A DNA stretch of 55,058 nucleotides. Source: an uncultured Nitrospira sp. (GTDB lineage: Bacteria; Nitrospirota; Nitrospiria; Nitrospirales; Nitrospiraceae). Made by a program: the position numbers and the translations under genes. The stretch lies in the NCBI GenBank assembly GCA_902500825.1, contig CABVRX010000026.1, positions 1 to 55,058 of the forward strand, written 5' to 3'. Positions 1 through 55,058 of the stretch are shown piece after piece; within the stretch, counting starts at the first letter, position 1, and each line of letters starts with the position of its first letter. The notes under the pieces were generated by a model. It saw nothing but the letters and a program-made list of their open reading frames with translations. It had not been told where the DNA came from and made no database searches.

Positions 1-87
1 CGTCAAGGCCAGAACTTTGTCCGCCACGGCGGCGGCGGCGATGGTGCCTGCAGAGACCTTCAAAAATTGTCGACGTGACAAGAGCAT
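1..87 (-). CDS. N-terminus of a Tat-exported protein (5' end only), formate-dehydrogenase-like
   Basis: The minus strand carries an ATG at 87 preceded by GAGGAGG seven to eight bases upstream. It reads 29 codons to the window edge without a stop. The peptide begins MLLSRRQFLKVSAG and continues with an alanine-rich hydrophobic stretch, a textbook twin-arginine (Tat) signal with an SRRxFLK motif. Such a leader means export of a folded protein, usually a cofactor-containing oxidoreductase. The sequence resembles the leaders of membrane-associated formate dehydrogenase alpha subunits, but 29 residues cannot settle the family. The mature protein lies left of the window. I see the signal; the formate dehydrogenase idea is inference. 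Confidence 0.7.
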   Translation of the reverse strand, partial: MLLSRRQFLKVSAGTIAAAAVADKVLALT

Positions 88-594
88 TGTGGATACCTCC
101 TCAACGTTTAGGAACTTGAATGAGCCCGATTTCTCTGTTCGATTTTCATACTTGTTGGATGCATATCAGCAAGGAGTTTGCGTTTCACTAGCGTTGGATC
201 ACGACAAACATAGACTGGATGAGACTTGGCTCAACAGCACCGATCTGGATGTAAAAAAGTCATGCTGCATGGTAAAAAGATTCCGCAATATTCAAGCCAT
301 AGTAGTCTCTGGAATGAGTTCCGTTTATTTCATTCTTAAGTAATGGAAAAACAAATGATTTGTCAGCATTGCGGTTTTTGGTAGTTTTAGACCAGTCACC
401 CATATTTTATGAGTAGATGAGGTATCAGTTTTTATGGATGAGACCTATAGTTCTCGCCGTTTGTCAGTCATGAAGTATTAAATATCAAAAGCTTATAAGT
501 ACATGCCCGCCTATAACTGCATCAGTTACAAATACGTAACGCTTTAAGACTTTGTAACTCATTTTTCTGTTTTGACTCACAACAGAATCTTGGC
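88..594. other. Intergenic region without a supported gene
   Basis: This AT-rich stretch separates the Tat-signal gene (minus) from the tRNA-Gly promoter. A plus-strand open frame at 17-343 runs antisense across the Tat leader and has no ribosome binding site or recognisable composition. No convincing terminator hairpin was seen. Part of it presumably holds the promoter of the leftward gene. Confidence 0.5.
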
Positions 595-623
595 TTGACA
601 GTACCCCGAGAGGTCAGTACACT
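595..623 (+). promoter_or_regulatory. Sigma70-type promoter of tRNA-Gly
   Basis: A perfect -35 TTGACA at 595-600 is followed after exactly 17 bases by TACACT at 618-623 (four of six matches to TATAAT). The tRNA begins 22 bases further on. A near-consensus promoter is normal for a stable RNA gene. Confidence 0.75.
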
Positions 624-644
624 CCGCACCTTCAAACCTCGCGA

Positions 645-719
645 GCGGGAATAGCTCAGTGGTAGAGCATCGCCTTGCCAAGGCGAGGGTCGAGGGTTCA
701 AATCCCTTTTCCCGCTCCA
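645..719 (+). tRNA. tRNA-Gly (anticodon GCC)
   Basis: The sequence folds into a full cloverleaf. The acceptor strands GCGGGAA (645-651) and TTCCCGC (709-715) pair perfectly, with discriminator T716 and an encoded CCA at 717-719. The anticodon stem TCGCC/GGCGA encloses the loop TTGCCAA, giving anticodon GCC at 677-679, and the T-arm contains GGTTCAAATCC. It reads the GGC and GGU glycine codons. Confidence 0.97.
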
Positions 720-801
720 TCAAGATTCAAACTGACTCATCATAAGGCTGCATTCCGAGACGCATCTCAGGATGTAACCAGGTGGACCCTTCCCGATTGT
801 G

Positions 802-2994
802 TTACGGCTTGTGGAGTGCCATCAGGTAGCGAAGATGGCCTTCGGCGAGGGATAGTTCCGCTCTGGTGGGAGAGATTTGGCCGAATCGTGCTCGGCAATA
901 CAATTCTGTAATAGACCCGACTGCTGAACCAGCATCCCGCCACCGTTCTTGAGTGAGGCGGACGAACTCAAGAGGAGGCGAAGATGCCGGTTTAGAAATC
1001 CCCTTACGAGCTAGATGTCCGATCATTCGTCCGTAGAGCTGCACGATGGGCTGCTGGTCACGAGTCGTCTTTTTACCAGCCATTGCCTTAGCCCAAGGCC
1101 GTTTGATTCCTAGCCAGAGAAAAAAGGCGAGACCGATCAGCGCGAGACCAAGGACCTCGGCCAACGACGATATTGTTCCGTTAAATACATATTCCTTAAT
1201 CCCACCAACCATTGCCATAAATGGGTTGAAGAGCGTGCCCATGGAATCGAGTGCCTTGTTTCGGGCCGACGTGCCTCCCGCTTTCAACTCCCGCACGACG
1301 GCTAGCTGATCCGCTGCACTGTATTGCACGAAAAATCGGCTCCACTGGAGCCGGACGGTATCCATCATTCGTCCCAATGCGTGCCATGCTGGCGAGTTAC
1401 TGCCGACACTTTCAAGCGAAGGAGGCGTGGGGTCCATTGTGATCCACCCAGAATGAGGCAGATACACCTCTACCCACGCATGAGCGTCTTGCTGTCTGAC
1501 CAAATAATAGTTGCCGTATTCGTTCCACTCAGTAGCGAGAAACCCCGTGACAAGGCGCGCCGGGATACCGACCGTCCGGAGCATCATCACCATGGCGGTG
1601 GCATAGTGTTCACAATAGCCGGTTTTTCGAGAGAAGAGAAACTCTTCGAGCGGATGGTTCAGTTCAGCAAGAGGAGCATCAAGACTGTAGTGAAAGTTGT
1701 GCGCCAAGAACGATTGGATGGCATGAACTTTATCGAACGTTGCGCGTTGTGTGTGAGTGACTTCCTTAGCCAAGATCGCGATCCGCTCTGATTGAACCGG
1801 GATCTGCAGGAAATGTCGTGTAAATGATTCGGGATAGAGGCTGGGCTCCGAACTGAGATCCGCCGGTAGTACTGGATTAGAGCGGGAAAGGACGGAATAC
1901 TCGATTCGCGACGAACTGGGGAACGGTAGATAGGCCGAACCGGTGAGGTCGGACTGGACGCTCGGAAACTTTCCGCTGACTCTCTCGATAAATGGAGCAG
2001 CAAACAGAACAGGAGTGTCGAGCGGTTCCAAAAGAATGTTCTGCCGGATGGTTTCACCAAGGCGTGCCGGTGCGGCAGATCGATTACCGAGAAGGACGAA
2101 CGCCCCGGTCCCGTCTTCGTTCACACTCCGCCGGTAGCCCAGCCGATTCGTCCACGCCTTGCCGTCGTATTGATCAAATGCGACACCTCGCAGGTATAGT
2201 CCGTCCGCTTTGTTGGGAGAGCCATCGGCCAACTCAACCCGCATCACGACACTGGGATCTCGCTTGATGGGTCCGATCTCTCCCAAGTTCACCGTTTCGG
2301 AGAATCCCGACGTGCGCATGTTCTCCCCAACCCCTTTTTGGTAGAACCCTGCACTGACTCGGGGAACCGTAAAGAAAATCGCCAACGTGAGCCCGAAGGT
2401 TGCGAAGGCAAGCCCGTTCGCAAGCCAAAAGAATTGTGGCGTCACCAGGTGGACCGATGCGGATGCTTGTGATCGCACGGTGCCCGACATTGTGAGCACC
2501 TGGGTTTCTTCCGGATGTTTGGTGAGCTGAAAGAGCAGCAACGTCCACACGCCGGCCAAAAGATAGAGCAAAAAAATGGGGAGATACCACAGATCCGTCG
2601 TGAGCGATCCGGACGCCAGGATCGCCACGAGGCTGATAGCATAGAGATGCAGATAATCGCGGCGAAGCTTAAGGTTGAACAACTTGATGATCATGAGGAT
2701 CATGAGAAAGTGAATGCCTGCCGGAAGGAGTTCTCCCGATACCCACAACATGTCCACCCAGAATCCAAGAAAGCCGACAATCACAAGCAGATTCCATCCG
2801 GCGGGTGAAATTGGCGAAAACCTGGCAAGTCGTTCCACAGACTTGTGTCCTCTGTTCCGTAAGAACGCTACGATTAGCGCAGCTCCCGTCAGCGCTGCCA
2901 GCCATTCCGGCAGGCCGGCTCCGAGCGCCAGTCCGATGAAGGACGTGGACGCCAACCAAATCGAGGCGAACCGAAGGGCCTGATCAAACGGCAT
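802..2994 (-). CDS. tgpA: TgpA-type transmembrane transglutaminase
   Basis: A membrane-anchored cysteine transglutaminase/protease-like protein of 730 residues. The N-terminal third is a bundle of hydrophobic helices (DUF3488-like). A periplasmic transglutaminase core follows, with the catalytic triad visible as Cys in GYCEHYA, His in DAHAWVEV and Asp in MDPTPP. A late transmembrane helix (FLWLGIKRP region) and a cytoplasmic tail close it. I chose the ATG at 2994 because GGCGGAG lies six bases upstream; a TTG at 3024 is an in-frame alternative without a good binding site. The start overlaps the DUF58 gene by 11 bases, so translation is probably coupled. MoxR, DUF58 and TgpA form a widespread operon; TgpA is essential in Pseudomonas aeruginosa, but its substrate is unknown. 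Confidence 0.9.
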   Translation of the reverse strand: MPFDQALRFASIWLASTSFIGLALGAGLPEWLAALTGAALIVAFLRNRGHKSVERLARFSPISPAGWNLLVIVGFLGFWVDMLWVSGELLPAGIHFLMILMIIKLFNLKLRRDYLHLYAISLVAILASGSLTTDLWYLPIFLLYLLAGVWTLLLFQLTKHPEETQVLTMSGTVRSQASASVHLVTPQFFWLANGLAFATFGLTLAIFFTVPRVSAGFYQKGVGENMRTSGFSETVNLGEIGPIKRDPSVVMRVELADGSPNKADGLYLRGVAFDQYDGKAWTNRLGYRRSVNEDGTGAFVLLGNRSAAPARLGETIRQNILLEPLDTPVLFAAPFIERVSGKFPSVQSDLTGSAYLPFPSSSRIEYSVLSRSNPVLPADLSSEPSLYPESFTRHFLQIPVQSERIAILAKEVTHTQRATFDKVHAIQSFLAHNFHYSLDAPLAELNHPLEEFLFSRKTGYCEHYATAMVMMLRTVGIPARLVTGFLATEWNEYGNYYLVRQQDAHAWVEVYLPHSGWITMDPTPPSLESVGSNSPAWHALGRMMDTVRLQWSRFFVQYSAADQLAVVRELKAGGTSARNKALDSMGTLFNPFMAMVGGIKEYVFNGTISSLAEVLGLALIGLAFFLWLGIKRPWAKAMAGKKTTRDQQPIVQLYGRMIGHLARKGISKPASSPPLEFVRLTQERWRDAGSAVGSITELYCRARFGQISPTRAELSLAEGHLRYLMALHKP

Positions 2995-4102
2995 CTGATG
3001 CTCCGCCGATGACGGCTCCATCAACCATAATGGTGGGGTGTTGGGGCTCGATATCCCAGGGACCTCGCCATGACTGTACGGCGATCATTGTCCCCCCTTG
3101 CACTTCGAAAAGGTCTCCGGGTTGGTCCCCCGGCACGGCGGACTCTCCATGAGGCGAGTGCCGTTCACAGACGGCGAGCATGCGAAGAAGTTCCAAGAGG
3201 TGAAGGTCGCCTTGACCAAATGATGAGCGAGACGACCCTACGACCAATTGGAGGATATACCCGCGGTGTGCCAGGTGGCGAATGATGGAGGCCGTGACGG
3301 AGACCGCTTGTTCAAACAAGGCATCGTGGCTCACTGGCGCGACAGTCGGTAAGTACACGGTGGCTCGGCGTTGCTCTTCTGCTTCGGTTTCTCGGACTGT
3401 CAATTGGGACGTCCGCGCCGTCGTCGGCCAGTGAATGTTTCGCGAGTCATCTCCCGCTTGATACAGGCGCAGGTTGTACAAATCATTGCCATGACCTCGT
3501 CGATGGACGCTCTGTTCTGATCCAGCGGTGAGAAGACCTTGTAACAGCCTCTCGTCGATCGGCTTGATTTCCGGCCAGACAATAACAGTGTCTTCAATCT
3601 GATAAAAGGTTCGTTTCATGAAGAGGCCGAACGGAAACTCCGTCCCGACGCAGATCCCATCCAGCTGCAGCCGGCCACGCCGCGTGGCAACGAGAGAATA
3701 GGACACCAGACGGCTCGTGCCCGGAAGGAGTTGGGGAATCTCCAGACCTCGATCCACCTCACGACCGTCGCTGACGTCGAACAGCTTCAGTGAAAAGCTC
3801 GGAAGTTGTGATTTCCGATTTTTCGCGACTAACGTGGCCGTGGTCGGTTCATTCACCATGAGATGATCGGGAAGATGGCGATGGAATTCCAGCCGTCTCA
3901 AGCTGTGTTCCGCCACAATTCCTGAGATCAACACGAGACTCAGCATCATCGCGAGCAGCAGATAGAAAAGATTGTTGCCGGTATTGATCGCGGCGATGCC
4001 GATCGCCAGAGTAAAGAGCAGGAATTGAACGCCTTCTGAAGTCACACGTGTTGATCGGTGACGAAACAGTTGACGAAGGAGGGAAGGAAATTGACGCAGC
4101 AT
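2984..4102 (-). CDS. DUF58 family membrane protein
   Basis: A 372-residue protein with two N-terminal hydrophobic segments (about residues 26-65) and a soluble beta-rich region. The C-terminal DUF58 signature is clear: an arginine-rich stretch ending LRLYQAGDD, then RNIHWPTTAR and LTVRETE. DUF58 proteins have a von Willebrand A-like fold and sit in operons with MoxR ATPases, where they probably act in maturation or assembly of protein complexes at the membrane. It lies between moxR (36 bases downstream of moxR's stop) and tgpA (overlapping). Start ATG at 4102. The family assignment is firm, the function is not known. Confidence 0.9.
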   Translation of the reverse strand: MLRQFPSLLRQLFRHRSTRVTSEGVQFLLFTLAIGIAAINTGNNLFYLLLAMMLSLVLISGIVAEHSLRRLEFHRHLPDHLMVNEPTTATLVAKNRKSQLPSFSLKLFDVSDGREVDRGLEIPQLLPGTSRLVSYSLVATRRGRLQLDGICVGTEFPFGLFMKRTFYQIEDTVIVWPEIKPIDERLLQGLLTAGSEQSVHRRGHGNDLYNLRLYQAGDDSRNIHWPTTARTSQLTVRETEAEEQRRATVYLPTVAPVSHDALFEQAVSVTASIIRHLAHRGYILQLVVGSSRSSFGQGDLHLLELLRMLAVCERHSPHGESAVPGDQPGDLFEVQGGTMIAVQSWRGPWDIEPQHPTIMVDGAVIGGASDAV

Positions 4103-4138
4103 ATACTACAGCTCCGCGCCGGCAGGGGATTCCAGAGA

Positions 4139-5080
4139 CTAGACAGGGACGGGAATCGACTCAACTAAATCCTGAATGATCCGCTCAGCTTGCTCAAAAC
4201 TTCGTTGACGTATCCCCTGGGTGCGGGCCACCATAATGCGGTGAGACAACACGATGGGGGCCAGCTCCTTGATATCGTCCGGCAGACAAAAGGTCCGACC
4301 GCGGACAAGCGACAACGCTTTGGCAGCCCGACTCAATGCCAAGGCGCCTCTGGTACTCACCCCTAATGACAATAGGTCCGACTGCCTTGTGCATTGGACA
4401 ATGGCCAGGAGATAGTCCGTGATGCTTTCTTCCATAAGAACGTGATCGACCTGTTCCTGGAGCAGAAGAACATCATGCGCCGTCAGCAACGGTTGGAGCT
4501 CCTCCGCCGGGTGGAGCAATTGCGATCGGTGGAGCACCTTTTTTTCTTCTTCCGGAGAGGGATAGCCGATGCGAAGCCGCATCAAGAACCGATCCAACTG
4601 CGACTCCGGAAGTGGGAAGGTCCCATGGTATTCGGCCGGATTCTGCGTCGCAATAACCATGAAGGGCTGGTTCAAGGGATAAGTCTTATTGTCAAACGAA
4701 ATCTGCGCTTCGCTCATTGCTTCCAACAGACTGCTTTGTGTCTTCGGCGTCGTGCGATTGATTTCATCCGCAAGGACGATGTTGGCGAAAATCGGACCAG
4801 GCATGAACTCGAATGCCTGTTTCTGACGATTGAATATCGAGACCCCCACGATATCGGACGGAAGCAGATCGCTCGTGAATTGTATGCGTTTGAATGAGCA
4901 ATCGAGTGATCGCGCAAGACTATGGGCGAGCGTTGTTTTTCCGACTCCCGGTACGTCTTCGAGGAGGAGATGCCCGCGCGCCAAAAGCGCGACCAGACTC
5001 ATTTCGATCACATGGGGCTTGCCCTTGATCACTCGCGCAATATTCTCCTGGATGGCTAGAATGATTTCCGTGGCGTTCAT
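4139..5080 (-). CDS. MoxR-family AAA+ ATPase
   Basis: A 313-residue AAA+ chaperone-like ATPase. Walker A (DVPGVGKTT), Walker B (VLADEINR) and the sensor region IATQNP are all visible, followed by the MoxR pattern GTFPLPESQLDRF. The frame extends to a TTG at 5167, but those 29 extra residues do not look like family sequence, so I take the ATG at 5080 (MNATEII), although no strong ribosome binding site precedes it. It heads the operon with DUF58 and TgpA, and such ATPases are thought to help metal insertion or complex maturation at the envelope. Confidence 0.92.
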   Translation of the reverse strand: MNATEIILAIQENIARVIKGKPHVIEMSLVALLARGHLLLEDVPGVGKTTLAHSLARSLDCSFKRIQFTSDLLPSDIVGVSIFNRQKQAFEFMPGPIFANIVLADEINRTTPKTQSSLLEAMSEAQISFDNKTYPLNQPFMVIATQNPAEYHGTFPLPESQLDRFLMRLRIGYPSPEEEKKVLHRSQLLHPAEELQPLLTAHDVLLLQEQVDHVLMEESITDYLLAIVQCTRQSDLLSLGVSTRGALALSRAAKALSLVRGRTFCLPDDIKELAPIVLSHRIMVARTQGIRQRSFEQAERIIQDLVESIPVPV

Positions 5081-5224
5081 ATTGGGGCTAATGCGTGGGA
5101 AACCGCTGTAGAATAGACTGGTGATCAGACACGATCGAAGTCTAACAAAGGGTCTGGAAACGGTCAATTATTCAAGGTGTTTACGCTCTAGACCTGATAG
5201 TCAGCCACTGACCCTTGGATAAGC

Positions 5225-6532
5225 TTATGCAGGAACCAGTGTGACGAGCCATGGGGGAACTTCTTCGATCATGGAAGTGAACTTCCGTGCAGTGCTGCTC
5301 GCCGGAGTGCCAGGGAAAGTGGCGCCTCGGCCGATGCGGACATACCGAAAATGACCGGCAACGCCGTCCATGGAGGGAGATGAGCTTGACCGAAGATAGT
5401 GACGCCGAAGGGCTGCCACCTCAGCCAGGTCGATTGATTCGCCGATCGGCAGATCGGCAAGGGCATGATAGACCTCACCGAAGATCTCGGGCAGATTCGT
5501 GGGGTTAAAGGGTTGGTCCAGCGGACGATAGCGTGGCTCCTCCAGCAACTGAGCCAGGAGTTCCCAAAACACTTGCGCGTCCACTGATCCCAGCACGCAC
5601 AGCAACCCACGCTGGGCCAGCACGGTCAGAAAGGCAAGGGGTCCGACGATCTCGAACTTCCATGCCGGGAAGAGAAGGGCGCGGCCGGCATGCAGGACTT
5701 CGAGCGCTTGTTCTTTGCCAAAACGTGTCCGGTGAAATGTGCCTTTGGTGCGCTCCAGCTCGTTGCGAATGAGCGTCTCGGAGAGCCTGGTCGGCTCGTA
5801 GGCAAAAGTCGGTGTGGCCGGTGCCCAACAGGTGGCAATGGTATATCGTGGGGCAAGCGCCCCCTGCTGATCCAGATCTCCTAGGTCAAACATGTCTTGA
5901 TCGCCGAAAAATGAGAAGGATAGCCCCTCCTTGCGCTGCAACTTCTCCAGCCTCTCCGGATTCACATGGAGCGGACCGCCAAGTTGGGAACGGGGATCGA
6001 GTCGGTCCAGGCAGTGGACGATGAAGGGTCGGCGTTGTCGATTGAGCTCGGAGCCGTACAGATCAGCTAATTCCTCGGCGAAGGATAGATCACCGGCACC
6101 TATCTCCAACAAAGACGCCACGTCTGTTCGACGAAGGAGGTCATATGGATTATCATGTTGGCGAACGGCTTTTTCGACTTCTTCACTCGACAACTGAGTC
6201 ACGGGCCACTTCGAGGAGACTGCGGGTACCAACTCAAAAAAGACGGCAAGCGCACGGAGACCTTTTGCGTGAGGAAGGCCTGTAACAGACTTGAGGTCTT
6301 CACCATCGAGATCCTGAATGCGCCGGGGCTCGTTCCGTTCGAAGAGGCGCAACAAAATTTCTTTCACTGAAGCAGGAAGAACTTTGCCTTGAACGGCGTC
6401 ATGTAGTCTCGCGATGGTGGAGCGAAAGGTGGTCTCCTCGAGCAACTTCTTTGATGCCTCCCATTGTCGAGGAAACTGACGCGCACGAACACTTACGACG
6501 CGGCGGAATTCAGCGAGTGGGTCAGGACTCAT
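5225..6532 (-). CDS. Conserved hypothetical protein, possible SAM-binding fold
   Basis: A 435-residue soluble protein that I do not recognise. It has no signal peptide or membrane helix. Around residues 140-155 it reads LLEIGAGDLSFAEEL, which matches motif I (E-x-G-x-G-D) of class I S-adenosylmethionine-dependent methyltransferases, and a later DLGDLD could act as a second acidic motif. The remainder gives no other familiar signature. It lies 144 bases upstream of moxR on the same strand, so it may share transcription with that operon. The methyltransferase idea rests on one motif and is inference. Confidence 0.65.
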   Translation of the reverse strand: MSPDPLAEFRRVVSVRARQFPRQWEASKKLLEETTFRSTIARLHDAVQGKVLPASVKEILLRLFERNEPRRIQDLDGEDLKSVTGLPHAKGLRALAVFFELVPAVSSKWPVTQLSSEEVEKAVRQHDNPYDLLRRTDVASLLEIGAGDLSFAEELADLYGSELNRQRRPFIVHCLDRLDPRSQLGGPLHVNPERLEKLQRKEGLSFSFFGDQDMFDLGDLDQQGALAPRYTIATCWAPATPTFAYEPTRLSETLIRNELERTKGTFHRTRFGKEQALEVLHAGRALLFPAWKFEIVGPLAFLTVLAQRGLLCVLGSVDAQVFWELLAQLLEEPRYRPLDQPFNPTNLPEIFGEVYHALADLPIGESIDLAEVAALRRHYLRSSSSPSMDGVAGHFRYVRIGRGATFPGTPASSTARKFTSMIEEVPPWLVTLVPA

Positions 6533-6658
6533 GGAAGGCTGATCGACTGTGTGTGAGAGGGTAGCAATGGGACTTCAAAGATTAGGAGCATAGTAATCTT
6601 CAAACTTCGGCGTCAAGTCGGCTTGTTCACGCTCATACTGTGTGGTAGGACTGGTTTC

Positions 6659-7669
6659 ATGAGAGTCCGAATTCTAGCTACCGATTCCAGGGCTTGGCAA
6701 TTAACCGTCATGATGGTCTTGTTCGTAGGCCTTCTGGCATTCCCAATCGGCTGTGGAGCTGAACGGGATGGCGGCCTGCGTCCCGTCGTTGATGAGGAAT
6801 GGCAACCCTGGCAGGTTCTTGAAACGAAAAGCGGCCGTGTACTCCCGTTTTCAGAATTCATCACGAACCTGGAACGATACGACATTGTCTATCTGGGAGA
6901 GGAACACCACAATCCATACCATATCCAAGCAGCGCTAAAAGTGCTTGATCAGGTGGTGGCCGACGGCATTGAGCCCACCATCGGAATGGAGATGTTCGGC
7001 TGGGATGGCCAAGCAGTGCTTGATGACTACATTGCGACACCTCAGCCGGTCACGAATGAATTCTTGGAACAGGTTCGCTGGAAACAAAATTGGGGCGGAG
7101 CGTTTGAAGACTACGCGCCATTGGTGATGTTTGCTCGAGACCAGCACTTGTCTGTCCGCGCGATGAACCCTCCCAAACCCTTGATTCGTCGCGTCGTTAA
7201 GGTGGGACTTGACCAGACCCGGCAAGAGCCTGAATGGGAGCGGTGGGGATTCCTACAGGAGGATATCGTCGACGATCCGGCATACCGCGAGAAGATTGTC
7301 GATCAGTTGAGACGGTGCCACGGAGGAACGGACGAGCATTTCCGGACGATGTATGAAGCATCGATGGTCCGGGATGAGGGCATGGCGAGAACGCTGGCCA
7401 TCAGGCAAGAAGAATTTCGCCGCGAGAACGGCGGGCACCGTCGTATGATCGTGAGCTATACGGGAGGGGGCCACGTTCAATATAATCTCCCCGTGCCGAA
7501 GCGTGTCGCCAGGCGCCTTGGAGGAGACGTCAAACAGACCACGATTTACATGACGTCGTTTGAGTCCGATAAAATCGCTGATGTCCAGGCTCTTATAGAG
7601 GAATCGATCGCGGACTATATTTGGCTGACCCCTATGGGTAAGTCCAAACCGGCCCAACCATGCCGATAG
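6659..7669 (+). CDS. ChaN-like (DUF399) haem-binding envelope protein
   Basis: A 336-residue exported protein of the ChaN / DUF399 group. After a hydrophobic leader ending near a cysteine (FPIGCG, a weak lipobox), the family core appears as VYLGEEHHNPYH, then GMEMFGWDGQ and, near the C-terminus, SYTGGGHVQYNLPV. In Campylobacter ChaN binds haem and is an iron-regulated lipoprotein; the family shares the Tiki/TraB-like erythromycin-esterase-type fold. I chose ATG 6659 because AGGA lies eight bases upstream; a TTG at 6623 is in frame but unsupported. It stands alone between divergent and parallel neighbours. The haem role is transferred from the family. Confidence 0.82.
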   Translation: MRVRILATDSRAWQLTVMMVLFVGLLAFPIGCGAERDGGLRPVVDEEWQPWQVLETKSGRVLPFSEFITNLERYDIVYLGEEHHNPYHIQAALKVLDQVVADGIEPTIGMEMFGWDGQAVLDDYIATPQPVTNEFLEQVRWKQNWGGAFEDYAPLVMFARDQHLSVRAMNPPKPLIRRVVKVGLDQTRQEPEWERWGFLQEDIVDDPAYREKIVDQLRRCHGGTDEHFRTMYEASMVRDEGMARTLAIRQEEFRRENGGHRRMIVSYTGGGHVQYNLPVPKRVARRLGGDVKQTTIYMTSFESDKIADVQALIEESIADYIWLTPMGKSKPAQPCR

Positions 7670-7807
7670 CCGTCTCAGAGCCTTATCCTTCAGACAGTCT
7701 CTCAAGCGAGGGCAACACAAAACCGTTGAGTGCTTGACAGAATTCAAGGTGCTCGTCACACTGAGGCCGTCGTGCTTAGTGGTTGTGTAAGAGATCTGCG
7801 CATTGAG

Positions 7808-8710
7808 ATGCAAAAGAAAATTCCTTGTAGCGCCGGGCGGCTTGGATTGTTGACCTCTCAAATGATCCAGGCCATTTCGGATGCCTCGGCCTTTCAAATC
7901 GCCCATCAATACTTGACCGCGAATCGCGTCCGTATCGCCGAGGCCGATGATTCCCAGATCACGTCTACCGTCATCGGCAATTCTGGCCTGTATGAGCAGA
8001 ATATTCGACTGAAAGACGGCCACCTCGTTTCGAAATGTTCCTGTACGCTTCCCGAAGAGCCCATGTGCCGCCATTGCCTCGCGGTGCTGCTGGAATATCA
8101 GCGATGGGCCCAGCCCCGGCAAGTACAAAAGCCAAGTCTTGCGAAAGCATCAATCCCGGTATCACCGGTCGGTCCTTCGGATAATGGGAAAAGGGCCACC
8201 TCGCTATCGTTCACATCCGACATAAAACTGAGCGAGGTCATGGGCTTTTTGGAATGGCTCCAACCTGCGACGAAAGCTCTTGAAAGGCAAGAGCCGCTTC
8301 CCAGTCCTCCCGCACTCGGTCTCGGATCGGTCTCGACGTGGATTCAAACGATTTGCAACCTTGAGGACCGACGCAGGGAAAATGAAGAGGTCATGACGAG
8401 TCTTGAAACTCAGTTGAAAGACCGTGAGGAAGACGTTGAACATCTTACGCAACAGCTCCAGGCCTCTCTGCGAGAGAGCAGCGCCGCGCAGACCGCAACT
8501 CAGGAGCTTCAACGCGAAGTGGACTCCTACAAGGAAGTGCTGACAAGAGTCAGCGAGTTGACTGCCGAAGTCGTACGGTATACCGGGCAGATGCGGGCCG
8601 TGACGGGCGATATGCTTCAGAAAGGCTCTCAGCTCGATGCGCTTGTCAGTTCCTTTAACGATGTGGCTGAGGCACTCCAGTCAGCCGTCGCGCTGCCTCC
8701 CCGCGAATAG
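7808..8710 (+). CDS. SWIM zinc-finger protein with C-terminal coiled coil
   Basis: About 300 residues. The N-terminal part (roughly residues 55-90) reads VSKCSCTLPEEPMCRHC, which fits the SWIM zinc-finger pattern C-x-C-x(n)-C-x-H, a DNA- or protein-binding module. A linker follows and then a long heptad-like stretch rich in Glu, Gln and Leu (about residues 195-275), predicted to be a coiled coil. There is no catalytic SNF2 or transposase domain, so this is a stand-alone SWIM protein. The start is uncertain: the frame opens with a GTG at 7730, and ATG codons occur at 7808 and 7862, none with a strong ribosome binding site. Confidence 0.7.
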   Translation: MQKKIPCSAGRLGLLTSQMIQAISDASAFQIAHQYLTANRVRIAEADDSQITSTVIGNSGLYEQNIRLKDGHLVSKCSCTLPEEPMCRHCLAVLLEYQRWAQPRQVQKPSLAKASIPVSPVGPSDNGKRATSLSFTSDIKLSEVMGFLEWLQPATKALERQEPLPSPPALGLGSVSTWIQTICNLEDRRRENEEVMTSLETQLKDREEDVEHLTQQLQASLRESSAAQTATQELQREVDSYKEVLTRVSELTAEVVRYTGQMRAVTGDMLQKGSQLDALVSSFNDVAEALQSAVALPPRE

Positions 8711-8757
8711 CGACTGCGCCGGTCCCTATACCCATTTCTCCCGTGACTTGATTCCTC

Positions 8758-8787
8758 TTGCGCCTTCCAGCCGCCGTTCAGTACAAT
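8758..8787 (+). promoter_or_regulatory. Possible promoter of the small membrane protein gene
   Basis: TACAAT at 8782-8787 matches the -10 consensus at five of six positions. A poor -35 (TTGCGC, 8758-8763) lies 18 bases upstream. The start codon is 40 bases downstream. Confidence 0.35.
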
Positions 8788-8827
8788 GAGCCCCTCTTTT
8801 CTTGTGCTGATTTGGAAGGGGGCAGAG

Positions 8828-9016
8828 ATGAAACGGTTACTTTCACGAACAAGTCTGTTAACGGGGGCCTTACTGGTCCAAGTTTTACCGGCGTTGGCGA
8901 ACGCCCCAGAGGGGGGAGGGGCTCCGGACTACAGCGGAATCACAGGCTTGTATTATACGCTGATCGCGGTGATCCTCGCCTACGGCGTGTACGACACGTT
9001 TTTCAAGAAGTCGTAA
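8828..9016 (+). CDS. Small exported single-helix membrane protein
   Basis: A 62-residue protein preceded by GGAAGGGGG, a strong ribosome binding site that selects the ATG at 8828 over the upstream in-frame ATG at 8786. The first 25 residues form a Sec-type signal peptide ending in ALANA. A glycine-rich linker (PEGGGAPD) leads to one transmembrane helix (about residues 38-55) and a short basic tail, FFKKS. I do not recognise the family. Its size and shape suit an accessory subunit of a membrane complex, but no partner is adjacent. Confidence 0.7.
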   Translation: MKRLLSRTSLLTGALLVQVLPALANAPEGGGAPDYSGITGLYYTLIAVILAYGVYDTFFKKS

Positions 9017-9098
9017 AGAATAACGCTTCGTTGACCCGCCCTATGTCGACTTGTCTTAGTCTTGTGCGGGTTCCGGCTGAGAAGTAGTGTCTTCTCCT

Positions 9099-9752
9099 CT
9101 AGTTGGGAAAAGCCGAGGGGTTACGGGGTGGTTCATTCAGCGCCGGCCTCAGAACCTTGAGCACTTCCTCCACAATGACCTCGTAGCCTTCCTTGGTTGG
9201 GTGAATGCCGTCAGCCTGATTCAACGAGGACGAGCCGCCTACGCCTTCAAGGAAGAAAGGAATCAAGGCAAGCCTGAACTCTTTGGCCAGTAAATGGTAC
9301 ATGGCTTCGAAGCTCGCCGTGTAGTCCTGTCCGTAATTCGGCGGCAACTTCATTCCCGCTAACACAACCGTTGTACCGGCCTCCTGCAACTGTCGGATGA
9401 TCTGACGAAGGTTGCTTTTTGTTTGATCAACAGGGAGCCCACGAAGCCCATCGTTCGCACCCAATTCGAGAATCACCAGCTCAGGCTTGTTGTTTAAGAT
9501 CCAGGGTACACGTCGAAGTCCACCGGCCGTCGTGTCGCCGCTCACACCTGCATTGATCACCCGATAGCGGTAGCCGAGACCATCAAGTCGGTGTTGAAGT
9601 CGAGCGGGGTAGGATTCAGCGGCCTGCACCCCAAGTCCGGCAGTGAGACTATCACCAAACGCCACGATGCGAGGTCTAGTGTCCGATGCTGAGGAAAAGG
9701 CCGCTCCGGACATGAGCGACCAAAGAAGCATCAAGAAGACGAGGACGAGCAT
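9099..9752 (-). CDS. tesA: Arylesterase / acyl-CoA thioesterase I (TesA family, SGNH hydrolase)
   Basis: A 217-residue periplasmic esterase of the GDSL/SGNH family. The blocks are complete: block I FGDSLTAGLGV with the nucleophilic serine, block II GVSGDTT, block III LGANDGLRG and block V DGIHPTKEGY with the Asp-His pair. A signal peptide begins at MLVLVFLML. The frame reaches an ATG at 9839, but the hydrophobic leader starts at 9752 and the extra segment overlaps a likely promoter of the divergent operon, so I prefer 9752. The arrangement with divergent ybbA-ybbP is the same as in Escherichia coli, where tesA encodes thioesterase I / protease I / lysophospholipase L1. Confidence 0.92.
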   Translation of the reverse strand: MLVLVFLMLLWSLMSGAAFSSASDTRPRIVAFGDSLTAGLGVQAAESYPARLQHRLDGLGYRYRVINAGVSGDTTAGGLRRVPWILNNKPELVILELGANDGLRGLPVDQTKSNLRQIIRQLQEAGTTVVLAGMKLPPNYGQDYTASFEAMYHLLAKEFRLALIPFFLEGVGGSSSLNQADGIHPTKEGYEVIVEEVLKVLRPALNEPPRNPSAFPN

Positions 9753-9810
9753 GTCATGAAATCGTGTCACCGGTAATCCGAGGCATTTCTCGATCACTGA
9801 CTCTGTACAG

Positions 9811-9816
9811 TATAAT
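9811..9816 (+). promoter_or_regulatory. Possible -10 element of the ybbA-ybbP operon
   Basis: A perfect TATAAT lies 45 bases before the ybbA start, inside the divergent tesA region. The -35 is poor (TTCTCG, about 18 bases upstream), so the promoter may depend on an activator or may be fortuitous. Confidence 0.35.
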
Positions 9817-9860
9817 ATCATTCCTAGTTCTCTCATCATGAAAGGCGAACAAGGGTTTTG

Positions 9861-10637
9861 ATGATCACCGTGAAGGATGTTTCAATGGTTTTGGCGGCGG
9901 CAAGTCATTCGGTCACGATCCTGGACCGCATTACCTTTGAAATCCCGGCAAAACAGACCATGGCCATTGTGGGGCCATCAGGAAGTGGAAAGTCGACCTT
10001 ACTTGGTTTGATGGCCGGCCTCGATCAACCGACCACTGGCTCAATTCAGCTGGATGGAACAGACATCACGACCATGGGTGAGAGTCAGATGGCCCGTTTC
10101 CGGCGCGAAAAGGTGGGCTATATCTTCCAATCGTTTCATCTTATCCCGACCCTGACGGCAATCGAGAACGTCGCCGTTCCACTGGAACTCAGCGGTGTGA
10201 ATGAGGCCTGTGGTCGGGCGGCTGAATTGCTTGCTGCGGTCGGGCTGTCCGACCGTATGGAGCACTATCCGGTTCAGTTATCCGGTGGAGAACAACAACG
10301 AGTTGCGGTGGCCCGGGCTTTTGCTTGTCGACCACCTATCTTATTGGCGGATGAGCCGACGGGGAACCTCGACAGTTCTACCGGTGCCCACGTCATCGAG
10401 CTGCTGCTCTCGCTCCATCGTGACTATGGCACGACCCTCGTACTCGTGACACACGACGCAACACTGGCCTCATCGATGCAGCGTGTCCTGTCGCTCCGCG
10501 ATGGACGCCTGGAGTCCGACAGCATGCCTGCATCCTCGGAGTTTCTCAACGACTTCTCGGCAACCCTGCCAAGTACCGGGCTGGAGTCTTCCACCAATCC
10601 GTTATCTTTGGATTCCTTCTTCACCTCCGGCTCATGA
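9861..10637 (+). CDS. ybbA: ABC transporter ATP-binding protein (YbbA / LolD type)
   Basis: A 258-residue nucleotide-binding domain with all ABC motifs: Walker [11 protein letters not shown]-loop YIFQSFHL, signature LSGGEQQR, Walker [10 protein letters not shown] with the D-loop NLDS, and a switch histidine in VTHD. It belongs to the MacB/LolD subclass that energises mechanotransmission transporters. The ATG at 9861 follows AAGGG at five bases; a TTG just before it at 9858 is less likely. Its stop overlaps the permease start by four bases (ATGA), so subunits are made together. Confidence 0.93.
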
Positions 10638-13288
10638 CTTCATTCATGTTCAACATGGCGTGGCGAGAGACGCGCGCGGCATGGCGACACTTTCTCTATT
10701 TCTTGATCTGTATTGCGATCGGTGTAGGCGCGCTGACCGGGATCTCTCTTTTCGGAACGCAGGTAGAACAAGCTGTCACCAGAGAAGCGCGCGGCCTTCT
10801 TGGAGGTGATCTTGAAATCCGACTCTCGCGCCTGATGAGTGCCAAAGGCCTGGAGGTTCTGGACTCGTTGAGCGATCGTGGAGTCGCTCTCACCCACGTC
10901 AGCGAGCTTGTTGCGATGGCCGCGAGAGCCGAACCGTCCGGCGGTGGGCAGCCGACTCAAATCATTGAGCTCAAAGCCGTTGCGCCTCAGTATCCGCTGT
11001 ATGGCATGCTCAGACTGGATCCGCAGGGCGACCTAATGGATCTTCTCGGCCGGCAAACTCGCCGATGTCCAGACCGTACCTGTTTTGGAGTGGTCGTGCA
11101 GGAGTCTCTCCTGATCCGGATGGGACTCACGACGGGGGATTTACTCAGGATCGGACAAGGGCTGTTCATCATCACCGGCGTGGTCAGGACGGAACCCGAT
11201 CGCATGGCCAACGCCTTCAGCCTCGGTCCTCGAGTCATGATGTCACGAGAAGGACTTCTTTCGGCTGATCTCATCAAGGTGGGCAGCAGGATTCGTGAGC
11301 GATATTTACTAAAAATCCCAAACACTTCGGCACCTGAGCCGCTGCTCTATGAGTTGAGAGGGCGACTTGCGTCGGACTCTGCCCGCGTATCGAGCTACCG
11401 AGACGCACAGCCACAGTTGAAACAGTCGTTGGAACAACTGACCCGTTATCTTGGCTTGATTGGATTGACGGCGCTGTTTGTAGGAGGCCTGGGAGTCGCC
11501 ACATCGATTCATGCCTTTGTACGAGAAAAATTGAACACGATCGCCATTTTGAAGACAGTCGGCGCAGAGTCTCCCACGATCATCCGGACCTATGGATTAC
11601 AGGCCATGATCCTTGGGCTGGTCGGGAGTCTGGTTGGCCTAATGCTCGGTATGCTGCTCGACCAAGGACTTCCGTGGATGATTACGGCCCTGATGGCATC
11701 GGATCTCCTTGACCAATTGGGAGTCGCGAAGAATGGGATGGGCCTTACCTTCGCTCCGCTTGCAAAGGGATTGGCATTGGGCATGTTGTCCACGCTGCTC
11801 TTTGCACTTTGGCCGCTGTTGACGATCCGTGATATCAAACCGGCTCGGATCTTCCGCCGTGAAATCGCTCCACTGCCCCCAACGACACCATGGTGGCCGG
11901 CTTGGCGCGAGCTGGACTGGGTAAAACTTCTGGTATCAGTCGGAATCGGCTCGGGATTGGCGCTCTTGTCGATATGGCAGGCCGGGTCTTGGAAAGTCGG
12001 ACTGCTCTTCGTCTTGGCCTTCGCTATAGCGGTCCTGCTGTTGGGTGCTTCGGCGCGTGGGGTGCTCATAGTCCTGAAGAAATGCCCACGCCCTGAGGCT
12101 CTTGTCCTCCGTCAAGCGTGGGGCAATATCGTACGCCCGGGTAGCCACGCGGTGAGCATCACGATTGCGATCGGCATCGCCGTGATGGTCGTGACGACTG
12201 TGTCGCTCGTCGAGCGCTCGCTCCTCACACAAGTAGGCAACAATCGGCCGACCGACACCCCGACGTTTTTCTTCATCGATATCCAACCTGATCAGGCAGA
12301 AGGGATGGCTACTCTCCTGCGCCGACGGTCCAGCGATCCGAACCCTCGATTGACACCGCTGGTGCGATCCCGACTATCAGCCGTCAAGGGCGAAGCTGTG
12401 AAGTTTGAAGCGATGTCCGAGGAGGAAGAGCAGAAAGAAAAAGTCTCCCAGAAAGAAGAACGGCGGAGGAAGTGGTATCTGACACGCGAATACGTCCTGA
12501 CATTCCTCCAGGACCTTCCCAAAGACAACAAGGTCGTGCAGGGCGAGTGGTGGAAGCCGGGGCAGGTTTTTGCCAAAACGCTGATCTCGATCGAAGAGGA
12601 TGCGGCGAAACAACTCGGCCTCGTAGTCGGAGACACCGTCGAGCTCGACATCCAGGGAGTACCTATTACCGGAGAGATCAGCAGCATTCGGCAAGTGGAG
12701 TGGGGAAATTTTTCCACGAACTTCTACATGATCTTTTCGCCTGGCGCCCTCGATGGTGCGCCACATACCTATGTGGCCACCGCTCGCGTCGCTCCATCTG
12801 AAGAGGTGGCGTTACAGCAGACGGTCGTTGCATCTTTTCCAAATGTGACGGCCATCAACATGGGTGACCTTTTGGACGGTTTTGCTCGCGTGCTTGATCG
12901 ATTGTCCCTCGCCATTCGTGCTGTCGCGCTGTTCTGTGTCCTGTCGGGAGCTCTGGTTATGGCAGCGGCTCTGGCGGCGACACGCTATCGTCGCTTGTAT
13001 GAATCTGTGATTCTGAAAGCCCTGGGTGCGACTCGCAGCGTGATCGTACGTTCGTTTGCGGCCGAGTATGCGTTTCTGGGAGCGCTGGGTGGGCTACTGG
13101 GATGCGCGTTGGCCAGCATCCTGTCGTGGGCGGTCCTTGAGACCGTGTTTGACCTCTCCTGGAGCCTTCAACCAGCCGTGCTGGCCATGGGCTTTACGGC
13201 AACGATCACTCTCACCATGCTGGTCGGATTTCTCAGCACTTATCGGCTACTTGGTCAGTCACCGTTGGCGGTGCTTCGCCACGAATAG
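10634..13288 (+). CDS. ybbP: ABC transporter permease, FtsX-like (YbbP family)
   Basis: An 884-residue permease with the duplicated FtsX architecture. It has an N-terminal helix (about residues 15-35), a periplasmic domain, a block of helices around 265-480, a second large periplasmic domain, and three C-terminal helices from about residue 765. The cytoplasmic coupling motif AILKTVGAES is repeated as VILKALGATR, typical of FtsX domains. A charged segment rich in Glu and Lys (about 595-615) is unusual for the periplasmic part. It pairs with the preceding ATPase. YbbA-YbbP systems are linked to envelope lipid or hydrolase handling; substrate unknown. Confidence 0.9.
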   Translation: MTSFMFNMAWRETRAAWRHFLYFLICIAIGVGALTGISLFGTQVEQAVTREARGLLGGDLEIRLSRLMSAKGLEVLDSLSDRGVALTHVSELVAMAARAEPSGGGQPTQIIELKAVAPQYPLYGMLRLDPQGDLMDLLGRQTRRCPDRTCFGVVVQESLLIRMGLTTGDLLRIGQGLFIITGVVRTEPDRMANAFSLGPRVMMSREGLLSADLIKVGSRIRERYLLKIPNTSAPEPLLYELRGRLASDSARVSSYRDAQPQLKQSLEQLTRYLGLIGLTALFVGGLGVATSIHAFVREKLNTIAILKTVGAESPTIIRTYGLQAMILGLVGSLVGLMLGMLLDQGLPWMITALMASDLLDQLGVAKNGMGLTFAPLAKGLALGMLSTLLFALWPLLTIRDIKPARIFRREIAPLPPTTPWWPAWRELDWVKLLVSVGIGSGLALLSIWQAGSWKVGLLFVLAFAIAVLLLGASARGVLIVLKKCPRPEALVLRQAWGNIVRPGSHAVSITIAIGIAVMVVTTVSLVERSLLTQVGNNRPTDTPTFFFIDIQPDQAEGMATLLRRRSSDPNPRLTPLVRSRLSAVKGEAVKFEAMSEEEEQKEKVSQKEERRRKWYLTREYVLTFLQDLPKDNKVVQGEWWKPGQVFAKTLISIEEDAAKQLGLVVGDTVELDIQGVPITGEISSIRQVEWGNFSTNFYMIFSPGALDGAPHTYVATARVAPSEEVALQQTVVASFPNVTAINMGDLLDGFARVLDRLSLAIRAVALFCVLSGALVMAAALAATRYRRLYESVILKALGATRSVIVRSFAAEYAFLGALGGLLGCALASILSWAVLETVFDLSWSLQPAVLAMGFTATITLTMLVGFLSTYRLLGQSPLAVLRHE

Positions 13289-13322
13289 CCCTGAATCCCC
13301 ATGGGCACCGGGATGATCGACA

Positions 13323-13829
13323 CTACCGGCTTGACGGCAAGAGTTCAGACAACCAGACATCCAGGATGCGTCGAATGCGGCGCTCATCACCTCGATGAAG
13401 TCGAGTGAAGCGCAAGCCAATCGCACCATTGGCTATGGAGCGCACAACTGCCTCCTCAATCGTAACCGGGAAAGAATTGTCCGAGTACTGAAATTCCATT
13501 TCCAGTCGCGAGCCAATCCTAATTGGAGCGGTGGAACGAATTCGGCACCCACGAATCGACAAATTATCAATCACGCCCTCATACCCCACTCCGGAAGAGG
13601 GTGAGGATCGGCGAGATTTAAACCAGACCGGGAACGAGACCTCGACACGCTCAAAACTACGACGGGGGTTGGGGGTGCGTCGCCCGAGGAAGGTTCGAAA
13701 GCGATTCGCGCAGAGCTGGCACCGAAACGGATAAATGGTCAGACCGCTCAGGAGAACGTCAGGAATAGATTTTCTGTGGGCGAGCCGAATTTTGCTCGCC
13801 CCGCAAGCCGGACAACGGAGGTCTGACAT
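13323..13829 (-). CDS. Zinc-ribbon plus PilZ domain protein
   Basis: A 168-residue cytoplasmic protein with two parts. The N-terminus carries two cysteine pairs, CPAC and CQLC, about 27 residues apart, which form a zinc ribbon. The rest is a PilZ domain: the arginine motif in RRSFERVEV and the DNLSIRGCRI segment (D/N-x-S-x-x-G) are exactly the c-di-GMP contacts, and GLRF closes the barrel. It probably senses c-di-GMP and passes the signal through the zinc ribbon. I prefer the ATG at 13829 (MSDLRC) to 13880, since the cysteine pair follows directly. It ends 34 bases from the convergent ybbP. Confidence 0.85.
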   Translation of the reverse strand: MSDLRCPACGASKIRLAHRKSIPDVLLSGLTIYPFRCQLCANRFRTFLGRRTPNPRRSFERVEVSFPVWFKSRRSSPSSGVGYEGVIDNLSIRGCRIRSTAPIRIGSRLEMEFQYSDNSFPVTIEEAVVRSIANGAIGLRFTRLHRGDERRIRRILDVWLSELLPSSR

Positions 13830-13907
13830 CGGATTTTCCAAATGGTGTGTTCCGTAATTGTAACGAGATGCCGTGTCCACGACAACCGAGGGAATATGCG
13901 TATCATG

Positions 13908-16652
13908 CTAATACGTACGTATGGTAAGCTGCTCCAGCGCTGCTCGAAGCGTGCCTCTTCCCCGTTCACGGAAAGAGACGGAGACACGGAGTTGTTCCAA
14001 GTACTGTTCTAGTGTTTTCCCTCCCAGATCAATCTTGCGAATAGTAAAGAATGTGCGCACATCCTGTTCGAGTTCCGGAGTGGCGAGACCGATGATTCCT
14101 CCACACATCCGCCGGAGGCCTTGCTTCGGGAACAGCCGGTCCATGTGGTCCCAATTTGCTTTTACAAAATCCCATGTGAGTTCACGGCTATACACACTCG
14201 TTAGCATGGCTCCGACGATGAAGGGCGCATCTTGTGTTCGGATTTCGCCGTTGATCGTCCGGTCCAGTGTGCGTGCGAGTAATTCCTTGTGTCGAAATGA
14301 GGCCAAGGAAAACAGGTACCGTCGTTCTTCCTGAGGGGTAGACGCCGTTCTATAGAGCTCTAAGAATTCTTCGTACCGTGCCTCATCTCCTGTATGGGCC
14401 AGAATGGCGACGAGAGCGGGCACGATATTCGAGTCGACGGCAGCTGGATCTTTGCGGTATCGTTGATAACGGTCCGCTGTCTCGTGTTGTATCGCAGCAT
14501 CATTGCCAAGCCTTCCGAGGGCGCCAAGCAGATCCCCGCGCAATTGCCGAACAAGATCCGACTCTCCAGGCCGAGGGTCCCACCCTAAATCTTTCACAGC
14601 GGGTTTCACTCGATCGCGCACAAAGGTTTCGAGGGCAGGTCGATCTTCCGGCGTGATAATCCTATTCAAAAAGGAAAATGAATCGAGCATCACCGCCCAG
14701 ACGTTCTTGTCCCGTTCATTCTTAAAATGTGCGGTGAGTCGGAGGTACTCCGGAAGTGCCATGAGTCCGGCGACTGTGATGGCCCACGCGTCACTGACGA
14801 GGGCGAACCGTTCTATGACCGCCAGATGCTCAAGACCCTGATCAAGTAGTTGTTCTAGGAGTGGAGTCTGATGGCGGACGCGGTAAAACCCATGCCCTCC
14901 TTCGTTGACAAAGACGGAGGTGACTCCAGCCGGTAGACCGACACTCATCTCTCGCTCTGTCAATAGCAGCCGGCGATGTTCCTTACGACCCCCTATGACC
15001 AGTCGGATCTGGAGGGGGATCTGCCAGAGCTGTTCGGCAGTCGACGCCTGCGCGATATAGGTGAATCGTTGCTGCGAGAGCCGCAGTTCTTGGCCATGCA
15101 CTTCTGCCATCACCAAAGGGAATCCTGGTTGAAAGATCCAGCCGTTCATCAACTCGGGAACCGGTTGGCTGGCGACCGTGCCGAGAGCCGTCCACAGATC
15201 CTTCGTATCGGCATTGTCATAGGCATGGGTGCGAAGGTATCGCCGCACACCGTCCCGGAAGATCGTGGGGCCGATATGTTGCTCCAGCATGCGAAGGACC
15301 GATGCGCCTTTTTCATAGGTCAAGATGTCGAACATGGCATCCGCATCCTTGGGGGCGCGAACTGGGTATTCGATAGGTCTGGTACTCGTCAGTCCATCGA
15401 CTGAGAACGCGGCCGCTCGTGCGACGCTGAAACTCTCCCATCGTTTCCATTCCGGTCTCCAGGCGTCGACCGCCAACATCTCCATAAAGGTCGCGAACGC
15501 TTCGTTCAACCATAGCCCGTTCCACCACGACATGGTGACCAAGTCGCCGAACCACATGTGGGCGTTTTCATGGGCCACCACGTCGGCCACGCGTTCGAGC
15601 TCGGCATGGGTTCCAGTCCGTTGATCCACGAGTAACGCCGTTTCACGGAACGTAATGGCGCCGAGGTTCTCCATCGCCCCCGACGCAAAATCTGGAATCG
15701 CCAAGAGATCGAGCTTGTCCCCAGGGTAGGGTGTGTCGTAATAGTTTTGGAAGAAATTCAACGATGCCGCCGCAATATCCTGTCCGAAAGGCGTGAGCGG
15801 CTTTTTCCCTGGGACCGTCCACAGACGAAGGGGTGTCTTGCCGACCCATACCGGCTCTGTGGCTTCCAGACAACCGACCACGAAAGCCACGAGATAGGTC
15901 GACATCTTGATGGTGTCGGCAAACCGTACCAGTTTCTTATGGTTCTCAATGGACTCCGATGTGACCGACGTGTTTGAAATTGCCGCGAGATGAGGATCGA
16001 TTACGAGCGTGGTCGCGAAGACCGCCTTAAAATCCGGTTCATCCCAACAGGGGAAGGCTCGGCGGGCATCCGTGGCTTCGAATTGTGTCGCAGCTATGGT
16101 TTGGGTGGCTCCTGAGGCATCTTTGTAGGTGCTGCGGTAAAACCCGCGGAGCTGATCGTTCAGTTGGCCATGAAAGGAAAGATGCAGCCGCCATTCGCCA
16201 GGTTGGATAGGTTCTTGAAAAGAGAGCTCAACTCGTTGTGTCTTCGGCTCCAATTCGATATAGGCCTCGATTTGTCGCTGATTCGCGCCCTCCGCCACCG
16301 CTGACTGAAGCACAAGATCGACGGCGTTCAACAGGATGGTCTGCGTAGTCTGCCTGATCGTAATCGTGATCGTCACATGGCCTGTGAACGTTGCGCCTAT
16401 GAGGTCAGGTTCAAGTCGCAGGTCATAGCGTGTTGGGATCACGTGTCGCGGAAGCCGGTACGGATCGTTGCTGCCCGGAACATCGTCAAGACTCATGTCT
16501 TCACCTTGTGGCCTGGTGGTCGTGGTGGCGTCTGCGGATTTGGACGGTATGAGTGTATACGCTATCGGGGCTGTCAGAAGGAAGCGGGCCCGTCGGCCGA
16601 AATACAATAGAATCTCCCGTCTGCTGAACGAACGCTCATTTGCTCGGGACAT
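13908..16652 (-). CDS. M1 family zinc aminopeptidase, possibly Tat-exported
   Basis: A 914-residue gluzincin aminopeptidase. The exopeptidase motif GAMENLGAITF and the zinc site HENAHMWFGD with the distal glutamate in WLNEAFATF are intact, and the C-terminal ERAP1-like domain is present. It removes N-terminal residues from peptides. The first 45 residues contain SRREILLYF and a hydrophobic run, suggestive of a Tat leader. An internal ATG at 16499 (MSLDDVP) follows AAGGTGAAG and would give a cytosolic form. The long form overlaps the end of rpiA by 17 bases, so it may be coupled to the sugar-phosphate operon. Function is secure; location is open. Confidence 0.9.
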   Translation of the reverse strand: MSRANERSFSRREILLYFGRRARFLLTAPIAYTLIPSKSADATTTTRPQGEDMSLDDVPGSNDPYRLPRHVIPTRYDLRLEPDLIGATFTGHVTITITIRQTTQTILLNAVDLVLQSAVAEGANQRQIEAYIELEPKTQRVELSFQEPIQPGEWRLHLSFHGQLNDQLRGFYRSTYKDASGATQTIAATQFEATDARRAFPCWDEPDFKAVFATTLVIDPHLAAISNTSVTSESIENHKKLVRFADTIKMSTYLVAFVVGCLEATEPVWVGKTPLRLWTVPGKKPLTPFGQDIAAASLNFFQNYYDTPYPGDKLDLLAIPDFASGAMENLGAITFRETALLVDQRTGTHAELERVADVVAHENAHMWFGDLVTMSWWNGLWLNEAFATFMEMLAVDAWRPEWKRWESFSVARAAAFSVDGLTSTRPIEYPVRAPKDADAMFDILTYEKGASVLRMLEQHIGPTIFRDGVRRYLRTHAYDNADTKDLWTALGTVASQPVPELMNGWIFQPGFPLVMAEVHGQELRLSQQRFTYIAQASTAEQLWQIPLQIRLVIGGRKEHRRLLLTEREMSVGLPAGVTSVFVNEGGHGFYRVRHQTPLLEQLLDQGLEHLAVIERFALVSDAWAITVAGLMALPEYLRLTAHFKNERDKNVWAVMLDSFSFLNRIITPEDRPALETFVRDRVKPAVKDLGWDPRPGESDLVRQLRGDLLGALGRLGNDAAIQHETADRYQRYRKDPAAVDSNIVPALVAILAHTGDEARYEEFLELYRTASTPQEERRYLFSLASFRHKELLARTLDRTINGEIRTQDAPFIVGAMLTSVYSRELTWDFVKANWDHMDRLFPKQGLRRMCGGIIGLATPELEQDVRTFFTIRKIDLGGKTLEQYLEQLRVSVSFRERGRGTLRAALEQLTIRTY

Positions 16653-17334
16653 GGAGGGTGTGAACGCCTTGCGGTGTACCGATGATCAAGACGTTCGTCC
16701 GGCCGACAAAGAGACCGGTCTCAACGACACCGGGGATGAGGTTCAGTGCCGTTTCCAGTTCACCCGGCCGATCGATGCGGTCGATATGGACATCAACGAT
16801 AAGATGACCGGCTTCGGTCTTAAACGGGGACCCGTTGCGCTCTCGTAACACGACGCGGCTTTTAGTGAGCGCTTCAATGTCACGCACAGTGCTGCCCCAC
16901 CCAAAGGGGATCACCTCGATGGGCAACGGGAAAGACCCTCCGAGCATCGGCACTTGTTTCGTGTAGTCGATCACCACAATGAATTGGTTCGCCGACGCCG
17001 AGACGATCTTTTCTTTCAAGAGCGCTCCGCCCCCGCCCTTGATCAGATTGAAGTCGGGATCGACCTGATCGGCCCCGTCGATCGCCACATCAATTTCCCA
17101 TCGATTGTCTGAATCGATGAGCGGAATGCCGGACTCTCTGGCGAGTGCCTCAGTCTCTTGCGACGTCGGCACACCTCGCAGCTTCATACCGGCACGGACT
17201 TGCTCGCCCAGCGCCGACAGAAGATGTTTCGCCGTCGACCCGGTCCCCAGACCGACGACCATACCGTCGCGAATGAATTCTAGCGCTTTGAGTGCGGCGG
17301 CTTTTTTAAGATTGTCCAGATGTTCAGGGGTCAT
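16636..17334 (-). CDS. rpiA: Ribose-5-phosphate isomerase A
   Basis: A 232-residue RpiA that interconverts ribose 5-phosphate and ribulose 5-phosphate in the pentose phosphate and Calvin-type pathways. Family motifs are clear: GLGTGSTAKH near residue 30, AIDGADQVD near 85 with the phosphate- and substrate-binding aspartates, and KGGGGALLKEK near 100 containing the catalytic-site lysines. Its start overlaps glk by four bases. Length is normal for the family. Confidence 0.95.
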   Translation of the reverse strand: MTPEHLDNLKKAAALKALEFIRDGMVVGLGTGSTAKHLLSALGEQVRAGMKLRGVPTSQETEALARESGIPLIDSDNRWEIDVAIDGADQVDPDFNLIKGGGGALLKEKIVSASANQFIVVIDYTKQVPMLGGSFPLPIEVIPFGWGSTVRDIEALTKSRVVLRERNGSPFKTEAGHLIVDVHIDRIDRPGELETALNLIPGVVETGLFVGRTNVLIIGTPQGVHTLHVPSK

Positions 17335-18398
17335 GGCGTGGGAACGATCGAGAGAGCTCCTGCGACAGACGCGGCACCGATCAAGGCAGTTTGCTGGTTC
17401 ATGATGACTTTCACCGGCATGGTACTCATCAGTTTCTTATATCGGCCTTTGTTCAAAAAGGCCTTCATGAACGTCCCATCTTGGAGCTTCGTGATGAGCT
17501 TGGGTGCAATACCGCCACCGACATACACGCCATCGAGGGAGAGCGCCTTCAAGGCAAGGTTGCCGGCTTCTGCGCCATAAATCGACGCGAAGAGATCCAG
17601 CGCTTGCTTGGCGATCTCGGCTTGCCCTTGCAATCCTGCTTGAGAAATTTCAGCGGCCGGATTACCAGCCCGGATTTTTTCCGCAAGCCACGTCGGCTCG
17701 TTTTTCTTGGTGTCGCGTAAGAACTCATAAATCGCATGTAGGCCGGGACCGGAGAGAATCCGCTCATAGCTCACGTGAAGATATTGAGTCCGGAGATACC
17801 GAAGCAGCTCGATTTCTTGATCATTATTGGGCGCAAAATCCGTATGGCCTCCCTCGGACGGCATGGGGTGATATGTTTTGCCGTCCCAGAATAAAATGCC
17901 CTCACCCAATCCAGTGCCGGCGGCAATAAGCGCAAGAGCTTGCCGTTTTTTCGGCGGATTCCCCGCATTAAGCACCTCAAGCTCGTCCGGACGCAACCAC
18001 AGAAGCCCATAGGCGGTTGCTTCCAGATCATTGAGCAACTGTACTCGCGGAATATTGAACTGTTTGGCGATGGTCCGACCGTCGATAACCCAGGGGAGAT
18101 TCGTCGTCTGGCAACGATTGTCGATAACCGGTCCTGCGATGCCAAAGCAGGCCGCCGTCAACTTCGCCGGTTCAGCAGGTGCGGCGAGCATTTCGTCTTG
18201 GTTGCCCTCTTCAGTTTCAACTGAGTCTATAGGGGATGGCCCTTTCGGCGGTGTAAGGAACTCGACGAGGATGTCTTCCAGCGATTTGTAATCACCGCTC
18301 GGAAAACTCTCCAGTCGCAATGGTTCCACTCGTTCGGTAGTCCACTCGTAGAGAGCCAGATTCGTCTTTGTCCCACCGATGTCTCCCGCGAGAATCAT
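17331..18398 (-). CDS. glk: Glucokinase (ROK-independent, Glk type)
   Basis: A 355-residue glucokinase that phosphorylates glucose with ATP. The N-terminal phosphate loop GDIGGTKTNLALYEW, the ACFGIAGPV segment, the substrate loop near LNDLEATAYG and GTGLGEGIL are all present. Relative to the usual Glk it carries a low-complexity insert of roughly 25 residues rich in Pro, Glu and Asp (about residues 52-78) just before ACFGIAGPV, probably a surface loop. It overlaps pgl upstream and rpiA downstream by four bases each, so the set is translationally coupled. Confidence 0.93.
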   Translation of the reverse strand: MILAGDIGGTKTNLALYEWTTERVEPLRLESFPSGDYKSLEDILVEFLTPPKGPSPIDSVETEEGNQDEMLAAPAEPAKLTAACFGIAGPVIDNRCQTTNLPWVIDGRTIAKQFNIPRVQLLNDLEATAYGLLWLRPDELEVLNAGNPPKKRQALALIAAGTGLGEGILFWDGKTYHPMPSEGGHTDFAPNNDQEIELLRYLRTQYLHVSYERILSGPGLHAIYEFLRDTKKNEPTWLAEKIRAGNPAAEISQAGLQGQAEIAKQALDLFASIYGAEAGNLALKALSLDGVYVGGGIAPKLITKLQDGTFMKAFLNKGRYKKLMSTMPVKVIMNQQTALIGAASVAGALSIVPTP

Positions 18399-19171
18399 GT
18401 ATCCTCTCTGTGTGATCGTTTTGTCTTCAGCTGTTGCGACGCGGCTTGATCAAGCATCCACACGAGTCGACCCGATTCCGGCACAATCCTCGCTGCCGGC
18501 AAGGAACGATCCGTCTCGGATTCAGACTCAATGACTCGGCGGACCATCTCTGCTTTACCTGAGCCGGTCACTAGGAACAGTACCACAGCCGCATGATTCA
18601 GCACACCTAGGGTCAATGTAAGGCGAGCCCTGATGCCTGTGGGAGCGTGACCAACCGTAACAAGCTTGCCTCGTTCCTGTAAGGCGGCTGTTCCAGGAAA
18701 GAGCGATGCGGTATGCCCATCGTCTCCGAGGCCGAGCAGGACGAGGTCAAGAACCGGCATTTGTGATGAAGGACTTTGGGTCAGTCTTCGAATGGTCTCC
18801 TCATACTCATGTGCAGTAATCGTTGGATTGTCATACTCACCGTTTATTCGGCAAATATGATCCGGGCAAATGTTGAGAGGGTGAAACAGCGAGGTGTACG
18901 CCATGTTGAAATTGCTTTCCGGATGATCCGGGGGGACACAGCGTTCGTCACCAAACAAAAAAAAGAACCGCGACCAATCGAGCCTCGTTTTCCACTCGGG
19001 AGTAGTCAGGACCTGATAGAGCGTCTTCGGTGTGGATCCTCCTGAGAGAGCGATGATGAATCGCCCGTGAGATGTGATGGCTTGTTCGCTCGCAGAATGG
19101 ATGAAGGTTGCGGCATCCTCCGCCCACCCATGAAGGTCGTTCGCAATGCGGATTTCTGGGATGACGGGCAT
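18395..19171 (-). CDS. pgl: 6-phosphogluconolactonase
   Basis: A 258-residue DevB-type lactonase that hydrolyses 6-phosphogluconolactone in the oxidative pentose phosphate pathway. Diagnostic stretches are LSGGSTPKTLYQ, FGDERCVPPDHPESNF and LGLGDDGHTASLFPG. It starts one base after the pgi stop and overlaps glk by four bases. Its partners Zwf and Gnd are not in this window, so the oxidative branch must be completed from elsewhere or the enzyme works with another dehydrogenase. Confidence 0.95.
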   Translation of the reverse strand: MPVIPEIRIANDLHGWAEDAATFIHSASEQAITSHGRFIIALSGGSTPKTLYQVLTTPEWKTRLDWSRFFFLFGDERCVPPDHPESNFNMAYTSLFHPLNICPDHICRINGEYDNPTITAHEYEETIRRLTQSPSSQMPVLDLVLLGLGDDGHTASLFPGTAALQERGKLVTVGHAPTGIRARLTLTLGVLNHAAVVLFLVTGSGKAEMVRRVIESESETDRSLPAARIVPESGRLVWMLDQAASQQLKTKRSHREDT

Positions 19172-19172
19172 C

Positions 19173-20867
19173 TTAGCGGCGGGTGATCTTACGGCGTTTT
19201 TTTGAGGTTGTATGACGTCTGGAAGATGCTGAATCCGTCAACGCCGCTGTGATGGCGGCTACCGTGGCGGGTTGGTCACGGCCTAATTGAACGCGAACAG
19301 CATGACGATGGTGTGTGCTGAGTGATTCCAAATCACCGGCTGCTTGTGCCTGTGCCAGCGTTCCAAACGAAAACGGCTTTCCGGGGATCGGCACGTCGGG
19401 CGTCATCCGGTCCACTAATTCCAGAAAGACGCCGGTATTGGGACCACCCTTGTGAAGTTGGCCGGTTGAATGGAGGTAGCGAGGCCCATACCCAAAGGTG
19501 GTGGCAACGCGATGTCGTGCCATGAGGACCTTGCGGAAACGGTTCACAGCTGTTTCCAATGAACGTGACGGAGTGGTATAGGCCAGTACTGAAACATATG
19601 TGCCGGGCTGAAGGCGGCTCGACAGATCTTGTGCGGCATTCTTGGGATGGCTGTTCACCTGTTCCGGCAGTCGTCCTGTCGATTGGAAAATTTCCAGGAC
19701 ACGATTGGTGTTGTCCTTGCTCTCCTGAACATTCGGTTGGTCGAACGGGTGAATACCGAGTAAATGGCCGGCGATTGCCGTTGCAAACTCCCACCTGAAG
19801 AACTCAGCGCCCACATCATAGCGATCGCGGAGGTCGAACCGGACGACCGGTTGTTTCGCTTTGACCAGCGATTGAACCGCTCGATCGAGCTTGTGGTTCT
19901 TGTCCCCTTTAAGTTTGAGATAGACGAAGAATCGGTCGGTTCCATAAGCGTGGGGTCTCAGAACCGGTTCTTGCGCGATGGGAATGAGACCTGTACCCTC
20001 CTTGCCTGTGCTCTCAGCGAGAAGTTGCTCGACCCAGAGGCCGAATGTGGAAAGGGACGGCGATGCGATGACCGTTACCTTATTACGCCCAGCTTTGGCA
20101 AGACTGCTCACAGCCGCACCCAGATACGCACCGGGATTACCCTCGATGTCTTTTTGCTGACGGCATAATTCCGCCATACCGGCTGCCCGTTCCAAAAGTC
20201 TGGCAATATCGAGGCCAAGGAGTGCGGCAGGGACAAGACCGAACAGAGAAAGCACGGAATACCGTCCGCCGATATCAGGTGGGTTCGTGAAAATCTCTCC
20301 AAATCCATAGTCTCTGGCCATCTTTTCTAAGCCGGTATCTGGATCGGTGATCGCGATAAACTGTTTTCCCCCATAATTCCTTTTGGCCTTCATCACCAGG
20401 TTCCAAAAGTGAGCGAAGAGCGACATGACCTCGATTGTGCCGCCGGACTTGCTGGCCACGAGAAAGAGTGTCCGCGATGGAGAAATCGCCTTTGTGACCT
20501 GCCGAACCCAGCCAGGAATAGTTGAGTCAAGGACCCACAGACGCGGGAAGCCATTCTGAGATCCAAATAGCGTCCGAAAAACTTCCGGCCCAAGGCTGCT
20601 GCCTCCCATACCCAGTAGCACGACATCTTTGATATTCAGACTCTTAGCCGCAACAACGCAGCGTTGTAGTTGTCCCAGTTGCTGGCGCATCTGGTTCTGT
20701 ACCGTCAACCAGCCTAGACGGTCGGCGATTTCCTTGGGATCCGGCTTCCAGAGTCGATGGTCCTTTGCCCATAACCGGTCAACGACCTGCGCGCTGAGCG
20801 CCTCGAAGGCCGGTTTCACTATGGATTGAAACGATGGTGGGAGCTTGTCATTCAACCGCATAGACAT
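19173..20867 (-). CDS. pgi: Glucose-6-phosphate isomerase
   Basis: A 564-residue phosphoglucose isomerase interconverting glucose 6-phosphate and fructose 6-phosphate. Visible family sequences are VVLLGMGGSSLGPEVF, the phosphate-binding SKSGGTIE and the C-terminal lysine-rich tail; the sequence is of the divergent bacterial type also found in transaldolase-isomerase fusions, here without transaldolase. AAGGAGG four bases ahead of the ATG at 20867 makes the start secure. It leads the pgi-pgl-glk-rpiA operon, which would feed glucose or glycogen breakdown products into central metabolism. Confidence 0.94.
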   Translation of the reverse strand: MSMRLNDKLPPSFQSIVKPAFEALSAQVVDRLWAKDHRLWKPDPKEIADRLGWLTVQNQMRQQLGQLQRCVVAAKSLNIKDVVLLGMGGSSLGPEVFRTLFGSQNGFPRLWVLDSTIPGWVRQVTKAISPSRTLFLVASKSGGTIEVMSLFAHFWNLVMKAKRNYGGKQFIAITDPDTGLEKMARDYGFGEIFTNPPDIGGRYSVLSLFGLVPAALLGLDIARLLERAAGMAELCRQQKDIEGNPGAYLGAAVSSLAKAGRNKVTVIASPSLSTFGLWVEQLLAESTGKEGTGLIPIAQEPVLRPHAYGTDRFFVYLKLKGDKNHKLDRAVQSLVKAKQPVVRFDLRDRYDVGAEFFRWEFATAIAGHLLGIHPFDQPNVQESKDNTNRVLEIFQSTGRLPEQVNSHPKNAAQDLSSRLQPGTYVSVLAYTTPSRSLETAVNRFRKVLMARHRVATTFGYGPRYLHSTGQLHKGGPNTGVFLELVDRMTPDVPIPGKPFSFGTLAQAQAAGDLESLSTHHRHAVRVQLGRDQPATVAAITAALTDSASSRRHTTSKKRRKITRR

Positions 20868-20921
20868 GGGCCTCCTTCTTCAATGGAACCTCAGTGGGAG
20901 GGTCGGTGGGTAGCTCCTCGT

Positions 20922-20950
20922 ATCTTATTGAGCCTGTTTAGAAAAGGCAA
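20922..20950 (-). promoter_or_regulatory. Candidate promoter of the pgi operon
   Basis: On the minus strand TTGCCT (20945-20950) and TAAGAT (20922-20927) are separated by exactly 17 bases; each matches four of six consensus positions. The pgi start lies 55 bases downstream. Confidence 0.45.
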
Positions 20951-20971
20951 CAGAACTCATGCTCCGCTTTC

Positions 20972-21610
20972 CTATTTATCGGTTGGGCGGCGAATGACCA
21001 ACGCCATGCCATCGACCAGAGACCATGCCAAGGATTGTGTATGGTCCACCGAGAGGGTCAGCCGGAGATGAGACATGGGCTCAGACGAGCGATGAGTTAA
21101 GAGCCCACTCGTCCAGTCCTTCATATTTCGCCATCCCACTTTCCCCAGCAGGACGACGCTTTGAAGAAGACTGTCGCTTGAGACGGACGGAACCACCGTG
21201 ACGCTCAGGGAGGGACTGAAGGACAACACGTAGTCGGTCGGCATATCGACAAGCGAAATAGGCTCCTGTTCGACTCCTGCACCCGGTTCGATCTTTCGTC
21301 TGACGACCGACGGTCGTGCAACCAATCGGTGAATCCCTTTCAGATTCTCCCGTGACCCGGAAGCCCAGGCAATGATGGGAATCTGGTGGAGGCCGATTCC
21401 ACGACCTTTGATGTGAATCATACTCCCACCCAAATCAATCAAAAGATAGGTTTGAGGACGAGCAGCCAGCTTGAGCTCTTCCTCCAGGACGCGAGTTGCC
21501 TCTTTCAGCTCGTGAGGGTTGTTGAGATTCAGGTCGGGGAAGGCTTCGATATCCTTTCCCCAACTTGGTGTGGTGAAGGCGAGCAGAAGAAGAATGGCGC
21601 AGAGGTTCAT
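20972..21610 (-). CDS. Exported protein related to L,D-transpeptidase N-terminal region, no catalytic motif
   Basis: A 212-residue protein with a clear signal peptide (first 18 residues, ending TPSWG). After a short helical region it reads RPQTYLLIDLGGSMIHIK, which parallels the PYILVDTARNRLYVK segment of the adjacent L,D-transpeptidase; such a strand-turn-strand opens the YkuD fold. The catalytic HG...CIR block is absent, so it cannot be a standard transpeptidase. It lies 27 bases downstream of that gene on the same strand. I infer a non-catalytic paralogue that might regulate or localise its neighbours. Confidence 0.6.
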   Translation of the reverse strand: MNLCAILLLLAFTTPSWGKDIEAFPDLNLNNPHELKEATRVLEEELKLAARPQTYLLIDLGGSMIHIKGRGIGLHQIPIIAWASGSRENLKGIHRLVARPSVVRRKIEPGAGVEQEPISLVDMPTDYVLSFSPSLSVTVVPSVSSDSLLQSVVLLGKVGWRNMKDWTSGLLTHRSSEPMSHLRLTLSVDHTQSLAWSLVDGMALVIRRPTDK

Positions 21611-21637
21611 GAGTAATATCTGCGCGCTCTTGAGGGA

Positions 21638-22279
21638 TCAAAAAATCATGATTGGTGTCCCTACTCGAGCGAGCTTGTAGACACCTTTAAGATCGCTGTC
21701 ATTGAGCCGGATGCATCCATGCGTCACGTTTTTTCCCAACAGACGGGTATAGAGCGTTCCATGGATGAAATAGCCCTTGCCGAATCCCAGTGCATATTCG
21801 CCGAGGACCCCTTGTTCGGCACGGTCAGCGGCGTTTTGTGGCACTGCAAGTCCCTCTTCGACGAATGCCCAATCAGGCTTGATCCACGTGGGGTTGGTCA
21901 ATTTGGACTTGACGAGAAATTCTCCTCGTGGCGTATCGAAAATCCACTGGTTCTTTCCTTCGCCGGGCTTATCGAGGATTGTTCCGCTACCCGTGGAAGC
22001 GATCGCATCGAGGACGACTTGCTCCTGCTGCTTCACATAGAGTCGGTTCCTGGCCGTATCAACCAAGATATACGGCTGGTGCGGCATGAGTTGGGACAGC
22101 TGTTTGGACAGTACTTTATACCGGGCTTGCAATGTACGAAGATCGACTTTGTCCTGAATAGCAGGCTGGTGAACCGCTTGGGAATGTTCAGGCGCTACAC
22201 GACTAGGGGTCGGAGCACTCACGACCACCAGTAGTAGCAGTAAGACGACCGCTGAAGTTGCAAGAAGGATTCGGCCCAT
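21638..22279 (-). CDS. L,D-transpeptidase (YkuD domain)
   Basis: A 213-residue enzyme with an N-terminal membrane anchor or signal (about residues 3-25). A helical segment leads to a YkuD domain starting at YILVDTARNRL. The catalytic block is complete: a histidine in FIHGT and the nucleophile in THGCIRL. Such enzymes make 3-3 cross-links in peptidoglycan or attach proteins to it in the periplasm. It sits 10 bases downstream of a second YkuD lipoprotein and upstream of a non-catalytic relative. Confidence 0.9.
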   Translation of the reverse strand: MGRILLATSAVVLLLLLVVVSAPTPSRVAPEHSQAVHQPAIQDKVDLRTLQARYKVLSKQLSQLMPHQPYILVDTARNRLYVKQQEQVVLDAIASTGSGTILDKPGEGKNQWIFDTPRGEFLVKSKLTNPTWIKPDWAFVEEGLAVPQNAADRAEQGVLGEYALGFGKGYFIHGTLYTRLLGKNVTHGCIRLNDSDLKGVYKLARVGTPIMIF

Positions 22280-22289
22280 CAGTCTGCGC

Positions 22290-23423
22290 TCAGATTTCGT
22301 CTCTACGCTGGGCGAGTTCAGATAAGGCCAGGGCCACTGCGTTGCCTCTCGTCACAGCACCGACAATTGTGACCGGTGTTCCGACGGAGACCCCCTCGTA
22401 GAGAACAGCCATATTCGGATTATCGAGCATGACGCACCCAAGGGTCTGTGCTAACCGCTCATTGTCGGCTCCATGGATCTCGATTTGGCCCCCGATGCCT
22501 TTGGCCGGGCCGATCTTTCCCGACTTCTTCGCATATTCGAATCGCCGACGATCTTCGGCATTGGGATAATCCAGAGCCAGGGCCCGGTAGAATTGCGTCT
22601 GCCCTTGACCGCGCTTGTCTGTCACACGATACCGACCTTCCGGTGTCGCTCCATCTCCCTGGAACTGTTTTTCCAGCATGCCATTGAACCCCAACCGGAC
22701 GGGATATGATAGCACCTTCCGTCCGCTCTTGTAGAGAGTCAATTCTCGGTCGGCTTTGCTCACCACGATGGCCGTTGATTGATGGATTCGTGACCACTCG
22801 ATAGTCTGTTTGGCCAATGCCTGCCAATAGGCGATCCGGCTCTCATCGGCGTATCGTCCCAATTCTCGGTTGAGTAATACAGTCTGTGCCTTGAGGGCAT
22901 GATCAGCTTTCTCCGCCACTTGCATGGCTCGTTGAAAGTCTTTTTGCTCGAAGAAGGAACGGGCCTGTTTGACAAGGAGATCCGTTTGAACGACTTTTTC
23001 TCCTAAGAGGATACGCCCATCAATCGATTCGACCCTCGAGGTAATCGTATGAAGCTGCGCTTCAAGGCGAACCACTTTGGCCTGTGCCGTACGATGCTGC
23101 GAAGCTTGTCTCTCATGGAGCTGGGAGACGGTACGTTCACCGATGAGGTACAGCCGCCTGAGATCATTCTCAAGATCGCTCGATTCCCATGGCCATCTGA
23201 TCAGATCATCGTCCAATTGGACGCGTGCTTTCAAAGAGACCCATTGGTGAACGAACTGCCCGTACTCATCAGGCGCGGCTTCAGGAGCCCGCAATGCGAT
23301 TAAATCCTGATCAATGGCCTCAAGGGCTACAAGAAGGTCTGGCGGAACAGGTTGAACGCAACCGATCAAGCCGAGAACGCAGATAATCGCGGTAAGCGTC
23401 TTATGTATCCGGTCAAGCGCCAT
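22290..23423 (-). CDS. L,D-transpeptidase lipoprotein with helical N-terminal domain
   Basis: A 377-residue protein. The leader ends in the lipobox LIGC, predicting lipid attachment at Cys22. Residues 30-190 are helical and coiled-coil-like, and the YkuD domain starts near IVVSKADRELTLYKSG. The catalytic block reads IEIHGAD and then TLGCVML, so the usual S/T-H-G-C-I-R is altered to L-G-C-V-M while the histidine and cysteine remain; this variant is also seen in the YafK-like subgroup. It is separated by eight bases from the lipoprotein gene upstream. Confidence 0.88.
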   Translation of the reverse strand: MALDRIHKTLTAIICVLGLIGCVQPVPPDLLVALEAIDQDLIALRAPEAAPDEYGQFVHQWVSLKARVQLDDDLIRWPWESSDLENDLRRLYLIGERTVSQLHERQASQHRTAQAKVVRLEAQLHTITSRVESIDGRILLGEKVVQTDLLVKQARSFFEQKDFQRAMQVAEKADHALKAQTVLLNRELGRYADESRIAYWQALAKQTIEWSRIHQSTAIVVSKADRELTLYKSGRKVLSYPVRLGFNGMLEKQFQGDGATPEGRYRVTDKRGQGQTQFYRALALDYPNAEDRRRFEYAKKSGKIGPAKGIGGQIEIHGADNERLAQTLGCVMLDNPNMAVLYEGVSVGTPVTIVGAVTRGNAVALALSELAQRRDEI

Positions 23424-23431
23424 GCCGTGCG

Positions 23432-24043
23432 TTACTTTTTCCTTCCGGGTTTTCCTTTACCCACCTTCGCGAGGGCGTTCTGTATTTCGGTTGACACGCC
23501 TTGGCTCATGTCGTGAATAGCCTTTGCCTGGGTTTGTGCAGCCGGATAATCTTCTTTGTCGATCGAGGCCTGAACCTGTTTCAGTAATGATTTCAATCCT
23601 TCCACGTCGTTCTTAATGGCCTCCACTGCCGCACGATCTTTTCCGACCGGTGCTTTGGCGACCAAATCTTGCGTCGCTTTCACCGCTTCTTCAGCCACTT
23701 GTTGAGCTTGCAAAGCTGCTGCCTTGGCTTCTTCCTTTTTTTGAACCGAAGCCGTCTTGACCCGCTCACTATCGGCTTTCGCCGAGGCAGACAGCTGTTG
23801 GGCTTTGCCATAATCTCGAAAGAGCGTGAACTTGTCATCCTGATCGGCGACTTCTTTCCGCAATGCGGCAAGGGTACCTTCTAGTTTGGCATACTCATCA
23901 GCACTATATGTGGCAGCGCCGCTTTCCTGCGCATCTTTAAGAGCCTTTTCCGCTTCCTGGATTTGCTGGGTGGGAGGCTCCGCACATCCGGCAACCACAA
24001 TGAGAGTCAAGGCAAGAGAGACAAGAGATGCTTTTCTCAACAT
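23432..24043 (-). CDS. Coiled-coil lipoprotein (DUF4398-like)
   Basis: A 203-residue protein beginning with a lipoprotein signal peptide (VVAGC lipobox, Cys20). The mature part is almost wholly helical, rich in Ala, Lys, Glu and Gln, with heptad spacing typical of long coiled coils, and ends in a basic GKGKPGRKK tail. AAGGAGG precedes the ATG. It leads the cluster with the two L,D-transpeptidases. An envelope-spanning or peptidoglycan-contacting structural role is likely, but that is inference from shape and neighbours. Confidence 0.8.
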   Translation of the reverse strand: MLRKASLVSLALTLIVVAGCAEPPTQQIQEAEKALKDAQESGAATYSADEYAKLEGTLAALRKEVADQDDKFTLFRDYGKAQQLSASAKADSERVKTASVQKKEEAKAAALQAQQVAEEAVKATQDLVAKAPVGKDRAAVEAIKNDVEGLKSLLKQVQASIDKEDYPAAQTQAKAIHDMSQGVSTEIQNALAKVGKGKPGRKK

Positions 24044-24441
24044 GACGAAGAATCCTCCTTACGGGTTCTATCCACAGACTTTGAATAATCCGCTTCTTCT
24101 TTCGTCTTAGTGTACCGGTCCATCATCGACCACCGGCGTTACTCTTCAAAAACCACTACGGCTATTCCAAGATAGATGCTCAGCTTAACAGACTTAGACC
24201 GTCAGGCATACTAGCACGAGCAAAAGATGCAGCAAGCTCGATGCCACTGATCATCGTGGTTGTCGGATAAAGATTCAATTTATTTCGCACATTTATGATG
24301 GGTTTGGCGATTTTTGTGCGCCCAATTTTTGTGGCATTCTGGTGGTAAGAAGCAAAAGCGCCTCAACGCTGTAGACATAATAAAGGGCTGAGGCCGGTCG
24401 TTCTTAATTAAAAGGACCCAAATAACAGAGGCAACCTGAAA
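24044..24441. other. Intergenic region upstream of rpmH, one DnaA-box-like site
   Basis: This gap between the divergent lipoprotein gene and the rpmH promoter holds no open frame worth calling. CTATCCACA at 24068-24076 matches the DnaA box at eight of nine positions. A lone box without a cluster or 13-mer-like AT repeats is not enough to call an origin, although the genes to the right are typical origin neighbours. Confidence 0.4.
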
Positions 24442-24470
24442 TTGACAGGCCTAAGTGCCTTCCCTATAAT
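24442..24470 (+). promoter_or_regulatory. Consensus sigma70 promoter of rpmH
   Basis: TTGACA (24442-24447) and TATAAT (24465-24470), both perfect, are spaced by the ideal 17 bases. The rpmH start codon lies 48 bases downstream. It probably drives rpmH-rnpA-yidD-yidC. Confidence 0.88.
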
Positions 24471-24518
24471 TCACCGTTCATTTGAGCTGACTCAAAGCAT
24501 AGGAATGGAAGGGGGATT

Positions 24519-24656
24519 ATGTCTTTCACATTTCAACAACCGTCTAATTTGAAAAAGAAACGTGAGCATGGGTTTAGGAAACGTATGAGCACCAAAAACG
24601 GACGCAAGGTGCTGGCCCGTCGGAGAGCAAAAGGACGAGCTCGGTTGACTGTCTAG
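24519..24656 (+). CDS. rpmH: 50S ribosomal protein L34
   Basis: A 45-residue, very basic protein beginning [19 protein letters not shown] and continuing with the family core [20 protein letters not shown]. That is a full-length L34, a component of the large ribosomal subunit. AAGGGGG three bases before the ATG provides a strong ribosome binding site. It is the first gene of the conserved rpmH-rnpA-yidD-yidC cluster, found here from the DNA and the neighbours. Confidence 0.97.
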
Positions 24657-24708
24657 ACATCGTATCGGAACGTGTTCTTCCGAGTCACTCTCGAACTCTC
24701 GCGATGCT

Positions 24709-24724
24709 GTGAACGTGCGTTCAC
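24709..24724 (+). other. Small hairpin between rpmH and rnpA
   Basis: GTGAAC and GTTCAC form a perfect six-base stem around GTGC. No U-run follows, so it is not a canonical terminator; it may be an RNA processing or attenuation element separating abundant L34 from RnpA. Confidence 0.3.
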
Positions 24725-24751
24725 CTACCAGCTAGAGTCTTCTCCCGGATC

Positions 24752-25159
24752 ATGAGTGGATGGGATGCGGCGAGGAAACACCTCCCATTTCCAATGACAC
24801 TAATGATGCATGAACGAAATGTCATTTTTTTGCGCAGTAACCGGGATATTCAAGTGGTTAAACATCATGGCCGTCGTATTTCGACCACCCTTTTCAATCT
24901 TTTGTCGTACAAAATGAATGATGCCCCGAGTCGTGTGGGAATCATCGTGGGAAAGCGTTTTGGAAATGCGGTCCGACGCAATCGGGCCAAACGGATCTTT
25001 CGTGAACTGGTCAGGCAATTATATCCAGACTTGGTTGCGGGCCAAGGACTTCTCGTGTTTCCGAAGCGAGACGCACTATTGCGATCACGAGATGAGCTGG
25101 CCCGGGCGTGGCGAGGCTCGTTTGAGCGCCTGCACCTTCTTCGGCCAAGAGGATATTGA
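24752..25159 (+). CDS. rnpA: Ribonuclease P protein component
   Basis: A 135-residue basic protein, the cofactor of the RNase P ribozyme that matures tRNA 5' ends. The signature RVGIIVGKRFGNAVRRNRAKRIFRE, of which GNAVRRNRAKR is the RNA-binding RNR motif, is intact. The start is uncertain: ATG 24752 adds about 14 residues compared with ATG codons at 24794 and 24806, and no strong ribosome binding site decides. One base separates its stop from the yidD start. Confidence 0.94.
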   Translation: MSGWDAARKHLPFPMTLMMHERNVIFLRSNRDIQVVKHHGRRISTTLFNLLSYKMNDAPSRVGIIVGKRFGNAVRRNRAKRIFRELVRQLYPDLVAGQGLLVFPKRDALLRSRDELARAWRGSFERLHLLRPRGY

Positions 25160-25160
25160 T

Positions 25161-25370
25161 ATGCGATCGTTGTGTCTGTGGTTGATTCAAGGATATCGTC
25201 TAATGATCTCCCCTTTGTACGGTCGCACATGCCGATTTGAACCCAGTTGTTCGCAATATGCCTCGGATGCCATCACCAAATACGGAGCGCTACAGGGGAT
25301 TGGCCTAGCCATCCTCCGACTTATGAGATGCCATCCCTTCCATCCCGGGGGAGAAGATCCGGTCAAGTAG
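25161..25370 (+). CDS. yidD: Membrane protein insertion efficiency factor YidD
   Basis: A 69-residue protein starting MRSLCLWLIQGYRLMISP and including the family signature CRFEPSCSQYASDAI and the late CHPFHPGGEDPV. YidD is a small amphipathic inner-membrane-associated protein that aids insertion by YidC. AGAGG lies eight bases ahead of the ATG at 25161. Its place between rnpA and yidC is the conserved one. Confidence 0.95.
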   Translation: MRSLCLWLIQGYRLMISPLYGRTCRFEPSCSQYASDAITKYGALQGIGLAILRLMRCHPFHPGGEDPVK

Positions 25371-25408
25371 CGACGATTTCATCTGCTTAAAGAAAGCATA
25401 GCCTCTTC

Positions 25409-27103
25409 ATGGAAAAACGAGTCATCGTGTTCTTGGTGCTCTCCCTTGCGATTATCTTTGGGTACGAGTATGTGCTCAAAGAGTTGGGCCTGCTTCCTCA
25501 ACCGTCCGTTTCGGAACCGGCTGACTCTTCCACAAGCGATGCGCCATCCCCGTTGAGCACAAGCCCCGGCGTTCCAACCTCAGGCGCTCCCGCAACTACG
25601 GAAATGGCGCAGCCAAAGCCCTTGGGTGGCGACGGTCGGACAGCTCAAAAATCGAGCGGAGAGTCTTCCGCAACAGAGGTCGTCGAGGTAGAGACGGATC
25701 TCTATCGTGCTAAGTTCACGACCCGCGGGGCCTCGCTGATTAGTTGGGAACTCAAGCGCTATCAAAACAGTTCGGATGGGAAGTCCGCAGTGCAACTCGT
25801 GCGACAAGGAGGCAAGTTTGCCGAGCCTCTGACGATCACAGCGGATGAAGCCTCTCATTCAAAGGAGTTAAGCGAAGGGATCTACAGAGTTGAAAGGGAT
25901 TTTACGACCTTGGACCAGGGCCATCCCACGGGCCATCTGACCTTCTATTACTCTAATCCGTCGACCGGCGTACGGTTAGAAAAGCAGCTGACCTTTCATG
26001 CCAATAGCTATGTCGTAGACATCGCATTGAAACCCAGCGGTCTCGGGGCGGTGAAAGTCGGATTGGGAACGAATTTTGGTGTGGTGGATTGGGGAGAAGG
26101 ATTCATCGGTTCTGTCGGAGCGGTCTCGCTCATCGACGAGAAGATTGAAACCGATGCGCCGGAAGCCGAGACTGAGCGAAAGGGCGATTTGAAATGGGTT
26201 GCGCTACAAGATAAGTATTTCATTGCCGCACTGATTCCAAAGACGAGTGCGTCCGCTTTGCCGAGAAAACAAGGGGACAAGCTCGTTTCCGCTGCGGTTA
26301 GTTTGGCTGTTGATTCGTCCGGGGCGCCTCTCGGACTCCAGCTATTCGCCGGTCCGAAGGAGTTTGACACCCTTCAGAGTTTGCAAATTAGGCTCGAAGA
26401 TACCATCGATTTTGGATGGTTTCTTTTCGGGAGCTGGGACATGGTCCGGGCCGTGGCGAAACCCATTTTCTATGTGCTGCGTTACATCAATGATTTTACC
26501 CATAATTATGGACTGACGATCATCCTCCTAACCGTCATCATCAAGTTGCTGTTTGTTCCCCTGCAATACAAGAGTTACACATCGATGAAGCAGATGCAGG
26601 GTATCCAGCCAAGGGTGGCGGCGCTCCAGGAAAAATTCAAGGACGATCGTGAACGCTTGAACAAGGAGCTCATCAAGCTCTACCGGGATCATAAGGTCAA
26701 TCCCGTGGGTGGCTGTCTTCCTATGCTATTGCAGATGCCCGTGTTCGTATCGCTGTTCAATATTCTGTATATGACGATCGATTTACGCCAAGCCCCGTTG
26801 GGATTGTGGATTAGCGATTTGTCGGTTCAGGATCCCTACTACATTCTGCCGATCATCATGGGAATCAGCATGGTGGTCATGCAAAAGATTCAGCCAACGA
26901 CCATGGATCCGACTCAGGCGAAAGTCATGATGATGCTTCCGGCGCTCATGACGTTTCTGTTCATCAATTTTCCTGCCGGCCTGGTGTTATATTGGCTGAC
27001 CAATAATGTGCTCACCATCGTGCAACAGTTTGTCACGGATCGATTTTTCTTTCGCCCTCCCGTCTTGGCACCGTCTACGGACGAACAAGGCGACAAGAAA
27101 TGA
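25409..27103 (+). CDS. yidC: Membrane protein insertase YidC
   Basis: A 564-residue YidC of Gram-negative type. It has an N-terminal helix (residues 5-22), a Ser/Pro/Thr-rich linker, a large periplasmic beta-sandwich domain, and the five-helix insertase core from about residue 350, with the coiled-coil loop YKSYTSMKQMQGIQPRVAAL followed by NPVGGCLPMLLQMPVF. It inserts membrane proteins alone or with Sec. It lies 38 bases after yidD and 45 bases before mnmE; the jag/khpB gene often found here is absent. Confidence 0.96.
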   Translation: MEKRVIVFLVLSLAIIFGYEYVLKELGLLPQPSVSEPADSSTSDAPSPLSTSPGVPTSGAPATTEMAQPKPLGGDGRTAQKSSGESSATEVVEVETDLYRAKFTTRGASLISWELKRYQNSSDGKSAVQLVRQGGKFAEPLTITADEASHSKELSEGIYRVERDFTTLDQGHPTGHLTFYYSNPSTGVRLEKQLTFHANSYVVDIALKPSGLGAVKVGLGTNFGVVDWGEGFIGSVGAVSLIDEKIETDAPEAETERKGDLKWVALQDKYFIAALIPKTSASALPRKQGDKLVSAAVSLAVDSSGAPLGLQLFAGPKEFDTLQSLQIRLEDTIDFGWFLFGSWDMVRAVAKPIFYVLRYINDFTHNYGLTIILLTVIIKLLFVPLQYKSYTSMKQMQGIQPRVAALQEKFKDDRERLNKELIKLYRDHKVNPVGGCLPMLLQMPVFVSLFNILYMTIDLRQAPLGLWISDLSVQDPYYILPIIMGISMVVMQKIQPTTMDPTQAKVMMMLPALMTFLFINFPAGLVLYWLTNNVLTIVQQFVTDRFFFRPPVLAPSTDEQGDKK

Positions 27104-27148
27104 TGTGCGGTCGATTTTGCGCGATGTGATTGGTATATCCAAGCGTGT

Positions 27149-28606
27149 GTGAACATGCCTGCCGTTGGAACGCCCGATGATACGATTTGTGCAATCGCCA
27201 CTTCTGCCGGTGAGGGCGGTATCGGGATCGTTCGGATAAGCGGACCGCATGCCGTCGACATAGCGAGTCGCGTTGTTCGACTGCGATCCAAGCGATCGTT
27301 TCATACACTCACTTCTCACAAGCTGTACCTGGCTGATATTCTCTTTCTGCCTGTGTCTTCGATCGGTAGCCATTCTGCTTCCAAGGCATGTCAATCAACC
27401 GAGCAGATAGTCGACGAAGGTCTGGTGGTCTATATGAAGGCACCTCGATCTTTTACCGCAGAGGACGTGGTTGAGATTCATTGCCACGGGAGTGGGTTAG
27501 TTCTGCAACGAGTCTGTGAGGCCTGTGTCGTGGCCGGCGCCCGTCTCGCACAAGCGGGAGAGTTTACGAAACGGGCTTTCTTGAACGGCCGCTTGGATTT
27601 GTCTCAAGCTGAGGCTGTGCTGGACACCATTAGGGCCAAATCAGAGCTCGGTCTCAAATTGGCACAGCGTCAGCTCCGCGGTGAACTCGCGCAACAAGTG
27701 CATCGACTGCGCACCGGCCTCGTAGGACTGTTGGCCCACCTGGAAGCAGGCATCGACTTCGCCGAGGAAGATATTACGTTCCTTGGACGTGATGAGATGA
27801 TCGTTTCCCTGCAGGAGACGCTGTCCCATGTCCAGCGGATGTTGACGACTGCTGAGACCGGACGCGTACTACGTGATGGTGTCCGAGTGGTGATCGCCGG
27901 GGAGCCCAATGTCGGCAAGTCAAGTTTGCTGAATAGTTTACTGCGTGAGAACCGGGCTATTGTGACCGACATCCCAGGTACGACTCGTGACCTTATTGAA
28001 GAATCGGTCGTCTGGCTTGGTCTGCAGGTAATCTTGATCGATACCGCTGGGCTGCGTGACACAACTGACTTCGTCGAACGAGAGGGGATCCGTCGGTCCA
28101 AGGAAGCTCAGGATCAGGCAGATATCGTCCTGCATATCTTGGATGGCTCTCAACTGACAACGAGCGGCCTAGGGAATGTCTGTTTTCCCTCACGCGTTCA
28201 CCAACATTTGCTTGTCGTCAATAAAATAGATTTAGTCGACGCTGCATCAGTACGATCGCTCTCGGATGCGCTTCGAGCTCGTACACCGTGCAAAGTTCTT
28301 CCCATCTCGGTTCGCACGGGCGAGGGATTGGAGGCGTTGAAGGTCGCTATCCGCACACAGTTTGTGAAGCCGTCCCTTGAAGCCAGCGATGGTATCGTTA
28401 TCACTCATGTGCGACATCGGGTGGCGCTCGAACGGGCCGAGATATCACTCCAAGAGTCACTGGTCTCGATCGAACGAGGCATAGAGCCCGAGTTTGTGGC
28501 GGTTGATCTCCGAGGTGCAGCTGATGCGCTGGGGGAAATTGTCGGGGCAATTACGTCTGATGAAGTGTTGGACCGCATTTTTTCTGAGTTTTGCATCGGC
28601 AAATAG
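27149..28606 (+). CDS. mnmE: tRNA modification GTPase MnmE (TrmE)
   Basis: A 485-residue potassium-activated GTPase that, with MnmG, installs the aminomethyl-type group on wobble U34. The N-terminal tetrahydrofolate-binding domain is followed by the G domain with GEPNVGKSS (G1), DIPGTTRD (G2), DTAGLR (G3) and NKID (G4), and the protein ends in the catalytic FCIGK. The start may be GTG 27149 or ATG 27155. The stop is eight bases before mnmG. Confidence 0.96.
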
Positions 28607-28614
28607 GGGAATCG

Positions 28615-30507
28615 GTGGCCAAAGCATTTGACATCATTGTCGTAGGGGGCGGTCATGCCGGCTGTGAAGCAGCGTTAGCTGCGGTACGGATGGGGGCGAA
28701 AACTTTGCTTTTAACGATGGAGCTGGGCCGAATCGCTCAGATGTCGTGCAATCCGGCAGTCGGCGGGATCGCCAAAGGACACCTGGTTAAGGAAATTGAC
28801 GCGCTCGGCGGCGAGATGGGGCGGAATACGGATCGTTCCGGGATTCAGTTTCGATTCATCAATACAAGCAAAGGACCGGCGGTGCGGGCATTGCGCGCAC
28901 AATGCGATAAATCGTTGTATCGCACAGCTATGCAGGAGACCCTCGCTTCGCAGGAGCATCTTACCCTGACGGAAGGAGTCGTGGATCGACTGCTCGTGGT
29001 CGGCGGTACGGTAACCGGGATTGTGACGGGATCAGGTGAAAGGATTGATGCCAAAGCGGTCATACTGACATCGGGTACTTTCCTTAAGGGTCTTATCCAT
29101 ATCGGGCTCAACCATTTTCCAGCCGGTCGAGCGGGAGAAGCCTCGGCTGAACACCTTTCGGACTGCATGCGAGACCTTGGATTTGAGATCGGACGACTCA
29201 AGACCGGAACTCCTCCCCGATTGGATAGGGCTACGATTGATTTCTCTGTGATGATTCCTCAGCCTGGTGATAGTCCTCCTCCCCCTTTCTCGTATCGCAC
29301 CCAACAGATCACGACCAGACAAGTTCTTTGTCACTTGACCTATACAAGCCGTGAGACGCACGATATCATTCAAAAGAATCTCGACCGCTCGCCTCTGTAC
29401 AGTGGAATCATTGAATCTACTGGACCTCGATACTGTCCTTCCATCGAGGATAAGGTCGTACGCTTCGCTGAGAGGGAACGCCACCAGATTTTTATCGAGC
29501 CTGAGGGCCTTGACTCGATTGAATTTTATCCAAACGGTATTTCAACCAGCCTACCGGTTGATGTTCAGGCCGCCATGTTGAAAACGATCCCTGGGTTAGA
29601 ACAGGCCAAAATGCTCAAACCAGGCTATGCGATTGAATACGATTATTTTCCTCCTCGTCAACTCTATCGAACGCTCGAAACAAAATCTGTTGCAGGCCTC
29701 TATCACGCCGGACAAATCAACGGAACGTCCGGGTATGAAGAAGCGGCGGCGCAGGGTTTAGTTGCCGGTATTAACGCCGTTCTGAAGTTGCGGGAGAGGC
29801 CTCCTCTCGTCCTCGACCGATCCCAAGCCTATATCGGGGTACTTATAGACGATCTCATTACAAAAGATGCCTATGAACCGTATCGAATGTTCACGTCGAG
29901 AGCAGAGTATCGATTACTCCTTCGTCACAACAACGCAGACCTTCGGCTCATGCCGATTGGATATGACGTTGGTCTGATTCCCGATGAAGCGTATGAGAGA
30001 TTTTTGCAGAAGAGGCAGCGGATCGAAAAAGAGATCGAATACCTGAATACAACCAAGCCTCTATTCACCGAGGAAATCCGGTTGCAGACAAGAGACACGT
30101 ATCTCAAGAGTGCCTCGTCTGCCATGACTATGGCACAACTTCTTCGCCGTCAGGAATCAAGCTATCAAGAACTTTTAAGCATTTTTGAAATGCCGTTCAT
30201 TCAGGATAATGAAGTTTCCGAAGAGGTAGAACTTCAGATCAAATACGAAGGCTATGTACGTCGTCAGATCCAACAGGTGGAAAAATTTAAGAAACTTGAG
30301 CAGAAATTGATTCCTCACACCTTCAATTACAATATGGTTTCAGGATTTTCAAGGGAAGTTCGAGAGAAGTTCAATAGAGTAAGACCGGAAACAGTAGGTC
30401 AGGCATCGAGAATATCTGGCGTGACTCCCGCTGCTATATCTTTGCTTCTAGTTGCGATAGAAAAGAATCGACGTCAGTCTCTTCCTGCTCGACAAATAGT
30501 GCCATAA
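28615..30507 (+). CDS. mnmG: tRNA uridine-5-carboxymethylaminomethyl enzyme MnmG (GidA)
   Basis: A 630-residue FAD protein, partner of MnmE. The dinucleotide-binding motif [13 protein letters not shown] is at the N-terminus, with KTGTPPRL and the [17 protein letters not shown] region as typical MnmG sequences, and the C-terminal helical domain is intact. I chose GTG 28615 because GGGGA stands just upstream; a TTG at 28591 lies inside mnmE and has no binding site. Confidence 0.96.
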
Positions 30508-30560
30508 AATTCGAACGAAACCCAGCCTTCCCTATTGACCTCACTTCCGCATCAGCGTAA

Positions 30561-31220
30561 TTGTTCCACGTGGAACAAGCGAGCTCTTCTTCCTTACTAC
30601 TTCAAGCAAGCACCACTGAAATTGGCGTTCCACTCAGCACCGAACAGACGCAACAGTTCATGGTGTACCTTAAGCAGATTCAACTCTGGAACCAATCATT
30701 CAATCTTACCAGTATTACCCTTGATGATGAGATTATCATCAAGCACTTTGTGGATTCTCTTGCCGCACTTATGGCCGATGCTATGAAGGTTGAGTCCAGG
30801 TTGCTTGATATCGGTACCGGAGCTGGGTTTCCTGGAATCCCTCTAAAAATTGCCAGACCAGACCTGAAAATTACTCTTGTTGAGCCGTCGAGAAATAAAT
30901 TCTCCTTTCTTCATTACATCGTAGGACTCTTACGGCTTGAAAACATCGATATATTCGGAGGCACACTACAGAGTTTTTTGAGTGAAACGCGGCCATGTGG
31001 ATCATTTGATTATTTGACAACCCGTGCATTGAAACATGATTTGATCTTGCGCAATGGAAGAAATCTTCTTCGACAAGGGGGAAAAGCAATTCTCTACTCA
31101 TCGCAACCAATAAACCTATCTGACCACTCATCCAATTGGCTTTTGATAAGTGAATACACGTTTCAGCTTCAGAAAGGATACGGGAAGAGGGTTATTTCAG
31201 TTGCTACACTTTCAACCTAA
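30561..31220 (+). CDS. rsmG: 16S rRNA (guanine527-N7)-methyltransferase
   Basis: A 219-residue GidB/RsmG that methylates G527 of 16S rRNA. Motif I appears as LLDIGTGAGFPGIPLKIARP, and FDYLTTRAL follows near the catalytic pocket. The first codons (FHVEQ) are a parS site read as protein, so the beginning of the gene doubles as a centromere element. The start may be TTG 30561 or GTG 30570 within that site; no ribosome binding site decides. It lies between mnmG and parA as in many genomes. Confidence 0.93.
   Translation: MFHVEQASSSSLLLQASTTEIGVPLSTEQTQQFMVYLKQIQLWNQSFNLTSITLDDEIIIKHFVDSLAALMADAMKVESRLLDIGTGAGFPGIPLKIARPDLKITLVEPSRNKFSFLHYIVGLLRLENIDIFGGTLQSFLSETRPCGSFDYLTTRALKHDLILRNGRNLLRQGGKAILYSSQPINLSDHSSNWLLISEYTFQLQKGYGKRVISVATLST
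30562..30577. promoter_or_regulatory. parS: parS site 1
   Basis: TGTTCCACGTGGAACA, an exact copy of the 16-bp palindromic consensus bound by ParB/Spo0J. It overlaps the start of rsmG. ParB loading here organises the origin region for segregation. Confidence 0.96.
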
Positions 31221-31229
31221 ATCACCAGA

Positions 31230-31245
31230 TGTTCCACGTGGAACA
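31230..31245. promoter_or_regulatory. parS: parS site 2
   Basis: A second exact TGTTCCACGTGGAACA lies in the gap between rsmG and parA, 20 bases before the parA start. Binding of ParB so close to the start could also autoregulate parAB. Confidence 0.96.
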
Positions 31246-31264
31246 TTCGTAGTAGGAGCTCTTC

Positions 31265-32041
31265 ATGGGGAAAGTTGTTGCGATCGCGAATCAAAAAGGC
31301 GGAGTTGGCAAGACGACCACGGCTATCAATCTTTCGTCCGCCATGGCGCTTGAGGGACGGTCTGTACTGCTCGTGGATATGGACCCACAAGGGAACTCGA
31401 CGAGCGGTCTCGGCGTCGATCAAGGGTCCTTGAAGAGCACAACTTACAGTTGCATTGTGAAAACCAGTACGATCCAAGAATCTTCGCTAGAAACATCTGT
31501 TTCCGGGCTCTCTCTCTTGCCAGCCAATGCGGATCTCGCAGGGGCTGAAGTTGAACTGGTCAATGTTGAAGGACGCGAAGGTCATCTCAGATCCATCATT
31601 GGTGAAATCAGAGAGAAATATGACTTTGTTTTTCTAGATTGTCCTCCAGCGCTTGGCATTCTCACCATTAACGCCCTTACGTCAGCGGATTCTGTTCTCA
31701 TACCGGTCCAATGCGAATACTACGCGATGGAAGGTTTAACTAGGCTTATTGGGAGCATTGATCTTGTTCGCCAATCGTTTAACTCAAACCTGGAGCTTGA
31801 AGGCATTGTGTTGACGATGTTTGACTCTCGCAATACTTTATCCAGACAGGTCGCTGAACAAATCCGGTCCCACTTCGTCGACAAGGTCTATCAAGCCGTC
31901 ATCCCCCGCAATGTCTCGCTTGCAGAAGCTCCGAGTTATGGCAGGCCTGGAATCTTGTACAATGTGGCATCTGCCGGCTCACAAGCATACGTAACTTTAG
32001 CTAAGGAGTTTATGACCAATGGAGAAAAAAGCACTCGGTAA
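31265..32041 (+). CDS. parA: Chromosome partitioning ATPase ParA (Soj)
   Basis: A 258-residue ParA. The deviant Walker [16 protein letters not shown], the A' motif VDMDPQGN and Walker [10 protein letters not shown] are complete. It binds DNA non-specifically as an ATP dimer and drives movement of ParB-parS. AGGAG six bases before ATG 31265 supports the start. The end overlaps parB by 23 bases. Confidence 0.96.
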
Positions 32042-32867
32042 AGGACTCGGCGCTCTCCTTCCATCTTCCAAAGTCGGCCAGCCGACCGAGCCGACCGATG
32101 TCCAGCGGATACGAATCGAAAATATTGTGCCCAATCGCTATCAACCGCGGCATACCTTCCCCCAAGTAGAACTGGCTGAGCTGACGGCGTCAATCAAGGA
32201 GAGCGGAGTGCTTCAGCCGATTATGGTTCGCCGCAAAGGTGACGGCATCTACGAATTGATCGCTGGAGAACGCCGGTGGCGCGCCTCGAAGGAAGCCGGT
32301 CTGGAAACCATCCCAGTCGTCATTCGTAATTGCAGCGATCAAGAGGCTCTTTTACTGGCATTAGTTGAGAATATCCAACGAGAAGACTTGAATCCGATGG
32401 AGACAGCACGGGCCTATTCGAGCATGATGAATGAATTTGGCCTTACGCAAGACGCGATTGCTCTAAAAGTGGGTCGGGATCGTTCTTCCATCGCAAACTT
32501 CGTTCGATTGATTCATCTCCACCCTGAGGTCCAGGAACTCGTTGAAGGAGGCACTCTGACAACAGGTCACGCAAAAGCCCTGCTCGGCCTCCAATCCCCG
32601 GAGGAGCAGCTCAGAATCGGCAAAATGGTGATCGCAGGAACTCTCTCTGTCAGAGAAACAGAACAACTCGTAGAGCTCTCCCTTGTTGGCAAGAAGCGGC
32701 CACCCAAGAATCCTCGAAGCTCACCCTGGACTGATCTCGAAACCAGATTACAGAAACGCCTTGGCACAAAAGTGACGATCCATCCGCACAGACAAGGAGG
32801 GAAAGTCGTCATTCACTATTTTTCCCCTGACGAACTCGATGGAGTTGTAGAGACTCTCCTGAGTTAG
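32019..32867 (+). CDS. parB: Chromosome partitioning protein ParB (Spo0J)
   Basis: A 282-residue CTP-dependent clamp that loads at parS. It starts with [13 protein letters not shown], a typical ParA-contact peptide, followed by the CTPase box [15 protein letters not shown], the [16 protein letters not shown] segment, the helix-turn-helix with [14 protein letters not shown], and a C-terminal dimerisation domain. Its targets are the two parS sites just upstream. Confidence 0.96.
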
Positions 32868-33019
32868 CCCTCCGGCCTTGGGGCTACGTGCTCCCACAAA
32901 AAGCGGATTTGCCGCTAAATATCTCAACGGAACCGACCGATATATTCCCTAACGGTCAAGGTCCCCACTTTTCGTCATGAAGACCCCTGCTATCCCAAAC
33001 CGTGAGAGGAGGCGAGCGT

Positions 33020-33514
33020 ATGTGGAAGGACAAACAAGACGGTAGGCGTTCCGATGAGGTTGACATTGAGGGCAATGCATCGAGCCTGGAATCTGTGCGC
33101 CATGACCCCGGGCAAGATGTCAGCGCTTTTGTCGGTAAAGGCGTTGTATTCAAGGGGACTATCACCTACAACGGGACCGTCCGGATCGATGGGACGCTCG
33201 ATGGGGAAATCCACACCGATGGCATCCTGTTAGTTGGAGAGGAAGCCGTCATTACGGCAAAAGTTACGGCAGGCACCATCGTCTGTAAAGGTAAGATTAC
33301 AGGGGATATTCACGCCAGAGACAAAATGAAGTTACGGGCTCCTGCGATTATCAACGGCGGAGTCACCACACCAATGCTCTCCATCGAAGAAGGAGTCCTT
33401 TTTAACGGCACCTTAGAAATGGAACACGCCGTCTCCCACTCCCAACATGAAGCCACACCTCTTCATTCCATCGGAATTCCGAGCGAGCCCGCCATCCGGA
33501 GGGTCTCAGCCTAG
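33020..33514 (+). CDS. Bactofilin
   Basis: A 164-residue cytoskeletal protein. The central part (about residues 35-130) is a run of short beta-strand repeats rich in Gly, Ile and Val, such as FKGTITYNGTVRIDGTLDGE, which form the right-handed beta-helix of bactofilins that polymerise without nucleotide. Both ends are disordered. AGGAGG eight bases before ATG 33020 selects that start over GTG 33002. The position behind parAB matters because some bactofilins tether ParAB or shape the envelope. Confidence 0.92.
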   Translation: MWKDKQDGRRSDEVDIEGNASSLESVRHDPGQDVSAFVGKGVVFKGTITYNGTVRIDGTLDGEIHTDGILLVGEEAVITAKVTAGTIVCKGKITGDIHARDKMKLRAPAIINGGVTTPMLSIEEGVLFNGTLEMEHAVSHSQHEATPLHSIGIPSEPAIRRVSA

Positions 33515-33538
33515 CCATGTGATACACTAAACAACAAA

Positions 33539-33573
33539 GAGAGGAGGCTCATCTCACCAACGAGCTTCCTCTC
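33539..33573 (+). other. Hairpin between the two bactofilin genes
   Basis: GAGAGGAGGCTC and GAGCTTCCTCTC pair over 12 positions with one non-Watson-Crick step around an 11-base loop. No U-run follows, so it is more likely an RNA stability or processing element than an intrinsic terminator. Confidence 0.4.
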
Positions 33574-33636
33574 CTGTCCGACCAATTTGAGAACAGTGCC
33601 TCGTCGGTTTTTGTCATAAGGAGCAAAAGAAAGCTG

Positions 33637-34083
33637 ATGTGGGCTCTAGGCGACAAACATGCTCAAGACGCGAACGACAGTGATAATTTTACGTTCCTTG
33701 CAAAAGGAGCCGATTTCAGGGGCATTCTCAACTTTGATGGGACGATCCGCATCGATGGGCGCGTTGAAGGAGAAGTTCATACCACCGGGACCCTCATTAT
33801 CGGAGAGCAAGCGGTTATCAAAGGCATTCTGTCGGCCGGCACCCTGATGACCAGCGGAAAGATCAACGGCACCGTCACCGCCACCGACAAAGTTCAAATC
33901 CTTAAGCCCGGCATTCTCATCGGCGATATTCGCACACCGGGTATTTCGATCGAGGACGGCGCTCACTTCCATGGCATGTGTGACATGGGAGCCCATAAAT
34001 GGGTAGACGAAAACCCATCGTCACCCAAAAATGTTCACGATTTGGCATCCCATCGAGGAAAAGCTCGAGCCGCAGACCTCTAG
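33637..34083 (+). CDS. Bactofilin, second copy
   Basis: A 148-residue paralogue of the gene before it. The beta-helix repeats are again visible (FRGILNFDGTIRIDGRVEGE, TLIIGEQAVIKG). It is shorter and has a smaller N-terminal tail. AAGGAG stands 14 bases before the ATG, rather far. Two bactofilins in tandem often co-polymerise, as with BacA and BacB of Caulobacter; whether these do is not shown here. Confidence 0.92.
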   Translation: MWALGDKHAQDANDSDNFTFLAKGADFRGILNFDGTIRIDGRVEGEVHTTGTLIIGEQAVIKGILSAGTLMTSGKINGTVTATDKVQILKPGILIGDIRTPGISIEDGAHFHGMCDMGAHKWVDENPSSPKNVHDLASHRGKARAADL

Positions 34084-34119
34084 CCCTTTATCCATCCCTC
34101 CCGGTACAATACCGCTCCC

Positions 34120-35202
34120 ATGACTCGACCAACTGTCCTTCTCGGTATGAGCGGCGGAGTTGATAGCTCCGTCGCCGCCGCATTGCTCGTTCGCCAAGGC
34201 TACGAGGTGCATGGCATCACCCTTCAGGTATGGGAACACGAGGACGAGACCGTATCCGCATCCAAAAAGTGGCAGGAGCGGGGGTGTTGTAAAGTCGGCA
34301 TCGCCAAGCACGTCGCTAAACTTCTCAACATTTCCCACGAAGTCGTCGATACCCGAGACTCCTTTCGGAAAGGAGTCATTGACGATTTTCTCCACGGCTA
34401 TACCACCGGCACGACGCCAAATCCCTGTGTCCGCTGTAACGAGAGAGTGAAGATTCGTGGACTCATGGATCTCGCAACCACGCGGAACTTCCACTACGTC
34501 GCGACGGGACATTACGCTCGTCTCCGGAACCATCCCGATGCTCCGATCCTCACGCGGGCCGCTGATCATCGCAAGGATCAAACCTACTTTCTCTACCGTC
34601 TGAGACCTGATTGGCTGCCCAAACTCCTCTTCCCAGTGGGCGACCTCACCAAGTCAGACGTTTGGAAAGAAGCAGAGGCCTTGGGCCTTCCAGCCGATGA
34701 GCTGAAGGAAAGTCAGGAAATCTGTTTTGTGACTCAAGGAGACTACCGTACTTTTATCGAAAAAGAGGTTCCCGAATCAAAGAAACCAGGCCTCTTTATC
34801 GATGAAGCAGGGCAGCCATTGGGTCAACACGACGGAATAGCGTTCTACACACCAGGCCAACGCCGAGGCCTTGGCATTGCCACCGGCCAACGGCTCTATG
34901 TCCAACAAGTGCGCCCCGCGACCAATACCGTCATGCTCGGCACCGAGAAATCCCTACTCAGACAAGAGTGTACGGTGAGCGACCTCAATATCTTTGTCCC
35001 TCATCTATTGGAGAGCCCGACTAAAGTGCACGTCAAAGTTCGCTATGCAACTCCCCCGACACCTGCCCTTCTGTCACCGTTGACCTCGTCAAGCATCCAC
35101 GTTCAGTTCCAGGAGGCTCAACGGGCATTAAGTCCTGGCCAATCCGCAGTCTTCTACGAAGGAGACCATGTCCTCGGAGGCGGAATCATCCAACCGTTCT
35201 AA
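34120..35202 (+). CDS. mnmA: tRNA-specific 2-thiouridylase MnmA
   Basis: A 360-residue enzyme that makes 2-thiouridine at the wobble U34. The PP-loop GMSGGVDSSVAA activates the uridine with ATP, and the two catalytic cysteines are in NPCVRCN and SQEICFV. The C-terminal barrel is complete. It completes, within nine kilobases of mnmE and mnmG, the set for doubly modified U34. Confidence 0.96.
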   Translation: MTRPTVLLGMSGGVDSSVAAALLVRQGYEVHGITLQVWEHEDETVSASKKWQERGCCKVGIAKHVAKLLNISHEVVDTRDSFRKGVIDDFLHGYTTGTTPNPCVRCNERVKIRGLMDLATTRNFHYVATGHYARLRNHPDAPILTRAADHRKDQTYFLYRLRPDWLPKLLFPVGDLTKSDVWKEAEALGLPADELKESQEICFVTQGDYRTFIEKEVPESKKPGLFIDEAGQPLGQHDGIAFYTPGQRRGLGIATGQRLYVQQVRPATNTVMLGTEKSLLRQECTVSDLNIFVPHLLESPTKVHVKVRYATPPTPALLSPLTSSSIHVQFQEAQRALSPGQSAVFYEGDHVLGGGIIQPF

Positions 35203-35337
35203 CGCCACCTGATCCATCTCTTCTTCTTGACTTGTCCTGTAATCTTCCTATAGCCTTCGCACTTACCGGAGTGGAAGAGAAGTGCCTCTCTATCCTGTGG
35301 CATAACGAGTCGAAGTCGATATTCATCTGAGGTTTCG

Positions 35338-35625
35338 ATGTTTGGTTCATTTGGGTGGATGGAATTACTACTGATTTTGGTCATCGTTTTGATCATCTTC
35401 GGCGCCGGCAAACTTCCCCAACTAGGAGAAGGTCTCGGCAAAGCTATAAAAGGCTTCAAGAAGTCCGTACACGAGGCCGATGCTATTGACGTGACACCGG
35501 CGGCCGAACAGTCTCAGCCGGCTCAGTCGCAAGCCGCCTCATTCAATCAGGCCAACGCCCAATCAGAAGGCACGCCATCGTCCGCTCCACAAGCGACGCA
35601 ACCGGGCCAGGGGAAACAAGGGTAA
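35338..35625 (+). CDS. tatA: Sec-independent translocase protein, TatA family
   Basis: A 95-residue protein with an N-terminal transmembrane helix ([15 protein letters not shown]), the [10 protein letters not shown] hinge and the amphipathic helix [13 protein letters not shown], then a Gln/Ala/Ser-rich tail. It oligomerises into the pore of the twin-arginine pathway. GAGG is placed five bases before the ATG. No tatC follows here. Confidence 0.92.
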
Positions 35626-35692
35626 CAGGCCTGAGTGTCCTGTGACGGTTGGACAGCGGAGACATTACGGCCTTACCACGACTACCTGAATC

Positions 35693-35992
35693 ATGTTTGG
35701 ATTAGGAGCCAGCGAGATCTTAATCATTCTGGTGATCGCCTTTCTCCTATTCGGCCCGAAACAACTTCCGGAAGTCGGGCGCCAAGTCGGCAAAGCCATT
35801 AAAGGCTTCAAGGATACGGCCGAGGATCTGCGCAAGTCGGTCGAACCAGAGCTCAACATGATTCAACAAGAAGTCAAAATGGTCGAACAGGACTTTCAAG
35901 CTTCTATGAAAGAAGCCGAAGAAGAAATCACGGCTGCTGGTAAACAATCAGAAGAGGCTCCCCAGTCTCTTACCAAGTCGAGCCAGCTCTAA
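35693..35992 (+). CDS. Sec-independent translocase protein, TatA/TatB family
   Basis: A 99-residue paralogue with the pattern FGLGASEILIILVIAFLLFGPKQLPEVG and the GKAIKGFKD helix. The longer, strongly charged region that follows (LRKSVEPELN onward) and Glu8 in the first helix are TatB-like, so it may recognise signal peptides rather than form the pore. It lies 67 bases after the first TatA gene. The A/B choice is uncertain. Confidence 0.85.
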   Translation: MFGLGASEILIILVIAFLLFGPKQLPEVGRQVGKAIKGFKDTAEDLRKSVEPELNMIQQEVKMVEQDFQASMKEAEEEITAAGKQSEEAPQSLTKSSQL

Positions 35993-36168
35993 TCAGAAAT
36001 GATCAGTACGGCGGTTTCAGGAAGAGAACACGGGCCACATAAACTCCCCTCTATTTTCCCCCTCACATCCACCCCTCTCATTGATGAGTCCCTACAGGTA
36101 TCCCGTTACCCGTTTTTTTCCTCGTGCTGAAAGGCCCACGCGAATCGACCCCTTCCCCTCTCCAGAGA

Positions 36169-37884
36169 ATGAATACTGTAAGAACAATTCCTAAACCGAC
36201 ACTTCGAGGACAGTGGAAGACAGCCTTCCTTACAGCCATCACGGCGACGGTCGGACTATTGACCCTCTGCGGTCCAGCCGAGAGCGCGTTCGAATTACCC
36301 GAAGGAGAAAAGATTACCAATCCTATCGTTATCGGTCGTGGTATTCCTCAAAAAGAAGCCTATGAACCGTTCGACCCTAAGATCGGTAGAAATTTCGACC
36401 CCAGAAACCTCTGGATGCGCGCCGATCTGCGCGTACGGCCCGAATACCGCAACAACGTCTGTTTCGGCGGAGGGATAGGAGCAGCCGGGGAATGTAATGC
36501 TCCCGGTCTTGCTCCAAACAATCTGACCGGCAAGGCCAACGACCAATTCGTCCAGCAGATGACCCGTTTGGGCATCGGCTATGACTTGTCGCCCGACGTC
36601 AATTTTTACCTCGAGTTCATTGATTCTCGTACCTGGGGTGGAAACGGTACGCCGGTCGGGGCCGGAGGGGCGGGAAATAACGGAGATCCCATCATCCACA
36701 CATGCGGTTCTACGCCAGGTCAGGGCGGAAGACCAGTCTGTTCGCTGGGTATACGTGCCGGTTATATGCTGCTCCGAAACTTTGCCGGCATCCAGGGCTT
36801 GGGGCTCAAGGCCGGTCGACAGTACATCGTATTCGGTGACCAAAGCTTGTTCGGCCACTTCGATTGGGCCAATACTGGCTTCTCGTTTGACGGAGTCATG
36901 GTGCAGTACAGCCACAGCATCATGGACACTCATGCCGGCTGGTTTCGTACCGCAGAAACGGACCTCTTACAAGGGGCACCCGTCGGTAGCGGAAACCCGA
37001 ACATCGGCGGGACAGGTCAGGCAAGAAACGCAGCCGGTGATGCCGATTTGTTCATCTTTTATAATCAAATCAAGACCATCCCTGGATTTCTCATCGAACC
37101 CTTTTATGCCTATTACAAGAGCAATCTCGGTGGAGGCGATATTTCTTCTCAGGGTCTCGGCACCCCGAAGCACGGTAATCAAACCCGCCATACCGTCGGA
37201 GGGCGGGTGGCCATGAAGAAAGGCTACTTCGATCTCTCCAGCGAAGTAGTCTATCAATTCGGGCAGATGGGCGACACGGCTTCCAGTGCAAGCGGCCTCT
37301 GCGGCGATCCTGGAGGCGAAGGGAAATGTCTCCACATCAATGCCTGGGCAACCAGAAACTGGATCGGGTATACCGCCTTCAACTTGCCGGGAAAACCTCG
37401 CATTGCATTCAATTTTGATTATGCCTCCGGAGACGGTCGGGCTAACTGTACATTAAACGCCGCCTATGGCGATTGTAAGACCGCCAATACGTTTGAAAAC
37501 TTCTTTCCAACAAATCATATTCACATGGGCTACATGGATGTCATGGCGTGGAAGAACATGATGAGCTTCTCCGGCAACTTCCAAGCCAGACCCTCGTCAA
37601 ATGATCACATCGAAATCTGGTATGCGAATCTTCACCTCGCCAACGCTCGAGACAATTGGTATCGCGCCAGCCAAGGCGTCTACGTGTTCTCTCAACCAGA
37701 CAACACGGAAACTCATATCGGTGACGAAGTCGATGTCGTCTGGACACACTTCTTTATGAACGGCATCGTAGCCTTTCAAACCGGCTACGGCCACCTGTGG
37801 CCTGGTGCCTATATCTCTCGGAATTTAGGACAGCGGGCCGTCGGGCAAGATTGGGCGTATGCCCAGCTCTGGATAAACTTCTAG
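36169..37884 (+). CDS. Outer-membrane beta-barrel channel, alginate-export-like
   Basis: A 571-residue outer-membrane protein. A signal peptide (basic N-terminus, hydrophobic run TAFLTAITATVGLLTLCG, then AESA) is followed by a barrel made of alternating strands with many Gly, Asn and aromatic residues, and the protein ends in phenylalanine (LWINF), the usual BAM recognition signal. Stretches such as LGIGYDLSPDVNFYLEFIDS and LKAGRQYIVFGDQSLFG match the alginate-export family of wide anion channels. Several paired cysteines lie in the loops. I start at ATG 36169 rather than 36124, where the leader is better formed. The substrate is unknown. Confidence 0.8.
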   Translation: MNTVRTIPKPTLRGQWKTAFLTAITATVGLLTLCGPAESAFELPEGEKITNPIVIGRGIPQKEAYEPFDPKIGRNFDPRNLWMRADLRVRPEYRNNVCFGGGIGAAGECNAPGLAPNNLTGKANDQFVQQMTRLGIGYDLSPDVNFYLEFIDSRTWGGNGTPVGAGGAGNNGDPIIHTCGSTPGQGGRPVCSLGIRAGYMLLRNFAGIQGLGLKAGRQYIVFGDQSLFGHFDWANTGFSFDGVMVQYSHSIMDTHAGWFRTAETDLLQGAPVGSGNPNIGGTGQARNAAGDADLFIFYNQIKTIPGFLIEPFYAYYKSNLGGGDISSQGLGTPKHGNQTRHTVGGRVAMKKGYFDLSSEVVYQFGQMGDTASSASGLCGDPGGEGKCLHINAWATRNWIGYTAFNLPGKPRIAFNFDYASGDGRANCTLNAAYGDCKTANTFENFFPTNHIHMGYMDVMAWKNMMSFSGNFQARPSSNDHIEIWYANLHLANARDNWYRASQGVYVFSQPDNTETHIGDEVDVVWTHFFMNGIVAFQTGYGHLWPGAYISRNLGQRAVGQDWAYAQLWINF

Positions 37885-37946
37885 GCTCCCTACACACACG
37901 GTTGGTTGCCGACCGAGAGCGCCCGTTTTCTCCTCACTCAATCCGC

Positions 37947-38564
37947 TTATTTGAAACACCCAGCCTGGGCGAACCGCTGCTGAAGTTCCTCATAGTTCTG
38001 CGTTACAGGAAACAGGGGGAATTCATCTGGTAAATGGTCGGGTGGTCGAAAGAAAAATCCGAGGTCGGCTTCGCCCAACATCGCGGTATCGTTGTACGAG
38101 TCACCTGCAGCCATTGTAAAGAAGTTCAGCGCTTTGAGCGCAGCAACTGCATGCTTCTTTGGGTCCATCATTCTCATGTGATAGTTCACAATGCGCCCGT
38201 TCTCATCGATCTCCAGCTGATTGCAAAAGAGTGTCGGGAATCCCAGTTGTCGCATAAGCGGCTGGGCGAACTGATAGAACGTATCCGACAAAATAATCAC
38301 CTGATAGCGCTCACGCAGCCACGCAAGAAAATCAATCGCGCCTTCTAAAGGGCCCATTTTTGCGATCACATCTTGAATGTCGCCGATCTTCAGTGCGTGC
38401 CGATCGAGTATGTTCAACCGCTGTCTCATGAGCTTGTCGTAATCCGGCATCTCGCGCGTCGTGACCTTCAAATCTTCGATGCCCGTCTTCACCGCCACAT
38501 TGATCCAGATCTCCGGTACGAGCACTCCTTCCAAATCCAAACACACCACAGCGGGCTTCTGCAT
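37947..38564 (-). CDS. thrH: ThrH-type phosphoserine phosphatase / homoserine phosphotransferase
   Basis: A 205-residue HAD-superfamily enzyme. The nucleophile motif is CLDLEGVLVPEIW (the phosphorylated Asp first), motif II is VIILSDTFYQF and motif III/IV is AAGDSYNDTAMLGEA. ThrH of Pseudomonas aeruginosa dephosphorylates phosphoserine and can move the phosphate to homoserine. GAGGAG precedes ATG 38564; the in-frame ATG at 38585 lacks it. Length and motifs match ThrH rather than SerB. Confidence 0.93.
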   Translation of the reverse strand: MQKPAVVCLDLEGVLVPEIWINVAVKTGIEDLKVTTREMPDYDKLMRQRLNILDRHALKIGDIQDVIAKMGPLEGAIDFLAWLRERYQVIILSDTFYQFAQPLMRQLGFPTLFCNQLEIDENGRIVNYHMRMMDPKKHAVAALKALNFFTMAAGDSYNDTAMLGEADLGFFFRPPDHLPDEFPLFPVTQNYEELQQRFAQAGCFK

Positions 38565-38609
38565 GCGATCTCTCCTCTTCGTCACTCAAGATCCTACTGC
38601 TCTGTGTCG

Positions 38610-38741
38610 TCAGGAAGCAGCATCCCTGCGACCTCCTGAAAGCGATTGACTCGAAAAACGCCACACCTTGTCCAATGTCAGATCGAGTAACTCCGTCCCC
38701 TTCCATATCTGCTGAGTGTTGGCTTGGTCGTTGACCGCCAT
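38610..38741 (-). CDS. Possible small protein upstream of thrH
   Basis: An ATG at 38741 opens a frame of 43 codons containing IWKGTELLDLTLDKVWRFSS, whose composition looks protein-like. There is no convincing ribosome binding site. It is 45 bases upstream of thrH on the same strand and might be cotranscribed. I do not recognise it. Confidence 0.3.
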   Translation of the reverse strand: MAVNDQANTQQIWKGTELLDLTLDKVWRFSSQSLSGGRRDAAS

Positions 38742-39281
38742 TTCGAAACGCTCGGTTATGGGGGGATCATCTTCTAAAGAAATGTGAAATGGTCTATTTG
38801 CTACTGTCTTGAGAACCGATAGAAACTAATATGCAGATGCACGATGAATCAAGAGCCGTGGTTCCGGGGCGCCGACGCAGCGGCACATCTCCATTTGAAC
38901 GTCTGATTCATCCCTATGTTGCTATGACTCATTTTCCAATTGATACGGAGCACCGGGCACAAGCAGATCCTACTGGTTCGATTGAGCTACCCCCAAATGG
39001 ACTCACACATAAGGCCATCTTTGGGCCTTGCGCGTCTCATAAAAAGGTGTAGAGTTTATGATGCGCGGGTACACCGACCCTGCCGAACGTGAAGTGGTCA
39101 AGGAGAGGTCGTCGTTCATACCGAGTCAGCGAGGTGTACCCCCGCCCAATTACCATCTCTCTCTCACCCAACCCCCCCCCCGTCCCACACAAAAAGATCC
39201 TCAGCAATAGCCGGCTTGCATGATTCGCTCAACAAGCTCGGCCGATCTTGCGCCTCTTACAAAGAAGCTCGATAATAGCCC
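38742..39281. other. Intergenic region with long-range inverted repeat and poly-C tract
   Basis: No supported gene. A frame at 38831-39052 (plus) has no ribosome binding site and no recognisable sequence. GCGGGTACACC at 39065-39075 is complemented by GGTGTACCCCCGC at 39133-39145 (eight continuous pairs plus outer GC pairs) around about 57 bases, possibly a structured RNA or operator pair. A run of ten C lies at 39172-39181. Confidence 0.4.
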
Positions 39282-39668
39282 ATGGAACAGCCGATCGTGT
39301 TTTCGGGTCATGTTATCGGTCTTCTAAAAGAGTACATGCGAGACCTTGTTGATCAGGCCATGCAAGAGCAGCGTTCCCAAGAACAGTTCGGCTTCGCTCC
39401 CTTGCCTTATCGTCCCGATCAAGCTTTTTCCGACCTCCTTGCCTTGCTGGATGATCGCATCGAATCGGAAGGCATCCAAGTGGGATTACCGGAATGTTTC
39501 CTCCATGACATGTGGACTCTCTGTAACGAAGCAGCTGATTCAATCTCCGATCGCATCTGGCTGCAAGGAAACCTGGATGGTCAGAACATGACCAAAGCTC
39601 GAACGAGAGAGCTGACCTATCACGCCTTGATTGAGTTTATTGAGTCCCGCTCAAGAGAAAGAAGTTAA
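39282..39668 (+). CDS. Conserved hypothetical protein
   Basis: A 128-residue soluble, acidic, mostly helical protein that I do not recognise. It has no signal peptide, cysteine cluster or nucleotide motif. It ends three bases before the sugar dehydrogenase gene on the same strand, so the two are probably cotranscribed. The poly-C run upstream lies about 100 bases from its start. Confidence 0.6.
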   Translation: MEQPIVFSGHVIGLLKEYMRDLVDQAMQEQRSQEQFGFAPLPYRPDQAFSDLLALLDDRIESEGIQVGLPECFLHDMWTLCNEAADSISDRIWLQGNLDGQNMTKARTRELTYHALIEFIESRSRERS

Positions 39669-39671
39669 TGC

Positions 39672-40823
39672 ATGCTTCTCTGGTTTGCATGGTGCTTGGG
39701 GCTCATCCTGATCCAAGTCTCCAACCTGCAAGTCGGCCCAGTGTGGGCCGAACCGTCAAAGAGAACCGACCAACGACCTATCGTCAGATTAGTTCCAATC
39801 GTGACCGACGGCCTTGAGAATCCGCTCTTTCTCACACAGGCCGCTGATGGGGCAGAACGACTCTTCGTCGTCGAACAGCCTGGTCGCATTCGCGTACTGG
39901 AAAAGCATGCCCTCAGTCCTTCTCCATTTCTCGACATCACAAAACTGGTTCTGTTCGGTGGAGAGCGCGGTCTGTTGGGGCTCGCGTTTCATCCGGGCTA
40001 TCGCCACAACGGACGCTTCTTCGTCAATTACACCAGGAAACCGGATGGTGCGACTGTAGTGGCCGAGTACCGGAGGGGAGCAACTCCAACGTCAGCTTCT
40101 CAGGAAGAACGCACGTTGCTGATCGTGCCACAACCCTATCCCAATCATAATGGCGGAATGATTGCCTTTGGGCCTGACGGATTCTTATACGTCGGTTTGG
40201 GTGATGGTGGATCAAAAGGCGATCCCGACAACCGTGCACAGAATCTTGAGGACTTGCTCGGCAAGATCTTGCGGATCGATGTGGACCGAGGTGATCCGTA
40301 TGGCATACCGACGGACAACCCATTCGCCAGGGAAGGTGGTCGTCCGGAAATTTATGCCATTGGGTTACGGAATCCCTGGCGTTTTTCATTCGATGTCAAG
40401 ACAGGGGCTTTTTGGGTCGCAGACGTCGGACAATACAAATGGGAAGAAATCAACCTGGTCACCCGAGGCGGCAATTACGGCTGGCGCGTCATGGAAGGGA
40501 CCCATTGCTTTCATCCGTCCACCGATTGCCGGACAACGGCGTTCAGCTTGCCGGTTTCAGAGTATTTTCACGACAATGGGCGCTGCTCGATCACCGGTGG
40601 CTATGTCTATCGTGGTCGAGTCCTTCCGAGTCTCGTCGGAACATATGTGTATGGAGACTTTTGTAGCGGGGAAATCTTCGCATTGAATACAGGCGACACG
40701 GGCAACGACGCGCGTCATATACTCAAGAGTTCGCTGCAGATTTCTTCGTTTGGGGAAGATGCCGCCGGGGAGCTCTATGTGCTCGATCATAAAGGTGGGG
40801 TCTACCGCCTCTCACCTCCATAG
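39672..40823 (+). CDS. PQQ-dependent aldose sugar dehydrogenase-like protein (YliI / GDH-B family)
   Basis: A 383-residue periplasmic protein. The signal peptide occupies the first 27 residues or so (ending VWAEP). The six-bladed propeller begins at VTDGLENPLFLTQ and shows the family sequences RLFVVEQPGRIRVL, ERGLLGLAFHPGY with its catalytic-region histidine, and IYAIGLRNPWRFSFD. Members oxidise aldose sugars with PQQ. Whether this one binds PQQ cannot be told from sequence alone, as related Hedgehog-interacting-like propellers do not. Confidence 0.88.
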   Translation: MLLWFAWCLGLILIQVSNLQVGPVWAEPSKRTDQRPIVRLVPIVTDGLENPLFLTQAADGAERLFVVEQPGRIRVLEKHALSPSPFLDITKLVLFGGERGLLGLAFHPGYRHNGRFFVNYTRKPDGATVVAEYRRGATPTSASQEERTLLIVPQPYPNHNGGMIAFGPDGFLYVGLGDGGSKGDPDNRAQNLEDLLGKILRIDVDRGDPYGIPTDNPFAREGGRPEIYAIGLRNPWRFSFDVKTGAFWVADVGQYKWEEINLVTRGGNYGWRVMEGTHCFHPSTDCRTTAFSLPVSEYFHDNGRCSITGGYVYRGRVLPSLVGTYVYGDFCSGEIFALNTGDTGNDARHILKSSLQISSFGEDAAGELYVLDHKGGVYRLSPP

Positions 40824-40891
40824 ACTCAGGATCGGCACGTTTTTTCTATTCAGAGCATCCCTTACCCGAGATTCTGAAAAAAGAGGACGGA

Positions 40892-41356
40892 ATGGCGCCA
40901 AAACAATATTGGTTGATGAAGTCTGAACCATCCACATTCTCGATCGACCACTTGATACGATCTTCAAACAAGACAACCTGTTGGGACGGAGTACGCAACT
41001 ATCAAGCTCGCAACTTCATGCGCACCATGGCAATCGGCGACCATGTGCTGTTCTACCACAGCAACGCCGATCCACCGGCGGTCGTCGGCATCGCTGAGGT
41101 CGTCAAAACCGCCTACCCCGATCCGACACAATTCGATAAGAAGGACAAGCACTACGACCCGGAGAGCAAACCATCCGCGCCCAGGTGGGATATGGTTGAT
41201 ATCAGGTATGTACGGACATTTGCTCGTCCATTGGCCTTGGACGAATTGAGAAAGGAGAGCACGCTGAAAGAAATGGTCTTGTTGCGAAAGGGTTCACGGC
41301 TTTCAGTTCAGCCGGTCACCCCACTGGAGTGGAAGCACATTCTCAGCTTGGTCTGA
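40892..41356 (+). CDS. EVE domain protein
   Basis: A 154-residue single-domain protein. Characteristic sequences are YWLMKSEPSTFSID at the N-terminus, then WDGVRNYQARNFMR and GDHVLFYHSNADPPAVVGIAEV. The EVE domain is PUA-like and related to YTH; it has an aromatic cage thought to bind modified bases in RNA or DNA. The stand-alone form is common in bacteria, and its target here is unknown. Confidence 0.92.
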   Translation: MAPKQYWLMKSEPSTFSIDHLIRSSNKTTCWDGVRNYQARNFMRTMAIGDHVLFYHSNADPPAVVGIAEVVKTAYPDPTQFDKKDKHYDPESKPSAPRWDMVDIRYVRTFARPLALDELRKESTLKEMVLLRKGSRLSVQPVTPLEWKHILSLV

Positions 41357-41374
41357 GATCCCGTCGCCATCGAT

Positions 41375-41653
41375 TCAGGTACTGGCCTTTCCATCGTCCA
41401 TATACCGATGTTGCCAGTCCAGCCAGGCATGGCCCAGTTCGTGTGCGAGAATATATCGACGGCGGGTGACAGGAAGTCGCTTCCTCACGTAAATGGTCTT
41501 CGTGTCATCGTCCCAAATTCCATCAGCATTGGCATCGCGCTTGTCCATCTCCGCATCGGATAGTTGTCGAACCGAAATCCGGTAGCCGAACGGAAGGACA
41601 ACTTGATTGGGGATGCGCAACATCTTTTTTCGCTCTCTGACCATTGTCGCCAT
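41375..41653 (-). CDS. Small IrrE/ImmA-like metallopeptidase
   Basis: A 92-residue protein with a clear zinc-binding HELGHAWLDWQH near the C-terminus, preceded by a beta region including RKRLPVTRRRYILA. It is much shorter than full ImmA or IrrE, and lacks any attached helix-turn-helix domain. The first ATG (41653) is preceded by a TTG that could also start it. It is convergent with the EVE gene. Target unknown. Confidence 0.75.
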   Translation of the reverse strand: MATMVRERKKMLRIPNQVVLPFGYRISVRQLSDAEMDKRDANADGIWDDDTKTIYVRKRLPVTRRRYILAHELGHAWLDWQHRYMDDGKAST

Positions 41654-41841
41654 CAATCACCCCATCTTCCTCCCACCGCTGACTTAGCCTACCATAACAA
41701 GGCAGGCCGAGTGTTGACCATTTTATCTATCTTTATCCATTACTTACACGATTATAAATCCTGGAACAGCTTGGGTCCATTTTACCCGCTGCACCTCTCT
41801 TAGCAGTTCCCCCTTCTCCGAAATTTGTGTATGATCCGCCT

Positions 41842-42606
41842 ATGGAACCTACCCTTGCTGAAGAATTCACCCATGCCTATCCTGAGTCGGTTCGCTTGGT
41901 TGGAGTGAAGGTCAGAAACCGGGGAGAGGTCAAGAAGATGGACTCAGCCGGCGCTCCGTTGCGCACAGGTAACCCGGTCTTGATCGAAGTGGAAGGTGAA
42001 ATCACGTATGGGATCGTCTACACGGAGCCCTACTCGACACCCTTTATTCCGCCCATGCGGGCAATGAAATCCATTTTACGTAAGCCTAATGCTGAGGAAG
42101 CTGCGCTGATCGCCAGGCTTGAGCGGCTCTCCCAGGAAGCTGCCACCTATTGCCGCACGAAAGCAAGGGAACTCGGCATCCTTCTCAAGCTGGTAGAGGT
42201 CTATGGGGCCATGGATCGCCGGCAACTGACCTTTGTCTACACGGCTGACGACCGGATCGATTTCCGAGGCCTGGTCCGAGACCTGGCTCGTCGCTTCGGC
42301 GGGCGTATCGAAATGCGTCAAGTCGGAGTTCGCGAAGAAGCCAGACGGCTTGGTGGTATCGATACCTGCGGTCTCGTCCTGTGCTGCGCAAGTTTTCTGA
42401 CCGATGTGAAGCCTATCTCAGCCAAACAAGCGAAAAGGCTCGACCTGCCGATCGACGACCCCCGTTTACTGGGCGTGTGCGGACGACTGAAGTGCTGTTT
42501 GATATTTGAAATGATGGATGCTCAAGGCAAGATCGCTCCGCAAGCTCAAGAGCTCATTACACCTGCCAAACCCAATTCTCCGTCCTCCTCCATCCTGCCC
42601 GCGTAG
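41842..42606 (+). CDS. PSP1 domain protein, RicT (YaaT)-like
   Basis: A 254-residue protein with the PSP1 C-terminal domain. The family pattern of cysteines is complete: GIDTCGLVLCCASFL and CGRLKCCLIFEM. In Bacillus subtilis, RicT with RicA and RicF binds iron-sulphur clusters and promotes RNase Y-dependent mRNA maturation. Here RicA and RicF are not neighbours. The ATG at 41842 gives the usual N-terminus, and GTG 41827 is an alternative. Confidence 0.9.
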   Translation: MEPTLAEEFTHAYPESVRLVGVKVRNRGEVKKMDSAGAPLRTGNPVLIEVEGEITYGIVYTEPYSTPFIPPMRAMKSILRKPNAEEAALIARLERLSQEAATYCRTKARELGILLKLVEVYGAMDRRQLTFVYTADDRIDFRGLVRDLARRFGGRIEMRQVGVREEARRLGGIDTCGLVLCCASFLTDVKPISAKQAKRLDLPIDDPRLLGVCGRLKCCLIFEMMDAQGKIAPQAQELITPAKPNSPSSSILPA

Positions 42607-42761
42607 TTCGTTCGCCGCGCGATCGTATGTGTTGTCGATTCGACCTGAACAATTCGAATCTTTTCTCAATCAGCGATCTCTAACGGGCAGTCAAATGTGG
42701 AGGTGGTTCTTTCCCTAGATAGGCTAGGTAAGAACTTCTCAAGCCCAGGAGGTTTGTTGTG

Positions 42762-43280
42762 ATGAGAATAGGTCTATTAGCCGTTGTGGCGATCGCTGCG
42801 GTCGGATGGAGTGGAGTTGCAACCCACAAGGCGGTGGGCGGGGAACCAACGAGTCCGGCCGTCGGATACGACATTCATGTCCAAGCGCCTCATATGATGC
42901 CGGATGGAACACCGGGCGGCCCCTACCATCATTACTGCAAAGGCATTTCCGACAAGATTCTTCAATGTCTGCTTTTCGAATCCACCGATCCAAAAGCACC
43001 TCTGGTCGGGATTGAGTATTTCGTCGCCAAGGATCTCACCCGAAAGCTTCCCGCCATTCAGTGGCATCGCCATTTCCATGATCATAAGGTCGAGATCGCG
43101 ACCGGGCGAGTCCAAGTCCTTGATATGCCGCCTGACCAAGCTGCTAAGGTGGCGGAAGCCGCAGCAGGGACAGACGGTGTGATCTATCATCTATGGCAGC
43201 ACGGACAGGAATTCCCCGATGGGACCGTGAGTTTCCCACAGTCCCTCGGACACAAGTTCCCTGGGTATTCTGACAAATAA
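42762..43280 (+). CDS. DUF1264 exported protein
   Basis: A 172-residue protein with an N-terminal signal (hydrophobic AVVAIAAVGWSGVA). The DUF1264 core is visible as HHYCKGISDKILQCLLFES and LVGIEYFVAKDL, followed by histidine-rich WHRHFHDHKVE. The domain is shared with plant oil-body-associated proteins and many bacterial periplasmic proteins; its function is unknown. GGAGG lies just upstream of the ATG (42762). A strong hairpin directly follows it. Confidence 0.85.
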   Translation: MRIGLLAVVAIAAVGWSGVATHKAVGGEPTSPAVGYDIHVQAPHMMPDGTPGGPYHHYCKGISDKILQCLLFESTDPKAPLVGIEYFVAKDLTRKLPAIQWHRHFHDHKVEIATGRVQVLDMPPDQAAKVAEAAAGTDGVIYHLWQHGQEFPDGTVSFPQSLGHKFPGYSDK

Positions 43281-43293
43281 GTTCAGCGGAGGA

Positions 43294-43339
43294 GACCATC
43301 GTGGTCCTCCCCAGATAGACCGGGAGGACCACGATGGTC
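43294..43339. repeat. Perfect 18-bp inverted repeat (hairpin)
   Basis: GACCATCGTGGTCCTCCC (43294-43311) is followed after ten bases by its exact reverse complement (43322-43339). It lies 14 bases after the DUF1264 stop and 23 bases before the cytochrome c start. No U-run follows, so it is not a canonical intrinsic terminator; it could end transcription in a bidirectional or Rho-assisted way, protect the mRNA end, or be a palindromic repeat unit. Confidence 0.9.
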
Positions 43340-43362
43340 CACATATGATCAGAAGAGGGCCC

Positions 43363-43860
43363 ATGAGAAGAAGCCTAGCCTGTCAAGCTATGGTCTGGAC
43401 AATATTCGCAGCGGCAGTGTTCACCTCAGGAAGCGTTTCTGTCTTCGGAGCCGATGAAGCCGTCCTCAAACCACGAGTCCCCGCTGATCAACTCCAGGAA
43501 GCGAGAGCGTGGAAGAACCCGCTTCCCGCCACTGAAGAAACGATTGAACAGGGAAAGAAGCTCTTTCAGGGGAAAGCGTTTTGTGTGACCTGCCACGGGG
43601 GAGACGGCAAGGGATTGGGAGGCGACATTGAGCCTGACACGCTTAAAGGTCCCTTGCCGCGCGACTTCACCGATAAGGACTGGCAAGCAGTCCGGACGGA
43701 TGGTGAACTTCTCTGGATCTTGCAGAACGGCAGCAAAGGCACAGCCATGGCGCCGTTTATTCCGCTCATTCTCACGGAAGAAGAAGCCTGGCAGGTCTTG
43801 CTCTACGTGCGATCGTTCGGCCAAAACAGGGACCGACCACAAGCCGATGCACGGCCGTAA
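43363..43860 (+). CDS. Class I mono-haem cytochrome c
   Basis: A 165-residue periplasmic cytochrome. The signal peptide (MRRSLAC onward, ending VFGAD) precedes a single haem-binding CVTCHGG at about residue 73, and a C-terminal methionine in TAMAPF is the likely second ligand. The spacing fits cytochromes with a long N-terminal segment. AGAGGG stands just before ATG 43363; an in-frame ATG at 43345 is also possible. An electron carrier in the periplasm; partners are not adjacent. Confidence 0.9.
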   Translation: MRRSLACQAMVWTIFAAAVFTSGSVSVFGADEAVLKPRVPADQLQEARAWKNPLPATEETIEQGKKLFQGKAFCVTCHGGDGKGLGGDIEPDTLKGPLPRDFTDKDWQAVRTDGELLWILQNGSKGTAMAPFIPLILTEEEAWQVLLYVRSFGQNRDRPQADARP

Positions 43861-43951
43861 AGGGATCTACAGGTTTTCATCTTTGACCGGAAGACAGAGA
43901 GAACAGCACTCCGAGAAATCACCGGCAGTCACACGACCCACCCGCATACGA

Positions 43952-45292
43952 TCAGGACTTGGGGGATTGGGACGGCGGTTGGTCTTGTAGCAGCGATTGG
44001 ACGGTCTCACCAACTAATGCTCGTTCCACCGCCTTATCGCGACGGCGCAAGAGAGCAGACACCGGGTCGCTGGCCTCAAGGTGTGGCAGTACCCACGGCG
44101 GGGTTCCGTTGCGAACCGAATCCAGAACCTCTTTCACGGGGATCAGGTCCGGTGACTTAATGAGGCTCACACCTTGCGGTTCCTGAAGGCGACCCACAAA
44201 CCCGTTTTCCACGAGACGCTCCACCTCTTCCTCCACCAAAGACAAGGGCATATTCAGCTCGCTCGACAGCTCCGGCAACTTCAACGGGCGATCCCCTTTG
44301 AGGTAGTGATGCCCAAGAACGCGCAATACTTTGAGGGCCAGTTGCTCCCGAAACACGTACGTCCCTTGCTCCCACAACAAGCGAGATAAATAGGCCGTGG
44401 GGTATTGGTGAAAAAAGGAGAACTGCGCCCCAATCAGTACAATCATCCATCCGGTATAGAGCCACAGCAAAAACAGCATGAGCACGGCAAAACTCGAATA
44501 GATGGCGCTGTAATTGGCGGAAGCCGCCACGAATTTGGCGAACGCTTCACCGGCGATGAACCAGAGAATGGCCGCCGAAACGCCACCCACGGCGGCCGAG
44601 CGCACATGGACTTGGGTATTGGGGATCATCTTGTAGAAGAAGGTGAACACGCCGCAGAGCATCAAGAAGGGAAGTATTTCGCCGCTCCACACCAGCAGCG
44701 TTCCGAACGGCTCCAGTGCAGCAAGGTGCTGAACCAGGCTGTGGCTTTGGAGTGAAGCCAGCAAGCCGAACGCGCTCACGACGAGAACCGGCCCCACGAG
44801 GACCGCGCTCAAATAGTCGGTAAACTTCCGTTCCCAGGTGCGTCCCTGCTTCACCTGCCAGATCGCATTCAAGGCCTGCTCAATCTTGTCGATCAGCGAA
44901 TAGGTCGTATAGAAGAGACCGGCAATCCCGAACACCCCCAGCACACCCATTTTGATATTGTCCACGAAGCCGATGATGGTCGCGGTGATCTCCCGACTCT
45001 TGGAGCCGAGCGGCTCCAACGTCTCAGCCAAGACGGGTTCGATCACGTGATGGACGCCGAAGCCCTTCAGCACCGAGAACATCACGGCGAGAAACGGCAC
45101 CAACGAGAGCAACGTCGTATAGACCAGACCAGCCGCCCGCGCATCGAGCAGACGGTGGCGGAACTCCATGCCGACGGCAGTGGCCAGCCGAAGCGCCTGA
45201 GTGCCCAACCGTTGGAGCCATGACATGGTCGTCAGATCCCTGGTCCAGAGGTCCTGCTTCGCAAATTGGGACATGCGTGTGGAGCCGGCCAT
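43952..45292 (-). CDS. YihY/BrkB-family inner membrane protein with winged-helix tail
   Basis: About 446 residues. Six transmembrane helices are visible, beginning with AAGLVYTTLLSLVPFLAVMF, and the family signature GIAGLFYTTYSLIDKIEQALNAIW follows. The C-terminal 120 residues form a soluble winged-helix-like domain (LPELSSELNMPLSLVEEEVERL). The family was once mistaken for RNase BN; its true role is unclear. The first residues are uncertain: ATG 45292 is chosen, with an in-frame ATG 45379 upstream. It is convergent with the cytochrome c gene. Confidence 0.88.
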   Translation of the reverse strand: MAGSTRMSQFAKQDLWTRDLTTMSWLQRLGTQALRLATAVGMEFRHRLLDARAAGLVYTTLLSLVPFLAVMFSVLKGFGVHHVIEPVLAETLEPLGSKSREITATIIGFVDNIKMGVLGVFGIAGLFYTTYSLIDKIEQALNAIWQVKQGRTWERKFTDYLSAVLVGPVLVVSAFGLLASLQSHSLVQHLAALEPFGTLLVWSGEILPFLMLCGVFTFFYKMIPNTQVHVRSAAVGGVSAAILWFIAGEAFAKFVAASANYSAIYSSFAVLMLFLLWLYTGWMIVLIGAQFSFFHQYPTAYLSRLLWEQGTYVFREQLALKVLRVLGHHYLKGDRPLKLPELSSELNMPLSLVEEEVERLVENGFVGRLQEPQGVSLIKSPDLIPVKEVLDSVRNGTPPWVLPHLEASDPVSALLRRRDKAVERALVGETVQSLLQDQPPSQSPKS

Positions 45293-45521
45293 CGGTCCTG
45301 CTGCTCCTAGCAGGAGGTTCACATCGTTTCGAGACAACAGGCGCGGTGGCAAATAGGTACTGAGTTGCCAGGATACCATCCCAGAATGCTTTTCCCAAGG
45401 GGTGGGCTCACTGCAACGCGAATTGAGGCATTTGTTAATGGAGGCGAGAATGCTTTAGCGGAAGCCTTGTAGGCGGTACTTTCCGTATAGGGCCACAACC
45501 CTCATTCATTCGTTGGCGCGT

Positions 45522-45647
45522 TCATCGATTTTTCTCAGGCTTTGACGTATCCTCTCGCCCTTGCAAAAACCAATAATTATGATGGCGGTCCGGATCGCTA
45601 GCCGAGAAGTACCAGAAGAGGTGGTGCAACAACTCCCAGCCGGTCAA
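45522..45647 (-). pseudogene. Short open frame of protein-like sequence, possible gene remnant
   Basis: A frame of 42 codons opened by TTG contains WELLHHLFWYFS and NYWFLQGRE, an aromatic-rich composition unlike random translation. There is no ribosome binding site. It may be a small unannotated protein or the end of a decayed gene. The rest of 45293-45850 shows nothing else. Confidence 0.25.
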
Positions 45648-45850
45648 GGAGCCAGGTTACTATAAAGACCAAGGGCGGGATCTAGTCAATCACGCTACAT
45701 GTACTCTGTAAGGAGGATAGATTTGCCATCACGTGCAGCTTCTGATGAACTATGACTCCCCTGTTTACCTAGTCGAGCGGAGGAACCTGAAAAATGATGG
45801 CATTGACGTCAGGTTTGAGGAAGGCCCCCTAACCTCGTCCAGTTGCACCC

Positions 45851-46360
45851 CTACCTCAGTGACGGGTCACGGTTCAATTCCTTGATCATTGGATCAGCAC
45901 TCGGTGTCGTCGGCCCCCCTCCATAAACGGATCCACCGTAGGGACCGCCCGAAGATCCAGACGATTCTTTCCGAAGGTAGTTGTCGGAGGAGTTAGAGCC
46001 ATATCGACTTTCGTTGCTGGGTGAACCAGCCTTATACTCCCCTGTAGGACGGGATTGCTCACCCGACATGGGCCCCTGCTGGGAGCGCGGAGCGTCAGGC
46101 CTCATGTAGCCTCCTGACATCCCGGAATATGCATCGGTTCCCATCTTGTGGATCAACGACTCCCACTCCGACCGATCGAGTTGCGCCGAGGATTTCTGGC
46201 CTTGCTGCTGCTCATTGCTCACATAAGCTACTTTCGCCATCATCCCACTGAGATGCTTGATGGCATACCCCTGCCACGCCTCGGCAAGGTTCTGGGAGTG
46301 GCTGACTATTCCGGTTACGGCGAAGATCGCCAGGACTGTCAATATGTGTTTCTGTCTCAT
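45851..46360 (-). CDS. Secreted Gln/Ser/Gly-rich protein
   Basis: A 169-residue protein. GGAGG seven bases before ATG 46360 selects that start over the 65-codon longer frame from 46555. A signal peptide covers about the first 30 residues (VLAIFAVTGIVSHSQN, LAEAWQG). The remainder is hydrophilic and low in complexity, rich in Ser, Gly, Gln, Pro and Tyr, with GGPYGGSVYGGGP near the end. It probably is disordered outside the cytoplasm. I do not recognise the family. Confidence 0.65.
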   Translation of the reverse strand: MRQKHILTVLAIFAVTGIVSHSQNLAEAWQGYAIKHLSGMMAKVAYVSNEQQQGQKSSAQLDRSEWESLIHKMGTDAYSGMSGGYMRPDAPRSQQGPMSGEQSRPTGEYKAGSPSNESRYGSNSSDNYLRKESSGSSGGPYGGSVYGGGPTTPSADPMIKELNRDPSLR

Positions 46361-46764
46361 GACATCCTCCTGTCCAAGCATCGTCAATGTAAATTGTCTG
46401 TTTCGAGCGTCACATCGTAGCGCACGTAGAGCACGACTACAAGAGGACGCATTGTTGCCAAAGGAAGGTCGAACTAGTGAGCCCCGTCGAGTTTTGCTCC
46501 AGCCGACCGTGATCAGCACTCCTGGCTTTGTCATTAGCCTAACGGTGTTCGACATGCTTAGTCGAAATGAGCCTGAGTAGGCCGGAAACGGGTGCTAAAA
46601 ATGCTTTCCTTAACCGCAGTTCGTACGAATTGGTGCCTCAAGCCAGAAGATAATCTTGTGCAACTGTATGATTCCCCACTAAGCTCACTCATCCATTCCA
46701 TAGCAAGATCGTACCCCCTGTTCATTTGATGCCCCCGACCTAGTGTGATACGGTCCGTCCCCTC
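46361..46764. other. Intergenic region between divergent genes
   Basis: Divergent promoters for the secreted protein (left) and the P450 (right) are expected. No near-consensus promoter or structured element could be picked out, and no supported frame is present. Confidence 0.4.
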
Positions 46765-48147
46765 ATGCCGGACTCGACTCCTCCCTTCACGCTTGTCGAT
46801 GTGCCCGGCGGCGCGCCTTTGTTCGGCCACTTGGGTGCGTTCAAGAAGCGCCCGTTGGAGACGATGTCGGAGTGGTGGCGCCGGCATGGCGATGCGCTGC
46901 GCTTTCGGCTCGGGCCGAAGACTCTCCATCTCTTCAGTCATCCCGACCTCGCCGAAGAGATTCTGGTCCAGCAAGCCGACCGCTTTGTGAAAGTGTACGA
47001 CCCTCAGCGTCCGGTCGGCCTCGCGCTGGTTTTGGGCAATGGATTGGTGACCAGTTCAGGCGAAGTTTGGAAGCGTCATCGGCGCATCATTCAGCCGGTC
47101 TTTCACCGCTCTCGCATGGCGGTGATGGCCGATCGGATGGCCCAGGTCGCTGAGCAGCGGATTGCCGGTTGGGCTGTCCACGAAGGACAGCCGGTCGATA
47201 TTGCAGCGGAAATGATGCAGCTGGCACTCGAAGTGATCTCTCAGACCATGTTCACCACCAGCATGGCGCAACACATCGAGCAGATCAGCCGTGCGCTGCG
47301 CGTGAGTCTGAAGTACGCGTTCGACTCGTTTCATAACCCACTGCGCCTCCCCGGCTGGGTGCCGACTCAACGCAATCGTGAGTTTCGTTCTGTGATGCAG
47401 TTCATGGACGAGCTGATCTATGGACTGCTCGCTGAGCGGCGCCGCACCGGAGCAACACATGGGGATCTTCTTGATCTCCTGCTCCAGGCACGGGACGACG
47501 AGACAGGCGAGGGACTGACCGATCAAGAGCTGCGGGACCAGGCCTTGACGATCTTTGCGGCAGGACACGAAACTACCGCGAACGCGCTCGCCTGGACCTG
47601 GTACCTCCTCGCGACTCACCCAGAAGCAAAGGCACGGTTTCACGAGGAAGTGGATAGGGTTCTCCAGGGAAGAACGCCAACCGCCGACGATCTTCAGCGC
47701 CTCCCCTATACACGCGCGGTGTTCGATGAATCACTCCGTCTGTATCCACCTGCCCCGGCGGTCCAGCGCAAGGCCTCGACCAGTACCACAGTCTGCGGAT
47801 TGCCATTGCCGGCTGGGGCACTCGTTCTCATCGGTACATACAATCTTCATAGACACCCAGCCTTTTGGCGAGACCCCGAACAATTTCTGCCGGAGCGATG
47901 GCTGGATGACGAGCGACCGGCTGCCCGCTATGCTTATCTCCCGTTCGGCGCAGGACCGCGCACCTGCGTAGGAATCCATTTCGCCTCGGTGGAAGGGCCG
48001 CTTCTATTGGCCCTGATCGGCCGCCGCTATGATCTACAACTGGCTCAAAAGAGCATTGAGCCAGAACTCATGGTCACCTTGCGACCGAAAGGCGGCATTA
48101 AGATGATGCTCCAGCCTCGTCGGGTGCCGGTCGTATCAGTCGCGTAG
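46765..48147 (+). CDS. Cytochrome P450
   Basis: A 460-residue haem-thiolate monooxygenase without membrane anchor. The I-helix oxygen-activation motif AGHETT, the K-helix ExxR in DESLRLY, the PERW meander and the haem loop FGAGPRTCVG with the cysteine ligand are all intact. It needs an electron-transfer partner (ferredoxin and reductase), which is not encoded here. The sequence is closest in flavour to the CYP110/CYP102-like bacterial group that acts on lipids or terpenes; the substrate is not known. Confidence 0.95.
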   Translation: MPDSTPPFTLVDVPGGAPLFGHLGAFKKRPLETMSEWWRRHGDALRFRLGPKTLHLFSHPDLAEEILVQQADRFVKVYDPQRPVGLALVLGNGLVTSSGEVWKRHRRIIQPVFHRSRMAVMADRMAQVAEQRIAGWAVHEGQPVDIAAEMMQLALEVISQTMFTTSMAQHIEQISRALRVSLKYAFDSFHNPLRLPGWVPTQRNREFRSVMQFMDELIYGLLAERRRTGATHGDLLDLLLQARDDETGEGLTDQELRDQALTIFAAGHETTANALAWTWYLLATHPEAKARFHEEVDRVLQGRTPTADDLQRLPYTRAVFDESLRLYPPAPAVQRKASTSTTVCGLPLPAGALVLIGTYNLHRHPAFWRDPEQFLPERWLDDERPAARYAYLPFGAGPRTCVGIHFASVEGPLLLALIGRRYDLQLAQKSIEPELMVTLRPKGGIKMMLQPRRVPVVSVA

Positions 48148-48286
48148 AGTCACCTACACCCTCACTCTTGAGATAGCCACCAGTAGTTTCCCTAGCTATT
48201 CATTACACCTCGCTAGGAATATGGTGGAACTCATTCAATCAATAATATGTCTGTCTCCCAGTCGAGAGCAAACGAGGGAGGACCTT

Positions 48287-48529
48287 ATGACCAGAGTCAA
48301 GAACCCGCTCATTCAGCAGGCGTTGGCAGCGATAACATTCGTCCTAGCTCTCGGTGCTCTATCGATGATCTGGCCCGCCATCATTGCCCTATTTCTCGGT
48401 GTACTACTGCTCCTGCAATCTTTCGGTACCGAACCGGAAATTGCCGTGCTGTCATGGGCCGAGGTCGGTAATTTGTCGATCATGTTCGCCTCTCCTCGGC
48501 GGCCAGAACTTCCAGCGATTCCTTTGTGA
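48287..48529 (+). CDS. Small membrane protein
   Basis: An 80-residue protein. GGAGG five bases before ATG 48287 supports this start over the 22-codon longer frame. Two hydrophobic segments run through AAITFVLALGALSMIWPAI and IALFLGVLLLL, followed by a short polar tail. I do not recognise the family. Confidence 0.55.
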   Translation: MTRVKNPLIQQALAAITFVLALGALSMIWPAIIALFLGVLLLLQSFGTEPEIAVLSWAEVGNLSIMFASPRRPELPAIPL

Positions 48530-48781
48530 CGAGTTTGAGCGGCGTCTTCGTCTGTCGAGAGCATTCCTCCAGGAGGGGAATGGGTTTCGGGGTGATCATA
48601 CGCGCCGTGCGGTTTATAGAAGGGAAGTCTAACTGGAGGGTTTCATCAGCGCACGACTAGTTACGTTGCGACGATGAAGAGTGCACGGCCCACACGAAGT
48701 GCGATTTGGAGTCAAATCTACTGGAGGTAATGAGTATCCACCGCGATTTGATCGAACGTGGCGGTACGCGCAAGCGAGGTT
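48530..48781. other. Spacer before the tRNA-Lys fragment
   Basis: No gene is supported. Short frames here read through the tRNA fragment on both strands, giving the familiar tRNA-derived peptides. It represents the DNA that lay downstream of the original tRNA-Lys gene. Confidence 0.5.
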
Positions 48782-48826
48782 TGGTGGGCCGTGTAGGGGT
48801 CGAACCTACGGCCCGCTGATTAAGAG
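48782..48826 (-). repeat. 3' fragment of tRNA-Lys (CUU), attachment site of an integrated element
   Basis: Read on the minus strand the sequence begins CTCTTAATCAGC (anticodon loop with CUU plus 3' stem), then has the T-arm GTAGGTTCGACCCCTAC and the 3' acceptor strand ACGGCCC with ACCA. That is exactly the 3' 45 bases of tRNA-Lys. The 5' half with the D-arm and GGGCCGT acceptor strand does not precede it; the sequence diverges at the anticodon loop. Such partial duplicates mark the end of an integrated element. Since the fragment points left, the element and the intact tRNA-Lys lie to the right. Confidence 0.88.
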
Positions 48827-49144
48827 GCCGTTTACGGCCATTTTCACAAGGGTTTGATCGGTCAACGGTTTCCCCGTTCTTTGGTTTTTCAGTCGGTTCC
48901 GGGAGCTCTATAGATTCGATGGGTTGGATAGAGTCTATGATTTTGATACCCTTCATCACGAATTATCACAGCTAAGCCCCGCCGATTTTGATCAAAACAT
49001 CGACACTCAGCAGTCGTTCCCCTAAAGACATCAGCAATATTCACGAGGGGCCAGTTCAGAGCTTCCCGAGCAACCACCACCATTCAAATATTCAAACATC
49101 AAATGCCACTTCCCCTTTACATTGGTCACTAGTCAACGGCATAA
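48827..49144. other. Non-coding left end of the island
   Basis: About 320 bases between the att scar and the HTH gene. The minus-strand frames seen here (48889-49083 and 48657-48959) have no ribosome binding site and no recognisable sequence. It may hold the recombination arm sites of the element. Confidence 0.35.
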
Positions 49145-49174
49145 TGTTTCACTCTGTTTCACTATGATTCAGTA
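49145..49174 (+). repeat. Three tandem 10-bp repeats, possible operator
   Basis: TGTTTCACTC (49145-49154), TGTTTCACTA (49155-49164) and TGATTCAGTA (49165-49174) follow without gaps, one helical turn each, and run into the ATG of the HTH gene. Such phased repeats would suit cooperative binding by the regulator they precede. No ribosome binding site fits between them and the start. Confidence 0.6.
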
Positions 49175-49419
49175 TGATAAAAGATCTGCGAATAGATGAG
49201 TTCTTGAATGATACAGACCTAAGGACACTTCTTGGAGTCTCTCGAACTACTTTGTGGCGCCTACGGAAGTACGAGGGATTACCGTTTGGGAAAGTAGGAC
49301 GCGAATTTAGGTACAGAAAATCGCAAATAGTTGAATGGGTTCAAAGCAACCAGTTCAAGCATCCTCAGCTCAAGCTTAATTTTGATACCAAAGGGAGGCC
49401 GCGAAAACAAATTAAGTAG
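49174..49419 (+). CDS. AlpA/MerR-like helix-turn-helix regulator
   Basis: An 81-residue protein. The DNA-binding fold reads LLGVSRTTLWRLRKYEGLPFGKVGREFRYRKSQIVEWV split over two strands and the recognition helix, as in AlpA and excisionase-type HTH_17 proteins. A basic tail (KGRPRKQIK) follows. In mobile islands such proteins regulate excision or the adjacent cargo. It lies 18 bases before vsr and probably controls the methylation operon, though that is inference. Confidence 0.78.
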   Translation: MIKDLRIDEFLNDTDLRTLLGVSRTTLWRLRKYEGLPFGKVGREFRYRKSQIVEWVQSNQFKHPQLKLNFDTKGRPRKQIK

Positions 49420-49437
49420 TATGACGACCCCAATGCA

Positions 49438-49854
49438 ATGGATATCTACTCCATCCAAAAACGATCAGAGGTAATGCGATGCGTCAAGGCGAGAGACACC
49501 GCTCCAGAGGTAACTGTACGGCGTATCCTTCACAAACTCGGATTCAGGTATCGATTACATGTGCCCAGTCTGCCAGGTCGTCCAGATATTGTTCTCCCAA
49601 AGCATAGAAGGATCATCTTTGTTCATGGCTGTTTTTGGCACTTGCATCGGCATTGCAAAGCGTCACGGTTGCCTAAGTCTAGACGCGCATGGTGGCGTAA
49701 GAAATTAAAAGGAAATGTCTTTCGGGACAGCATTGCATTTGAACAGCTTAAGGAACTGGGATGGAAGGTTGATGTCATTTGGGAATGCGAAACACAAAAA
49801 CAGCACAATCTGGTGTCCCGCCTTACTACGCTTATGGGAGTGCCTTTGACTTGA
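49438..49854 (+). CDS. vsr: Very short patch repair endonuclease Vsr
   Basis: A 138-residue mismatch endonuclease. The family pattern is intact: RSEVMRCVKARDTAPE, LPGRPDIVLPKHR with the catalytic aspartate at about 50, and FVHGCFWHLHRHC with the catalytic and zinc-binding His and Cys residues. It nicks next to T:G mismatches produced when 5-methylcytosine is deaminated. Its position ten bases before two C5-cytosine methyltransferases matches that job. Confidence 0.95.
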   Translation: MDIYSIQKRSEVMRCVKARDTAPEVTVRRILHKLGFRYRLHVPSLPGRPDIVLPKHRRIIFVHGCFWHLHRHCKASRLPKSRRAWWRKKLKGNVFRDSIAFEQLKELGWKVDVIWECETQKQHNLVSRLTTLMGVPLT

Positions 49855-49864
49855 TGGGTGATCT

Positions 49865-51148
49865 ATGTCGGTACCTAGATTGAGAAATGTCCATAATCGA
49901 AATCCAATTTGTGATATAGGCCGCACTCTTGCGACCAGCTTTGGGCAGGCTTGGGATGATGCCAAAACGTCAGACTCTGGCGCTATTGATGTAATTGATT
50001 TGTTCAGCGGTTGCGGGGGAATGTCGGCGGGGTTTTTAGCGGCGAATGCCATTCGTCCATCTTTTAAGCTAGTAGGTGCTGTCGATATCGATAAGACAGC
50101 AAACGAAACTTATTATGCAAATTTTGGTTTAAAACCTTTCACTGGGGATGTTTCTGTCCTTGCCCGAAGCACAACAAGACTCCACGAATTCCTTGATTCC
50201 TCTTTAAGAAGACCCAATTCTCCCTTGGTATTGATCGGGTGCGCACCCTGTCAGGGCTTTTCCTCTCACCGCAATGCTCAGGGAATTCGCGATATAAGGA
50301 ACTCGCTCGTTATCGATTTTGCGAATGTGGCTCGCCGTCTTCTTCCTGACGTCATACTCATGGAGAACGTTCCTGAAATTGTTACAGATCGATACTGGTC
50401 AATAACAAATTCTGTACGTAAGACTCTGGAGCGGGCCGGCTATTATGTAAGCATCTGTGTGCACAATATGGCAGAGTTCGGCGTCCCTCAGGAACGATTT
50501 CGAGCACTTCTTATTGCAATGAAGCAACCTTTCCAGTTGCCCAAGGGGTTCTTGAGGCGAAAAGATTTTTATACAGTTCGTGAAGCAATCGGATGGCTTG
50601 TTCCTGTAAAAGCGGGACAACGCCTCTCGTCTGACCCGATGCATTATTCAGCCCAGCATAGTCCATCAACAATAAGAACCATCAAGGCCATTCCAAAGAA
50701 CGGAGGAAGTCGTCCCCCTCATGCTGGTCCTCCGTGTTTACGGCGAATAGCGAACAAACAGGGACGGAGCGGTTACGATGATGTTTACGGGAGACTTTAC
50801 TGGGATCGTGCTGCCATAACAATAACCGCTTATTCTCGCAATCCGGCTAGCGGACGATTTATTCATCCGGAGCAGGATAGAGGGCTGACGGTTAGGGAAG
50901 CAGCGCTTCTACAAGGATTCCCTAGACAATACTGGTTCAATGGATCTCTTGACGAGTGTTTCCGTCAAATAGGCAATGCGGTGCCTCCTCCATTCTCGGC
51001 TTATCTTGCTATGCATGTCTTGCAGGAAGGATTTGGACGAGGACAGAGTACGCCTTCCAAAAACTTTTCTTTGGGAATTGAGCGTCCCCTGGGAAAATCT
51101 TTTTCCAGAATTATAGCTGCGCTCAAGTCGGGTAGCTTGACGCTATGA
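49865..51148 (+). CDS. DNA (cytosine-5)-methyltransferase 1
   Basis: A 427-residue C5-methyltransferase. Motif I DLFSGCGGMSAGF is at about residue 45, the catalytic loop APCQGFS places the nucleophile at Cys129, ENVPE (motif VI) is near 167, QERFR (motif VIII) near 209 and QIGNAVPP (motif X) near the C-terminus. The region between VIII and IX holds the target-recognition domain. The first 40 residues are an extension with no known motif. Its stop overlaps the next gene by four bases. The recognised sequence cannot be read from these data. Confidence 0.95.
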   Translation: MSVPRLRNVHNRNPICDIGRTLATSFGQAWDDAKTSDSGAIDVIDLFSGCGGMSAGFLAANAIRPSFKLVGAVDIDKTANETYYANFGLKPFTGDVSVLARSTTRLHEFLDSSLRRPNSPLVLIGCAPCQGFSSHRNAQGIRDIRNSLVIDFANVARRLLPDVILMENVPEIVTDRYWSITNSVRKTLERAGYYVSICVHNMAEFGVPQERFRALLIAMKQPFQLPKGFLRRKDFYTVREAIGWLVPVKAGQRLSSDPMHYSAQHSPSTIRTIKAIPKNGGSRPPHAGPPCLRRIANKQGRSGYDDVYGRLYWDRAAITITAYSRNPASGRFIHPEQDRGLTVREAALLQGFPRQYWFNGSLDECFRQIGNAVPPPFSAYLAMHVLQEGFGRGQSTPSKNFSLGIERPLGKSFSRIIAALKSGSLTL

Positions 51149-52293
51149 AAACAAGAGCTATCGCCATCGATGTTTTTTGCGGAGCAGGAGGGCTTTCCCT
51201 TGGCCTCTGCAAAAGCGGTTTTGAAGTCGGATTTGCAATCGACATAAATAGGTATGGCGTAGAGACTTACGGCAAGAACTTTTCCCATCCTGTAATGTGT
51301 GGCGATGTGCGCCAAGTAAACTTTCGCAAGCTCATTTCTGAAGCAGGACTCTCAGTTGAAGAAATCGTACTTTTGGCTGGAGGGCCACCGTGTCAAGGAT
51401 TCTCTATTCAGAGACGGGGACCGGACAGCGACTTGAGGAATAATCTCGTATTCGAATTCTTGCGCTTAGTCAGAGATATCCAGCCCAGATTTTTTCTCTT
51501 GGAAAATGTACCTGGCTTAAAAAACGTTCGAGGTAAGGATTATCTCCATCAACTCATTGGCGCGGCAACGAAATTAGGCTATCACTGCCATACGCAGATT
51601 CTAAATGCAGCTGATTTCGGGGTGGCCCAAATCCGCAAGCGGCTCTTTGTGGTAGGAGAAAGGACCCAAGGTAGTCTTCTATTCGAATTTCCCAAGCCTC
51701 TCGTGCGACAGGCGAATTGGATAACAGTTCGAAAAGCGCTGAAAGGTTTACCTTCTCCTCCTGACGACTACACCCCGCATCCATTAGTTTTCAATCACCA
51801 AAAAAGCAGAATGTCGAAACTCAACATAAAGAGAATTTCCTATGTCCCCCAAGGTTGTGGTTGGGAGCATATACCAAAGTCATTAAGAGTACCTTGTCAC
51901 GAGCCAGGCTCGGATAGGATTGGGCATAGATATGTTTACGGAAGACTCAGCTGGCAAGATCCTGCAGGGACTATCACAGCGAGATTTGATAGCTTTACGC
52001 GAGGGAAATTTGCACACCCTTCCGAGGATAGATCAATAACACTGCGTGAGGGCGCTCGGCTTCAGTCGTTCCCAGATGATTTTGATTTCGTAGGACCCAA
52101 GGAAGAAATTGCAGCACAAATTGGAAATGCTGTTCCGCCGCTTCTCGCAGAAGCCATTGGAAGGGCCATTCTGATTGCATATGAAAAGGCTGAAGGGAAG
52201 TTCCGCAGAGAAGTCAGACCATCAACAAGATCAAGCCAAGAAACGGTTGCTGTCATGTTGCGCCAACCCAAGCTCTCCGGATACGAGGGTTGA
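51145..52293 (+). CDS. DNA (cytosine-5)-methyltransferase 2
   Basis: A 382-residue enzyme that differs markedly from its neighbour. Motif I is DVFCGAGGLSLGL at residue 9, the catalytic GGPPCQGFS has Cys83, ENVPG lies near 120, QIRKRLFVVG is motif VIII, and QIGNAVPPLLAEA is motif X. All catalytic motifs are complete. ATGA overlap with methyltransferase 1 implies coupled expression. Two non-identical C5 enzymes in one operon suggest an asymmetric target with one enzyme per strand, or two target sites. Confidence 0.95.
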   Translation: MKTRAIAIDVFCGAGGLSLGLCKSGFEVGFAIDINRYGVETYGKNFSHPVMCGDVRQVNFRKLISEAGLSVEEIVLLAGGPPCQGFSIQRRGPDSDLRNNLVFEFLRLVRDIQPRFFLLENVPGLKNVRGKDYLHQLIGAATKLGYHCHTQILNAADFGVAQIRKRLFVVGERTQGSLLFEFPKPLVRQANWITVRKALKGLPSPPDDYTPHPLVFNHQKSRMSKLNIKRISYVPQGCGWEHIPKSLRVPCHEPGSDRIGHRYVYGRLSWQDPAGTITARFDSFTRGKFAHPSEDRSITLREGARLQSFPDDFDFVGPKEEIAAQIGNAVPPLLAEAIGRAILIAYEKAEGKFRREVRPSTRSSQETVAVMLRQPKLSGYEG

Positions 52294-53526
52294 TATACTA
52301 TTCAGCAAGCTGACGCAATCTGATTCCAAGAAAGAAGGGCGCACAGTGCTGCAACAGAGTGTGCGCTCGTCTTTTGTCGTTCCCAAATTCGTGTATTCGA
52401 ACGACTCTCCGGGATAAACAAGGACGCAAGTTTTAGTTTCATACGTGTGAGCATGTACTAGTATCTGGTATACGTCAGCTTCCTGTGGCTTGCCAGCAAA
52501 CTCCTTGTATTTTCCATCTAGGACACACAAGTTCTCTGAATCGGAAACGAGTGCGATATCAGGTTTTGCTCTAAACCCCCTTTCATCTGCACCAAACACA
52601 TATCGTTTAGAATCTCTCCAGTCTATAACGTTAACATTGGATCCCGATTCATTTAGTGCTTTCTTGAGAGAATGCCTCAGCGAATCCTCAAACAACTTCT
52701 CTAGATTTACAAACCAAGAAACAGGAACGGTAACCATCGGTGTAGGGCCAATACCAAAATGTAAGGCGAACAGACGTGCATAGGAGAGAAGCCTTCTAAC
52801 TTGATCGGATCTTGCCTCCTCTTCCACTGCACAAAAACAGTCATCCATTCTCTCGTAGGACCATCGAGACATTTCTGGCCAAGCCACATCTTCAAAAAGT
52901 ACTCCCATTACTCGTATTCTCTCAAGTAGTGAACTGGTCTCAGTTGACTTTTCCCAACAAGATACAATGCCGTCAATGGCATGAATGCCTAACCCTATCA
53001 ACCTGTTTATTGGTAGGTCAGCTGTTAACTCATTTGATGTGTAGGCGAGTAGATCGCCGCGTCCCAGTGCACGAAGGTTTATTGTCCTGCCGATATGAAA
53101 TTTGCCCTTGGGCAGCGGACTCTCGTGAGAACGGAGAACATAGGATCTCGCCCTTCCAGACAGAAGATATGCAGAAAGGTTTTCGAGAAATTGCTCCACA
53201 ATATCTTTGAGGATTTTTCCTGTCTTATCCACCACTCCAGTAGTCTTTAATAGCTTAGCGCTGAGATCTCCCGCAGATATCAGCATCCCCGCGAGCGCAC
53301 CGGGTATTTTTTCCTGAACGCGAAGAAGCTTTCCCCCTATCACGGCTTGTCCAACATAGCAGGAAGCTCTTATAAAGCACTGGGCCTTCCCCTTCCTTTC
53401 AAGTGACACTATCCCGTTTGAGGATAGCTTCCAAAAATCATCATTAGATTCTAGAAATTCATATTGCCATTCGCTTAGAGGTAATGAACTCCGTTCTTTA
53501 GCGGTAATTTCCTCTGTTGGCAACAC
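52231..53526 (-). CDS. McrC-like restriction nuclease subunit
   Basis: A 431-residue protein of the McrC family (PF10117 type). The C-terminal PD-(D/E)xK nuclease is visible as KPDIALVSDSENLCVLDGKYKE split around Asp323, Asp337 and Lys339, and the N-terminal beta-rich part matches McrC domains that contact the AAA+ partner. It starts with GTG two bases after the ATPase stop. Its 3' end runs 63 bases into the end of methyltransferase 2 on the other strand. Family is clear, DNA target unknown. Confidence 0.86.
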   Translation of the reverse strand: MLPTEEITAKERSSLPLSEWQYEFLESNDDFWKLSSNGIVSLERKGKAQCFIRASCYVGQAVIGGKLLRVQEKIPGALAGMLISAGDLSAKLLKTTGVVDKTGKILKDIVEQFLENLSAYLLSGRARSYVLRSHESPLPKGKFHIGRTINLRALGRGDLLAYTSNELTADLPINRLIGLGIHAIDGIVSCWEKSTETSSLLERIRVMGVLFEDVAWPEMSRWSYERMDDCFCAVEEEARSDQVRRLLSYARLFALHFGIGPTPMVTVPVSWFVNLEKLFEDSLRHSLKKALNESGSNVNVIDWRDSKRYVFGADERGFRAKPDIALVSDSENLCVLDGKYKEFAGKPQEADVYQILVHAHTYETKTCVLVYPGESFEYTNLGTTKDERTLCCSTVRPSFLESDCVSLLNSISTLVSGELGLAQHDSNRFLA

Positions 53527-53528
53527 GG

Positions 53529-54362
53529 TTACTCGCCAATTGAAAAATTAGGGTCTTGCCATGGATAATTGCTTGAAATTGTTTCGTAGAATGGGTGTGG
53601 TTGGAGAAGAGGCCTTCTTATTATGGGTAATATTCTTTGAGTCCAGAGTCTATAGAGATGTGGTTTTTCCGTATCGATCCCTGCAAACATTCCGTGTCCA
53701 AAAGGCATAAGAGTCTCGTAGTCCTTGAGCTTAGCGCAGGCTTCGAATAATCCACTAATTCCGGCAATCGCCTTCTTTGGAATTGAGGTAACCTCAAGCA
53801 TTTCCGTGAGTTGCCCAAGATCTGGTGGGCAAGATATCACTCGAAGCCTTCGAATCAGCGCGTCATCTAATTCAAGAGCGGAACGGTCCCTCGGATTGAA
53901 GGTTGAAAGGATAATTAAGTTGTCGGCAATCTTTGCGGGACGGCGAGTGTACATCGTAAAAAACATTCTTTCTCGGTGTTCGATATAAGTCAGCAATTCG
54001 CCTAGTACGGATGGCAAGTTAGCACGAGTAAATTCTTCGATAAGCAGAATATAGGTCTTATCTTGGTCACTTCTTGCCAACTCGTTCCATTCTAGTAAGA
54101 CTCCAAGTTCGGTTGAAAATCCTCCAGATGGAGTTGCCCGATACCCCTCAATGAACTCTTCATAGGAGTAAGAAGGATGGAACTGTATCTCTCGCACCAT
54201 TAATGGGTCAGATGCTAAACGTTGAGCAGCAATATTTGCGATGAACGATTTCCCAGTTCCAGGAACTCCCGCCAACGCTACAATGCTCCTACGGCCGTAC
54301 AGTTTCGCGGTTTCAACAACCTCGGCTACTTTGGCTTCAGTGGCCGGACCATAGCTTTGCAT
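53529..54362 (-). CDS. McrB-like AAA+ ATPase/GTPase subunit
   Basis: A 277-residue AAA+ protein. Walker A GVPGTGKS is at residues 32-39, the McrB hallmark QFHPSYSYEEFIEGYR at 60-75, Walker B YILLIEE at 104-110, sensor STFNPRD at 153-159 and an arginine pair at 171-172. It lacks the N-terminal DNA-binding domain of Escherichia coli McrB. ATG 54362 forms a TAATG with the upstream stop, so I prefer it to ATG 54386. It would translocate or remodel DNA for the McrC-like nuclease. Confidence 0.9.
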   Translation of the reverse strand: MQSYGPATEAKVAEVVETAKLYGRRSIVALAGVPGTGKSFIANIAAQRLASDPLMVREIQFHPSYSYEEFIEGYRATPSGGFSTELGVLLEWNELARSDQDKTYILLIEEFTRANLPSVLGELLTYIEHRERMFFTMYTRRPAKIADNLIILSTFNPRDRSALELDDALIRRLRVISCPPDLGQLTEMLEVTSIPKKAIAGISGLFEACAKLKDYETLMPFGHGMFAGIDTEKPHLYRLWTQRILPIIRRPLLQPHPFYETISSNYPWQDPNFSIGE

Positions 54363-55058
54363 TACACTAAATCCCTTGGTAAGCATGCGGCATCAGAGAG
54401 ATATGCTGCATAATCACGAATGGACAGGAAATCCCGATGTCGAATAGGAGTTTGAATGGCTGCTTCTATCAGGCGGAGATACTGCGGGCGAATACAATAG
54501 TAGCCTCTGACAGGACTATCCTTTTTATCAGTTAGCAAAGTCCAACCAAATGAAGCGAGAGAGATTAGGGGGATAATCCTATCATCTTTAGAAACCCCGC
54601 TAATAGTCTCATCGCCTAGGTCAGCCATATCACCAGATTTTCTGAATAATCTGATCTGCCTTATGGAATCATAGAGGGTCCTAAGATCCTTACTATGAAA
54701 AACTGCTCTGTTTAACTCATCTGAACTGATTTTGAAGTCTAACTCCATCATCGCCATCCAAATAAACCTAAATGGAAACACATGCATTGAGTTATCATAC
54801 TTCATACCCGCATCCGTGGGATTTCTTAGCTGGCATGCGGCTAACAACAAGGCAGCATGTCTGGCAATCAATATCGCGTTTTGCGAGTTTAGCAGCGGTA
54901 GAAATCTTTTGAGGGCGAGCCCTAGTGTGGTAAACCAAACTATTCCATCTTCCTGGAATATCAGCCCCGCGGTTTCATACAACTGTTTCGTATCTCGATA
55001 TCTCGACGTCCCCCCATATTGAGTAGCAGCCAGAGTTAGAGTCCGGGGACTACTATAG
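54362..55058 (-). CDS. Unrecognised protein of the restriction operon (5' end outside window)
   Basis: The frame is open without a stop from the window edge to 54362, at least 232 codons; a TTG at 54982 is only an internal codon. The sequence begins in mid-gene with TLAATQYGGTSRYRDTK and includes LYETAGLIFQEDGIVWF and a helical middle. I do not recognise the family. Its stop is fused to the ATPase start (TAATG). Since that ATPase has no DNA-binding domain, this protein may supply target recognition; that is inference from context. Confidence 0.7.
   Translation of the reverse strand, partial: YSSPRTLTLAATQYGGTSRYRDTKQLYETAGLIFQEDGIVWFTTLGLALKRFLPLLNSQNAILIARHAALLLAACQLRNPTDAGMKYDNSMHVFPFRFIWMAMMELDFKISSDELNRAVFHSKDLRTLYDSIRQIRLFRKSGDMADLGDETISGVSKDDRIIPLISLASFGWTLLTDKKDSPVRGYYCIRPQYLRLIEAAIQTPIRHRDFLSIRDYAAYLSDAACLPRDLV

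Follow-up and report, generated by a model that had tools for sequence, protein, structure and literature searches.

Genomic islands targeted to tRNA genes are defined by Islander (PMC4383910), whose criteria include a length of 2–200 kb and the absence of overlap between the displaced tRNA fragment and any coding gene's Pfam domain. In such islands an intact tRNA gene is accompanied by a 3′ fragment in the same orientation, the gene of a tyrosine integrase is located inside the island by the tRNA, and crossover may occur in the anticodon loop (site A). The island described below shares with the Islander islands the intact tRNA, the like-oriented 3′ fragment, the placement of the integrase and the anticodon-loop class of crossover (PMC4383910). 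It differs in having been split over two contigs by an insertion sequence (IS), and in a cargo not previously described in this setting. The conclusion that it further exemplifies a kind of event that is thoroughly known, and that recurs at the same gene in related bacteria, is well supported.

A second comparison concerns the cargo. The signature of the LlaJI restriction-modification system is two m5C methyltransferases together with McrB- and McrC-like restriction proteins (PMC1459862). Both restriction subunits are required, and the McrB-like subunit confers the specificity through its N-terminal half (PMC1459862). In LlaI and BsuMI, a variant of this arrangement, there are three restriction ORFs and the McrB-like protein is short, at 337 and 343 aa respectively (PMC1459862).

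The window, i.e. the whole stretch of DNA analysed, is contig C26 (55,058 nucleotides) of a Nitrospira genome of 3.79 Mb in 50 contigs (G000), the ends of which were checked by search. When complemented, the 45 bases at 48782–48826 of the window reproduce the 3′ portion of tRNA-Lys(CTT) without mismatch, beginning at the first base of its anticodon loop and ending with CCA. The features at this boundary are:

46765–48147, plus strand: cytochrome P450 gene, chromosomal left flank (Pfam PF00067, E 8e-97; synteny in 15 relatives)

48780–48826 (tRNA part 48782–48826), minus strand: att core, displaced 3′ part of tRNA-Lys(CUU), left boundary of the island (exact match to C45:3578–3624, where the tRNA-Lys is intact)

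48836–48990, no strand: conserved left-end arm, probably an attP arm (71–87% identity beside the fragment in relatives)

The exact match between window 48780–48826 and C45:3578–3624 is 47 bp in length (E ~1e-17 in a search of the same genome), comprising tRNA positions 32–76 plus two bases. The sequence-only reading had recognized the 45 bases as the 3′ end of tRNA-Lys(CUU), and its coordinates and orientation were correct. It had also claimed that no 5′ half was adjacent; ARAGORN called no tRNA at 48782–48826, and the 5′ half is therefore absent. Only one extra copy of a tRNA-Lys fragment was found on searching the genome. The sole ORF covering the fragment is a mechanically called one at 48657–48959 (minus strand). 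Gene content and base composition shift at the fragment just as that reading had stated. The P450 gene lies on the left, with genes for an HTH protein, Vsr, methyltransferases and McrBC on the right, and the G+C content is 0.537 over 1–48779 compared with 0.46 over 48827–55003. No 6.2-kb stretch to the left of the fragment has a G+C content below 0.503.

An intact tRNA-Lys(CUU) with the identical 3′ end had been predicted, and it is present on contig C45. There ARAGORN identified tRNA-Lys(CTT) at 3580–3655 and tRNA-Arg(CCG) at 3698–3774, both on the minus strand; this was the only intact copy of tRNA-Lys(CUU) recovered from the genome. The integrase that had been expected beside it is a tyrosine integrase encoded at C45:2464–3576 (plus strand; Phage_integrase PF00589, E 9e-40, plus a SAM-like domain). 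It lies on the island side of the tRNA gene, with its stop codon (3574–3576) three bases before the tRNA-Lys CCA. Conserved residues of the catalytic region are present in the alignment, and the protein scores far below the cut-off of the Xer equivalog models, indicating a non-Xer tyrosine integrase. The integrase gene is preceded by that of an HTH_17 protein (2109–2474) similar in size to an excisionase, and a second HTH_17 protein is encoded at 1400–1594. In Nitrospira UBA2082 and RSF5, integrases of 90% identity are found at the same position by the tRNA or its fragment. In the terms used by Islander, the displaced fragment reaches the 3′ end of the tRNA, the intact tRNA has the identical end in the same orientation (both on the minus strand, with the fragment downstream by synteny), and a non-Xer tyrosine integrase is located between the two.

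We searched 79 genomes of the genus with the tRNA pair, and compared the loci of the best 29 relatives with the window and C45. The site is empty in 15 relatives (L016, L018, L019, L021, L022, L024, L025, L027, L031, L032, L035, L037, L039, L040 and L043), i.e. the P450 ortholog is followed within about 1 kb by an intact tRNA-Lys and then by tRNA-Arg, with only intergenic DNA between. Uninterrupted tRNA genes had been anticipated in relatives that lack the island, and they directly follow the P450 ortholog. An artificial join of the window up to 48779 to C45 from 3578 aligns across the junction in nine of the 15. Comparison of this kind is the classical way to test for an insertion. Since the empty sites show the flanks joined, the C45 tRNA can be placed to the right of the window. 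The earlier proposal, that the fragment is the boundary of an integrated island, is supported by the fragment itself, the intact tRNA with its abutting integrase, and the empty sites.

The window ends in a repeated sequence:

55000–55003, no strand: target-site duplication ATCT (repeated at C45:55–58)

55004–55058, no strand: first 55 bp of a multicopy IS, probably IS1380-type (the same 52–55 bp end contigs C10, C17, C32 and C50; related end in L104)

Correspondingly, contigs C13, C27 and C35 start or end with 51–55 bp of the 55-bp sequence that opens C45. These two 55-bp sequences form imperfect inverted repeats (CGACGTCCCCCC.. and CGACATCACCCC..), and are thus the opposite ends of a single multicopy IS, the body of which is missing from the assembly. 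Note that at least four copies of this IS break contigs in the genome, with ends corresponding to window 55004–55058 and C45:1–54 (L003). The related end in Nitrospira L104 (87% identity over 55 bp) adjoins a DDE_Tnp_1_4 transposase, which is typical of IS1380; the IS is probably of this type. To the left of the IS the window flank ends with ATCT, and to the right the C45 flank begins with ATCT. Other 4-bp flanks are shared between C32 and C13 (AGAG), and between C50 and both C35 and C27 (GTGG); by chance about 0.08 4-bp matches are expected among the 20 possible flank pairs. C10, C17, C32 and C50 were rejected as left partners of C45, their 4-bp flanks not matching ATCT. C50 was also rejected as the continuation of the window, since the same IS end lies at its terminus and not at its start. 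When the window up to 55003 is joined to C45 from 59, leaving one ATCT, a frame of 276 codons on the minus strand (gene X) is open through the junction.

The IS ends, the ATCT duplication and the open frame together link the window to C45, and argue strongly that window, IS and C45 are contiguous. The length of the island would then be 6224 + 3523 bp, i.e. about 9.7 kb, plus the missing body of the IS. The prediction that the intact tRNA would lie to the right of the window is thus upheld by the synteny of the empty sites, the matched target duplication and the open frame, but the gene is on a separate contig, with no physical join to the window.

It could be proposed that the window fragment and the C45 integrase belong to two islands in tandem, the cargo and the integrase having arrived separately. 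Tandem and remnant islands do occur in relatives, with two fragments in G065, and a 0.6-kb remnant together with an integrase on a separate contig in G016; moreover the G+C content differs between the two arms. However, the ATCT duplication and the 276-codon frame link the arms across the IS, the genome has only one extra fragment, and the window's left arm has a homolog in that of the G008 island, which carries a 90%-identical integrase. We therefore consider this arrangement very unlikely. The C45 arm (G+C 0.511) is less extreme in composition than the window arm (0.46), and the island may be composite.

We are almost certain that the fragment is the left end (attR-type) of a single, small island in Nitrospira that was integrated site-specifically at tRNA-Lys(CUU) by its own integrase, carrying restriction-modification cargo and extending from the window through the IS into C45. 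The tyrosine integrase of the island would have recombined the element's copy of the tRNA-Lys(CUU) 3′ half with the chromosomal tRNA-Lys, within the 47-bp core beginning in the anticodon loop. By action of the integrase the element would have restored a full tRNA at the right end, and the original 3′ half would have been displaced to the left end of the island, there to form the window fragment. One gene of the restriction module is split by the IS.

The cargo within the window arm is:

49174–49419, plus strand: HTH_17 protein of excisionase/AlpA-like size, 81 aa (PF12728, E 7e-10)

49438–49854, plus strand: Vsr mismatch endonuclease (PF03852; TIGR00632 above cut-off)

49865–51148, plus strand: C5-cytosine methyltransferase 1 (PF00145, E 5e-55; TIGR00675)

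51145–52293, plus strand: C5-cytosine methyltransferase 2 (PF00145, E 4e-65; TIGR00675)

52231–53526, minus strand: McrC-like restriction component (PF10117 McrBC, E 1e-20; NCBIfam McrC model below cut-off)

53529–54386, minus strand: McrB-like AAA protein, 285 aa (PF07728, E 2e-17; McrB model E 4e-22, below cut-off)

54362–55003, minus strand: 3′ part of gene X, likely a restriction specificity subunit, cut by the IS (5′ part at C45:59–238; open frame across the joined flanks)

Judged by its sequence, the cargo is a putative restriction-modification cassette resembling the LlaJI/BsuMI-type systems. The likeness is one of gene content, with two m5C methyltransferases together with McrB-like and McrC-like proteins in common, and the short McrB-like protein (285 aa) fits the three-ORF variant (PMC1459862). 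Unlike those systems the island adds Vsr, and the genes for the HTH protein, Vsr and the two methyltransferases on the plus strand are convergent with those for X, the McrB-like and the McrC-like proteins on the minus strand. A further difference is gene X itself, which is interrupted by the IS and without detectable homolog in the collections searched (296 genomes of the phylum and genome_contigs). X matches no family, apart from a weak match to RE_AlwI (E 0.07). It is likely to be the specificity subunit of the restriction module; by analogy, the role held in LlaJI by the N-terminal half of the McrB-like subunit may fall here to X. As the IS splits gene X, restriction has probably been lost from the cassette while methylation may have been retained, so that the island would methylate and not restrict. 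Plasmid systems with the order methylase, AAA, McrC-like also exist, with annotation of McrC on one of three, and the McrC-like protein had no match in viral_contigs. Upstream of gene X on C45 there is an ORF of 264 aa (L003:436–1230, minus strand) with no Pfam, PADLOC or NCBIfam match.

The island might instead be a prophage that has become defective, or an integrative conjugative element; islands at the same tRNA in other genomes carry a TrwC relaxase and TrwB (G004) or a Zot-domain protein (G059). By contrast, a family scan detected no relaxase, T4SS/secretion or phage structural gene among the main recovered ORFs of the present island, and we think it very unlikely that it is of either kind. 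Since no conjugation or phage structural genes are recognizable, transfer of the small integrative island between cells would need a helper. Finally, there is practically no chance that the fragment is a coincidental match or a degenerate tRNA pseudogene unrelated to the island, for while tRNA remnants occur in genomes generally and no tRNA is detected at the site, the match is exact over 47 bp and oriented as predicted, its start falls in the anticodon loop, an integrase adjoins the intact copy, and the relatives with both flanks joined at the fragment point rule it out.

The integrated island has counterparts elsewhere in the genus. Fragment and intact tRNA-Lys(CUU) share a contig, separated by 0.6 to 27 kb, in nine other genomes (G003, G004, G008, G016, G021, G040, G059, G065 and G070). 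The integrases at these sites range from 90% identity to unrecognizable, and at several of the sites they are only distantly related. Among named Nitrospira, integrase identity is 90% in UBA2082, 90% in RSF5 and 63% in 4_1_May_SF_Bin59; these islands share the target and the 45-bp fragment with that in the window, and wherever their left end is available the left arm is related as well. Integrases that belong to this group but are more distant adjoin tRNA-Lys(UUU), tRNA-Ala, tRNA-Arg or tRNA-Pro in Nitrospirota and Deltaproteobacteria.

The cargo of the other tRNA-Lys(CUU) islands differs from that of the window island, and is largely defence-like where Pfam gives an answer. It comprises HerA plus SIR2 in G008, GmrSD plus a methylase in G059, and Dcm (C5-methylase), Vsr, Z1 and AIPR beside the relaxase in G004. 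With fragment and intact tRNA in nine relatives, varied cargo and several types of integrase, tRNA-Lys(CUU) is a recurrent insertion hotspot in Nitrospira. We lean towards the broader view that it is a genus-wide hotspot of defence exchange used by related and unrelated integrases, at which the cargo, much of it anti-phage, is swapped while the integrase end and left arm stay fixed. Our literature search, which had most subscription journals outside its scope, found no paper naming both Nitrospira and tRNA-Lys.

Nitrospira are free-living nitrifiers that are central to nitrification, and a recurrent insertion site has now been identified in them at which defence genes are gained and lost. The exact ends have been fixed for an island that the assembly had split, and the tRNA-Lys(CUU) site can be scanned in new genomes for further defence cargo.

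The left arm is 71–87% identical beside the fragment in L086/L108, L090, L092, L094, L095 and L109, and its first 56 bp are 91% identical in L088. This conservation beside the fragments of several islands suggests that it is an attP arm, and possibly an arm site for the integrase. We note that the core of the arm, ACAAGGGTTTGATCGGTCAACGGTTTCCCCGTTC, is common to islands with different cargo, and contains a small AACGG/CCGTT hairpin.

The islands of the relatives also vary in arrangement. That of G004 (G004:C9, L096/L097) is 27 kb in length, includes TrwB, and has its integrase near the fragment end and not the tRNA end. At G065:C1:2329935–2350980 (L091/L092) two fragments precede the intact tRNA-Lys, corresponding to two islands in tandem, with lengths of about 17 and 4 kb. 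The 0.6-kb remnant at G016:C16 2446–3121 (L088) consists of the fragment, the left arm and the 3′ end of a related integrase, followed by the intact tRNA-Lys.
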